From NCBI GenBank assembly GCA_015063535.1, contig SVTY01000013.1, positions 1 through 43,906 on the forward strand: a stretch of DNA of 43,906 nucleotides, given 5' to 3'. The position numbers and the translations under genes were made by a program. Numbering within the stretch: the first letter of the stretch is position 1; each line of letters starts with the position of its first letter. The notes below the pieces were generated by a model. That model made no database searches. It was not told where the DNA came from and was given only the letters and a program-made list of their open reading frames with translations. This document shows positions 1 through 43,906 of this stretch, piece after piece. Origin of the DNA: Oscillospiraceae bacterium. Its GTDB lineage: Bacteria > Bacillota > Clostridia > Oscillospirales > CAG-272.

Positions 1-66
1 ATCCTCCAAATATGTTTTCTTAGTTTTGACTGGCAGGTCGAACTAATTATATCATATTTGGAGGAT
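1..66. repeat. Long perfect inverted repeat / hairpin at the left edge
   Basis: Bases 1-14 (ATCCTCCAAATATG) are the exact reverse complement of bases 53-66. Inside lies a second near-perfect pairing, TTAGTTTTGAC with GTCGAACTAA, around a TGGCAG loop, so the whole 66 bases fold into one long hairpin with a single internal loop. No reading frame runs through it. A plus-strand terminator follows at 93-115, so it may be the end of an RNA or transcript that begins before the window. I cannot assign it to a known RNA family. Because it starts exactly at base 1, a repeat-driven contig break or assembly artefact is possible. Confidence 0.6.
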
Positions 67-92
67 TTCCTCTCACCGGTTAACCTTTTTTG

Positions 93-117
93 AACCCCGC
101 CACTATGGCGGGGTTTT
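93..117 (+). terminator. Intrinsic terminator, plus strand
   Basis: AACCCCGCC (93-101) pairs with GGCGGGGTT (107-115) around a five-base loop, followed by TTTT. It would end a plus-strand transcript entering from the left. The 13-mer AACCTTTTTTGAA just before it (82-94) recurs at 7703-7715. Confidence 0.75.
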
Positions 118-131
118 CGTTTACAAACCAA

Positions 132-157
132 AAGAGACTGTCACACGGCAGTCTCTT
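132..157 (-). terminator. Intrinsic terminator after whiA
   Basis: AAGAGACTG (132-140) pairs with CAGTCTCTT (149-157). On the minus strand the stem is followed by TTTTGGTTTG, directly after the whiA stop codon. It probably ends the HAD-murB-whiA transcript. Confidence 0.75.
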
Positions 158-170
158 CACTTTTTAGCTT

Positions 171-1076
171 TTAAGCCTTATCGGTGGATGTCTCCCCTGC
201 TGCCTCCATCAGCTTGGACAGACGGCGGTTCAGCCCCGATTTGGAGATGGGCGGCTCATGGAGCAGTGCCAGCTCCTGAAGGGAGGCGGATTCATACTCC
301 ATACGAAGAGCGGCGGTCTGCCGAAGCTCCTTTGGCAGAGTGTCGATCCTTCGGGTGGCGATCAGCTTCTCAATGGCTTCTCTGTGGCGGAGAGATGCGG
401 CAACCGAATGAGAGATGTTGCGAGTCACGCAGTTGGTGGCACGGTTCTCCTGATTGCGGATATCCCGCTCGATACACACGTTGGCAACATCAAAGCTGGT
501 GCCGGAGCAACCGATATAATACAGCAGGTCAGAAATCGAACTATTGCATTTATACGCACATCCGTGCCGTTCTCCTCTCTTTACTCTGATAGGTTTAGCA
601 ATGATATCGGTCAAAAAATTCGACACAAAATTTGCTCTGCCCTCCGTGGGAAAGATCATCTCCGCATGGTATCCCTTTCTGGGATCGGTAACGGTTGCGG
701 TTCCGTAAAATACGCCCCGCAAAAAGGCGATCCGACAGGCGGGACAACGAAATCCGACCGCCATATGCGCCGCTTGATCACATCCGCCATCCAATTGCTC
801 CAAAAAAGCCGATACCCCAGAAGAGCGAAAGGAAAGAACCCAAGTCTTGCGTCCCGCACGAACGGTTTTATTCAACAAAGCATCACAGTTAAACACTTTT
901 TTTAACAAGAATTCCGTTAAGTTTGCGACATTTTCATGATAAAAATACGCAGTCATTCCTCCTTCTGCATCCGTTCGGCAAGCGCAAAGAATACCCAACA
1001 GCAGTGCCTTACGGCAACAGGTCTTTTTGATAGGAAGCTGTAGCAGTTCCTCCGTAATATCCGTAGTAAATGACAT
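171..1076 (-). CDS. whiA: DNA-binding protein WhiA
   Basis: A 301-residue protein recognised as WhiA, the Gram-positive regulator that joins a LAGLIDADG homing-endonuclease-like fold (roughly residues 85-215) to a C-terminal helix-turn-helix. The HTH is clear near residues 240-290, with the family segment PPISKSGLNRRL. In streptomycetes WhiA controls sporulation septation; in Firmicutes it influences cell division and chromosome segregation. It starts nine bases after the murB stop and is the last gene of the HAD-murB-whiA set. In many Firmicutes whiA follows rapZ and yvcK; both are missing here. Length is normal. Confidence 0.95.
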   Translation of the reverse strand: MSFTTDITEELLQLPIKKTCCRKALLLGILCACRTDAEGGMTAYFYHENVANLTEFLLKKVFNCDALLNKTVRAGRKTWVLSFRSSGVSAFLEQLDGGCDQAAHMAVGFRCPACRIAFLRGVFYGTATVTDPRKGYHAEMIFPTEGRANFVSNFLTDIIAKPIRVKRGERHGCAYKCNSSISDLLYYIGCSGTSFDVANVCIERDIRNQENRATNCVTRNISHSVAASLRHREAIEKLIATRRIDTLPKELRQTAALRMEYESASLQELALLHEPPISKSGLNRRLSKLMEAAGETSTDKA

Positions 1077-1085
1077 TGCTCCTCC

Positions 1086-1988
1086 TTATGTATCCATCAG
1101 GCGAACTTCCCGCTCCAGCTCTACGCCGAAGCGTTCCCATACCGTACAGCGGACGTGCGTTTCCAAGGCAAGAATATCCGCCGCCGTAGCATCACCTGTA
1201 TTGATGAGAAAGCCCGCATGCTTTTCGGAGACAGCGGCACCGCCCACCGAAAAGCCCTTTAGTCCACAATCCTCGATCAGCTTCCCCGCAAAATGCCCAT
1301 CGGGGCGTTTGAAATAGCTTCCCGCACTGGGGTACTCCAGCGGCTGTTTCTCCCGTCGGGAACGTGCCAACTCCTTCATTGCCCTTCGAATCTTGGGCGG
1401 GTCTCCGTTTTTCAGAGAAAACTCGGCAGACAGGCAGATCAGCCGAGGCTCTTGCCCGTAAATGCTCTGCCGATATCCGAAGCGGTGGTCGGTGACAGAT
1501 AAAAGCTCACCCGTGTCGGTATCCAGTGCAAGGCTTTTCGTAGCCACATCGGACACAGCACCGCCGTAAGCCCCCGCATTCATAAACATGGCACCGCCCA
1601 CACTGCCGGGGATCCCCCCCGCAAATTCCAAGCCCGAAAGCCCCGCCGTTGCCGCCGCCGAAGCAAGAACGGCAAGGGAGACGCCCGCCTCCGCACGAAT
1701 CGTCTGCCCTTCCACCGTCAGACGGGAAAGCCCGCCTGTCAGGATCAGCGCACGCTCCATACGTCCGTCTCCAAAGAGCAGATTGGAGCCCCGTCCGATG
1801 ACCGCAAAGGGTACTTCCTCCTCACGGAGCAGATGCACTGCCGACACAAGCTGTTCGATTTTCTCGGGACAGATCACAAGTGCCGCCGTGCCGCCGACCC
1901 GAAAGGTGCAAAGCTCCTTCAGAGACTGCTCGGTACGGAATCCGATGCCCTGTCGCTCCAAAAGGTGAACGATCTTATCGTTTCTCAT
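1086..1988 (-). CDS. murB: UDP-N-acetylenolpyruvoylglucosamine reductase MurB
   Basis: A 300-residue cytoplasmic flavoprotein of the peptidoglycan precursor pathway that reduces UDP-GlcNAc-enolpyruvate to UDP-MurNAc with NADPH. The FAD-binding region shows VIGRGSNLLF and GIPGSVGGAMFMNAGAYGG. The substrate-binding half shows AGSYFKRP, which carries the family's active-site serine, followed by GKLIEDCGLKG. The start codon overlaps the stop of the upstream HAD gene by four bases (ATGA), indicating translational coupling. Length is typical of the shorter Gram-positive form. Confidence 0.97.
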   Translation of the reverse strand: MRNDKIVHLLERQGIGFRTEQSLKELCTFRVGGTAALVICPEKIEQLVSAVHLLREEEVPFAVIGRGSNLLFGDGRMERALILTGGLSRLTVEGQTIRAEAGVSLAVLASAAATAGLSGLEFAGGIPGSVGGAMFMNAGAYGGAVSDVATKSLALDTDTGELLSVTDHRFGYRQSIYGQEPRLICLSAEFSLKNGDPPKIRRAMKELARSRREKQPLEYPSAGSYFKRPDGHFAGKLIEDCGLKGFSVGGAAVSEKHAGFLINTGDATAADILALETHVRCTVWERFGVELEREVRLMDT

Positions 1989-2689
1989 GACCCTTCTCCT
2001 TGCATGATCGTCTCATAGATCTGTTGAAAATCCGTTGCCTCATAGGTCAACCGCTCTCGAAGCTCCGCAGGAACGGACTTTCCCTTGGGATTGTAAAAGC
2101 AGGTGTCGATGCCGAAGCCGATCCCGCCCGGAATATCCGAGGTCAGCGAATCTCCCACCAACAGCGTATTTTCCCGCCGAAAGTCGGGAATATGCGCCGC
2201 CACGTACTCAAAATACCGATGGTCGGGCTTTTCGTATCCGATCACATCGGAAATAAACACATCCTCAAAATAAGGAGAAAGACCGCTGTTCGCCCATCTG
2301 CCCCGCTGAATCGACTCAGTACCGTTGGTAACAAGATACAGCCGTACCGCTCCGTACAGGCACTGACAAAGCTCCTTCGCCCCCGCAAGGACGTAGCCCT
2401 TTCCCGACAGATGCGTCATATATCGGACGGCGGTCTCCTTGGGGTCGGCATGTAAGCCATACTCGGCAAACAACAGCTCGAACCGATGGTAAAACAGCAC
2501 CTGCTTTTCGATCTCTCCCCGTTCCAGCCGCTTCCACAGACTGTCGTTGATGGCACTGTATACGGTCAGCATCTCCTCGGTCGGAGACAGCCCCATATCC
2601 GAAAGTGTCTGTGCCACCGACTCCTTCTCGCTTCGGAGAAAGTCCAAAAGCGTGCCGTCCGCATCAAAAAGCACCGTTGTATATCGCAT
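1985..2689 (-). CDS. HAD-superfamily hydrolase, YjjG-type nucleotidase
   Basis: A 234-residue HAD phosphatase. Motif I is DADGT (D9 nucleophile, D11 acid), the motif II region reads VTNGT, the motif III lysine lies in GYEKPD, and motif IV is VGDSLTSDIPGG. The overall pattern resembles the YjjG family, which removes phosphate from non-canonical pyrimidine nucleotides; that substrate is inferred from resemblance. It is the first gene of the minus-strand operon, with a good promoter at 2722-2750, and overlaps murB by four bases. A house-cleaning role is likely; no specific link to cell-wall synthesis is visible. Confidence 0.85.
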   Translation of the reverse strand: MRYTTVLFDADGTLLDFLRSEKESVAQTLSDMGLSPTEEMLTVYSAINDSLWKRLERGEIEKQVLFYHRFELLFAEYGLHADPKETAVRYMTHLSGKGYVLAGAKELCQCLYGAVRLYLVTNGTESIQRGRWANSGLSPYFEDVFISDVIGYEKPDHRYFEYVAAHIPDFRRENTLLVGDSLTSDIPGGIGFGIDTCFYNPKGKSVPAELRERLTYEATDFQQIYETIMQGEGS

Positions 2690-2721
2690 TTATCTCGCCG
2701 CCTTTCACTGAAATCACTATT

Positions 2722-2750
2722 ATTATACTATCTTTCCCGCTTTTTTTCAA
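2722..2750 (-). promoter_or_regulatory. Sigma-A-type promoter for the HAD-murB-whiA operon
   Basis: On the minus strand, TTGAAA (2750-2745), a 17-base spacer and TATAAT (2727-2722) lie about 33 bases before the HAD start codon. It is divergent from the promoter at 2790-2818. Confidence 0.75.
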
Positions 2751-2768
2751 CCACCTTTGAAAATAATT

Positions 2769-2779
2769 GTGAAATTCAC
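2769..2779. promoter_or_regulatory. Palindrome between two divergent promoters
   Basis: GTGAA-A-TTCAC is a perfect dyad lying between the -35 elements of the two divergent promoters. It is placed like an operator that could influence both directions, but no regulator can be named. Confidence 0.35.
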
Positions 2780-2789
2780 GAAATATCTC

Positions 2790-2818
2790 TTGAAAAAAAG
2801 GCGCAAATGCGATATAAT
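2790..2818 (+). promoter_or_regulatory. Sigma-A-type promoter for the Gfo/Idh gene
   Basis: TTGAAA (2790-2795), a 17-base spacer and TATAAT (2813-2818) lie 34 bases before the GTG start at 2853. This is probably also the entry promoter for the following plus-strand genes. Confidence 0.75.
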
Positions 2819-2852
2819 TATAAAGAGAGATTTTTTGATTGGGAGGATCACT

Positions 2853-3986
2853 GTGAAACAGGAATATCGGATCGGACTTTTGGGCTTCGGCTTTATGGGC
2901 AAGACACACGCCTATTGCATACAAAATCTGCCCTACTATTACGGAGATCTTCCCTTCACCGCACGAATTAAGGGCATTTGCACCCGAAGCGAGGAAAAAT
3001 CCCGTGCGGCGGCAAGGGAGTACGGCTTTGCGGTAGCAACAACGGAGGAGGATCGGCTCATATACGATCCCGATATTGATATCATCGACATCTGTACCCC
3101 CAATATCTGCCACTACGATACCGCCAAACGGGCGTTGGCGGCGGGAAAGCATATCTACTGCGAAAAGCCGTTGGCAGTCACCGCCGAGCAGGCGGCAGAG
3201 CTTGCGGCATTGGCAAAGGAAAGCGGCAGGATCGGCACAGTGGTGTTCAACAACCGCCATATCGCCCCCATTCTTCGGGCGGAGGAGTTGATCCGTGAGG
3301 GACGGATCGGACGGGTGCTGTCCTTTTCGGCGGAGTATCTGCACAATAGCTGTACCGATGTCTGCCGTCCTGCGGGATGGAAGCAAAACTCGGATATCTG
3401 CGGCGGCGGTGTGCTGTTCGACCTCGGCTCCCATGCCATTGATCTCATTTATATGCTGTGCGGAGAATTTGAGAGCGTGTACGGTGTACCGCAGATCGCC
3501 TTCCCCAACCGCACGGGTATGAACGGCGAGAACTGGCAGACCAATGCGGACGAGGCGTTTTATCTGCTTGCCCGTCTGCGCTCGGGTGCGGTTGGCACCA
3601 TTACGGTCAGTAAGCTGGTCAACGGAGCCAACGACGACTTCAATGTGTCGATCTACGGAGAAAAGGGCTCCTTGAAATTTTCTCTGATGCAACCCAATTT
3701 TCTGTATTTTTACGATGCCACGCAAAAAACACCGTCCTTGGGCGGTATGAACGGATACACCGCCATCGAATGCGTGGGGCGCTATCCCGCCCCCGGCGGT
3801 GCCTTCCCTGCACCGAAGGCGCCCTCCTCTTGGATCAGAGGACATGTGGAGAGCATGTACCGCTTCCTGTCAGCGATCCACACAGGCGTACAGAATGCCC
3901 CCGATTTTACGGACGGAGCCTATGTACAGGCGGTGATGGATGCCGCCTATCGCTCGGCACAGGAAAAGAAAGAAATTCAACTGTAA
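2853..3986 (+). CDS. Gfo/Idh/MocA family NAD(P)-dependent oxidoreductase
   Basis: A 377-residue protein of the glucose-fructose oxidoreductase / inositol dehydrogenase family. I chose the GTG at 2853: GGGAGG sits seven bases before it, and the longer frame from 2757 would run through the promoter. The Rossmann glycine motif GFGFMG is at residues 11-16 and the family EKP motif (YCEKPLA) at about 104-106. The C-terminal substrate domain shows GGGVLFDLGSHAIDL. Members oxidise or reduce sugars, inositols and similar alcohols using NAD(P); the substrate here cannot be read from sequence. It is followed 30 bases later by coaE, which gives no metabolic clue. Confidence 0.9.
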   Translation: MKQEYRIGLLGFGFMGKTHAYCIQNLPYYYGDLPFTARIKGICTRSEEKSRAAAREYGFAVATTEEDRLIYDPDIDIIDICTPNICHYDTAKRALAAGKHIYCEKPLAVTAEQAAELAALAKESGRIGTVVFNNRHIAPILRAEELIREGRIGRVLSFSAEYLHNSCTDVCRPAGWKQNSDICGGGVLFDLGSHAIDLIYMLCGEFESVYGVPQIAFPNRTGMNGENWQTNADEAFYLLARLRSGAVGTITVSKLVNGANDDFNVSIYGEKGSLKFSLMQPNFLYFYDATQKTPSLGGMNGYTAIECVGRYPAPGGAFPAPKAPSSWIRGHVESMYRFLSAIHTGVQNAPDFTDGAYVQAVMDAAYRSAQEKKEIQL

Positions 3987-4016
3987 CGATATCCTGATAA
4001 AAAGGAGGGTATACTT

Positions 4017-4637
4017 ATGACGATCATTGGGATCACCGGTCCCTCGGGAGCGGGAAAATCCATGCTTTCGGACTATCTGAAGGAGCGGGGGCTTCCTGTC
4101 CTTGACGCAGATGCGGTCTATCATGAGCTTCTTCTCCCTCCCTCCCCCTGTCTCGATGCGCTGCGGTCTGCCTTCGGCTCGGATATCTTTTTCGACGACG
4201 GAACACTGAACCGTCGGGCACTGTCCGACATCGTCTTTCATGACAAGGCAAAGCTGACGCGATTGAACGAAACGGTTCTGGGGCTCGTTTTGGCAGAGCT
4301 CCGCCAACGCATTGCCGCACTTGCCAAGGCGGGCGAGACGGCGGTGGCGGTCGATGCGCCGACCCTGATTGAATCGGGCTTCCACAGGGAATGCTCCGCC
4401 GTGGTCTCTGTGCTGGCTCCCGCCGAGCTGCGCCTTGCTCGGATCATGGAGCGGGATGGGCTTTCCCCGGAGGCAGCACAGGCAAGACTGCAAGCGCAAC
4501 AAAAGGACGGATTTTATCGGGCGCACTCGCAGTACATTTTAATCAATGAGGGCAGACAGGAGGAATTTTTCGCCAAGTGCGATGAGCTTTTGTCTCGGTG
4601 GAGAATCTCTCCCCTCCCCCCTGTCGATCTAATGTGA
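4017..4637 (+). CDS. coaE: Dephospho-CoA kinase CoaE
   Basis: A 206-residue P-loop kinase that phosphorylates the 3'-hydroxyl of dephospho-CoA in the last step of coenzyme A synthesis. The Walker A motif GPSGAGKS is at residues 8-15, followed by the family DADAVYHELL segment. A Q-K-D-G-F-Y-R stretch near the C-terminus fits the lid/CoA region. A strong AAGGAGGG site precedes the ATG. The next gene begins 11 bases after the stop, so the two are probably co-transcribed. Confidence 0.93.
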   Translation: MTIIGITGPSGAGKSMLSDYLKERGLPVLDADAVYHELLLPPSPCLDALRSAFGSDIFFDDGTLNRRALSDIVFHDKAKLTRLNETVLGLVLAELRQRIAALAKAGETAVAVDAPTLIESGFHRECSAVVSVLAPAELRLARIMERDGLSPEAAQARLQAQQKDGFYRAHSQYILINEGRQEEFFAKCDELLSRWRISPLPPVDLM

Positions 4638-4648
4638 AAGGAGCCTCT

Positions 4649-5242
4649 ATGCGATCATCCAAACGAATTTTTGTTATGATCCTCATTTTCTGCATCGCCA
4701 TCGCCATTGGGATCGGTGTGGATCTTACATGGAATGCGGTGGAGCAAAACACCCATCCGCAAGGATATGCCGAGGCAGTTACCAAATACTCGGCAGAATA
4801 CAACATCCCCGAATATGTGATCTATGCGGTCATCAAGACCGAAAGCGACTTTGAGCCAACAGCAGAATCGGTCGCAGGTGCCAAGGGGCTGATGCAAATG
4901 ATGCCCGATACCTTTACATGGCTGACGGGAGAGGAGCATCTAAAGGAACACCTGCCCGTGTCTGCCTTGGAGCAGCCAGAAGTCAGTATCCGATACGGCA
5001 CCTACTATCTGCGGTATCTGTACCGCAAGTTCGACTACAACTGGGATCACGCCCTTGCCGCTTACAACGGAGGCGAAGGGAATGTGGCAAGCTGGCTGAA
5101 GGATCCCGACTGTGTGGACGAAGAGGGCAATCTTACATACATCCCCTTCCCCGAGACCCGTTCCTATGTGTCCAAGGTCAACTCGGCGATCGAGGTGTAT
5201 CAAAAACTATATTACGAACCGAATGAAGGAGTATCCACATGA
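4649..5242 (+). CDS. Membrane-anchored lytic transglycosylase (SLT domain)
   Basis: A 197-residue protein that cleaves the MurNAc-GlcNAc bond of peptidoglycan with formation of 1,6-anhydro-MurNAc. The start is the ATG at 4649 behind AAAGGAG; a longer in-frame start would overlap coaE. Residues about 7-25 form a single N-terminal membrane helix, so the enzyme acts outside the membrane. The SLT motifs are present: KTESDF with catalytic Glu65, AKGLMQMMPDT, and AAYNGGEGNV near the end. Its stop overlaps the next start codon (ATGA). Expected roles are wall remodelling, possibly during division or sporulation. Confidence 0.92.
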   Translation: MRSSKRIFVMILIFCIAIAIGIGVDLTWNAVEQNTHPQGYAEAVTKYSAEYNIPEYVIYAVIKTESDFEPTAESVAGAKGLMQMMPDTFTWLTGEEHLKEHLPVSALEQPEVSIRYGTYYLRYLYRKFDYNWDHALAAYNGGEGNVASWLKDPDCVDEEGNLTYIPFPETRSYVSKVNSAIEVYQKLYYEPNEGVST

Positions 5243-6606
5243 CAAAATCCGAACTGATCTACGAAAAAAAGACGGTCTACGAAAAGGCGGGCAAGGAGGT
5301 CACACAGGCGGCGTTCGCCTATGCGGAGGGCTACAAGCATTATCTGGATGCGGGCAAGACCGAGCGAGAGGCACTGAAGGAATCCATTGCCATGGCAGAG
5401 GCGTGCGGCTATCAGGAATACCGACTTGGCGATCCCATCCAAGCCGGCGACAGGCTGTATTATAACAACCGAGGCAGAAATCTGTTTGTGTTCTCGGTGG
5501 GAAGCGAGCCGATCCAAAACGGAATCCGCATCACCGTGGCGCATATTGACGCCCCTCGAATCGATCTGAAGCAGTGTCCGCTGTATGAGGACGGCGGCAT
5601 GGCGTTCTTCAAGACCCATTATTACGGCGGCATCCGCAAGTATCAGTGGGTGGCAACGCCCCTTTCTCTCCACGGCGTGGTGGCGACCAAAGACGGACGG
5701 CTGTTGGATATCACCATCGGAGAGGACGAAGCCGATCCCCTGTTTTATATCAACGATCTGTTGCCCCACTTGGGTCAGGAGCAAAGCAAAAAGCCCCTGT
5801 CCGAGGGGATCACGGGAGAGCAGTTGAACGTACTGGTGGGAAGCATGCCCGATGAGGAAGAAAAGTCTGTCACGCTTCATATCTTGCAGCTGCTGAATGA
5901 AAAATACGGTATCACCGAGGATGATTTTCTGTCCTCCGAGCTGTGTGTCGTCCCCGCCGCCAAGGCGAGAGATGTGGGACTGGATCGTTCGATGATCGGT
6001 GCCTACGGACATGACGACCGTGTGTGCGCTTACCCCATTCTGACGGCTCTGCTGGACGATGAGGACACCACCCACACCAAGCTCTGCATTCTTGCCGACA
6101 AAGAGGAAACGGGCAGTGACGGACCCGGAGGTATGCAGAGCGATCTGATCCTTGACATTATCAACGAAATTGCCACCGCCCTTGGTGGCAATCCCGCCGT
6201 AGTTCGGGCAAACTCCAAGTGTCTGTCTGCCGATGTTTCGGCGGCATATGACCCCAATTTTCCCGAGGTGTTTGAAAAGCGGAATACCCCCCTGCTCTCT
6301 TGCGGTGCGGTCTTTACCAAATTCACAGGCTCCCGCGGCAAATCGGGCACCAACGATGCCACTGCCGAATACATCGGCTGGCTCCGTGGCGTACTGTCCC
6401 ACGATGATGTGGTATGGCAGGCGGGTGAGCTTGGCAAGGTGGATTGCGGCGGAGGCGGAACGGTTGCCAAGTACGTTTCCATGCACAACATCGACACAAT
6501 TGATCTGGGCGTTCCCGTGATCTCCATGCACGCCCCTTGGGAGGTCATTGCCAAGGTCGATCTGTATGAGACCTACCGTGCCGCACGGGCATTTTACAAG
6601 TATTAA
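5239..6606 (+). CDS. M18-family aminopeptidase
   Basis: A 455-residue zinc metallopeptidase of the M18 (aminopeptidase I) family, which removes N-terminal amino acids, often acidic or neutral ones, from peptides in the cytoplasm. The metal-binding pattern is visible: VAHIDAPR, DKEETGSDGPGG (catalytic Glu followed by metal-binding Glu), GHDDRVCAYPIL, and SMHAPWEV near the C-terminus with the last histidine ligand. The ATG overlaps the preceding stop and has AAGGAG upstream. No signal peptide. Length is typical. Confidence 0.93.
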   Translation: MTKSELIYEKKTVYEKAGKEVTQAAFAYAEGYKHYLDAGKTEREALKESIAMAEACGYQEYRLGDPIQAGDRLYYNNRGRNLFVFSVGSEPIQNGIRITVAHIDAPRIDLKQCPLYEDGGMAFFKTHYYGGIRKYQWVATPLSLHGVVATKDGRLLDITIGEDEADPLFYINDLLPHLGQEQSKKPLSEGITGEQLNVLVGSMPDEEEKSVTLHILQLLNEKYGITEDDFLSSELCVVPAAKARDVGLDRSMIGAYGHDDRVCAYPILTALLDDEDTTHTKLCILADKEETGSDGPGGMQSDLILDIINEIATALGGNPAVVRANSKCLSADVSAAYDPNFPEVFEKRNTPLLSCGAVFTKFTGSRGKSGTNDATAEYIGWLRGVLSHDDVVWQAGELGKVDCGGGGTVAKYVSMHNIDTIDLGVPVISMHAPWEVIAKVDLYETYRAARAFYKY

Positions 6607-6614
6607 GGAGTGCT

Positions 6615-7685
6615 ATGTTAGACAAGCTAAAGGATGCCGAAGGGCGGTATATGACCATTGAGGGTGAGCTGGCACGCCCTGACCTGTTTGCCGACCCCGA
6701 GCGATATACGTCGCTGATGAAGGAATATAAGTCGCTGACCCCCGTCATCGAAGCCTATCGGGCATACCGACGGGCGGTGAGCGACAAGGAAGAAGCCGAG
6801 CTACTCCTCTCGAAGTCGGCAGATTCCGAGCTGAAGGAATTGGCGTCGGAGGAGTTAAAGGATGCCAAAGCACGCATGGAAGCCCTGTCGGAGGAATTGA
6901 AGCTCCTGCTTCTCCCCAGAGACCCCAACGATGACAAAAATGTAATGATAGAGATCCGCAGCGGAGCGGGTGGCGAGGAGGCGGCTCTGTTTGCCGCCGT
7001 CCTGTACCGCATGTATTCCATGTATGCCCAGACCTGCGGCTACAAGCTCTCGCTGATGAACGCCAACGAGACCGAGCTGGGGGGCTTTAAGGAAGTGACC
7101 TTTATGGTGGAGGGAGACGGTGTTTATTCCCGCTTCAAGTTTGAAAGCGGCGTACATCGGGTACAGCGGGTTCCCGAAACCGAATCACAGGGGCGCATTC
7201 AGACCTCCACCGCCACCGTGGCGGTGCTTCCCGAGGCGGAGGATATTGAGGTGGAGATCAACCCTGCCGATCTCATCATCGAATCCTGCAAGTCCAGCGG
7301 AGCGGGCGGTCAGCACATCAACAAGACCGAATCGGCGGTGCGCCTGACCCACAAACCGTCGGGCATCGTCATCGAATGTCAGGAGGAGCGCAGTCAGTTC
7401 AAAAATCGCGACAAGGCGCTGAAAATGCTCAAGACCAAGCTCTATGACATCAAGATGACCGAGCAAAACGAAAGGATCGCCTCCGACCGTAAAAGTCAGG
7501 TGGGAACGGGCGACCGAAGCGAGCGCATCCGTACCTATAACTATCCCCAAGGCAGAGTGACCGATCACCGCATCGGGCTGACCCTCTATTCGCTGGAGTC
7601 CTTTCTCAACGGCAACATCGGGGGTATGATCGATGCCCTCATTACAGCAGACACGGCAGAAAAGCTCAAGGCAAGCGAAGATTAG
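6615..7685 (+). CDS. prfA: Peptide chain release factor 1
   Basis: A 356-residue class I release factor that reads UAA and UAG and triggers peptidyl-tRNA hydrolysis. The catalytic GGQ motif is at residues 231-233 and the stop-codon-reading PxT motif of RF1 (P-E-T) at 187-189. It begins eight bases after the aminopeptidase stop with AAGGAG. In many bacteria prmC, which methylates the GGQ glutamine, lies next to prfA; it is absent here and Sua5 follows directly. Confidence 0.97.
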   Translation: MLDKLKDAEGRYMTIEGELARPDLFADPERYTSLMKEYKSLTPVIEAYRAYRRAVSDKEEAELLLSKSADSELKELASEELKDAKARMEALSEELKLLLLPRDPNDDKNVMIEIRSGAGGEEAALFAAVLYRMYSMYAQTCGYKLSLMNANETELGGFKEVTFMVEGDGVYSRFKFESGVHRVQRVPETESQGRIQTSTATVAVLPEAEDIEVEINPADLIIESCKSSGAGGQHINKTESAVRLTHKPSGIVIECQEERSQFKNRDKALKMLKTKLYDIKMTEQNERIASDRKSQVGTGDRSERIRTYNYPQGRVTDHRIGLTLYSLESFLNGNIGGMIDALITADTAEKLKASED

Positions 7686-7700
7686 AAAGAATAGGATTTT

Positions 7701-7726
7701 GGAACCTTTTTTGAAAGAAAGGTTCC
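7701..7726. repeat. Short hairpin element between prfA and sua5
   Basis: GGAACCTTT (7701-7709) pairs perfectly with AAAGGTTCC (7718-7726). There is no clear U-run on either side, so it is a poor terminator. It shares AACCTTTTTTGAA with bases 82-94 and resembles a small hairpin that I recall as frequent between genes in Oscillospirales genomes. It may be a dispersed palindromic repeat or an RNA-stability element. Confidence 0.5.
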
Positions 7727-7763
7727 AAGTCTCAAAAGAACTTCAAAAAACACAGGATGTTAC

Positions 7764-8798
7764 ATGAATACAAAAATTTTTACGATTTCCGTGGAGGATA
7801 CTGCCTCTCCTGCTATTTCGGAAGCAGCAGAGCTGCTCCGCAATGGCGGTTTGGTCGCCTTCCCCACCGAGACGGTCTACGGCTTGGGCGGCAACGCCAC
7901 CGATACCGAGGCGGCGCAAAAAATTTATGCCGCCAAGGGTCGTCCGTCGGACAACCCCCTCATTATTCATATCGCCTCCCCTGAGGAGGCGGAGCAATAC
8001 GCCTACACCAATGAGACCTATTACCGTCTGGCAAAGGCATTTATGCCCGGTCCGCTGACGGTGATCCTCCCCAAAAAGGACAGCATTCCGCAATCGGTCA
8101 CGGGTGGGCTTGACACGGTGGCGATCCGTTGCCCCTCCCATCCGCTGGCGCAGGCGTTGATCCGTGCGGCGGGCGTTGCCATTGCCGCCCCCTCAGCCAA
8201 TCGGTCGGGCAGTCCCTCGCCCTCCTGCGGTGCTCATGTGATCCACGATCTGAACGGTCGGATCGACGCCATTCTGAGCGGAGGTGAGTGTGAGATCGGA
8301 CTGGAATCCACCATCATTCAGCTTTGTGACAACAAAGCGACCCTTCTCCGTCCGGGGGCGGTGACGGCAGACGCATTGCGCTGTGTCTGCGAGGAGGTGG
8401 CGATCTCCCCCGCCGTCACCGAGGGCTTACAAGAAAACGAGCGTCCTCTCTCGCCCGGTATGAAATACCGCCACTATGCGCCAAGGCTTCCCTTGGTGCT
8501 CTTGGACGGTGATGAGGATTGTGTCCTTTCCTTCCTGCTTCATGCGCAAAATGCGGAAAAGTGCGTGATCCTTTGCTATCGGGAGGAAACCGAATACTTA
8601 CGAAACGAACGGCTCATTGACATCGGAGGAAAGCAAGAGCTGAACGAGCAGGCGCACCGCCTGTTTGCCGCTCTGCGAGCCGCCGACGGTATGGATGCCG
8701 ATATCATCTATGCGCACCTGCCCCCCAAGGACGGAATGGGCTTGGCTCTGTACAATCGCCTCATCCGTGCAGCGGCACACACGGTGTTGCAGGTATAA
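7764..8798 (+). CDS. tsaC: L-threonylcarbamoyladenylate synthase (Sua5/TsaC family)
   Basis: A 344-residue protein that makes threonylcarbamoyl-AMP from threonine, bicarbonate and ATP, the first step of the universal t6A37 modification of ANN-decoding tRNAs. The YrdC domain fills the first ~200 residues, with FPTETVYGLGGNA, KGRPSDNPLIIH, and SANRSGSPSPSC. LRPGAVT and SPGMKYRHYAP lead into the C-terminal Sua5 domain, so this is the two-domain form. The ribosome binding site (AGGA) is weaker than that of its neighbours. The proximity to prfA is a common bacterial arrangement. Confidence 0.94.
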   Translation: MNTKIFTISVEDTASPAISEAAELLRNGGLVAFPTETVYGLGGNATDTEAAQKIYAAKGRPSDNPLIIHIASPEEAEQYAYTNETYYRLAKAFMPGPLTVILPKKDSIPQSVTGGLDTVAIRCPSHPLAQALIRAAGVAIAAPSANRSGSPSPSCGAHVIHDLNGRIDAILSGGECEIGLESTIIQLCDNKATLLRPGAVTADALRCVCEEVAISPAVTEGLQENERPLSPGMKYRHYAPRLPLVLLDGDEDCVLSFLLHAQNAEKCVILCYREETEYLRNERLIDIGGKQELNEQAHRLFAALRAADGMDADIIYAHLPPKDGMGLALYNRLIRAAAHTVLQV

Positions 8799-8826
8799 TA
8801 CGATATAGTTATGAAAGGAGAATATC

Positions 8827-9537
8827 ATGTTTCAAAACAAAATGAAAGCCGTTACCTTCAGCTATGATGACGGAGTAACTCAGGATATTCGTTTGGCAGA
8901 ATTATTCCGTAAATACGATTTAAAAGCGACCTTTAATCTGAACTCGGGTCTTTTGGGACAGTCGGGATGCCTATTGCGTGAGGGCGTAGAGGTTCGCTTT
9001 GACAAGATCGCTCCCGCCGATGTCCGATACATCTATGAAGGACATGAAGTTGCCGGGCACACCTTGACTCATCCCTTTCTCCCCGCCATCAGTGAGGATC
9101 AAACAATTATCCATCAAGTGGAGGAAGATCGGATCCGCTTATCCGATTTGTGTGGATATGAGGTGGTTGGCTTTGCCTATCCCGGCGGTGGAAAGAACTA
9201 TGACCACCGTGTATCCGAATTACTCCGAGAAAAGACCGGCGTGCGCTATTGCCGCACGATCGTATCCAACGCAAGCTTTTCTTTGCAGGACGATCTGTAT
9301 GAATTTCAGCCGACCGCCTATCACCACGAAAGTATCGACCGCCTCTTTACACTGGCAGAAGACTTTTTGAGAAGCACGCCCACAGAACCGCAATTATTTT
9401 ACATATGGGGGCATGCCTTTGAATTTGATATTCATAAGGATTGGGATCGCTTCGAGGAATTTTGTCGTATGATATCCGGTCACAACGATGTTTTCTACGG
9501 CACAAACCGAGAAGTTCTGCTCTCCGACAAGGCATAA
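8827..9537 (+). CDS. Polysaccharide deacetylase family protein (NodB domain)
   Basis: A 236-residue protein with the NodB homology fold used by chitin, peptidoglycan and xylan deacetylases. The motif 1 aspartates are in SYDDG (D14, D15) and the motif 2 histidines in AGHTLTHP. GFAYPGGGKNY fits motif 3, and YIWGHAFEFD occupies the late motif region. No signal peptide or membrane helix is visible, so it may act inside the cell or on a small soluble substrate rather than on wall polymer. The start has AAAGGAG at optimal spacing. Substrate unknown. Confidence 0.87.
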   Translation: MFQNKMKAVTFSYDDGVTQDIRLAELFRKYDLKATFNLNSGLLGQSGCLLREGVEVRFDKIAPADVRYIYEGHEVAGHTLTHPFLPAISEDQTIIHQVEEDRIRLSDLCGYEVVGFAYPGGGKNYDHRVSELLREKTGVRYCRTIVSNASFSLQDDLYEFQPTAYHHESIDRLFTLAEDFLRSTPTEPQLFYIWGHAFEFDIHKDWDRFEEFCRMISGHNDVFYGTNREVLLSDKA

Positions 9538-9579
9538 GCCTCTCTTACTTCATCAAGAATATACAAGGACGGTATTTTT

Positions 9580-11835
9580 ATGGCAAAAGCAAAAAAAAGC
9601 AAGGGCACCAATGACCCTAAGGAGATCGTGCATGCCCCTGCCCGCCCACAGCTGATCACCGAGACCATCGAGACAAACTACATGCCCTACGTCATGAGTG
9701 TCATCGTGTCCCGTGCAATCCCCGAGATCGACGGCTTGAAGCCCTCTCACCGCAAGCTGCTCTATACCATGTATAAGATGGGACTGCTCAACAAGGATCA
9801 TCCGAGGATCAAGAGTGCTAACATCGTGGGACGAACCATGCAGCTCAACCCCCACGGCGATATGGCGATCTATGAAACAATGGTGCGTCTGACCCGTGGC
9901 AACGAGGCACTTCTGCACCCCTTTGTGGACTCCAAGGGAAGCTTCGGTAAGCAATATTCCTCCAACATGCGCTTTGCCGCCTCCCGTTACACAGAGGCGA
10001 AGCTGGATATCTTCTGTCAGGAGCTCTTCAGCGGCATTGACAAGGATGCGGTGGACATGGTGGACAACTACGACGGCACCCAAAAGGAGCCTGTTCTGCT
10101 TCCCACCACCTTCCCCAACGTGCTGGTCACACCCAACACGGGAATTGCCGTGGGCATGGCTTCCTCCATCTGCTCCTTTAATCTGGCGGAGATCTGCGAT
10201 GCCACCATTGCACTCCTGAAGAATCCAAGAATGAATGTGGAGCGGCTGTTGGATATCCTCAAGGCTCCCGATTTTCCCGGCGGCGGTGCCATCATCTACA
10301 ATCGGGATGATATGCGCGCCATCTATGAGACAGGCTCGGGCTCCGTACCGATCCGCTCCCGCTACAACTACGACAAAGCCGAAAACTGCATCGAGATCAC
10401 ACAGATCCCCTATTCCACCACCATTGAGGTCATTCTGAAGCGGGTCGCCGAGCTGATCAAGGACGGCAAGCTGAAGGATGTAGTGGATTTTCGTGACGAG
10501 AGCGATCTGAGCGGTCTGAAGCTGACCTTGGATCTGCGCCGAGGAACCGACCCCGACAAGCTGATGAACAAGCTGTTCAAGGTCACGGCGCTGGAGGACA
10601 GCTTCAAGTGTAATTTCAATATTTTGGTAGACTCCACCCCCCGTCAGATGGGTGTTTTGGAAATTCTGACCGAATGGATCCGCTTCCGCATGAACTGTCT
10701 GCGGCGGGAGATGACCTTTGATCTGAACAAGAAAAAGGACAAGCTCCATCTGCTGTTGGGGCTTGGCAAGATTCTGCTGGACATCGACAAGGCGATCAAG
10801 ATCATCCGCCACACCGAGAAGGAGGAGGATGTCATCCCCAATTTGATGAGTGGCTTTGGTATCGACCAGATTCAAGCAGAGTATATTGCTGAGATCAAGC
10901 TCCGCAATTTGAACAAGCAGTACATTTTGAATCGGATCAACGAGATCCAAGGCTTGCAGGAGGAGATCGCCCGCATTGAGGAAATTTTGGGAGACGAGCT
11001 GAAGATGAAAGCGCTGATCGCCTCTCAGCTGACCGAGATCAAGAAAAAATACGGTCAGCCCCGCAAAACACAGCTCATTCACGCCGATGACGTGACCGCC
11101 TATGTGGAGGACAAGACACCCGAAAATTACAATGCCCGTATTTATATGACCAAGGAGGGCTACTTTAAGAAAATCACCCTGCAATCCCTACGCGGCAACG
11201 ATGAGCAGCGTCTGAAGGACAATGACGAGATTCTCTTTGAGGCGGATACCGATAATCTGTCCGATCTGATCTTTATTACCGACCGCTGTCAGCTCTATCG
11301 GGCAAAAACTGCCGATTTTGAATGCGTAAAGGCATCGGCACTGGGCGAATTTTTGCCCGCCAAGCTCGGCATGGATGAGGGAGAAAAACCTGTATTCATG
11401 CGCATTCAGAGCGGATATCCCGAGGGAGAGAACTTTGTGTTTATCTTCAAAAACGGCAAGGGAGTGCGTGTGCCCGTATCCAACTACGAGACCAAGGGCA
11501 ACCGCCGCAAGCTGGTAAATGCCTACTCTGCCGTCTCTCCCATCTGCGGCGTTTTCTATGAGCAGGAAAAGCATCCCTTTGAGATCATGCTGATCTCGGA
11601 TGCCGACCGTGCCATCATTCTCAAGACCTCCCTTATTCCCGTCAAAGCGACCCGTACCTCTGCGGGTGTGACCTTGATGACCATGAAGAAGGGACAGGAG
11701 CTTCGCAGTGCGGTGCAGAACATTGACGAAAAATACGAAAATCTCAAGGGCTATCGCAAGCTGAAGATCCCCGCATCGGGACAACTGCTCGCCGACGAGG
11801 ACTTGAAGGTTCTTCAACTGAAAATTGATGGATAA
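9580..11835 (+). CDS. Type II topoisomerase A subunit (GyrA/ParC-like, divergent)
   Basis: A 751-residue DNA breakage-reunion subunit. It has the winged-helix and tower regions of GyrA/ParC, with the active-site Arg136-Tyr137 in SRYTEAKL. The segment matching the quinolone region reads NPHGDMAIYE, with Met95 and Glu99 where E. coli GyrA has Ser83 and Asp87. The C-terminal ~230 residues form a beta-propeller-like tail without a recognisable GyrA box, so decatenation (ParC-like) is more likely than true gyrase activity. No gyrB/parE partner is adjacent. It belongs to a divergent clostridial branch; the exact subtype is inferred. Confidence 0.88.
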   Translation: MAKAKKSKGTNDPKEIVHAPARPQLITETIETNYMPYVMSVIVSRAIPEIDGLKPSHRKLLYTMYKMGLLNKDHPRIKSANIVGRTMQLNPHGDMAIYETMVRLTRGNEALLHPFVDSKGSFGKQYSSNMRFAASRYTEAKLDIFCQELFSGIDKDAVDMVDNYDGTQKEPVLLPTTFPNVLVTPNTGIAVGMASSICSFNLAEICDATIALLKNPRMNVERLLDILKAPDFPGGGAIIYNRDDMRAIYETGSGSVPIRSRYNYDKAENCIEITQIPYSTTIEVILKRVAELIKDGKLKDVVDFRDESDLSGLKLTLDLRRGTDPDKLMNKLFKVTALEDSFKCNFNILVDSTPRQMGVLEILTEWIRFRMNCLRREMTFDLNKKKDKLHLLLGLGKILLDIDKAIKIIRHTEKEEDVIPNLMSGFGIDQIQAEYIAEIKLRNLNKQYILNRINEIQGLQEEIARIEEILGDELKMKALIASQLTEIKKKYGQPRKTQLIHADDVTAYVEDKTPENYNARIYMTKEGYFKKITLQSLRGNDEQRLKDNDEILFEADTDNLSDLIFITDRCQLYRAKTADFECVKASALGEFLPAKLGMDEGEKPVFMRIQSGYPEGENFVFIFKNGKGVRVPVSNYETKGNRRKLVNAYSAVSPICGVFYEQEKHPFEIMLISDADRAIILKTSLIPVKATRTSAGVTLMTMKKGQELRSAVQNIDEKYENLKGYRKLKIPASGQLLADEDLKVLQLKIDG

Positions 11836-11849
11836 GGGGTGAAGAAATT

Positions 11850-11966
11850 ATGAAGCAACAAGACCGCTCCCGCCTGTTTGTTCGTCTGCTCTGTTGGATC
11901 CTTGCGGGGCTGATGGTGCTGGGCGGTGCCACCACCCTTATCTATGCCCTACTTGGATATCTGTAA
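11850..11966 (+). CDS. Small single-pass membrane peptide (38 residues)
   Basis: A short reading frame starting MKQQDRSRLF, with an AAGGGGTGA ribosome binding site, 14 bases after the topoisomerase stop. A basic start is followed by one hydrophobic helix (roughly residues 10-36, including LAGLMVLGGATTLIYALLGY). The positive N-terminus predicts an inside orientation. Co-transcription with the topoisomerase is likely, and a hairpin lies downstream. Function unknown. The good ribosome site and the clean basic/hydrophobic layout argue that it is translated. Confidence 0.6.
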   Translation: MKQQDRSRLFVRLLCWILAGLMVLGGATTLIYALLGYL

Positions 11967-11982
11967 TCGTTCGCTTGCTAAG

Positions 11983-12013
11983 ATCGGTAAGGACGCCATG
12001 AAGGTTTACCGAT
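11983..12013. other. Short hairpin downstream of the topoisomerase gene set
   Basis: ATCGGTAA (11983-11990) pairs with TTACCGAT (12006-12013). There is no T run, so alone it is not a terminator. It precedes the strong hairpin at 12039-12109. Confidence 0.4.
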
Positions 12014-12038
12014 AACACGTTCCCGTATCATACAAAAG

Positions 12039-12109
12039 GAGCATATCCGAAGCCTCCGATCATGTTTTGGTGTCACATAACATGTTATCGGACGGTTTCA
12101 GATATGCTC
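12039..12109. terminator. Large bidirectional terminator between convergent operons
   Basis: An imperfect stem of about 30 base pairs: GAGCATATC with GATATGCTC at the ends and TCCGATCATGTT with AACATGTTATCGGA inside. It is flanked by AAAA on the left and TCTTTTTTT on the right. It sits between the plus-strand topoisomerase set and the minus-strand purine operon and can serve both. Confidence 0.8.
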
Positions 12110-12144
12110 TTCTTTTTTTACGCTTTATTCACCGTGTCTTTGAT

Positions 12145-15100
12145 TTACTTGTTGAAATATTCCACAGCAGCTTCAAAGATCCGACTGTCATAATTTCCGG
12201 GAACGTTTTGATACAGCCCGTTGCCGATCCGCTCAGAATGTCCCATTTTTCCAAATACAAGTCCGTCAGGTGAGGTAATACCCTCCACGGCGAAGCAAGA
12301 GTTATTCGGATTATAAAGAATATCCGAGGTCGGCTTGCCGGAAAGATCGACATACTGCGTAGCGATCTGTCCGTTTTCAGCCAGCTTCAAGATCAATTCA
12401 TCGGAGGCAAGGAAGCGACCCTCTCCATGGGAGATCGGAACCGAATAGATATCTCCTACCTTTGTCTTGGCAAGCCAAGGAGACATATTCGAGGCAATTC
12501 TGGTTCGCACGATCCTCGACTGGTGTCTGCCGATGGAATTGAAGGTCAAGGTGGGACAATTTTCGTCCGTATCTATAATTTCACCATACGGAACAAGACC
12601 AAGCTTAATGATTGCTTGGAATCCGTTACAAATTCCCGCCATCAAGCCCTTTCTGACCTTCAGCAACTGATGTACCTCTTCCTTGATTGCGGAGTTACGG
12701 AAGAATGCGGTAATAAATTTACCCGATCCGTCAGGCTCATCTCCGCCGGAAAATCCGCCGGGAATAAAGATGATCTGCGCATTCTTGATCTTTTCGGCAA
12801 AGGCAGAAACCGATTCGGTAATCCCTGCGGAGCTGAGATTGTTGATGACAAAGATCTCTGCATCTGCCCCCGCACGGAGAAAGGCTTTTTGAGAATCGTA
12901 TTCACAGTTGGTTCCCGGGAATACGGGAATCAAAACCTTCGGCTTTTTGCAAAGAACAGCGGGAGCTACATTACTGCGTTGGGTATAAGAAAATGCGGGG
13001 ATTTCCTGTTTCGCCTCAGGTGCATGGACGGGATATACGCTTTCCAGCGTGTTTTCATACGCTTGATACAGCTCAACCAAGGAAAGCTGCTCGTTGCCGT
13101 AAGAAAGCACTCGGTCTGAGGTGGTAGCACCCAAATGGATTCCGCCGTCGGCGATACAGCCCTCTTCCATTTCGACAATAAAGGAGCCGTACCGATAGCC
13201 GAATACTTCGTCCAAAGAAAGCTGATCGGCGTATGCAAAGCCAAGCTCGTTGCCAAAGCTCATTTTCATGATGGCTTCTGCTATGCCACCGTAGGTGGGC
13301 GTATATGCCGCTACGATCTTTTTGCTTTGCACCATGTCATATACTTTGCGGTACAGAGCCTTCAGCGATGCTGCCGTCGGCAAGCCTTCCTCGGTATACT
13401 CGGGCTTCAGCAAATACACCTGATGCCCTGCCGACTTAAATTCCTGCGTAATAACATGATCGGTTTTTCCCGTGGTAACAGCAAAGGAAACCAGCGTGGG
13501 AGGAACATCAATACTTTCAAAGCTTCCGCTCATGGAATCCTTTCCGCCGATGGCACCGATTCCAAGCTCCTTTTGCGCCATAAAGGCACCAAGAAGTGCA
13601 GATAACGGCTTGCCCCACCGCTTAGGATCCTTCATGGGCTTTTCAAAATACTCCTGGAAGGTCAAATACACATCTCTGAATTCCGCACCGCCCGCAATCA
13701 GCTTGGAAACAGATTCCACAACTGCCAAATAGGCGCCGTGATACGGACTCTTTTCTGAAATAAACGGATTATATCCCCATGCCATAAAGGAACAGGTATC
13801 GGTATCCGCAGCTTCCACAGAAATTTTATTGATCATCACTTGTGTCGGCGTGCTTTGTGTTTTTCCGCCAAAGGGCATGGTAACACTTCCTGCGCCAATA
13901 GTGGAGTCAAAGCGCTCGGATAAGCCTCGCCGAGAGCAAACATTCAGATCCTCTGCCAGCTTTTTCATAGCATCGGAGAAGCCGGTCTCTGTCTGCTTTG
14001 CAAAGGGCTCGGGCTTTGCGGCAACAATATCAATATGCTTTTCTGCGCCATTGGAATTTAAAAATTCTCTGGACAGGTCAACAATTTTCTGACCGTTCCA
14101 GTGCATCACCAAGCGAGGAAGCTCGGTAACCTTGGCAACAACAGTCGCTTCCAGATTTTCCTTGCCCGCAAGGGTAATAAAGCGATCCACATCCTTCGCT
14201 TCTACAACAACTGCCATTCTCTCCTGAGATTCGCTGATAGCAAGCTCGGTTCCGTCCAGACCGTCATATTTTTTGGGAACGGCATTCAAGTCGATCTCCA
14301 AGCCATCCGCCAATTCGCCGATGGCGACAGATACACCGCCCGCACCGAAATCATTACACCGCTTGATCATAGCGGATGCCTCGGGATTGCGGAACAAACG
14401 CTGTAGCTTTCTCTCTTCGGGCGCATTTCCCTTTTGAACCTCGGCACCGCAGGATTCCAAGGATTGCAGCGTGTGAGACTTGGAGGATCCGGTTGCACCT
14501 CCGCAACCGTCCCGTCCTGTACGGCCGCCTAAAAGGATCACGACATCGCCATCCTCCGGAACCTCCCGTCTGACATTTTTGGCAGGTGCCGCCGCAATGA
14601 CCGCACCGATCTCCATGTGCTTCGCTACGTACCCATCATGATAGATCTCATCCACCTGTCCCGTGGCAAGACCGATCTGATTTCCGTAAGAGGAATATCC
14701 GGCGGCGGCAGTTGTTACCAGCTTCCGCTGAGGGAGCTTACCGGGCATAGTTTCGCTCACCGATTTTCTGGGATCGGATGCTCCTGTTACACGCATAGCG
14801 GCATATACATAGGAGCGTCCCGACAGCGGATCGCGAATGGCTCCGCCGATACAGGTAGCGGCTCCGCCAAAGGGCTCGATCTCGGTCGGATGGTTGTGCG
14901 TCTCGTTTTTGAACAGCAACAGCCAATCCTGCACCTCTCCGTCCACACTCACCTTGATCTTGACCGTACATGCGTTGATCTCCTCGGATTCATCCAAGTG
15001 AGGCAACATGCCGTTGGCACGCAAATGCTTCACCGCCAAGGTTGCGATATCCATCAAATTGACAGGCTTGGTTCTGCCCAACGTCTTTCTGGTTGCCATA

Positions 15101-15843
15101 TATTCTTCGTATGCCGCCGCCAAGGTCTCGTCCTCAAAAGAGACATGGTCAATGGTCGTCAAGAAGGTTGTATGACGGCAATGATCCGACCAATAGGTAT
15201 CAATCATACGAATTTCCGTGATCGTAGGATCCTTCTTTTCGCTTCGGAAATAGTCTCGGCAAAACCGAATATCATCCAAATCCATGGCAAGACCGTAGGT
15301 CTTGATAAAATCGGCAAGACCGTCATCCTCCAGCGCTGTAAAGCCAATCAAAGTTTGAACGGTTGTCGGAATGTCATACTCAACCTTTAAGGTATTGACC
15401 GCCTCCAAGGATGCCTCTCTGCTTTCAACAGGATTGATTACATATTTTTTGATAGCAGCCAACTGAGCCTCGGACAAATTTCCGTACAGCAAATACACTC
15501 TTGCGGTTCTGACCGTCGGACGCTCGCCCTGAGAAAACAATTGAATACACTGTGCGGCAGAATCCGCTCTTTGATCAAATTGCCCCGGCAAATATTCCAC
15601 GGCAAAAACCGTTGCGCCATCGTTTGGCAAGGCTTCCGTTACGATATCCAATTGCGGCTCGGAAAAGACCGTTCGAACGGCTTCGTCAAATAACGATCTT
15701 TCGATATTTTCCACATCATACCGATTCATCATCCGCAAATCTTCCAAGGTATCAATAGAAAGAAGATTTTTAATTTCATTGAAAAGATTGCGGGCTTCAT
15801 TGGCAAGCTCTTTTTTCTTTTCAACATAGATTCTGTAAACCAT
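12145..15843 (-). CDS. purL: Phosphoribosylformylglycinamidine synthase, single-chain PurL
   Basis: A 1232-residue enzyme that converts FGAR, ATP and glutamine to FGAM in purine synthesis. This is the large form in which the synthase and the glutaminase are one chain, unlike the separate PurS, PurL and PurQ of Bacillus. The ATP and substrate region shows ETHNHPTEIEPFGGAATCIGG and DFGAGGVSVAIGELADG. The C-terminal amidotransferase has PVFPGTNCEYDS, the nucleophile elbow GICNGFQA, and SHGEGRF carrying the catalytic histidine. It is the last gene of the purine operon; the start has GAGGAG upstream and lies 20 bases after purD. Confidence 0.97.
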   Translation of the reverse strand: MVYRIYVEKKKELANEARNLFNEIKNLLSIDTLEDLRMMNRYDVENIERSLFDEAVRTVFSEPQLDIVTEALPNDGATVFAVEYLPGQFDQRADSAAQCIQLFSQGERPTVRTARVYLLYGNLSEAQLAAIKKYVINPVESREASLEAVNTLKVEYDIPTTVQTLIGFTALEDDGLADFIKTYGLAMDLDDIRFCRDYFRSEKKDPTITEIRMIDTYWSDHCRHTTFLTTIDHVSFEDETLAAAYEEYMATRKTLGRTKPVNLMDIATLAVKHLRANGMLPHLDESEEINACTVKIKVSVDGEVQDWLLLFKNETHNHPTEIEPFGGAATCIGGAIRDPLSGRSYVYAAMRVTGASDPRKSVSETMPGKLPQRKLVTTAAAGYSSYGNQIGLATGQVDEIYHDGYVAKHMEIGAVIAAAPAKNVRREVPEDGDVVILLGGRTGRDGCGGATGSSKSHTLQSLESCGAEVQKGNAPEERKLQRLFRNPEASAMIKRCNDFGAGGVSVAIGELADGLEIDLNAVPKKYDGLDGTELAISESQERMAVVVEAKDVDRFITLAGKENLEATVVAKVTELPRLVMHWNGQKIVDLSREFLNSNGAEKHIDIVAAKPEPFAKQTETGFSDAMKKLAEDLNVCSRRGLSERFDSTIGAGSVTMPFGGKTQSTPTQVMINKISVEAADTDTCSFMAWGYNPFISEKSPYHGAYLAVVESVSKLIAGGAEFRDVYLTFQEYFEKPMKDPKRWGKPLSALLGAFMAQKELGIGAIGGKDSMSGSFESIDVPPTLVSFAVTTGKTDHVITQEFKSAGHQVYLLKPEYTEEGLPTAASLKALYRKVYDMVQSKKIVAAYTPTYGGIAEAIMKMSFGNELGFAYADQLSLDEVFGYRYGSFIVEMEEGCIADGGIHLGATTSDRVLSYGNEQLSLVELYQAYENTLESVYPVHAPEAKQEIPAFSYTQRSNVAPAVLCKKPKVLIPVFPGTNCEYDSQKAFLRAGADAEIFVINNLSSAGITESVSAFAEKIKNAQIIFIPGGFSGGDEPDGSGKFITAFFRNSAIKEEVHQLLKVRKGLMAGICNGFQAIIKLGLVPYGEIIDTDENCPTLTFNSIGRHQSRIVRTRIASNMSPWLAKTKVGDIYSVPISHGEGRFLASDELILKLAENGQIATQYVDLSGKPTSDILYNPNNSCFAVEGITSPDGLVFGKMGHSERIGNGLYQNVPGNYDSRIFEAAVEYFNK

Positions 15844-15863
15844 AAGTACTCCTCAAGTAAGTT

Positions 15864-17129
15864 TTATTTCAATGCGTTCAAGGCTCTCTGTCCGATATCC
15901 GTCCGATAGTGCGCCTTCTCAAAATGGATCTTACCAACATTTTCGTAGGCATTGGCAATCGCTCCCGAAAGAGTCTTGGAAACAGCGGTCACCCCAAGGA
16001 CCCGTCCGCCTGCTGTCACAAGCTGTCCGTTGCTTTCCTTGGCTCCCGCAAAATACACCTCTGCCGCCATTCCCGATTCTACCGTGATCTCAAATCCGCT
16101 TTGGTAGGATTTCGGATACCCGCCGGATGCCATGATCACACAGCAAGCCGCACCGTCCGAAAATTCCACCGTTGCCTCTGCCAAGGAGCCATTGGTACAA
16201 GCCATCATGATCGTGAGCAGATCACTCTTCAACAGAGGCAAAACGACCTGAGTTTCAGGATCGCCAAAGCGGCAATTGTATTCGATTACCTTCGGCCCGT
16301 TCGGGGTCAGCATCAAGCCAAAGTACAAGCACCCCTGAAAGGTTCGTCCCTCGGCATTCATGGCTTGGATCGTAGGCAGAAAAATTTCCTTCATGCACTG
16401 CTTCGCAATGGCATCGGTATAGTACGGATTGGGTGCAATGGTGCCCATTCCTCCCGTATTCAAGCCCTTATCTCCATCCAACGCACGCTTATGATCCATA
16501 GAGGAGATCATGGGAATGACACACTTGCCATCCGTGAAAGCCAAAACAGAGACCTCGGGACCGGTCAAAAACTCCTCGATGACGACCCGACTGCCGCTAT
16601 CGCCGAACAGATGATCCTCCATCATCGAACGAACGGCAGAAACTGCCTCGTCTTTGGTTTCAGCGATCACAACACCCTTTCCGAGAGCCAGACCGTCCGC
16701 CTTGACAACCGTCGGATAAGAAACGGTATCTAAGTAGGCAAGTGCCGCTTGCAGCTCGGTAAACACCTCATATTGAGCTGTGGGAATCCTGTATTTTTTC
16801 ATCAAATTTTTGGAAAAGATCTTGCTTCCTTCGATAATAGCGGCATTGGCACGGGGACCAAAGCAAGGAACTCCGATCTCATTCAAGCGGTCTACCGCTC
16901 CCAGCACCAACGGATCATCCGGGGCAACGATCGCATAATCGATCTGTTTCTCCTTGGCAAACGCAACGATCCCATCCAAATCCTTGGCACCGATGTCCAC
17001 ACATACGGCATCGTCTCGCATCCCCGCATTTCCGGGGAGCGCATAAATGATCTCTGCCAAGGGGCTTTGCTTGATTTTTTTGATAATGGCGTGTTCTCTG
17101 CCTCCGCCGCCAACGACCATAATTTTCAT
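15864..17129 (-). CDS. purD: Phosphoribosylamine-glycine ligase PurD
   Basis: A 421-residue ATP-grasp enzyme that joins 5-phosphoribosylamine and glycine to give GAR, the second step of purine synthesis. The N-terminal segment VVGGGGREHAIIKK and the ATP-grasp sequences VVKADGLALGKGVV and EYNCRFGDPETQVVLP are family hallmarks. Typical length. It lies between purH and purL in the operon, with 24 bases separating it from purH. Confidence 0.97.
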   Translation of the reverse strand: MKIMVVGGGGREHAIIKKIKQSPLAEIIYALPGNAGMRDDAVCVDIGAKDLDGIVAFAKEKQIDYAIVAPDDPLVLGAVDRLNEIGVPCFGPRANAAIIEGSKIFSKNLMKKYRIPTAQYEVFTELQAALAYLDTVSYPTVVKADGLALGKGVVIAETKDEAVSAVRSMMEDHLFGDSGSRVVIEEFLTGPEVSVLAFTDGKCVIPMISSMDHKRALDGDKGLNTGGMGTIAPNPYYTDAIAKQCMKEIFLPTIQAMNAEGRTFQGCLYFGLMLTPNGPKVIEYNCRFGDPETQVVLPLLKSDLLTIMMACTNGSLAEATVEFSDGAACCVIMASGGYPKSYQSGFEITVESGMAAEVYFAGAKESNGQLVTAGGRVLGVTAVSKTLSGAIANAYENVGKIHFEKAHYRTDIGQRALNALK

Positions 17130-17153
17130 ATCAGCAGTACTCCTTCTACCAGA

Positions 17154-18341
17154 TCAATGGTGGAACAGTCTCATACCGGTAAAGCACATGACCATACCGT
17201 ATCCGTTGCATGCCTCGATCACATTGTCATCGCGAATCGATCCACCCGGCTCAGCCACATACGACACGCCGGATTTTCTTGCCCGCTCGATATTGTCCCC
17301 AAACGGGAAAAACGCATCACTGCCAAGCGCAACGCCGGTGATAGAGGCAAGATATGCTTTCTTTTCCTCTGCGGTCAACGGCTCGGGTCTTTCGGTAAAG
17401 TAATTCTGCCATCTTCCGTCAGCCAATACGTCATCGCATTCATCCGAGATATACACATCAATGGTGTTATCCCGATCGGGGCGTCCCAAGGTATCCAAAA
17501 ACGGCAACGCCAACACCTTCGGATGCTGTCTCAGATGCCAGATATCCGCCTTATTTCCTGCCAATCGGGTGCAGTGGATTCGGGATTGCTGTCCTGCGCC
17601 CACACCGATAGCCTGTCCGTCATACGCATAGCAAACCGAGTTGGATTGCGTATATTTTAATGTAATCAGAGCGATCATCAGGTCTCTTGCCGCACTTTCG
17701 GGCAAATCTTTGTTTTCGGTGACGATATTGGTCAAGAGTTCACGGTTGATCTCAAAATTATTTCTTCCCTGCTCAAAGGTAATACCGTAGACCTGCTTGC
17801 GCTCAACGGAATCGGGAACATACTTTTCATCGATTTTTACAATGTTGTAATTCCCTTTTCTCTTGCTCCGCAGGATCTCCAAGGCTTCCTCGGTATATCC
17901 GGGAGCAATGATGCCGTCGGACACCTCCCGTTTAATCAGAAGAGCCGTTGTCTTATCGCAAACATCGCTCAGGGCGATCCAGTCACCGAAGGAGGACATG
18001 CGGTCAGTTCCTCTGGCTCTGGCATAGGCGCATGCCAAGGGAGATTCATCCAAGCCCTCGATGTCATCGACAAAGCAAGCCTTTTTCAAGGTATCGGACA
18101 GCGGAAGTCCTACTGCCGCTGAGGTGGGACTTACATGCTTAAAGGAGGTAGCACAGGGCATTCCCGTTGCTTCCTTCAGCTCTTTTACCAGCTGCCAGCT
18201 ATTGAAGGCATCCAAAAAATTGATATATCCCGGCTTTCCGCACAAAATTTCAATGGGAAGCTCTTTTCCGTTATCCATAAAAATTTTTGCCGGCTTTTGA
18301 TTGGGATTACATCCGTATTTCAATTCAAATTCTTTCATCAT
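17154..18341 (-). CDS. purH: AICAR transformylase (PurH transformylase domain only)
   Basis: A 395-residue protein that transfers a formyl group from 10-formyl-tetrahydrofolate to AICAR, giving FAICAR. Usual bacterial PurH proteins are bifunctional, about 510-530 residues, with an N-terminal IMP cyclohydrolase. That domain is absent here, and the chain opens directly on the transformylase family segment ELKYGCNPNQKPAK. FKHVSPTSAAVG holds the Lys-His pair of the active site, and FPFGDNIERARKSGVSYVAEPGGS lies near the end. The missing activity is supplied by the PurO-type gene just upstream. Two adjacent ATG codons could start it. Confidence 0.93.
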   Translation of the reverse strand: MMKEFELKYGCNPNQKPAKIFMDNGKELPIEILCGKPGYINFLDAFNSWQLVKELKEATGMPCATSFKHVSPTSAAVGLPLSDTLKKACFVDDIEGLDESPLACAYARARGTDRMSSFGDWIALSDVCDKTTALLIKREVSDGIIAPGYTEEALEILRSKRKGNYNIVKIDEKYVPDSVERKQVYGITFEQGRNNFEINRELLTNIVTENKDLPESAARDLMIALITLKYTQSNSVCYAYDGQAIGVGAGQQSRIHCTRLAGNKADIWHLRQHPKVLALPFLDTLGRPDRDNTIDVYISDECDDVLADGRWQNYFTERPEPLTAEEKKAYLASITGVALGSDAFFPFGDNIERARKSGVSYVAEPGGSIRDDNVIEACNGYGMVMCFTGMRLFHH

Positions 18342-18347
18342 ACAACC

Positions 18348-19079
18348 TCACACATTTTTGTTTATGATAATTTCGGTGGGCTCTCCCCCATCCAGCGGAA
18401 CCGTACGAACGAACAAGGAAACCTTATTGTCCGCATTCAGATTCTTCCATACCGTCTGTGCCAATTCCTCGGCGGTATCGGGCAGCTCAACCATTTCCGG
18501 CTCTCCGTAGAAGGAAGGAATGGGGTTGCCGTCACACTCATAGGTGTGGATAAAATGTCCCAACCCCGCAATCGGTGCATATTCATAAAAATATCGGTTG
18601 CACACTTCGGGATTGCCGTTGCTGCTCTTCAGAATAGAAAGCTTATACGTAAATGTACTTCTGGGGAAACAATAATAATTGATACCCGAAATCCGAGGAG
18701 TATAGTTGGGACAGTCTGGCTCAAATTCCCGACCTCTCAAGGCATCCTCAAATGTTTTTCCGTCTTTTAACGCACAAAAAACCGTGTCTGTCTGATCTCC
18801 GTTCGTGATAATATCCATCATCCCGTTTTTAGCTTGGAGATAGGGATTATAAATAATCAAACTGGGATCCTCCAGCTTAGATTCGTCAAACGCCTTGGTA
18901 CGCATACCTCCGTCGAACCGCTCAAACACACGGTTACGGCTGTTTTCACTGCGTCCCATAATAAAATATGCGATCATCGCCTGTTTTCCGTCTTTGCTTT
19001 TACCGATAATAATGCCTCTTCCAGGGTACGAATTGGAGGAAAGAAGCTGCTCTATCGAATGGATTCCACTCACACTCAT
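18348..19079 (-). CDS. purO: IMP cyclohydrolase, PurO type
   Basis: A 243-residue protein recognised as the IMP cyclohydrolase family first known from archaeal PurO, which closes FAICAR to IMP, the last purine step. Family-like blocks visible are GRGIIIGKS, IAYFIMGRSENSRNRVF, the YNPY block, ITNGDQTDTV and TPRISGI. It precedes the stand-alone transformylase gene, so together they replace bifunctional PurH. Its start overlaps the purN stop by four bases. Assignment is from motif memory and context, without a database search. Confidence 0.87.
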   Translation of the reverse strand: MSVSGIHSIEQLLSSNSYPGRGIIIGKSKDGKQAMIAYFIMGRSENSRNRVFERFDGGMRTKAFDESKLEDPSLIIYNPYLQAKNGMMDIITNGDQTDTVFCALKDGKTFEDALRGREFEPDCPNYTPRISGINYYCFPRSTFTYKLSILKSSNGNPEVCNRYFYEYAPIAGLGHFIHTYECDGNPIPSFYGEPEMVELPDTAEELAQTVWKNLNADNKVSLFVRTVPLDGGEPTEIIINKNV

Positions 19080-19711
19080 TGTTTTCCGTTTTCCTTTCTT
19101 TCAGATAGTATTTCCTTGGAGACAAGCTCCACGGCTCTCGGAAGAATGATCCACTCCGCCTGCCGCATCACACGTTGCTGTAAGCTTTCGGCAGATTCAT
19201 CCTTCTTGACACAAACACTCTTTTGCAAAATAATTTCTCCGCCATCCGGGATCTCGTTGACAAAGTGAACCGTTGCCCCCGTTACCTTCACACCGTAAGC
19301 CAGTGCCGCCTCGTGTACCTTCAAGCCATAGAATCCCTTGCCGCAAAACGAAGGGATCAAGGACGGATGAACATTTAAGATCCGTTTCGGGTACCGAGCG
19401 GTAAAATTTTGGCTGAGTATTTTCATAAAGCCCGCCAAAACGATCAATTCAATGTCATACGCCGCTAAAATCGTATGCAATCTTGCTTCAAAGGCTTCCT
19501 GCGTGGGATATTCCTTCCCCGAAACGATCGCTACGGGAATGTCTGCATTTTCCGCACGGGTGATCGCATATGCCTCGGGGTTATTGGATATGACCAAGCT
19601 CAGCTGAGCATGCTTGATGCTCCCTGAACGAACGGCATCGATCAACGCTTGAAGATTGGTTCCCCCGCCCGAAACCAAAACGGCAACCTTTACCTTTTGA
19701 TTGGATTTCAT
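19076..19711 (-). CDS. purN: Phosphoribosylglycinamide formyltransferase PurN
   Basis: A 211-residue GAR transformylase that uses 10-formyl-tetrahydrofolate to make FGAR. VLVSGGGTNLQALIDA matches the phosphate-binding start. The catalytic Asn-His pair lies in ILNVHPSLIPSF, and the late aspartate in VTGATVHFVNEIPDGGEII. It sits between purM and purO, overlapping purO by four bases. Confidence 0.96.
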   Translation of the reverse strand: MKSNQKVKVAVLVSGGGTNLQALIDAVRSGSIKHAQLSLVISNNPEAYAITRAENADIPVAIVSGKEYPTQEAFEARLHTILAAYDIELIVLAGFMKILSQNFTARYPKRILNVHPSLIPSFCGKGFYGLKVHEAALAYGVKVTGATVHFVNEIPDGGEIILQKSVCVKKDESAESLQQRVMRQAEWIILPRAVELVSKEILSERKENGKQ

Positions 19712-19736
19712 TGTTTGCTCCTTTTCTCTCGCTGTC

Positions 19737-20780
19737 TTAGCAAAGGATCACGCCTTCATCGGATCTCACTACTTCGCCGATGATATACGCATCCTCTCCG
19801 TTTTTCTTCAAAATCTCCACGGCACGGTCCGCATCATTGCGATCCACGACCACACTCATACCAACGCCCATATTAAAGGTATTGAACATATCCCGATTAT
19901 CGATCTTGCCTGTCTTTTCAAGCAATTGGAAGATCGGCAACACACGCACACCTTTCTTTTCGATCTTTGCCGAATATCCCTTGGGAATACTTCTCGGAAT
20001 ATTTTCATAGAAGCCGCCGCCTGTGATATGAGAGACTGCCTTTACGGTCACCTCATCAAACAAGCTCAGCATTGACTTCACATAAATTCTTGTGGGAGTC
20101 AACAAGGTCTCACCGATCGACTTTCCGCCCAGTTCATCACAAGGACGGGTAATATCCGCCTTCTCAACATCGAACACCTTTCTCACCAACGAGAAGCCAT
20201 TGGAATGTACACCGCTGGAAGGAAGTGCAATGATGATGTCGCCCTCTTTGATCGTCTTATTATTCAAAATTTTATCCTTATCAACCACGCCTGTGGAGTA
20301 TCCCGCAAGGTCATACTCATCCACTGGATAAAATCCGGGCATTTCTGCAGTTTCGCCGCCGATCAGAGCGCACCCTGCCTGAACGCATCCCTCGGCAACG
20401 CCGGAAACGATAGCAGCGATCCGTTCGGGTACATTCTTACCGCAGGCAATATAGTCCAAGAAGAACAGCGGCTTTGCGCCGCAACAAATAATATCATTGA
20501 CACACATTGCCACACAGTCAATACCAACCGTATCGTGCTTGTCCAAAATAAAGGCAAGCTTGAGCTTTGTTCCCACGCCGTCGGTACCGCTGACCAAAAC
20601 AGGCTTGCGAATATTGGTGATATCCAATTCAAACAAGCCGCCAAAGCCGCCAATATCCGACACAACGCCGCCCGTCATCGTTCTTGCAATGTGCGATTTC
20701 ATCAGCTCTACCGCCTTATAGCCGGCAGTAATATCCACGCCTGCTTCCTTGTAGCTTTCACTGTAACTTTTCATATTCAA
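19737..20780 (-). CDS. purM: Phosphoribosylformylglycinamidine cyclo-ligase PurM
   Basis: A 347-residue AIR synthetase that closes FGAM to aminoimidazole ribotide using ATP. Hallmarks are [20 protein letters not shown] at the N-terminus, [26 protein letters not shown], and [14 protein letters not shown]. Normal length. It lies 31 bases after purE and 25 before purN. Confidence 0.97.
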
Positions 20781-20811
20781 TCTCCTTTATATTAAAAATC
20801 CTTCAAATTGA

Positions 20812-21306
20812 TTACCGATTAAATTCTTCCTCGATCTTTTGATTCTTTTCCAAAACCGTCTGCGCTCCGACACGGCGCTTTTCCTCCAGCTTCTTGGCAA
20901 GCGTATCGTCCGTGACCGCCAGAATCTGAATCGCAAGCAGAGCCGCATTGGCAGCACCGTCAACGGCGACCGTAGCAACCGGCATACCCGACGGCATCTG
21001 TACCGTAGACAAAAGCGCATCCATGCCGCCGAAATATTTGCTGCTGACGGGGATGCCAATCACGGGAAGCGTGGTGTTGGCAGCAATCGCACCTGCCAAA
21101 TGCGCCGCCATTCCCGCCGCCGCAATGATCGCACCAAAGCCCTTCTCTCTCGCCGTAGCGGCAAACTCCTTGGCTTCGGCAGGCGTTCTGTGTGCCGAAT
21201 ATACATGCACCTCAAAGGGAACGCCAAATTCATTCAGCGTATCCATCGCCTTTCGAACAATGGGAAGATCGCTGTCGCTTCCCATAACAATACCGATTTT
21301 TTTCAT
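20812..21306 (-). CDS. purE: 5-(carboxyamino)imidazole ribonucleotide mutase PurE
   Basis: A 164-residue enzyme that converts N5-CAIR to CAIR in purine synthesis. The start is the ATG at 21306 behind GGAGGG, giving MKKIGIVMGSDSDLP. A longer in-frame start at 21423 would run back through the terminator and riboswitch and is not real. Motifs are GSDSDLP, YSAHRTP, and DALLSTVQMPSGMPVAT, most like class I PurE. No purK is visible, so the carboxylating partner must be elsewhere. First gene of the purine operon. Confidence 0.96.
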   Translation of the reverse strand: MKKIGIVMGSDSDLPIVRKAMDTLNEFGVPFEVHVYSAHRTPAEAKEFAATAREKGFGAIIAAAGMAAHLAGAIAANTTLPVIGIPVSSKYFGGMDALLSTVQMPSGMPVATVAVDGAANAALLAIQILAVTDDTLAKKLEEKRRVGAQTVLEKNQKIEEEFNR

Positions 21307-21341
21307 AACACCCTCCGTTTTTTCGCAAATCAACAAAGAAA

Positions 21342-21440
21342 GGGCAAACCTATCCCATACACAAATAGGCTTGCCCAGGCGGTCGGCGATATTGCTTCTC
21401 GCTCCCCATGTGGTTGTTTCCACGTCATCCGCCGGTTGCC
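21342..21440 (-). promoter_or_regulatory. ZTP (pfl) riboswitch with overlapping terminator, upstream of purE
   Basis: On the minus strand the RNA shows the conserved parts of the ZTP/ZMP riboswitch: GGCGGAUGACGUGG, a small hairpin closed by GUGG/CCAC, then GGGGAGCG, and the 3' half CCGACCGCCUGGGCA (21385-21371). The last bases of that half also form the left arm of an intrinsic terminator: GGGCAAGCCTAT (21375-21364) pairs with ATAGGTTTGCCC (21353-21342), followed by TTTCTTTGTT. Ligand-bound RNA should prevent the terminator, so rising ZMP/ZTP, a sign of formyl-folate shortage, switches on the purine operon. Confidence 0.93.
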
Positions 21441-21479
21441 AAAAGCTTTATGGTTGATTCTGCATTTTTCGATATTATA

Positions 21480-21508
21480 ATTATACCATAATATGCTTAT
21501 AAAGTCAA
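21480..21508 (-). promoter_or_regulatory. Sigma-A-type promoter of the purine operon
   Basis: Minus strand: TTGACT (21508-21503), a 17-base spacer and TATAAT (21485-21480). Transcription would start about 35 bases before the riboswitch core. A perfect TTGACGTCAA palindrome lies just upstream at 21525-21534. Confidence 0.8.
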
Positions 21509-21538
21509 CAGAAAAAACCATGCTTTGACGTCAATTTT

Positions 21539-22120
21539 TTAATTTTCGGAAGAATTTTCTTTGTTTGTTTTCACGATACCGTGCCGAATGGATGTTTTTT
21601 GCTCCAAAACCGTCAATACCTTTGACAGCGGCAGGATCAGAACACCAAGGACAAAATTGCCCACGCCATGGATCACATCAAAAGGAAATCCCGCAACGAT
21701 CCATGCCAGCATCTGCCGAAAAGGCAGCCCGAACATCAGTGCCTGTACCGGCGCATACAGCGTACCGAACGCAAAGCCGTGTATAGCACAAACGATCATA
21801 TACATCGGTGCCGCTATTGTAGGCGAAATACGTCTCGGCAACAGCATGGTAATTCCCCACAAGATCGTCCATACGTACAAATACGGGATCCACCAAGCCT
21901 GAAAGCCATAAAACAGACCATTCAAAAACACATAGATGTAAATAGGGATCAATGCCTTGGAGCGATACACGACCGTATAAATCATGGTCAGCGTTCCGAC
22001 CAGATGAATGTTCGGCAAAAACTCCATCAGCAGATCCGACAGAAACATCATACTGCCGAGCATGGCAAAGATGATCCACTGTCGCAAACGATCCGCAAAA
22101 AAATATCGCTCTGTCCTCAT
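21539..22120 (-). CDS. ECF transporter substrate-specific (S) component, probably cobalamin
   Basis: A 193-residue integral membrane protein with about six hydrophobic helices and an LPNIHLVG segment near the end of the first helix, as in S components of energy-coupling-factor importers. S components bind a vitamin and dock on a shared ATPase/T-subunit module, which is not encoded here. Cobalamin is inferred from the upstream cobalamin riboswitch and the co-transcribed DUF4430 lipoprotein, whose gene it overlaps by four bases. The C-terminus is charged and cytoplasmic. Confidence 0.82.
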   Translation of the reverse strand: MRTERYFFADRLRQWIIFAMLGSMMFLSDLLMEFLPNIHLVGTLTMIYTVVYRSKALIPIYIYVFLNGLFYGFQAWWIPYLYVWTILWGITMLLPRRISPTIAAPMYMIVCAIHGFAFGTLYAPVQALMFGLPFRQMLAWIVAGFPFDVIHGVGNFVLGVLILPLSKVLTVLEQKTSIRHGIVKTNKENSSEN

Positions 22121-22551
22121 TCCACCTTAAAGGAATATGTTGCTCCGGCAGTTACATCGGTACTGTCTACACCCGACATTGCGTATTCGCCGTTGATATA
22201 GAACGCCCAGTATTTTCCGCCGTCCTCATATGTATGAGTTTTGCCGTCCACAGCCGAGATCATCAAGCCATACTGACTATCCTCTCCCTCGATCAAGCCA
22301 ACCTCGGTCAAGGCTTCTCCCACCGTCTTTTTATCGGTATTCACTGTGAAGCTTTTCACAGTTCCGTCCAAGTGGGTAACCTCCACGGCAAATTGGGTTT
22401 GACCTACACCGAGAACCTCTCCTGTATCAGATACTTGCGGTGCTTCCACCTCTTCCTTTTTGCATGCTATGACCGACAATGCCATCGCCGCAGACAGCAG
22501 AATCAGGACAAGACATGACAGAATAGAATGCGCTTTGAATTGTTTTTTCAT
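22117..22551 (-). CDS. DUF4430 lipoprotein, probable cobalamin-binding
   Basis: A 144-residue secreted lipoprotein. A signal peptide leads to lipobox VIAC with the lipidated Cys30. The mature part has the DUF4430 layout: a strand-rich domain with VNTDKKTVGEALTEVGLI, LMISAVDGKTH, and a YWAFYINGEYAMSGVDS block close to the transcobalamin-like C-terminal domain signature. Such proteins commonly sit with ECF S components under cobalamin riboswitches and are thought to capture corrinoids at the outer membrane face. First gene of a two-gene operon. The ligand is inferred from the riboswitch. Confidence 0.87.
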   Translation of the reverse strand: MKKQFKAHSILSCLVLILLSAAMALSVIACKKEEVEAPQVSDTGEVLGVGQTQFAVEVTHLDGTVKSFTVNTDKKTVGEALTEVGLIEGEDSQYGLMISAVDGKTHTYEDGGKYWAFYINGEYAMSGVDSTDVTAGATYSFKVE

Positions 22552-22636
22552 GATTCTTTTTCTCCTAATTTTTTTATTTTTGATGCTGTCCGCTTTTCGT
22601 TTCCGAGGTTGGTGTACGCAACACTAAAGCAGAGCA

Positions 22637-22822
22637 AGGGCAGGTCTTCCGACTTTGCGGTGTTCTGTCAAACAGACCCGAAGCAAAACCTTCTCAAACA
22701 AATGTTCAATGGCGGCGGCATATGCGGCTATGCCGTTTGCTCCGAGATACATCCGCTTACGGCGACGTACTCGTGCGGGAGTTTCACCCGCTTCCCTATG
22801 AAGCTCCGAGAGCACCCAAAGC
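22637..22822 (-). promoter_or_regulatory. Cobalamin riboswitch
   Basis: On the minus strand the leader holds the typical core AUAGGGAAGCGGGUGAAACU followed by CCCGCAC and GCCGUAAGCG, then a variable arm, and the 3' signature AAGUCGGAAGACCUGCCC. These match the conserved blocks of B12 riboswitches. It lies about 85 bases before the DUF4430 gene. No strong terminator is visible after it, so control may be at translation initiation. This accounts for most of the gene-free stretch 22552-23001. Confidence 0.9.
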
Positions 22823-22831
22823 ATCGCTGAA

Positions 22832-22860
22832 ATTATACCACGGCTTCGAGAAAATGTCAA
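22832..22860 (-). promoter_or_regulatory. Consensus sigma-A promoter of the cobalamin operon
   Basis: Minus strand: TTGACA (22860-22855), a 17-base spacer and TATAAT (22837-22832), both hexamers perfect. The transcript would begin a few bases before the riboswitch. Confidence 0.85.
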
Positions 22861-22923
22861 GGAAAACGACCAAAAAAGAAACATAACCACAAAAAAAGCT
22901 TTGTTCCATGCAACAAAAACACA

Positions 22924-22962
22924 AGATTTCTGCCCATCGGCGCAACCGATGGGCAGAAATCT
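22924..22962 (-). terminator. Strong intrinsic terminator
   Basis: A perfect 17-base-pair stem, AGATTTCTGCCCATCGG (22924-22940) with its complement (22946-22962), around a five-base loop. On the minus strand it is followed by TGTGTTTTTG. It ends the transcript of the membrane-protein gene at 23002-24672 and separates it from the cobalamin operon. Confidence 0.85.
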
Positions 22963-23001
22963 TTCACGCAACGTATATTTTCTCGCACTCTTACTGCGGT
23001 T

Positions 23002-24672
23002 TTATTCCTCCGCTGATTCCCACCGAACCAGCTTCCGAATCTGTCCCACCTCTGTTTCCGTATACGTAACACTCAGCTTGTCGCCATTCCGAATCAACAT
23101 CAGTGCTTCATTTTCCGCAATGCTTTGCTTATACAAATTGCCGTCATCACCCGTGATATACATCACTGATTCACCGTCTACCGTAACGATCCGAAGCTCG
23201 GTCACGGTCAGCTCGGCGGTAAGCGTCTCTGTCGGCTGCTCCTCGGGGGCAGAATCCTCCTCTTGGATCACTCCCTCCTGCCTGAGCAACTCAATATAGG
23301 CTTGCTTCGCCTCCTGCTGGGTAGTTCCCGTAGCAACAATGCTGTAATTTTCCACATTGACCAAGGCATGTGTCTTCACGATCCCGTTGGCATCCTTCAG
23401 CACCATGATATAGGTCGCTTCTCCCGATACATTGATCAAGGACGGGAAGGAGGCAATATATCCCTTCTCCTGCACCTCTCCCTGTGCGGCGCCCATAGCG
23501 GAATATTCCTCTGCACCGATCACGGGATAAAACTTATATTCACCGGTTCTGGCATTGCTGATAATAAACCCGATATTACTCTCATCACTGCTGACAGAGG
23601 TTATGCCGGTAAAGAACCAAATATCGTCTCCCAGCACGATATAACCGAAATCATCGGTCGTTACCTTACAGTCCTTATTTCCGATCACACTGTTCCAGTA
23701 TCCGTTTTTCAAGGTTCCAAACCAATCGTATTTCTGGGATGCCAAGGTGCCCGTAAATACATTGTCCACCCAGCTTGGCGTATTTTCCAAGGAATACAGC
23801 TGAGAATCTCCCGTGCAAGGATCGAAAATAACGACCTCTGATACATCCATACCGCCAAATAATCCGATCTTGGGTGCCATACATGACACAATATAGAAGG
23901 GATTGCCCGCATCGTCGATTTCAAACATGCAGGAGCCAAAAATTTTGGTGGGATAGGAAAAGCGGAGCGTGCGTTGCAGGTCATCGCCGAAATAAGCGCT
24001 GTCGGTATAGATGATGGGCGTGTTAAACCGAACATAATCCGCAGAGCTGTTTACGGGATCGACCATAACATATCCCGGAATTCCCTTATCCCGATTGTTG
24101 ATCCATTTAAAGAAATCCACATATTCCAAGGTCGATACCTTTCTCGGGATTCCCTGATAGTTGATCTGTGCATAGGTTCCGTTGACCTGATACTGCGATA
24201 CCACCTCGGAAAGAGCTCCCAAGGTTCGGTTTCCAATGATATTTGCCGACTCGGAATCCATCAAAGGAATGTTGGTAACGAGATCTGTTTCGGGCATATC
24301 CTCCTCAAAGACCGCCTCCTGTACCGAAATGATCTCGGAATACGCCGTTGCGTTGAAGAAGGTCGAGGAGATCAAGCTGCCGATCAACAAGACGGCAAGC
24401 GGAACTGCCGCTACGATCAGCCAGATCCGATAAAACTTCTTCGAAACGGCACTGTCGGCACCCTTGGAGGCGGCTCCCTTGAAGGTGGCAGAAATCTTCC
24501 CCTTAACGGACAGCAACAGATACGCAACGCCAAATACCGCTACCAAAAAGACCAACGATATCCAAAACATAGTGCTGTACACATTCAGCGGAGGCAACAC
24601 CACATAATAGGCAATTGCTCCCACCAGAACGGTAATCACCGCCGCCAAAATCAAACGTGTTTGCTTTTTCAT
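23002..24672 (-). CDS. Conserved membrane protein of unknown function
   Basis: A 556-residue protein with three N-terminal hydrophobic helices (about residues 7-26, 33-54 and 86-107) and a large domain outside the membrane. I recognise it as a family widespread in Lachnospiraceae and Oscillospiraceae with no assigned function. Recurrent family segments include TYAQINYQGIPRKVS, KWINNRDKGIPGYVMVDP, GGMDVSEVVIFDPCTG, and GITSVSSDESNIGF. The C-terminal ~60 residues, after an acidic, proline-containing linker, look like a small beta domain. It is flanked by a terminator on one side and topB on the other and appears monocistronic. Confidence 0.75.
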   Translation of the reverse strand: MKKQTRLILAAVITVLVGAIAYYVVLPPLNVYSTMFWISLVFLVAVFGVAYLLLSVKGKISATFKGAASKGADSAVSKKFYRIWLIVAAVPLAVLLIGSLISSTFFNATAYSEIISVQEAVFEEDMPETDLVTNIPLMDSESANIIGNRTLGALSEVVSQYQVNGTYAQINYQGIPRKVSTLEYVDFFKWINNRDKGIPGYVMVDPVNSSADYVRFNTPIIYTDSAYFGDDLQRTLRFSYPTKIFGSCMFEIDDAGNPFYIVSCMAPKIGLFGGMDVSEVVIFDPCTGDSQLYSLENTPSWVDNVFTGTLASQKYDWFGTLKNGYWNSVIGNKDCKVTTDDFGYIVLGDDIWFFTGITSVSSDESNIGFIISNARTGEYKFYPVIGAEEYSAMGAAQGEVQEKGYIASFPSLINVSGEATYIMVLKDANGIVKTHALVNVENYSIVATGTTQQEAKQAYIELLRQEGVIQEEDSAPEEQPTETLTAELTVTELRIVTVDGESVMYITGDDGNLYKQSIAENEALMLIRNGDKLSVTYTETEVGQIRKLVRWESAEE

Positions 24673-24727
24673 AAAAATTCTCCTTTTTTCAATAAATTAC
24701 TGCTTTATTTGACCGAAACGCTACCGA

Positions 24728-26842
24728 TCAGACCGGATCGCTGAAATCGAACACACATCCGTCCCCGGACAGCCTCAGGACCGCATCGAAGCTTTTCCCG
24801 TTTTTGGAGATAAAGCCCTTGATTTTTGAGGTAGAGCCGCTCTCCAGCAAACGGCGAGCATTGCCTATGGAGATCGTTCGCTGGCAAATTTGCAGACCGA
24901 TGTGAAATTTACAGCCGTTTTTATATCCGCTGCAACCGTAGCTGATCTTATACCGCTTCACATCCGCACCGCACAACGGACACTTGCCGACCACATCGCC
25001 AAAGAAGCCGATATCGGTATCCTCCTCGATCGGAAGCATGGATGTATCGGAAAAATACGGAGCGATCTCGGAGATCGCCATTTCCACGCTATCCCTGACG
25101 TTCAATTCCCCTCGGTATACCCTTTTCAAGGCTTTTCCCATTTCCGAGGTCTTGAATTTATCCATAACGATATTCATTCTTGCCAAGGATTCCACCAAAT
25201 AGATTCCCCCCGGAAGAATGGTATATACATCCTTTTTCAGTTGAATATATCCGCTGTTGCGGGCATTGTCAATAATTCCCGTTCTCGTTGCCTCGGTTCC
25301 CAGCTCCACCCCTTCAAGCATTGCCCGATATTCCTCTGCGTCATCCGCTCCCATGGAGTCGTCAATGGATGCCTTTTCCTCCCGAAAGGGATTTTTCAGA
25401 TAATTATTCAAGGTCTCGATTGTATAATGCTTGGGCGGCGTAGTCTCCTTTTCCACAGGTGCAAAGCGAATATTCACGTGATCGCCTTTTTGCAGGGCGG
25501 GAAGAAGCTTGTCCTTTTGCGTAGAATCATCGTACTTTGTCCACCCCTTTTCCCGAATGGTCAAGCCCTTGAGAACAAAATCCTCCAGCTCGCCCACGCT
25601 CACCGTGATCTCTACTCGCTCCGCAATACAGTCCTCGGCGCAAAATACCGCCACAAAGCGACGGAACACCGTTGAATACACCTGCATTTCCCGCTCGCTC
25701 AGACGGGCTTTGTCGGGAATTTTATAGGTAGGGGTAATTGCCGAGTGAGATTCGATCTTACTGTCGTCGAAAATGGTTTTTTTATCTTTGAACACCACAG
25801 GATATCCAAGCTTTGCGCATTGCTCCAGAATGGTTTTGATCTTTCCCTTCTCGGCGCTTGCCAAATACTCGGAATTGGTTCTCGGGTAGGTCAAAAAGCC
25901 TTCCTCATACAGCTTTTGTACGATCTCCAGACTTTCCGCCATAGACATCTTATACTTCTTACCCAATACATTCTGCAATTTGGACAGCGAGTACAGCTTT
26001 CCCGGGGAAATAGTATCCTTTTTCTTTTTCACCGACGTTACGGTGGCGTCACACGCATTGTATTTTTCGCATTCCGCCAATGCCTTGTTGTATTCCTGAG
26101 ACGAAAATTTCTTTTTGCTTTGAAGCTCTACTACCTCGTCCCCCGTTTTTTCACGGCTGGCAATGGAATAATATTTTTCGGGAACAAAATTTTTGATTGC
26201 CATATCCCTGTCATAGATTGCTTGCACGATGGGAACGATCACACGTCCCACACGCAACAGGGTTCCCGACCGCAGTGTAGCATAGCGGGTCAGATTCACG
26301 CCGTAAAGCCAATCAATATAGGTTCTGGCATAGCCTTCATTGGCTAATGTATCGTAACAAATCTCGTCCTTCATTTCCGCAAACGCCGCACGAACCGTCT
26401 GAGGCGTCTGATCGGGAAGCCAAAGCCTCTTTAACGGCTTGGGAGAGCGAAGCGCATGCTGAATGCAGGTCCGTACAATAATTTCTCCTTCTCTGTCGGC
26501 ATCTCCCGCATTGACAATGGTCTGTACATCCTCACGGTTACAAAGCTGCTCGATGATCTTATATTGCTTGAGAACACCGCTGTCTGTTTGTTTTTCCTTA
26601 TTTCGTCTCAGCTCAAACCGAAATTCCTCGGGAAAGCAAGGAAGGTTTTTCATAGACCAACGCCCCTCGGATTCGGGACACGGATTATAATATTCAATAT
26701 CTGCCAAGGAAAACAGATGCCCGAATGCCCATGTGATGAGGTAGGCATCGTTTTCGAGATATCCATCCCTCCGCTGAAAACTACCGAGCCCCGCCGCAAT
26801 ATTTCTGCCGAGACTTGGTTTTTCGGCAATAATCAAGATCAT
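24728..26842 (-). CDS. topB: Type IA DNA topoisomerase (topoisomerase III)
   Basis: A 704-residue type IA topoisomerase that passes single strands and decatenates DNA. The Toprim domain opens with IAEKPSLGRNIA and has NAGDADREGE with its metal-binding acidic residues. The active-site tyrosine is Tyr319 in GFLTYPRTNSEYL. The central domain carries TRTGII. A C-terminal zinc-ribbon-like module has CPLCGADV and a later Cys pair, resembling TopB more than TopA. No mobile-element genes surround it, so it looks like a resident chromosomal copy. Confidence 0.93.
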   Translation of the reverse strand: MILIIAEKPSLGRNIAAGLGSFQRRDGYLENDAYLITWAFGHLFSLADIEYYNPCPESEGRWSMKNLPCFPEEFRFELRRNKEKQTDSGVLKQYKIIEQLCNREDVQTIVNAGDADREGEIIVRTCIQHALRSPKPLKRLWLPDQTPQTVRAAFAEMKDEICYDTLANEGYARTYIDWLYGVNLTRYATLRSGTLLRVGRVIVPIVQAIYDRDMAIKNFVPEKYYSIASREKTGDEVVELQSKKKFSSQEYNKALAECEKYNACDATVTSVKKKKDTISPGKLYSLSKLQNVLGKKYKMSMAESLEIVQKLYEEGFLTYPRTNSEYLASAEKGKIKTILEQCAKLGYPVVFKDKKTIFDDSKIESHSAITPTYKIPDKARLSEREMQVYSTVFRRFVAVFCAEDCIAERVEITVSVGELEDFVLKGLTIREKGWTKYDDSTQKDKLLPALQKGDHVNIRFAPVEKETTPPKHYTIETLNNYLKNPFREEKASIDDSMGADDAEEYRAMLEGVELGTEATRTGIIDNARNSGYIQLKKDVYTILPGGIYLVESLARMNIVMDKFKTSEMGKALKRVYRGELNVRDSVEMAISEIAPYFSDTSMLPIEEDTDIGFFGDVVGKCPLCGADVKRYKISYGCSGYKNGCKFHIGLQICQRTISIGNARRLLESGSTSKIKGFISKNGKSFDAVLRLSGDGCVFDFSDPV

Positions 26843-26887
26843 TCGCTATACTTCCTTTCACGCTTTCCAATCGCTCCGTATTTGAAT

Positions 26888-26917
26888 AAAGCCTTAGGTA
26901 CGATCACCTAAGGCTTT
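26888..26917 (-). terminator. Hairpin terminator after the small P-loop gene
   Basis: AAAGCCTTAGGT (26888-26899) pairs exactly with ACCTAAGGCTTT (26906-26917). On the minus strand it follows the stop at 26936. The T run is short, so termination strength is uncertain. Confidence 0.6.
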
Positions 26918-26935
26918 ACCGTGGAATTGCTCCAA

Positions 26936-27343
26936 TCAAAGATATTTCTTTACTGTTTCGGATGCCTGCTCCGCAGGAATAGACGAGGTCATGACCACAC
27001 GGACATTCAGCTTTTCCGAAAGCGTATTGATCTCCTCAGCAAATTGATCGAAAGCCGCCATATCATTGTTACAGATCTTCAGAGCAGAATCAATGAACAG
27101 ATCCATCACATCATGATTGCTTGCTAAAATTCCCGCAACAAATCCATACAGTGCCTGTGCGTCAGAAATAAAATATTCATTGGTATCGATCAATCTTGCC
27201 TGATATTTTACATCATAGCGAAGCTTTACACCTTTTTCGATGCAAACCACATCACCGTGGGAATTATCCACTGCCGTGTTCACCATGTTGATAAGAGCTT
27301 TTGTTTTTCCTGTTCCTTTTACACCGATAATTAACTTTAACAT
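26936..27343 (-). CDS. Small P-loop NTPase of unknown function
   Basis: A 135-residue cytoplasmic protein with an N-terminal Walker A motif, IIGVKGTGKT (residues 5-14). A possible Walker B strand ending in acid (DVMDLFID) lies mid-chain, and a late RVVMTSSIPAEQ strand ends in a sensor-like position. It is far shorter than PilT or AAA proteins, and I do not recognise a function. It has its own promoter, a hairpin at the very 5' end of its mRNA, and GGAGGT before the ATG, which suggests regulated or strong expression. Confidence 0.7.
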   Translation of the reverse strand: MLKLIIGVKGTGKTKALINMVNTAVDNSHGDVVCIEKGVKLRYDVKYQARLIDTNEYFISDAQALYGFVAGILASNHDVMDLFIDSALKICNNDMAAFDQFAEEINTLSEKLNVRVVMTSSIPAEQASETVKKYL

Positions 27344-27363
27344 TCCGGACCTCCGATAATTTT

Positions 27364-27385
27364 ATTGAGCGTTTCCTTGCTCAAT
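27364..27385 (-). other. 5'-end mRNA hairpin of the P-loop gene
   Basis: ATTGAGC and GCTCAAT form a seven-base-pair stem that begins within a few bases of the predicted transcription start. Such a hairpin could protect the message from decay. Confidence 0.5.
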
Positions 27386-27388
27386 ATT

Positions 27389-27417
27389 ATTATATCGCAT
27401 ATGGGAGATTTTTTCAA
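27389..27417 (-). promoter_or_regulatory. Sigma-A-type promoter of the P-loop gene
   Basis: Minus strand: TTGAAA (27417-27412), a 17-base spacer and TATAAT (27394-27389), 45 bases before the ATG. Confidence 0.8.
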
Positions 27418-27462
27418 GAGCAAATTGAAAAGTTTTTATGCAAAATGCAATTTTTTCATGCT

Positions 27463-28803
27463 TCACTGCAATCTTGCTTCCAATTCCTTTTTGCGATCCT
27501 CATAGCCGGGCTTGCCCAGCAAAGCAAACATATTCTTTTTGTAGGCTTCCACGCCGGGCTGGTCAAACGGATTGACACCCAAAACATAACCGGAAACACC
27601 GCAGGCAAATTCGAAGAAATAGATCAAATGTCCCAGACAGTAGGCATTCTTTTCCTCAATCTCGATCATAATATTCGGAGCACCGCCGTCAATATGCGCT
27701 AAGACAGTTCCCTTCATTGCCGTTTGATTGATGGTATTCAGATCGGTTCCGGCAAGGAAATTCAAGCCGTCTACATTTGCCTCGTCATAAGGAACAGCCA
27801 ATTGACTGCTTGCGTTCTTGACAGAAACAACGGTCTCAAAGAGATTTCTGGTTCCGTCCTGTACAAACTGCCCCAAAGAATGCAGATCGGTCGAAAAGAT
27901 CACCGATGCGGGGAACAAGCCCTTGCCGTCCTTTCCCTCGCTCTCCCCGTAAAGCTGCTTCCACCATTCGTTAAACATAGCGGCATACGGCTCGTAGTTT
28001 ACCAAAATTTCGGTCGTCTTACCCTGACGGTACAAGCTGTTTCTGAGCAAGGCATATTTCAGGCAAGCGTTCTTCTCGGGATCGGTTTCCGCAGTGTAAA
28101 GAGCCGCCGCATCCGAAGCGCCCTCCATCAGTTGCTCGATATCCACACCCGATACGGCGATCGGAAGCAAGCCCACTGCTGTCAGCACAGAGAACCGTCC
28201 GCCCACATCATCGGGAACGACAAAGGTCTCATAGCCTGCCTCATCGGAAAATTGCTTTAAGGTTCCTTTTTCCTTATCGGTGGTCACAAAGATCCGCTCC
28301 CGTGCTCCGTCTTTTCCGTACTTCTTCTCCAACAAATTGCGGAACAGGCGGAACGCAACTGCCGGCTCGGTTGTCGTGCCCGACTTGGAAATGACATTGA
28401 TGCAGACATCCCTTCCCTCACAGATAGAAAGCAGCTCATTCAGCGATTGCGCACTGATATTGCATCCCGAAAAATAAATATCGGGCGTATCCTTTTTCAA
28501 GTTGTTGTACATGGGGGAGCGCAAAAATTCGATTACCGCTCTCGCACCGAGATAAGATCCTCCAATACCGATCACAATAAACACATCGCAATTTTTCTTT
28601 ATTTTCTCTGCGGCGGCTTGGATTCGGGCAAATTCGTCCTTGTCATAGTCATCGGGCAGAGTGATCCACCCCAGAAAATCATTACCCTTTCCGTTTTTGG
28701 CAAGCAAGGTCTGCTGTGCAGATCGCACCTCGCTCCCAATTACCGCAAGCTGTGCTTCGTCAAGAAACGGTCTTACATACGCATCGTTCAATTTTAATGT
28801 CAT
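27463..28803 (-). CDS. pgi: Glucose-6-phosphate isomerase
   Basis: A 446-residue enzyme interconverting glucose-6-phosphate and fructose-6-phosphate. I chose the ATG at 28803, with GGGGGA upstream, giving [10 protein letters not shown]; a longer frame to 28842 begins in AT-rich leader. Family hallmarks are [31 protein letters not shown], and [19 protein letters not shown]. The length fits the short Gram-positive form. Upstream is an AT-rich region with several TATAAT-like boxes but no single clear promoter. Confidence 0.96.
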
Positions 28804-28909
28804 AGCAACATCCCCCAAAATATATATAATAAAAAATATCAAGAATTATATTATATAATATTTTTTCTTTTTATTTGAAAACAAACTGTTAATTTTTTGT
28901 AACTATTCA

Positions 28910-30145
28910 TCAGCTCACCGATGCAATTTGCAAAATTCGGATCACGATTCCCCAGAACCCGATCCTATCCACGGTTTCCTCCGCAACGATCTCCTTCGTT
29001 CCTATAGTTATGCCGTCCAATGAGTAGGTCACGGTACCGACCGCACTTCCCTTTTGAATGGGCGCACTCAGGCTTTCGGGACAGTCTACCGTACAGACGA
29101 TCTTAGAAATGCTTCCTTTGGGAACCACTGCCTGAAAGGCATCATAAGAGACCCTACAGGTCGCTTGAACGCCCCCCTTGACGGGAATTGGCTCCAAGCG
29201 CTCCCCTTGCTTTGCATAGATGCCGTAATTGGCAAAGCCCCAATCCAACAGTGTCTTAGCGCAGGCATTTCGGATATCTCTCGTAGGAGCCGCCATTATC
29301 ACGCAGATCAGCCCCATTCCATCCCGCTCTGCCGTTGCGGAAATACAAAAGCCCGCTTTGGCGGTCGAGCCTGTTTTCAATCCCGTGGCTCCTTGATAGA
29401 ATCGAATAAGCCGATTGGTATTGGTCAACCCGAATTCGCCGTTCCGCACCGTATCCATCCAGATCGAGCTGTATTCCGTAATTTTTTCATATTGGATCAG
29501 TGCCTGCGACATAATGGCAATATCCTTGGCGGATGTCACGTGATTGCTTGCCGTATCATCCAAGCCGTTGGTATTTTCAAAATTGGTATGCTCCATACCC
29601 AGTTCCTTGGCACGGCGATTCATCTGATCCACAAATGCCGCTTCGCTTCCCGCAATATGCTCTGCCAAGGCAACCGCTGCATCATTGGCAGAGGCGATCA
29701 CTACGCTTTTTATCATATCCTCCACGGACATCTGCTCTCCTTCCTTTAAAAAGATCTGGGAGCCGCCCATGGAGCATGCGTGAGCACTGGCGGTAACCGT
29801 ATCATCATAGTCCAAGCACCCCGCATCAATGGCTTCCATGACCAAAAGAAGCGTCATGATTTTGGTAACGGATGCGGGCGGAAGTGCTTCCTCCGCATTC
29901 TGCTCGTATAAAATTTTTCCTGTATCCGCTTCCATCAGGATGGCTGATTTGCAATCCAAGGACAACTTACTATCCGCCGATGGGAGCGCCTGCGTTTGAA
30001 ACGGAACAAAACACGTGAGCATCAGTATCATCGATAGCATACACGCTCCTCCTTTGATCCCAAGCCTGCCTGTTCGTTTTCGGTCAAACCGTTGCTGCGA
30101 AGCTATATTTTCGCTCTGTTTGAACCATGGTCTCCTATTTTTCAT
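28910..30145 (-). CDS. D-alanyl-D-alanine carboxypeptidase (PBP5/DacF-like)
   Basis: A 411-residue S11-family serine peptidase that trims the terminal D-Ala from peptidoglycan stem peptides. The three penicillin-binding motifs are intact: SVTK (Ser92, Lys95), SAN (152-154), and KTG (257-259). A basic start with a hydrophobic segment near residues 35-53 serves for export. The C-terminal domain ends in a hydrophobic stretch (GFWGIVIRILQIA) fit for membrane association. The start at 30145 has AGGTGA upstream. DacF-type enzymes act in spore cortex, DacA-type in growth; sequence alone does not decide. Confidence 0.92.
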   Translation of the reverse strand: MKNRRPWFKQSENIASQQRFDRKRTGRLGIKGGACMLSMILMLTCFVPFQTQALPSADSKLSLDCKSAILMEADTGKILYEQNAEEALPPASVTKIMTLLLVMEAIDAGCLDYDDTVTASAHACSMGGSQIFLKEGEQMSVEDMIKSVVIASANDAAVALAEHIAGSEAAFVDQMNRRAKELGMEHTNFENTNGLDDTASNHVTSAKDIAIMSQALIQYEKITEYSSIWMDTVRNGEFGLTNTNRLIRFYQGATGLKTGSTAKAGFCISATAERDGMGLICVIMAAPTRDIRNACAKTLLDWGFANYGIYAKQGERLEPIPVKGGVQATCRVSYDAFQAVVPKGSISKIVCTVDCPESLSAPIQKGSAVGTVTYSLDGITIGTKEIVAEETVDRIGFWGIVIRILQIASVS

Positions 30146-30194
30146 CGTGCATCACCTCAAAACAGTATATGCCGCAGGTCTGTCACGATATGAA

Positions 30195-30222
30195 AAAGCA
30201 ACCGTCGAATGGCGGTTGCTTT
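30195..30222 (-). terminator. Intrinsic terminator after galM
   Basis: AAAGCAACCG (30195-30204) pairs with CGGTTGCTTT (30213-30222). On the minus strand the stem runs into TTTTTC. It follows the galM stop at 30233. Confidence 0.75.
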
Positions 30223-30232
30223 TGCTTTTTTG

Positions 30233-31294
30233 TTATTTCACAGAAAACCGATATTCAGTGGTATAATCATACACCTCATCGGGCATCAATACACAATTGG
30301 TAAAATTCGTATGATGAATGCTATCGGGCATACATTGGGTCTCAAGGCAAAGGAAGGTCTGAGGAACCTGCGCATAGCCGCCCTTAAACGGAAATTCCGC
30401 ATTGTTCAGAAAATTTGCGGAATAAAGCTGTACGCACGGCTGATCGGTAAACATCTCCATCACCCGTCCTCGCTCGGGATCATAAAGCTCTGCCCGCTTT
30501 ACGGGATTTTCGGATCCCCTGTCGGCAAATACCATACAGTGATCGTAACCGCCTGCCAAGGTCAGATCCTCGCAATCGGTGTAAATGTCCTTACCGATTG
30601 CCTTGGAAGTCTGAAAATCAAAGGGGGTATTTTTTACATTGCGAAGCTCTCCTGTAGGGATCAGCGTTTCATCGGTCGGAAGATACCGATCCGCATCCAA
30701 CCAAAGCTCCTGAGAATGAATGCTTCCCGAAGCATATCCCCGCAGATTGAAATAGGTGTGGTTGGTGAGATTCACGGGCGTGGCTTGATCGGTGGTGGCA
30801 ACGTAATGAATGGACAACCCGTTTTGCACCGTCAAGGTATAGGTCACCGTTACCTCCAAATTGCCGGGGTAGCCCTCTTCTCCATCGGGAGAAAGAAGAT
30901 GTAGCTTGACGGAAGGCTCTTCTCCATCCTGCTCGGTCACCTCCCAAATTTTTGCGTTAAAGCCGTATTCACCGCCGTGCAGATGGTTGACACCGTTATT
31001 AACAAACAGCTTGTATTCTTTTCCGTTCAGCTCGAAGCTTCCTTTGGCAATTCGGTTACCGAACCGACCGATCAGAGCACCTTGATATCCGTCTCCCCGC
31101 ACATAGGAATCCAAGCAATCATATCCGCCGACCACATCACTGACACATCCGTAACGATCCGGCACCTTGATCTGAACGATAACGCCGCCGTAATTTAAAA
31201 TTTTGACCTGCATGGCAGATGCATTACACAGTGTATAGGCGTAAACCTCTTCGCCGCTCGGCAAAACACCGAACCATTCCTTTTTGATTCCCAT
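30233..31294 (-). CDS. galM: Aldose 1-epimerase (galactose mutarotase)
   Basis: A 353-residue enzyme that interconverts alpha and beta anomers of galactose or glucose. GRFGNRIAKGSFELNGKEY and NHLHGGEYGFNAKIWE (with the active-site histidine region) mark the N-terminal half. VNLTNHTYFNLRG and FLCLETQCMPDSIHH lie in the later half with the catalytic glutamate. It begins 10 bases after galE and is last in the nucleotidyltransferase-galE-galM set, so it probably feeds galactose into the cluster's pathway. Confidence 0.95.
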   Translation of the reverse strand: MGIKKEWFGVLPSGEEVYAYTLCNASAMQVKILNYGGVIVQIKVPDRYGCVSDVVGGYDCLDSYVRGDGYQGALIGRFGNRIAKGSFELNGKEYKLFVNNGVNHLHGGEYGFNAKIWEVTEQDGEEPSVKLHLLSPDGEEGYPGNLEVTVTYTLTVQNGLSIHYVATTDQATPVNLTNHTYFNLRGYASGSIHSQELWLDADRYLPTDETLIPTGELRNVKNTPFDFQTSKAIGKDIYTDCEDLTLAGGYDHCMVFADRGSENPVKRAELYDPERGRVMEMFTDQPCVQLYSANFLNNAEFPFKGGYAQVPQTFLCLETQCMPDSIHHTNFTNCVLMPDEVYDYTTEYRFSVK

Positions 31295-31304
31295 ACATTA
31301 CTCC

Positions 31305-32318
31305 TCAATCGTCGTAGCCCTTGGGGTTTTTCATCTGCCAGTTATACGAGTCCCGACACATATCCTCTATATTGTATTCTGCCTTCCATCCCAACAGCTC
31401 TGCCGCCTTGGTGGGATTGGCATAGCATTCGTCAATATCGCCGGGACGGCGCTCGGTGATCTTGTAGTTGATCTTGATCCCCGTCGCCTTTTCATAGGCA
31501 TGCACAATGTCCAAAACAGAATATCCGACACCTGTTCCAATATTGAAATACTCAATGCCGGTCAAGGTTTCTGCCCGCTCGATCGCCTTCAGATGCGCCC
31601 GTGCCAAGTCTACGACATGGATATAGTCTCTGACACCGGTTCCGTCATGGGTCTTATAGTCGTTTCCGAAGATAGACAGACATTCCCGTCTTCCTGCGGC
31701 AACCTGTGTAATATAGGGCAACAGATTATTCGGAATTCCCTGCGGATCCTCACCGATCATGCCGCTCTTGTGAGCGCCGATGGGGTTAAAGTAACGCAAA
31801 ACCGAAACGCTCCACTCGGGGTCGGAGGCATACACATCCTTCAGAATGCGTTCGATCATCAGCTTGGTCTCACCGTAAGGATTGGTGGTAGACAGAGGAA
31901 AATCCTCGGTGATCGGAACGCTGGCGGGCTTTCCGTACACCGTTGCGGAGGAACTGAATACAATGCGTTTGGCATTGTACTTGGAGAGCACCTCACAGAG
32001 GTTAAGGGTTCCCGTAATGTTATTGTGGTAATACCAAAGAGGCTTTGCACAGGATTCTCCGACCGCCTTCAGTCCCGCAAAATGGATACAGCTGTCGATC
32101 TCATTTTCCCGCACCACCTTCTCCAGTGCCTCTTTATCCAACAGATCGACCTCATAAAATTTAAAATCCTTGCCTGTGATCTGCTTGACCCGCTCCAAGG
32201 AACAGGGCTTGCTGTTGATAAAATTATCCACGACCACCAACTCACGCCCCGCATTCAAAAGCTCTACCATCGTATGGGAGCCGATATACCCCGCTCCGCC
32301 GGTAATTAAAATTGCCAT
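31305..32318 (-). CDS. galE: UDP-glucose 4-epimerase
   Basis: A 337-residue short-chain dehydrogenase/reductase-like epimerase interconverting UDP-galactose and UDP-glucose with bound NAD. The Rossmann motif [10 protein letters not shown] is at the N-terminus, the catalytic pair is in NPYGETK (Tyr, Lys), and SSSATVYG supplies the serine/threonine. Length is standard. It sits between a nucleotidyltransferase and galM, consistent with UDP-hexose metabolism for galactose use or surface glycan supply. Confidence 0.97.
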
Positions 32319-32358
32319 TTTGATTCTCCTTCTTATGTATGATCCGATCTATCGTTGC

Positions 32359-33261
32359 TCAGCGATTCAATCCGTCGGGATATACGCCGCTTTGCGTTAA
32401 TGTACGAATGCTGTTTTTCACCTTTTCCTTATCCTCGTGGTAGGTTACGCCATACCAAGCATCCTTGGAGGAATAAACCTTTACGGTACACTTTCCCGCC
32501 GCCATCAGCTCCCGAACAGCAAAGGGCAGATAGTATTCGCATTTCAGGGGATTGTTGCCGAGATCACTCAAAAAGGTCTTGAAGCCTTCCATGACTCCCT
32601 CAAAGATATCGGGAGTAAAGCCCCAGCAGTTCATGGATGCGATCGCATCCAGAGCGATCTTGGTTTTCTCGCCATTTTCTTCATATACAGCCGAATCGCC
32701 CTCCTTGCTGATGGCAGTTCGCTCGGTCACATCCCGCAAATAGCCGTCCTCGCCCACTTCACAGATTCCTCGGGAAACCGTTCCGTTTTCGGTAAGGGTA
32801 TTTTCAAGAACATAGCCAACCATGCAATACGCCGCTTTTTTGCTGTTTTCCTCATGGGAAAAATGGGAAGCCAAAAGCGAATAGGCACTTTTTCCGTAAA
32901 AGTCATCGGCATTGATTACCGCAAATGGCTCTTTGACCACCGATCTTGCCGCCAGCAACGCCTGTGCGGTTCCCCACGGCTTGGTGCGACCTTCGGGAAC
33001 GGAAAATCCTGCGGGAATATCGTTGATGTCCTGGAAGGCATATTCCACCTTGACCTTAGACTCAAAGCGTTTTCCGATCGTAGCCCGAAATTCCTCCAAA
33101 TTTTCCTTCTTAATTACAAACACGACCTTATCAAAGCCGCTCCGTACCGCATCGAACACAGAAAAGTCGATGATAAATTCACCGTGGTCTGTGATAGGGT
33201 CGATTTGCTTCAAGCCACCGTAGCGGGAACCCATACCCGCAGCAAGAATTACAAGTGTCAT
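32359..33261 (-). CDS. Sugar-1-phosphate nucleotidyltransferase-like protein
   Basis: A 300-residue protein with the nucleotidyltransferase signature VILAAGMGSRYGGLKQ at the N-terminus and the metal-site segment AVINADDFYG near residue 120. It is clearly different from GalU, whose start is AGLGTRFLPATK-like, and lacks that family's later motifs. Position upstream of galE and galM suggests a UTP:hexose-1-phosphate uridylyltransferase, possibly covering the role of GalT, but substrate and nucleotide are inferences. The leader has an AT-rich dyad at 33278-33294. Confidence 0.78.
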   Translation of the reverse strand: MTLVILAAGMGSRYGGLKQIDPITDHGEFIIDFSVFDAVRSGFDKVVFVIKKENLEEFRATIGKRFESKVKVEYAFQDINDIPAGFSVPEGRTKPWGTAQALLAARSVVKEPFAVINADDFYGKSAYSLLASHFSHEENSKKAAYCMVGYVLENTLTENGTVSRGICEVGEDGYLRDVTERTAISKEGDSAVYEENGEKTKIALDAIASMNCWGFTPDIFEGVMEGFKTFLSDLGNNPLKCEYYLPFAVRELMAAGKCTVKVYSSKDAWYGVTYHEDKEKVKNSIRTLTQSGVYPDGLNR

Positions 33262-33277
33262 GATTTTCTCCTCTTTT

Positions 33278-33294
33278 AAATAAATGATTTATTT
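33278..33294. other. AT-rich palindrome in the nucleotidyltransferase leader
   Basis: AAATAAAT-G-ATTTATTT is a perfect dyad 17 bases before the gene. It may be an operator or chance in AT-rich DNA. Confidence 0.25.
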
Positions 33295-33382
33295 TGAATC
33301 TTAATTATATCATATTCTTTTTAAAAAGAAAATACCTTTTTTTGTTTTTTACAATTTGTTAATATTTTTTTCCAAAAATCCC

Positions 33383-33411
33383 TTGACTTTCTTTTTGAAC
33401 GATGATATACT
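33383..33411 (+). promoter_or_regulatory. Sigma-A-type promoter of the Crp/Fnr-ABC operon
   Basis: TTGACT (33383-33388), a 17-base spacer and TATACT (33406-33411). Transcription would begin about 33418, inside the palindrome that follows. Confidence 0.8.
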
Positions 33412-33417
33412 ATAAAT

Positions 33418-33431
33418 GTCTCATATGAGAC
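33418..33431 (+). promoter_or_regulatory. Perfect palindromic operator candidate
   Basis: GTCTCATATGAGAC is a perfect 14-base dyad lying at the predicted transcription start and just before the ribosome binding site of the Crp/Fnr gene. A dimeric HTH protein bound here would block transcription, so autoregulation by the encoded regulator is the simplest reading. It differs from the usual TGTGA or TTGAT half sites. Confidence 0.6.
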
Positions 33432-33444
33432 ACGGAGGTAATAT

Positions 33445-34119
33445 ATGACCATATATGAGCTATTCCCCCCGATTCGATCTGTTTCTCTTTTTTTTCAAGC
33501 ATCCGAGGAGACCGTCAATCGGTATATAAACGACACTTCTATGAAGGTCTCGGAGTTTTTTGCCGGAGAGATCATCCACTCCCCAAGCTCCGAGAACACC
33601 GAAATCGGTATTGTTTTGAGCGGGATTGCCCGAGCACATACAGGAGATTCAGCCGATCATGCGCTTTTAAAAAAAATGAATGCGGGCGATATGTTCGGCA
33701 TCGCCAATCTGTATGCTCCCGATCAACCATTTCCCAGCTTGATCCTTGCCGAGGAGTTCTGCCGCATCCTGTTCATCAAGGCAACGGCTCTCAGAGCCTT
33801 AATTGAGAATGAGCCGACCGTTCTTCGCAATTATCTGACCCTGCAAAGCCAAAAGATCGTTTATTTAAACCGCAAGATCATGACCCTGACCGCCGGCGCC
33901 GCAGAGAAAAAATTGGCAGTTTTTCTCCTGGAGAAAGAGTCTGCTCTTCAAAAAGCCGCTCCCTTCTCTATGAGTGAGCTGGCAAAGCTTCTCGGCATAG
34001 GTCGGGCATCTCTCTACCGTGCGATCGATGCCTTAGTGGCACACGGAATGATCGAAAAGAAAGAAAAATGCTTGATCGTTCGGGATAAGCTCCTGCTGGA
34101 ACAATATGTTAACCAATAA
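33445..34119 (+). CDS. Crp/Fnr-family transcriptional regulator
   Basis: A 224-residue regulator with an N-terminal cyclic-nucleotide-binding-like beta barrel (residues ~30-120), a long dimerisation helix (~125-155), and a C-terminal winged HTH containing MSELAKLLGIGRASLYRAID. No cysteine cluster for an iron-sulfur centre is present, so it is not an oxygen-sensing Fnr; ligand unknown. GGAGGT precedes the ATG. It is followed 31 bases later by an ABC importer and probably controls it. Confidence 0.88.
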   Translation: MTIYELFPPIRSVSLFFQASEETVNRYINDTSMKVSEFFAGEIIHSPSSENTEIGIVLSGIARAHTGDSADHALLKKMNAGDMFGIANLYAPDQPFPSLILAEEFCRILFIKATALRALIENEPTVLRNYLTLQSQKIVYLNRKIMTLTAGAAEKKLAVFLLEKESALQKAAPFSMSELAKLLGIGRASLYRAIDALVAHGMIEKKEKCLIVRDKLLLEQYVNQ

Positions 34120-34150
34120 AAAACAAACAAAAAGAAAGAAGGAAAATACG

Positions 34151-35239
34151 ATGAAAAACAAATTATTCAAGCTTTTGACTCTCACCCTTGCCTTACTGAT
34201 GCTGCTCCCCTTTGCCGCCGCTTGCAAAAAGCAAGAGGAAACGCCCTCTCAGACAAGCGATGACACCGAATCCACCCAAGCTTCCGAAACAACCGCTCCC
34301 CCTAAAGCAGGCGTTTCGCTGGATCTGACCAAGGAATGGGAAGCACTCAACGGTGCCAACACCTTGGTACAGGGCTGTTTGGTTATCAACACAAAATTTG
34401 CGCAGGAGCATCCCAACGAGGTCGCAAAATTTTTGGAGGATTATAAAGCATCGGTCGAAACCGTAAAGAGTGGCTCAGAGGAGGCGATCAACATGATCGT
34501 CAATGCCGGCATTCTCCCCAAAGCGGCCATTGCCAAGAAAGCGCTTCCCGGCTGTAATATCTGCTATATTGCGGGAAATGACATGAAATCGGTCATGAAT
34601 ACGTTCTGCGAAAAGATCTTCAATTACGACAAGACCTCTATCGGCGGAGCCATGCCCACAGATGCCTTCTATTATACGGCAAGCGGAGATGCGTCCAAAG
34701 CGGACAGTGCCTTGGAAATGAAGGTCTATGCACTGAACGGAACCACCGCACTCGGCATGGCGCAAATGATCGACAATGTCAAAAATGACAAAGCCACGAT
34801 GAACTATAACATTTCTCTGCACACCGCCGCCGATGAAATTACAGGCGCTATCGTAAAGGGAGAGTGCGCCATTGCCGCACTTCCCACCAACGTAGCCGTA
34901 AAGCTGTTCAACAAATCCGAAGGAAAGCTTCAGCTTCTCGCCTTGAACACACTCGGTGTCCTGTATCTGTTGGAGAACGGAGACGAAACCATTGATTCCT
35001 TGGACGATCTGAAGGGTAAGACCATTTATCTGCCAGGAGCAGGCTCCAATCCCGAATATATCACTGCCGCTTTGTTGACCTCTGCCGGCTTGAAGATCGG
35101 TGAGGATGTCACACTCGATACGACCACCTATAACAGTCCCGATGCCCTGCAAACTGCTTTTGCCGCCGGTAAGGCACCTCTTGCCGTTCTGCCCGAGCCC
35201 AAGGTAACGGTCGCTTTGACTGCCGCCAATACGCAGTAA
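34151..35239 (+). CDS. ABC substrate-binding lipoprotein, apparently circularly permuted
   Basis: A 362-residue lipoprotein of the NitT/TauT (SsuA/THI5-like) class. The start at 34151 gives a signal peptide and lipid-attachment Cys25. In the usual family the mature chain begins with a KVYALNGTTALGM-like strand and ends with a P-x-D-x-FYY segment. Here the order is reversed: the usual C-terminal part (SLDLTKEWEALNG to MPTDAFYY, residues ~55-175) comes first. A Ser/Ala-rich linker follows (176-187), then the usual N-terminal part (LEMKVYALNG to PEPKVTVALTAANTQ, ~188-362). All family blocks are present once and in frame, so the fold may be intact. The substrate is unknown. It is followed by permease and ATPase genes. 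Confidence 0.82.
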   Translation: MKNKLFKLLTLTLALLMLLPFAAACKKQEETPSQTSDDTESTQASETTAPPKAGVSLDLTKEWEALNGANTLVQGCLVINTKFAQEHPNEVAKFLEDYKASVETVKSGSEEAINMIVNAGILPKAAIAKKALPGCNICYIAGNDMKSVMNTFCEKIFNYDKTSIGGAMPTDAFYYTASGDASKADSALEMKVYALNGTTALGMAQMIDNVKNDKATMNYNISLHTAADEITGAIVKGECAIAALPTNVAVKLFNKSEGKLQLLALNTLGVLYLLENGDETIDSLDDLKGKTIYLPGAGSNPEYITAALLTSAGLKIGEDVTLDTTTYNSPDALQTAFAAGKAPLAVLPEPKVTVALTAANTQ

Positions 35240-35272
35240 CAGCTTGATAAAAAATTGCGAAAGGAGACATTT

Positions 35273-36066
35273 ATGACGCTCAAAAAAGCATGGCTCACCG
35301 TTGCCAAAATTGCAGTTGCACTTGTATTCTGGCTGGCTATATGGGTATTGGTCTCCTTTCGCATTAACAGCGAGCTGCTGTTTCCTCCCCCGCCTCGGTC
35401 GGGAGGACGCTGATCGACTTGGTTCAAAGCAAGGATTTTTGGCTTATTACCCTACTGTCCCTGATTCGTGTCATATGGGGAATTTTGGTATCCCTGTTAC
35501 TGGGCTCTGTGCTTGCCTATCTGACCACACAAGTCAAGCTTCTGCATATCCTCGTCAGCCCTGCCCTTTCGGCGATCAAATCGACCCCTGTCGCCTCCTT
35601 TATTATTCTTGCCCTTTTATGGCTGGAACGGGACAGTCTCCCCGTGTTGATCACGGCACTGATCGTGATCCCCATCATTTGGGCAAATGTTTCGGAGGGG
35701 ATCGAACGTGTCGATAACGAGCTGTTGGAGGTAGCAACGATCTACCGATTTTCTCTGTGGACAAAATTTCATCGCTTATATCTCCCTTCTGTTGCTCCCT
35801 ATTTTATGGCGGCATGCAAATCGTCGCTTGGAATGGCATGGAAGGCGGGGATCGCAGCAGAGGTTTTGGCAACGCCGCAGCATTCCATCGGAACCGAGCT
35901 TTATTTTTCCAAGACCTATTTGGAAACTCCCACCTTATTCGCTTGGACCTTGGTCGTCATCCTACTTAGTCTGATAATTGAAAAGCTGTTTGTGTTCGGT
36001 TTGGAACGAATTGGACATCATTGGAAGCTTCTTCCGAAAGGAGGTCACCATGCTGAAGGTTCATAA
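35273..36066 (+). pseudogene. ABC transporter permease (SsuC/TauC type), split by a one-base frameshift
   Basis: The reading frame begins at 35273 (MTLKKAWLTV, behind AAAGGAG) with one membrane helix and reaches ELLFPPPP before running out of frame and stopping at 35411-35413. The rest continues in another frame as LIDLVQSKDFWLITLLSLIR to 36066, with the permease EAA-loop region (EVATIYRFS) and further helices. The break lies in the C run 35387-35391. One more C there restores PPPASVGRTLIDLV and a normal ~264-residue permease. It may be a real mutation, a reversible homopolymer switch, or a sequencing error. It sits between the binding-protein and ATPase genes. Confidence 0.85.
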
Positions 36067-36664
36067 TCTTTCGGTCAAATACGGCGATCATACGGTGCTG
36101 CAAGATCTCTCTGCCTCGTTTCCCGAGCAAGGGGTAACCGCACTGATAGGGCCCTCCGGAGTTGGGAAAACCACATTGTTTCGGGTATTGTCGGGTTTGT
36201 TGAAGCCAACGGAAGGAAGCGTCACCTCAACATATCAAAAACCTGCCTATCTCTTCCAAGAGCCGAGGCTGTTTCCGTGGATGAATGCACTGGAAAACGT
36301 CTCGGTGGTCTGCGGAGATAAGCAAAAGGCGCAGGCTCTGTTGACCGAGCTGTTGCCGCAGGAGGATGCTCTGCTGAAATATCCCCACGAATTGTCGGGG
36401 GGAATGAAGCAACGGGTCTCGATTGCCAGAGCACTTGCCTACGATCCCGATATTCTGTTTATGGACGAACCCTTCAAAGGACTTGACGAAGCAACCAAGG
36501 CATCTGCGGCACGATTTATTTTTGAAAAAACAAAAGACATACCTGTTTTTTTCATCACCCATGACAAAGAGGATCTACCATACTGCGATACCGTTTATCG
36601 GATCTGCGCTGCCCCCGTTACGACACTGATTTTGGAAAAAAGTAGCAAGTCGCCTGTTGAATAA
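36050..36664 (+). CDS. ABC transporter ATP-binding protein (SsuB/TauB type)
   Basis: A 204-residue ATPase powering the importer. The start is the ATG at 36050 behind AAAGGAGGT; a longer frame would overlap the permease heavily. Walker A is GPSGVGKT (34-41), the Q-loop lies near FQEPRLFPW, the signature is LSGGM (115-119), Walker B is ILFMDE (135-140), and the switch histidine is His171. It is slightly shorter than the ~240-residue relatives because the C-terminal tail is reduced. It overlaps the permease by 17 bases, indicating coupling, which argues that the permease is normally translated to its end. Confidence 0.93.
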   Translation: MLKVHNLSVKYGDHTVLQDLSASFPEQGVTALIGPSGVGKTTLFRVLSGLLKPTEGSVTSTYQKPAYLFQEPRLFPWMNALENVSVVCGDKQKAQALLTELLPQEDALLKYPHELSGGMKQRVSIARALAYDPDILFMDEPFKGLDEATKASAARFIFEKTKDIPVFFITHDKEDLPYCDTVYRICAAPVTTLILEKSSKSPVE

Positions 36665-36682
36665 TTCAAGCTATGATCGGTC

Positions 36683-36722
36683 AATACTCCTGACAGAAGT
36701 AAAAACTTGTGTCGGGAGTATT
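36683..36722 (+). promoter_or_regulatory. Hairpin burying the sigG ribosome binding site
   Basis: AATACTCCTGACA (36683-36695) pairs with TGTCGGGAGTATT (36710-36722), 13 pairs with one G-U. The stem extends through AAGT/ACTT around an AAAA loop. The right arm contains GGGAG (36714-36718), the sigG Shine-Dalgarno, six bases before the ATG. It would lower translation, or act as an attenuator or weak terminator for the ABC operon, though only four U follow. Confidence 0.7.
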
Positions 36723-36724
36723 TT

Positions 36725-37498
36725 ATGTACTATAACAAAGTTGAGATCTGCGGTGTCAACACCGCCAAATTAAAGGTACTGACCGATGAAGAAAAAAAGA
36801 CACTGTTAAAAAAAGCAAAGGAAGGAGATACCGCCGCAAGGCAAGAGCTGATCTATGGCAATCTTCGTTTGGTTTTAAGCATCATTCAGCGATTTACCAA
36901 CCGAAAGGAAAATATGGACGACCTGTTCCAGGTCGGATGTATCGGATTGGTCAAAGCCGTCGATAATTTCAACACCGATCTGGAGGTAAAATTTTCCACC
37001 TACGCCGTTCCCATGATCATCGGCGAGATCCGTCGTTATCTGCGGGACAACAACAGCATTCGGATCAGCCGATCCGTGCGGGATCTTGCCTATCGGGCAC
37101 TGCAAGCCAGAGAGGAGCTGATCCGAGAAAAAGAGTGCGAGCCCTGCGCCGAGGAGATCGCCCAGAGGTTGGGAGAAAGTAAGGAGGCTGTAGTTCGGGC
37201 AATGGAAGCCATCGTGGAGCCGATCTCGCTGTATGAGCCGGTCTACAGCGAAAACGGAGACTCGATCTACGTGATGGATCAGCTCAGCGATTCCAACAGC
37301 TCTGATGAAATCTGGCTTGAAAACATTGTCCTTCGGGAAGCCATGCAAAAGCTGAGCGAACGGGAACGAACCATTATCAAGCTTCGCTATTACAAAAACA
37401 AAACGCAAATGGAGATCGCCGACGAGATCGGCATTTCTCAAGCTCAGGTCTCCCGATTAGAAAAAGGAGCGCTGGAGCATATGAGGAAACAGATATAA
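36725..37498 (+). CDS. sigG: Sporulation sigma factor SigG
   Basis: A 257-residue sigma-70 factor directing late gene expression in the forespore. I start it at 36725 (MYYNKVEICGVNTAKL), which matches the conserved SigG N-terminus; an upstream in-frame start lies inside the hairpin. Region 2 shows NLRLVLSIIQRF, DLFQVGCIGLVKAVDNF, and FSTYAVPMIIGEIRRYLRD. Region 4 shows LSERERTIIKLRYY and the HTH QMEIADEIGISQAQVSRLEK. In Clostridia sigG commonly follows the spoIIGA-sigE genes; here it follows an ABC transporter operon instead. Confident. Confidence 0.95.
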   Translation: MYYNKVEICGVNTAKLKVLTDEEKKTLLKKAKEGDTAARQELIYGNLRLVLSIIQRFTNRKENMDDLFQVGCIGLVKAVDNFNTDLEVKFSTYAVPMIIGEIRRYLRDNNSIRISRSVRDLAYRALQAREELIREKECEPCAEEIAQRLGESKEAVVRAMEAIVEPISLYEPVYSENGDSIYVMDQLSDSNSSDEIWLENIVLREAMQKLSERERTIIKLRYYKNKTQMEIADEIGISQAQVSRLEKGALEHMRKQI

Positions 37499-37501
37499 AA
37501 T

Positions 37502-37539
37502 AAAAGCCGCATTGTCATGCACATGAAAATGCGGCTTTT
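37502..37539. terminator. Bidirectional terminator between sigG and dpaB
   Basis: AAAAGCCGCATT (37502-37513) pairs with AATGCGGCTTTT (37528-37539), followed by TTTTG on the plus strand and TTTTATTTT on the minus strand. It serves both convergent genes. Confidence 0.85.
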
Positions 37540-37547
37540 TTTGTTTG

Positions 37548-38108
37548 TCAAATAAAAATTTTTTGATATTGCCTGCCCTTTTTTGCCCATTCCAGCGTGG
37601 GCAGGACAAGAGAAAAATCCGCAATCAGGGAATGAGGCTTTTTTTCGGGATCATCTTGGGTCATAGGAACAAAGAACACACATTTCCTGGTGAGAAGATG
37701 TCCGATGTTTTTCAAATTGGCAGACAGTGCATCATTCGATGCCAAAGCGATTACCAACGGTCTGTCACTTCTCAAATGTGCTTTTGCTGCCATCGTAACT
37801 GCGGTATCGGTGATTCCTGCCGCAATTTTGGCAAGAGTATTACCCGTACAGGGGCAAATGACCAATACCTCCAACGGCGTTCGCGGGCCCAACGGCTCCG
37901 CTCCCACGATCGTATGAATGATCGGACGTCCGCAGATCGAAAGCACCTCGTTCTTCAGAGCCTCGCATGTACCGAAATGCGTATCGGTAGAAAAGACCGC
38001 CTCACTGAAAATAGGCTGAAGCTCCGCCCCGTCCTGCGCCAAACGGCGCATTTGCTCCAATGCTTTTTGGTGGGTACAGTACGAGCCGCACATGGCAAAG
38101 CCGATCAT
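37548..38108 (-). CDS. dpaB: Dipicolinate synthase subunit B
   Basis: A 186-residue flavoprotein-like subunit (SpoVFB) of dipicolinate synthase, which in the mother cell makes the dipicolinic acid that loads the spore core with calcium. The start MIGFAMCGSYCTHQKAL and the block LVICPCTGNTLAKIAAGITDTAVTMAAKA are characteristic. It overlaps dpaA by four bases (ATGA), so the two subunits are translationally coupled. Typical length. Confidence 0.95.
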   Translation of the reverse strand: MIGFAMCGSYCTHQKALEQMRRLAQDGAELQPIFSEAVFSTDTHFGTCEALKNEVLSICGRPIIHTIVGAEPLGPRTPLEVLVICPCTGNTLAKIAAGITDTAVTMAAKAHLRSDRPLVIALASNDALSANLKNIGHLLTRKCVFFVPMTQDDPEKKPHSLIADFSLVLPTLEWAKKGRQYQKIFI

Positions 38109-39010
38109 TCCACTCTTACCTCCTCACGCAAAATACCGTCCACGCAGGATGCGATCAGGTTGCCTGCACTCAGAGGCGCATATTTGCCGGGAAGCGAGGT
38201 TGCCCACAGCACATTGGAGCCAAGCTCTTTTGCCGCACAAATATCCACGCCGCCGGGAACCGAAGCAAGATCAATAATAAAGGTAGATTTGTCCGTCGCC
38301 TCCAAGAAGGCACGGTCAAACAACCAATGGGGTACCGTATTATAGATCACATCATATCCATGGCTCAGCCAAGACAGGCCGCTTCCCTTTGCATCCAGCT
38401 TCAATACATGACATCCGGTGGAAAACGCCCATGCAAGGTCACTTTCCTTGCGTGCCGCCACCGTAACCTCCGCACCCAAGCTCTTTAACAACCGAACCAA
38501 ATGCTTGGCGATCCGTCCATAGCCTGTAATGGCAAATTTGGCACCGCAAACATTTTTATCCAAGCTATTCATCGCAATACTGATCGCCGCCTCTGCCGTT
38601 GTGTAAGCATTTTGTATCTGAAATTCCTCGGATTCAAAATAATCCCGTACCTTCATTCCCTTTGCTTCCGCATTTGCCGTAAATTCCAACGGGATCCTGC
38701 CTCCCACGATCACCGTACCGGGAGATATCATTTCGGAAAGCTCACAAAGACGAAGTCGGCTCCCCGTGGTATCAAACGGACAGTTCAAAAACACGCCGTC
38801 CGTGGAAGCCGGCAACGGCAAGATCACGCCTGCGCTATCGACAAGTGCCTCCTCACAGCTTTGACAAAAAACGATCTCCGTTTCTTCTCCTCCCGATTTA
38901 TCCAATCCCCACATCATGATCTTCCACGGTCCGTTGCTCAACGCCACCGCCGCTGTATATTGCCTGAGATCCCCTCCAAGCAAAGCTATTTTGGTTTTGC
39001 TCTTCATCAT
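38105..39010 (-). CDS. dpaA: Dipicolinate synthase subunit A
   Basis: A protein of about 301 residues (SpoVFA) with an N-terminal substrate-type domain (LLGGDLRQYTAAVAL) and a C-terminal Rossmann domain (AITGYGRIAKHLVRLLKSLGAEVTVAARK). It turns the dihydrodipicolinate-pathway intermediate into dipicolinic acid with NAD(P). GTG at 39013 and ATG at 39010 or 39007 are possible starts; ATG 39010 has the best spacing to AAAGGA. Together with dpaB and sigG it shows that the organism forms spores. In Bacillus this operon is under sigma-K; no clear sigma-K box could be fixed here. Confidence 0.94.
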   Translation of the reverse strand: MMKSKTKIALLGGDLRQYTAAVALSNGPWKIMMWGLDKSGGEETEIVFCQSCEEALVDSAGVILPLPASTDGVFLNCPFDTTGSRLRLCELSEMISPGTVIVGGRIPLEFTANAEAKGMKVRDYFESEEFQIQNAYTTAEAAISIAMNSLDKNVCGAKFAITGYGRIAKHLVRLLKSLGAEVTVAARKESDLAWAFSTGCHVLKLDAKGSGLSWLSHGYDVIYNTVPHWLFDRAFLEATDKSTFIIDLASVPGGVDICAAKELGSNVLWATSLPGKYAPLSAGNLIASCVDGILREEVRVE

Positions 39011-39099
39011 CACATTGTCCTTTCCGTAGCAGGAGTTATGGCTCTCGCTTATTACAATACCATCATATGCGATTCAAAGAGCGTTTGACAGAAAATCCG

Positions 39100-41358
39100 T
39101 CACTCCAACAAAAAGCTGAACCTATATGCCTCACCTGAGGTGGAAGAAAAAATGACTGTTTCGAGGTTGTCAAGGAAGCCGGCACCACAAAAAATCTCCT
39201 TTTCCTCGCTCTGTCCATGACAACCGATCAAAACCCTTTTGCTTTGACACATAGAGCGTTTGGCAAAATCCTCCATCGACGAGTCGTTGATCTGCGGCGA
39301 AGCATAGGTAAGCTCCGCTCGCCTTCCCGCCACATTCAAAACGATCGCAGTTTGACCGTCATCGGTATCCCTGCATGCCTGAACACCGACCGAATCCAGC
39401 AAGGAAAGAACCTCCCCTTCTTCGTAAAAGATAACCGAAACGCCGTACTGCCCACAGATATCCCACAGCTCCTTTGCGATCTCCGCCTCCTCCCTGTCGG
39501 CGGGACTTGGCAAGCATACCTGCCGCACGATCAGATTTTGCAAAGAGATATCCAGCATAACGGTATGTCCTCTGTGATAATGCGTGAAGAAAAGACTGTA
39601 AAGCTCGGTAGCCACCGACCGATCCCTTGCCTCATCGATCGCCGCATAGCCTCGCCAGCCTCCGTCGGAAATATCGCAAACGGAAAGCTCATCCTTTTCC
39701 TCTAATACGATCCATTCGTTTTGGGAGCCATCATTCAGATACGTCAGCTCGGGCGCATCATATACGGACAAATACCACCCAAGACAAGCAAGAAATGCGA
39801 CCCCCGCCAAAGCAGGAGGCAGCGCCAACAGCCATGTTCGGCGTAGCCGAACCAACAGCAACACCCCCATACCTACCGTAAAGCCCAATACGATCCATCC
39901 CGCAAAGGGGTACCGCAAGGAAAGGGTTGCGTGAGGAACGCTCGCAAAGAAAGCGATCAGATCAAGGAGCCATTCCGCCAAAATCCGCACCCCCATCAAT
40001 ACCCCGTCTCCCAAAATCGGGATCGCACCTACAAGCAACAGGATCGGAATACTGACCAAAAACAGATTTGACAGAGGAAATAAAACAATATTACTCAAAA
40101 GCGAGATCAACGAGATCTCCTTGAAAAACAGCTGATAGATCGGGAGCAAGAACAAATTGGCAACCAAGGTCATTTCGAAAAGCAAGGCAACGGTTCTCAA
40201 AACAAGAAGTGCCTTTTTTCGTATCCCCTTTTGTTTGCTCGGATACGGAACATGCGCTTCCCACAGGGAATATACGGTCAGAAGCCCCAAGGTTGCCAAA
40301 AAGGACATCCAGAGTCCCAGATCGGTCACCGCCCACGGAGAGATCAGAAGGATCAACACCATCGAGACAAACAGCGCAGTAACCGAATCGTGATCCTCAT
40401 AAAACAGATAGCTCAAATACACCGCATATAGCATAAGCACCGAGCGGCATGCGGATAAAGAAAAGCCTGTCAAGCACAAAAAAGCAAACGCCAATACGGA
40501 TAGCAGAGCGCACCGTATCTTCTTGGGAACATACAGCTTTTGCAAAAGAAGTCCAAGACTCCCCAAAAGCAAGGAAATATGCATCCCGCTGACTGCCATC
40601 ATATGAGAGGTACCTGACCGCCGAAAGTCTCTTGTGATCGAAGAAGATAGATCGGAACGGTCGCCCAAAAGAAAGCCGTTTGCCAAAGCTCCCTTTTCGT
40701 CTCCGAGATAAATTTGTAGCTGCTCTCCGATCCTGTCTCTCACACGGTTGGATACGATCCGCAGACCCGAATCCGAGAACAGTGTCTCTATCCATCCCAT
40801 ATCCGACGGTGCCCGCTGTATATATGCGGCAGACGGCTCTGCAAGCTCCAACGTCAGCAAAGCACTGTTGCCTCCCGCATTCTGCAACGCCGCTCCCTCC
40901 GAAATTACAAACCGAGCGGCGACCCGATCCTGCGGCGACAGGATAATCCCCTTGGGACACAAAAGGGCTGCCCGAATCTCTGTACTGTTCTGTTCGATTT
41001 GCTCCACCTTTACCAGATAACAGGAGGAATATTCGGTCATGCGATCCTCTTCTATAACGTAGCAGACCGCTCTTTGCTCTCCCACATACTCCGCCGCTTT
41101 TCGTTGCGGCTGAACGATCGTACAGAACGAATACAAGCAAGAAAAAAGAACGGTAATACAGCAAAGCAATACCGTTAACAGAAGAATGCGGCACGAACGA
41201 AAGACAATCAGCCCAGCGGTCAGAAGTAGGGCGATTCCCGCAACCGAAAAAAAGAGGATCGGTGACCATTGGTCGTCGTACGCAAGCCAATTCAAGAGGA
41301 GCACAAGCATGAAGATACAACAAAACAAACACAGAGGACGTCTGCCAAACAGGTTCAT
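39100..41358 (-). CDS. comEC: ComEC/Rec2-family DNA-uptake channel protein
   Basis: A 752-residue polytopic membrane protein. I use the ATG at 41358 behind AAAGGAG rather than the in-frame TTG at 41379. The N-terminus has the small DUF4131 region. The competence domain starts near RDFRRSGTSHMMAVSGMHISLLLG and carries the membrane channel helices. The C-terminal beta-lactamase-like domain is present but altered: the usual H-x-H-x-D-H reads HYHRGH (593-598), and the D-V-G-Q-G-D start reads YLNDGSQNE. ComEC normally carries single-stranded DNA across the membrane and this domain may degrade the other strand; that activity looks lost. No other com genes are nearby. Confidence 0.88.
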   Translation of the reverse strand: MNLFGRRPLCLFCCIFMLVLLLNWLAYDDQWSPILFFSVAGIALLLTAGLIVFRSCRILLLTVLLCCITVLFSCLYSFCTIVQPQRKAAEYVGEQRAVCYVIEEDRMTEYSSCYLVKVEQIEQNSTEIRAALLCPKGIILSPQDRVAARFVISEGAALQNAGGNSALLTLELAEPSAAYIQRAPSDMGWIETLFSDSGLRIVSNRVRDRIGEQLQIYLGDEKGALANGFLLGDRSDLSSSITRDFRRSGTSHMMAVSGMHISLLLGSLGLLLQKLYVPKKIRCALLSVLAFAFLCLTGFSLSACRSVLMLYAVYLSYLFYEDHDSVTALFVSMVLILLISPWAVTDLGLWMSFLATLGLLTVYSLWEAHVPYPSKQKGIRKKALLVLRTVALLFEMTLVANLFLLPIYQLFFKEISLISLLSNIVLFPLSNLFLVSIPILLLVGAIPILGDGVLMGVRILAEWLLDLIAFFASVPHATLSLRYPFAGWIVLGFTVGMGVLLLVRLRRTWLLALPPALAGVAFLACLGWYLSVYDAPELTYLNDGSQNEWIVLEEKDELSVCDISDGGWRGYAAIDEARDRSVATELYSLFFTHYHRGHTVMLDISLQNLIVRQVCLPSPADREEAEIAKELWDICGQYGVSVIFYEEGEVLSLLDSVGVQACRDTDDGQTAIVLNVAGRRAELTYASPQINDSSMEDFAKRSMCQSKRVLIGCHGQSEEKEIFCGAGFLDNLETVIFSSTSGEAYRFSFLLE

Positions 41359-41434
41359 TGCTTGTATTCTCCTTTCCAATTCTTGAATAATTTATAAATT
41401 TTTTTATTTTTTTCAATTCTTGTGAGGATTTGTC

Positions 41435-41463
41435 TTGACAAGTTCAAAAATATATTATATAAT
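41435..41463 (+). promoter_or_regulatory. Perfect consensus sigma-A promoter of the acyl carrier protein gene
   Basis: TTGACA (41435-41440), a 17-base spacer and TATAAT (41458-41463). Both hexamers and spacing are ideal, predicting high constitutive expression. Confidence 0.9.
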
Positions 41464-41525
41464 ATGAGTTGTTAAGATCAACAATCGGAACAAACCGATC
41501 ACAGAACTGAATAGGAGGAAAAAAC

Positions 41526-41753
41526 ATGTACGAAAAGTTTGCTGACCTGCTTGTAGAAGAATTACAAATCGATCGCAACGACATTACCATGGAGGCTGAG
41601 CTTTCCAATGATCTTGGAATCAATTCCATTGAGCTTGCCGATTTGGTTATGCTGTGCGAAGATAAGTTTGGCATTGAGATCAATGACGAGGACATCCGCA
41701 AATTCACCACTGTTGGCGATGTTGTGACTTACCTCGAGACCTTGAACGGCTGA
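41526..41753 (+). CDS. acpP: Acyl carrier protein
   Basis: A 75-residue acidic four-helix carrier. The 4'-phosphopantetheine attachment serine is Ser34 in DLGINSIELADLV; the usual D-S-L is N-S-I here. EDKFGIEINDEDIRKFTTVGDVVTYLE completes the family pattern. It stands alone, without fab genes, under a perfect promoter and an AGGAGG ribosome site, and is closed by a terminator. The strong signals suggest the main fatty-acid ACP, but a specialised carrier cannot be excluded. Confidence 0.93.
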   Translation: MYEKFADLLVEELQIDRNDITMEAELSNDLGINSIELADLVMLCEDKFGIEINDEDIRKFTTVGDVVTYLETLNG

Positions 41754-41769
41754 TATCATCCATATACGG

Positions 41770-41810
41770 AAAATCCTGCTTTTTGACTAAGCTCACAAAA
41801 GCAGGATTTT
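41770..41810. terminator. Bidirectional terminator between acpP and the small peptide gene
   Basis: AAAATCCTGCTTTT (41770-41783) pairs exactly with AAAAGCAGGATTTT (41797-41810). T runs lie on both strands, so it ends acpP (plus) and the minus-strand GLUG/peptide transcript. Confidence 0.85.
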
Positions 41811-41828
41811 TCATTATGCGGCGAGACC

Positions 41829-41963
41829 TTACCAATCCCAATTCTCTCCCCCGCTCTTTTCCACCACGGTTAATTCCGAGGAAGGCTCTAACGATAGATT
41901 CAGAATATCCTCCGCACAAAGCAGGCACCAATTACAAAGAGGTCGCTCATATACTTTTTTCAT
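41829..41963 (-). CDS. 44-residue Cys-rich peptide coupled to the GLUG protein
   Basis: A short frame beginning MKKVYERPLCNWCLLCAED. Its ATG overlaps the TGA of the preceding gene (AAATGA), and AAAGGAGGAGG lies just before it, so translation is very likely. The peptide carries C-x2-C-x2-C (Cys10, 13, 16), an AEDILNLS-like middle, and an acidic, Trp-containing tail (ENWDW). It resembles a loose class of short clostridial peptides of the form MKK-x-Y-x-x-P. There is no signal peptide or membrane helix. Function unknown; possibilities include a metal- or cluster-binding peptide or a modified-peptide precursor. Confidence 0.65.
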   Translation of the reverse strand: MKKVYERPLCNWCLLCAEDILNLSLEPSSELTVVEKSGGENWDW

Positions 41964-43492
41964 TTTGCCTCCTCCTTTGCCGTTCCCAGTATATCGGTAT
42001 TCAGATCAAACAAGATTTTCTCCCCGTCCGGCACCGTTTGACCGCCCGAAACATGATAGCTTTGCAAGGTAAAGTGAATGATACCGCAGCCCACGGGAAT
42101 ATGGTTGATATTCAAGGCAAAAATATAAGCACCACCCAGATCCTGTGCCGTATAATCCACTCTCGTTTCCTCTGAGCCGTAGCCCGTAATGCTTCTGTAC
42201 ACACTCTCGAATTGCCGATCTTGTTCTTTGGTTCCAATCTTTTCATGCGCCCCATACGCCATCACCTTCAAACCGACCGCCTCATAAGAAAGCGAATCCA
42301 CCACGCCGACAATGCGAAGGCTGAATTGATCGGTAATCTCGTGCGAAAGCTGATACCCTACCAGCTTGGTTCCAAATTGCATAGGCTCTTCCGTGGGAAT
42401 ATCCGACAGCCGCATGGAAGCGACCGTGCTTGGCAAGGCGTATCCGTTCCGATCGGCTTTCCAATGCGTCAAGCCGTATTGCGCCAAGGTCAGCATCGCA
42501 TCCAATCCCGTCAGATCATCTTCCTTCACCGAAGCATACTGCCCCAAAAGGGTTTCGGCAACGCCGATCCCGGGGATCGGCGACGATCCGTTTGCCGTGT
42601 ATAGATTGTTCTGCAACGTCACTTCTGCCGAGGCAGAGCCGTAAAGTGCCCCCTGCTTCCCTGCCGAGGAAACAATAGCAGCATCCGCAACCGAACAGGA
42701 AACCGTGCCTGCCACATCTGCCGCTCCAAGCAATCCGCCCACGGCACCCGTCGAACCATTCAATACGCCGTAGGAAGCGCAATCCTTGACAAAAAACGAA
42801 CCGTAATTTGCTATACCGATCAAGCCGCCCAAATTTTTTGCGGAACTTGCGGTGATCGTTCCCGCAAACACACAGGAATCGGCATCCAACAAAAATGCCT
42901 GACAGCGACCGATCAAACCGCCCACATTCGCATTGCTCGCAGTACACCGAATATCCACATCCACATAGAGATTTTCCAAAGTGGCGGTTTGCGTGGTGTA
43001 CATTTGCCCAAAGATCGCTCCCACATAGGTGGCTGTGTTGCTTACGATCAAGGAATTGACGATCGACAAATTTCGCACGCATGCAGAGGTTCCCTGGGGC
43101 TTGCCGAATATCCCCACATAGGTTTTCGTGGATGGATAGTAAAGCCCCGAAACGGTATGCTCATTTCCCTCGAAGATTCCCGCAAAATTTTCTGTTCCCG
43201 TGTTATACCAAGGAATCAATGTGTTGGTTTGAAGATCATCGGCAGACAGATCGCCGTCATTGATCGTCACATCGCACAATAGCTCAATTGTTTTTCCGGA
43301 AAAATTGTTTTTTGTTGCAAGCAAATACCCAAATCCGAGAAAATCCTCGCTATCTCGAAGATACAATACCTCATCGGACGCATGATACCATGAGATATCG
43401 TAATTCATAGTAGCCGCAGAACAAACCGAAAAAATCGACAATACAGAAAGCAGCAGTACGACTGAAAGAATAAATGTGATACACCGTTTCAT
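41960..43492 (-). CDS. Secreted GLUG-repeat surface protein
   Basis: A 510-residue exported protein. A signal peptide (MKRCITFILSVVLLLSVLSI) is cut near SAA. The first ~330 residues are a run of parallel-beta, GLUG-type repeats, with recurring VGGLIG, LGGLIGIA, VGGLLGAA and strand-rich spacers, as in adhesins and wall-associated proteins. The last ~150 residues form a separate beta domain (LSHEITDQFSLRIVGVVDS). No LPxTG or S-layer anchor is seen, so it may be released or held by other means. It is co-transcribed with the 44-residue peptide. Confidence 0.8.
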   Translation of the reverse strand: MKRCITFILSVVLLLSVLSIFSVCSAATMNYDISWYHASDEVLYLRDSEDFLGFGYLLATKNNFSGKTIELLCDVTINDGDLSADDLQTNTLIPWYNTGTENFAGIFEGNEHTVSGLYYPSTKTYVGIFGKPQGTSACVRNLSIVNSLIVSNTATYVGAIFGQMYTTQTATLENLYVDVDIRCTASNANVGGLIGRCQAFLLDADSCVFAGTITASSAKNLGGLIGIANYGSFFVKDCASYGVLNGSTGAVGGLLGAADVAGTVSCSVADAAIVSSAGKQGALYGSASAEVTLQNNLYTANGSSPIPGIGVAETLLGQYASVKEDDLTGLDAMLTLAQYGLTHWKADRNGYALPSTVASMRLSDIPTEEPMQFGTKLVGYQLSHEITDQFSLRIVGVVDSLSYEAVGLKVMAYGAHEKIGTKEQDRQFESVYRSITGYGSEETRVDYTAQDLGGAYIFALNINHIPVGCGIIHFTLQSYHVSGGQTVPDGEKILFDLNTDILGTAKEEAK

Positions 43493-43534
43493 AATAGCCT
43501 CTTTTCTATGCTTTTATTGGTTGTAACATGTATC

Positions 43535-43563
43535 AATATACCATTTTTGTCGTATTTTGTCAA
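43535..43563 (-). promoter_or_regulatory. Sigma-A-type promoter of the GLUG operon
   Basis: Minus strand: TTGACA (43563-43558), a 17-base spacer and TATATT (43540-43535), giving a leader of about 35 bases. Confidence 0.8.
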
Positions 43564-43654
43564 GCTATATGCGGTAATTTTTCCCAAAATATCAAATAGA
43601 ATTTTTTGTTTTCTTCAAAAATATAATTTTTTCAAGAAAAAAACAAAAAAGCCC

Positions 43655-43683
43655 TTGCTTTTTTGGGGCGCATATGGTATAAT
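43655..43683 (+). promoter_or_regulatory. Promoter of the terminal structured RNA
   Basis: TTGCTT (43655-43660), a 17-base spacer and TATAAT (43678-43683). The predicted start falls at about 43688-43690, next to the first stem of the RNA, with no room for a coding gene. Confidence 0.75.
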
Positions 43684-43686
43684 ATG

Positions 43687-43906
43687 TGTTGGTCGATTTT
43701 TTCAGTGAAGGTTGCGGTCGATAGGTTTCTATCAAAATTCCAACAATAAGATTTCATATGGAGAGTTATCTCGCCTATAGCGAGAATACCCACACCCTGC
43801 GCCTGACAAGCGAGCTTGTCGATCTTCGGGTGGGGTATGCGAAGTGGATTCGGACAACAAGTTGTCCGAGCCAGTCGATATCTGCCCCGTATGAAATTGA
43901 AAATTT
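43687..43906 (+). ncRNA. Unassigned structured RNA, cut by the window edge
   Basis: No reading frame of note crosses this stretch, yet it folds well. TGTTGG (43687-43692) pairs with CCAACA (43740-43745) and encloses the hairpin GATAG/CTATC. A 10-12-pair closing stem joins 43752-43761 to 43887-43896. It holds three hairpins: TCTCGC/GCGAGA (43769-43785), an 11-pair stem with one bulged A (ATACCC..ACCC with GGGTGGGGTAT, 43786-43838) capped by GACAAG/CTTGTC, and CGGACAAC/GTTGTCCG (43851-43868). GTCGAT occurs four times. It is a multi-branched RNA, unlike 6S, tmRNA or RNase P. A raiA-type RNA is a guess only. Confidence 0.5.

Follow-up and report, generated by a model that had tools for sequence, protein, structure and literature searches.

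Natural circular permutations have mostly been regarded as ancient events that each happened once and left no surviving intermediates. Among described systems, the one most like the locus reported here is TpMglB-2 (Tp0684), described as a natural, lipid-tethered, circularly permuted ABC-transporter binding protein of the proposed Type Ic / Cluster Bc (PMC4990184). Both proteins are permuted substrate-binding proteins (SBPs) held by a lipid tether, and the authors of that paper also suggest that tethering may favour a new topology. The two differ in fold and history: as described there, TpMglB-2 has a type I sugar-binding fold, is cut elsewhere, and occurs in treponemes and Gram-positive bacteria (PMC4990184), whereas the relatives of our protein are type II (SsuA/NMT1-like), and it is nested among canonical orthologues, with several origins of the permuted form. 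A review, in its available part, describes permutation by duplication (e.g., saposin/swaposin and DNA methyltransferases) and by fission-fusion (PMC3320104); the former cases belong to the same class of event as ours and likely followed the same genetic route. That part of the review (PMC3320104) describes no repeated, in-place permutation of one orthologous gene at the same loop in one bacterial family, and a literature search whose scope left out most subscription papers brought up no account of an orthologous binding protein that was permuted more than once. Here, a single orthologous gene in a single operon has been permuted repeatedly, with close canonical sisters at hand for comparison; as such, the origin of a permutant, its passage through selection, and its effect on a tethered receptor become directly testable.

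The gene is an open reading frame at 34151-35239 of the window (i.e., the whole stretch of 43,906 nucleotides that was analysed) and encodes a lipoprotein SBP of 362 residues, NMT1/SsuA-like in type. An earlier note on this DNA had proposed that the halves of the protein stand in swapped order, with the signal peptide and lipid cysteine still in front and a new linker joining the old C-terminus to the old N-terminus. The parts of the locus agree with this arrangement:

33445..34119, + strand: CRP/FNR-type regulator that opens the conserved locus (Pfam PF00027, PF13545)
34151..34225, + strand: signal peptide and lipobox Cys25 (codon 34223-34225), read from the sequence
34226..34315, + strand: Ser/Thr/Pro-rich spacer from the lipid Cys to the folded core, of low pLDDT in the model
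34316..34678, + strand: C-block, SLDLTKEW...FYYT, residues 56-176, equal to the canonical C-terminal half (TIGR01728 profile positions 176-242; HMM order scan)
34679..34705, + strand: new 9-residue linker ASGDASKAD from the old C-terminus to the old N-terminus (comparison with canonical C-tails and mature N-termini)
34706..35236, + strand: N-block, SALEMKVYALNGTT..., residues 186-362, equal to the canonical N-terminal half plus a new C-terminal tail (TIGR01728 profile positions 67-165)
35273..35413, + strand: 5' part of the permease gene, whose frame ends early (sequence)
35419..36066, + strand: remainder of the permease, in a different frame; only this piece was searched (BPD_transp_1, Pfam PF00528)
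36050..36664, + strand: ABC transporter ATPase (Pfam PF00005)
36725-37495, 37551-39013 and 39103-41379, downstream: by Pfam, a sigma-70-type factor; a flavoprotein-family gene beside dipicolinate synthase A-type (sporulation-type); a ComEC/competence-type gene

When the halves were scanned apart, the first block fell on the later and the second on the earlier positions of TIGR01728, such that the swap is visible independently of our own alignments. The whole protein passes Pfam NMT1 (PF09084; 27.7 bits against a gathering score of 20.5); against TIGR01728, the SsuA-type aliphatic sulfonate binding proteins that both halves match, it stays below the curated cut-off (46.9 against 163.5 bits), a score that the swapped order itself lowers. 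By profile and by HMM scan, the protein departs from the canonical N-to-C order of the NMT1/SsuA-like family: each block occurs once, in frame and swapped, behind one signal peptide, the old termini are linked, and the new termini lie inside an old loop, which is the arrangement of a circular permutant. The N-block opens with SALEMKVYALNGTTALGM, and the lipobox Cys is invariant across the aligned permuted proteins (n=11). The canonical homologues found show the opposite order and match in two pieces, including the best of them, from genome G009 (84% identity over the N-block and 80% over the C-block). The block limits first suggested, residues ~55-175 and ~188-362, proved right to within a few residues.

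The permuted order recurs in other genomes. In the window's genus (g1; the window's genome is G000), the gene is present in 18 of 30 genomes, 13 of them canonical and five permuted (G000, G005, G029, G014 and G020), and the remaining 12 have no match to the blocks; the proteins of the four further permuted species are 63-80% identical to the window's. A family search with the permuted protein of G051 (g23) as query gave matches in 250 of 394 genomes, and the matches listed include full-length permuted proteins from four further genera: G307 (g64, with five of six genomes matched and one of them permuted), G367 and G276 (g28), G191 (g19), and G354 (g29, with 24 of 35 genomes matched and three of them permuted). 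The same search found a partial permuted pattern in G422 (g69). When block order was scanned by HMM in 80 fetched loci, 68 were N-C, 11 were C-N, and one was N'-C-N. The last, G422 (L124), is a second kind of permutation, with its cut about 40 residues further upstream in the protein and an operon that is otherwise normal. Among named genomes, the best 80 loci comprised 67 N-C and 13 C-N, ten of the latter already seen and three new (L195, L197 and L199, of which L195 and L199 appear by frame length to be G769 and G764). The titles of these 13 permuted records read Clostridia bacterium (10), Oscillospiraceae bacterium (2), and uncultured bacterium (1), and 10 of the 13 name gut samples of roe deer, yak, goat or sheep. 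In total, 15 genomes of the reduced set carry a permuted gene, and 14 share the window's cut.

Order-level and class-level samples gave matches in 226 of 394 and 157 of 391 genomes, and full-length permuted proteins among the matches listed came only from the window's family; in such searches a permuted protein with the same cut would be expected among the top matches, and one with another cut would escape notice. The family, order and class samples were all drawn from larger groups. Fourteen handles with odd or missing matches, including G422 (12 matched), yielded no additional full-length permuted case, and G331 and G287 are partial genes with matches at contig ends. One genome (G248) has two sets of SBP matches on separate contigs (C125 and C58; L270 and L291), both canonical by match positions.

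A trivial source of such genes would be misassembly or mosaic contigs, in that the named permuted records are MAGs. The probability of this is negligible: the same order and cut occur in related species with diverged sequence and in several accession series, some permuted copies lie on long contigs (444 kb in G276, 353 kb in G029), and coding constraint spans the permuted gene. Shared and diverged permuted orthologues refute misassembly, and the permutation is natural, as first supposed.

That the permuted genes have separate origins goes beyond the earlier note. In the SBP tree, permuted proteins group with the canonical orthologues of their own genus, with UFBoot values of 100 for G191 with G148, for G307 with G201 and G159, for G354 within g29, for G276 and G367 within g28, for G051 with three g23 proteins, and for G422 with g69. 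The tree of regulator, permease and ATPase (76 taxa, each with at least two genes found, G307 and G191 being kept regardless) returns identical genus groupings with support of 100. The rpoB tree covers 26 of 30 genomes (no match in G005, G014, G009 and G307, with G422 outside the set), and all eight permuted genomes in it stand with their own genus.

Horizontal spread between genera after a single permutation, each time replacing the local SBP, would account for the common cut loop of 14 of the 15 permuted genomes and would accord with signs of possible SBP exchange within g1. However, both blocks find their best match in their own genus in most of 12 permuted proteins (the exceptions are the C-block of G307, closest to G045 of g17, and the N-block of G422, closest to G391 of g28). 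Forced monophyly of the 11 C-N proteins was rejected (dlnL 633, p-AU 1.4e-63), as was the pairwise joining of the seven permuted groups in 21 of 21 AU tests (largest p-AU 0.0099), in tests run without L197, L195 and L199 on constrained trees that were built by fast searches and whose likelihood differences are possibly overstated. We are left with a very slim chance of a single origin; as the sole explanation between genera, g1 apart, horizontal spread is refuted by the AU tests.

Denser SBP trees contain ten separate permuted clades, with L197, L195 and L199 also falling apart. One of these trees (143 rows, near-identical rows removed, 15 permuted) is interim and carries no support values; the other (179 rows) holds the same genome twice where it is present in two collections and drops entries with N below 140 or C below 95 residues. 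The partial gene of G053 was excluded from the SBP trees. Inside g29, support in the denser trees is weak, and the g29 operon tree groups L195, L199 and three canonical loci together (98), away from G354. The SBPs nearest to L197 are canonical, its regulator and ATPase are nearest to those of g23, and its placement has weak support (0.55, 179-row tree). Because support is weak for g29 and L197, we state the count of independent permutation events as at least seven, with about ten likely. Fewer gains combined with many reversals would be less parsimonious.

Within g1, the five permuted SBPs fall together, weakly in the first SBP tree (UFBoot 56) and with SH 0.986 in the 179-row tree, and the operon and rpoB trees set G029 beside the canonical G023 and G028 (100 in both). 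The SBP data reject the full species-like arrangement of g1 (p-AU 0.0045) and do not reject the placement of G029 (L040) with G028, G023 and G009 alone (p-AU 0.11). This genus could have seen one permutation followed by SBP exchange, or two events, reversal or convergence. The disagreement among its trees looks like the outcome of an exchange between species that involved only the permuted SBP.

We consider it very probable that the gene encodes the lipid-anchored SBP of an ABC importer and was permuted at its own locus; the most likely route is a tandem duplication whose outer halves were then lost, and the role in uptake would have been kept. Under this model, the coding region for the N-block and C-block would have been duplicated in tandem and in frame behind one signal peptide to give N-C-N-C, after which loss of the first N-block and the last C-block would leave signal-C-N. 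The product would fold into the usual two lobes and serve uptake as before, with the lipid tether now entering at the loop ahead of strand VALDLTxEW and no longer at the first strand. The earlier note had already named this route, and the junctions speak for it. The 14 same-cut proteins share a cut in the loop that links the helix following LPEPxVT to the strand preceding ALDLTxEW (helix 211-218 and strand 222-227 in the canonical model); the length of this loop varies among canonical proteins. The new linker has about 8-13 residues across the permuted proteins; in g1 it resembles the old C-tail (FYYTA) followed by the old mature N-terminus (KADxxLEM), with canonical counterparts such as FYYTAK and KADEELEI, and in G191 it reads YYTAK-ENAG-TPDTSLEI, the resemblance being looser outside g1 and G191. 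Fused tandem copies would leave just such a C-tail followed by an N-terminus. The 80 loci and 151 further entries scanned (partly the same places) contained neither an N-C-N-C intermediate nor separate genes for N and C, and the duplication step is therefore one that we infer.

Transfer of the C-block piece to the linker that follows the signal peptide, by cut and paste or by template switching, would yield the same final order and would pass through no duplicated intermediate, in keeping with the loci scanned. We rate it as unlikely, in that it requires precise excision and insertion each time and that linkers made of a C-tail and then a mature N-terminus are given by duplication without further steps. 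A repeat scan of 33900-35450 found no repeats at both block ends; it found one pair of direct repeats (17 nt, 88%), at 34518-34534 inside the C-block and at 34695-34711 over the new linker, which may be due to chance. Fission into N and C genes with subsequent fusion in reverse order is a known route to circular permutation, according to the available part of the review cited above (PMC3320104), but it is highly improbable here, given that the loci scanned hold no split genes and that every permuted case has one signal peptide in front.

The operon around the permuted gene is otherwise ordinary, and the gene was permuted in place. In the permuted loci (n=12), the regulator lies upstream in all 12, and the permease and the ATPase lie downstream in 11 and 10, respectively; across all 80 loci the corresponding numbers are 60, 71 and 74. 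Missing operon genes are attributable partly to contig ends (G307, on a short contig) and partly to weak or absent matches, and gene spacing is alike in permuted and canonical loci. The window has the permease and ATPase that mark the operons of this SBP family, its permease being frame-shifted within 35273-35419, near a C-rich stretch, with the break at ~35400. The permease is a single open frame in the permuted G005, G029, G014 and G020, and the shift in the window is either a sequencing error or a recent loss; the window's copy of the operon may therefore not work. No Rfam families reached the gathering score in window positions 28000-43906.

The fold is predicted to have survived the swap. 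An AlphaFold2 model of the window protein, based on an alignment of 14 permuted proteins together with 46 canonical single blocks, has a pLDDT of 92.3 and a pTM of 0.84, and its strands and helices follow the canonical order, rotated. Type II proteins lead the structure matches listed (50 rows per comparison), and families beyond those lists may match as well. Against 3hn0, a nitrate transport protein-like SBP of Parabacteroides distasonis with canonical order, the model of a canonical orthologue covers 277 of 280 residues; in the permuted model only residues 187-361 align, onto 23-182 (the first 160 residues of 3hn0). The comparison was sequential only, and a missing second half is the expected output of a sequential aligner.

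The new attachment point may need a longer tether. The distance from the lipid Cys to the core is at least 10 residues in permuted proteins and less than 8 in 40 of 119 canonical rows (Mann-Whitney p 0.04), a weak hint from a comparison that holds duplicates (21 permuted rows from 14 genomes, and canonical rows likewise). The earlier note had suggested that a moved tether could alter how ligand is presented to the permease, an idea for which spacer length offers no more than this weak difference. That the cut recurs at one loop may reflect a lack of other sites where a cut does no harm, a benefit of the moved tether for these bacteria, or a tendency of the locus to duplicate there. It is also conceivable, if somewhat doubtful, that a lineage-specific process, either mutational or selective, is still at work in the family and permutes the SBP at one loop, possibly reversibly, in which case the two forms would interchange within genera and might do so within populations. 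Together, these results indicate that a single family of gut bacteria has made the swap several times, mostly at one and the same place and with the gene unbroken, and the simplest reading would be that the protein still serves uptake as before and that only its membrane tether has moved.

Substitution patterns, read from sequence comparison, indicate that the permuted gene is under purifying selection. Three of the four permuted pairs were estimable, with dN/dS (Nei-Gojobori) of 0.084 for G000/G005, 0.065 for G005/G029, and 0.166 for G014/G020; these values are rough, since dS is high (2.0, 3.3 and 1.1, respectively) and is saturated in the fourth pair, G276/G367. Of 18 residues that are invariant in 32 canonical proteins and were mapped by hand, 16 are also invariant, and two nearly so, in 11 permuted proteins.
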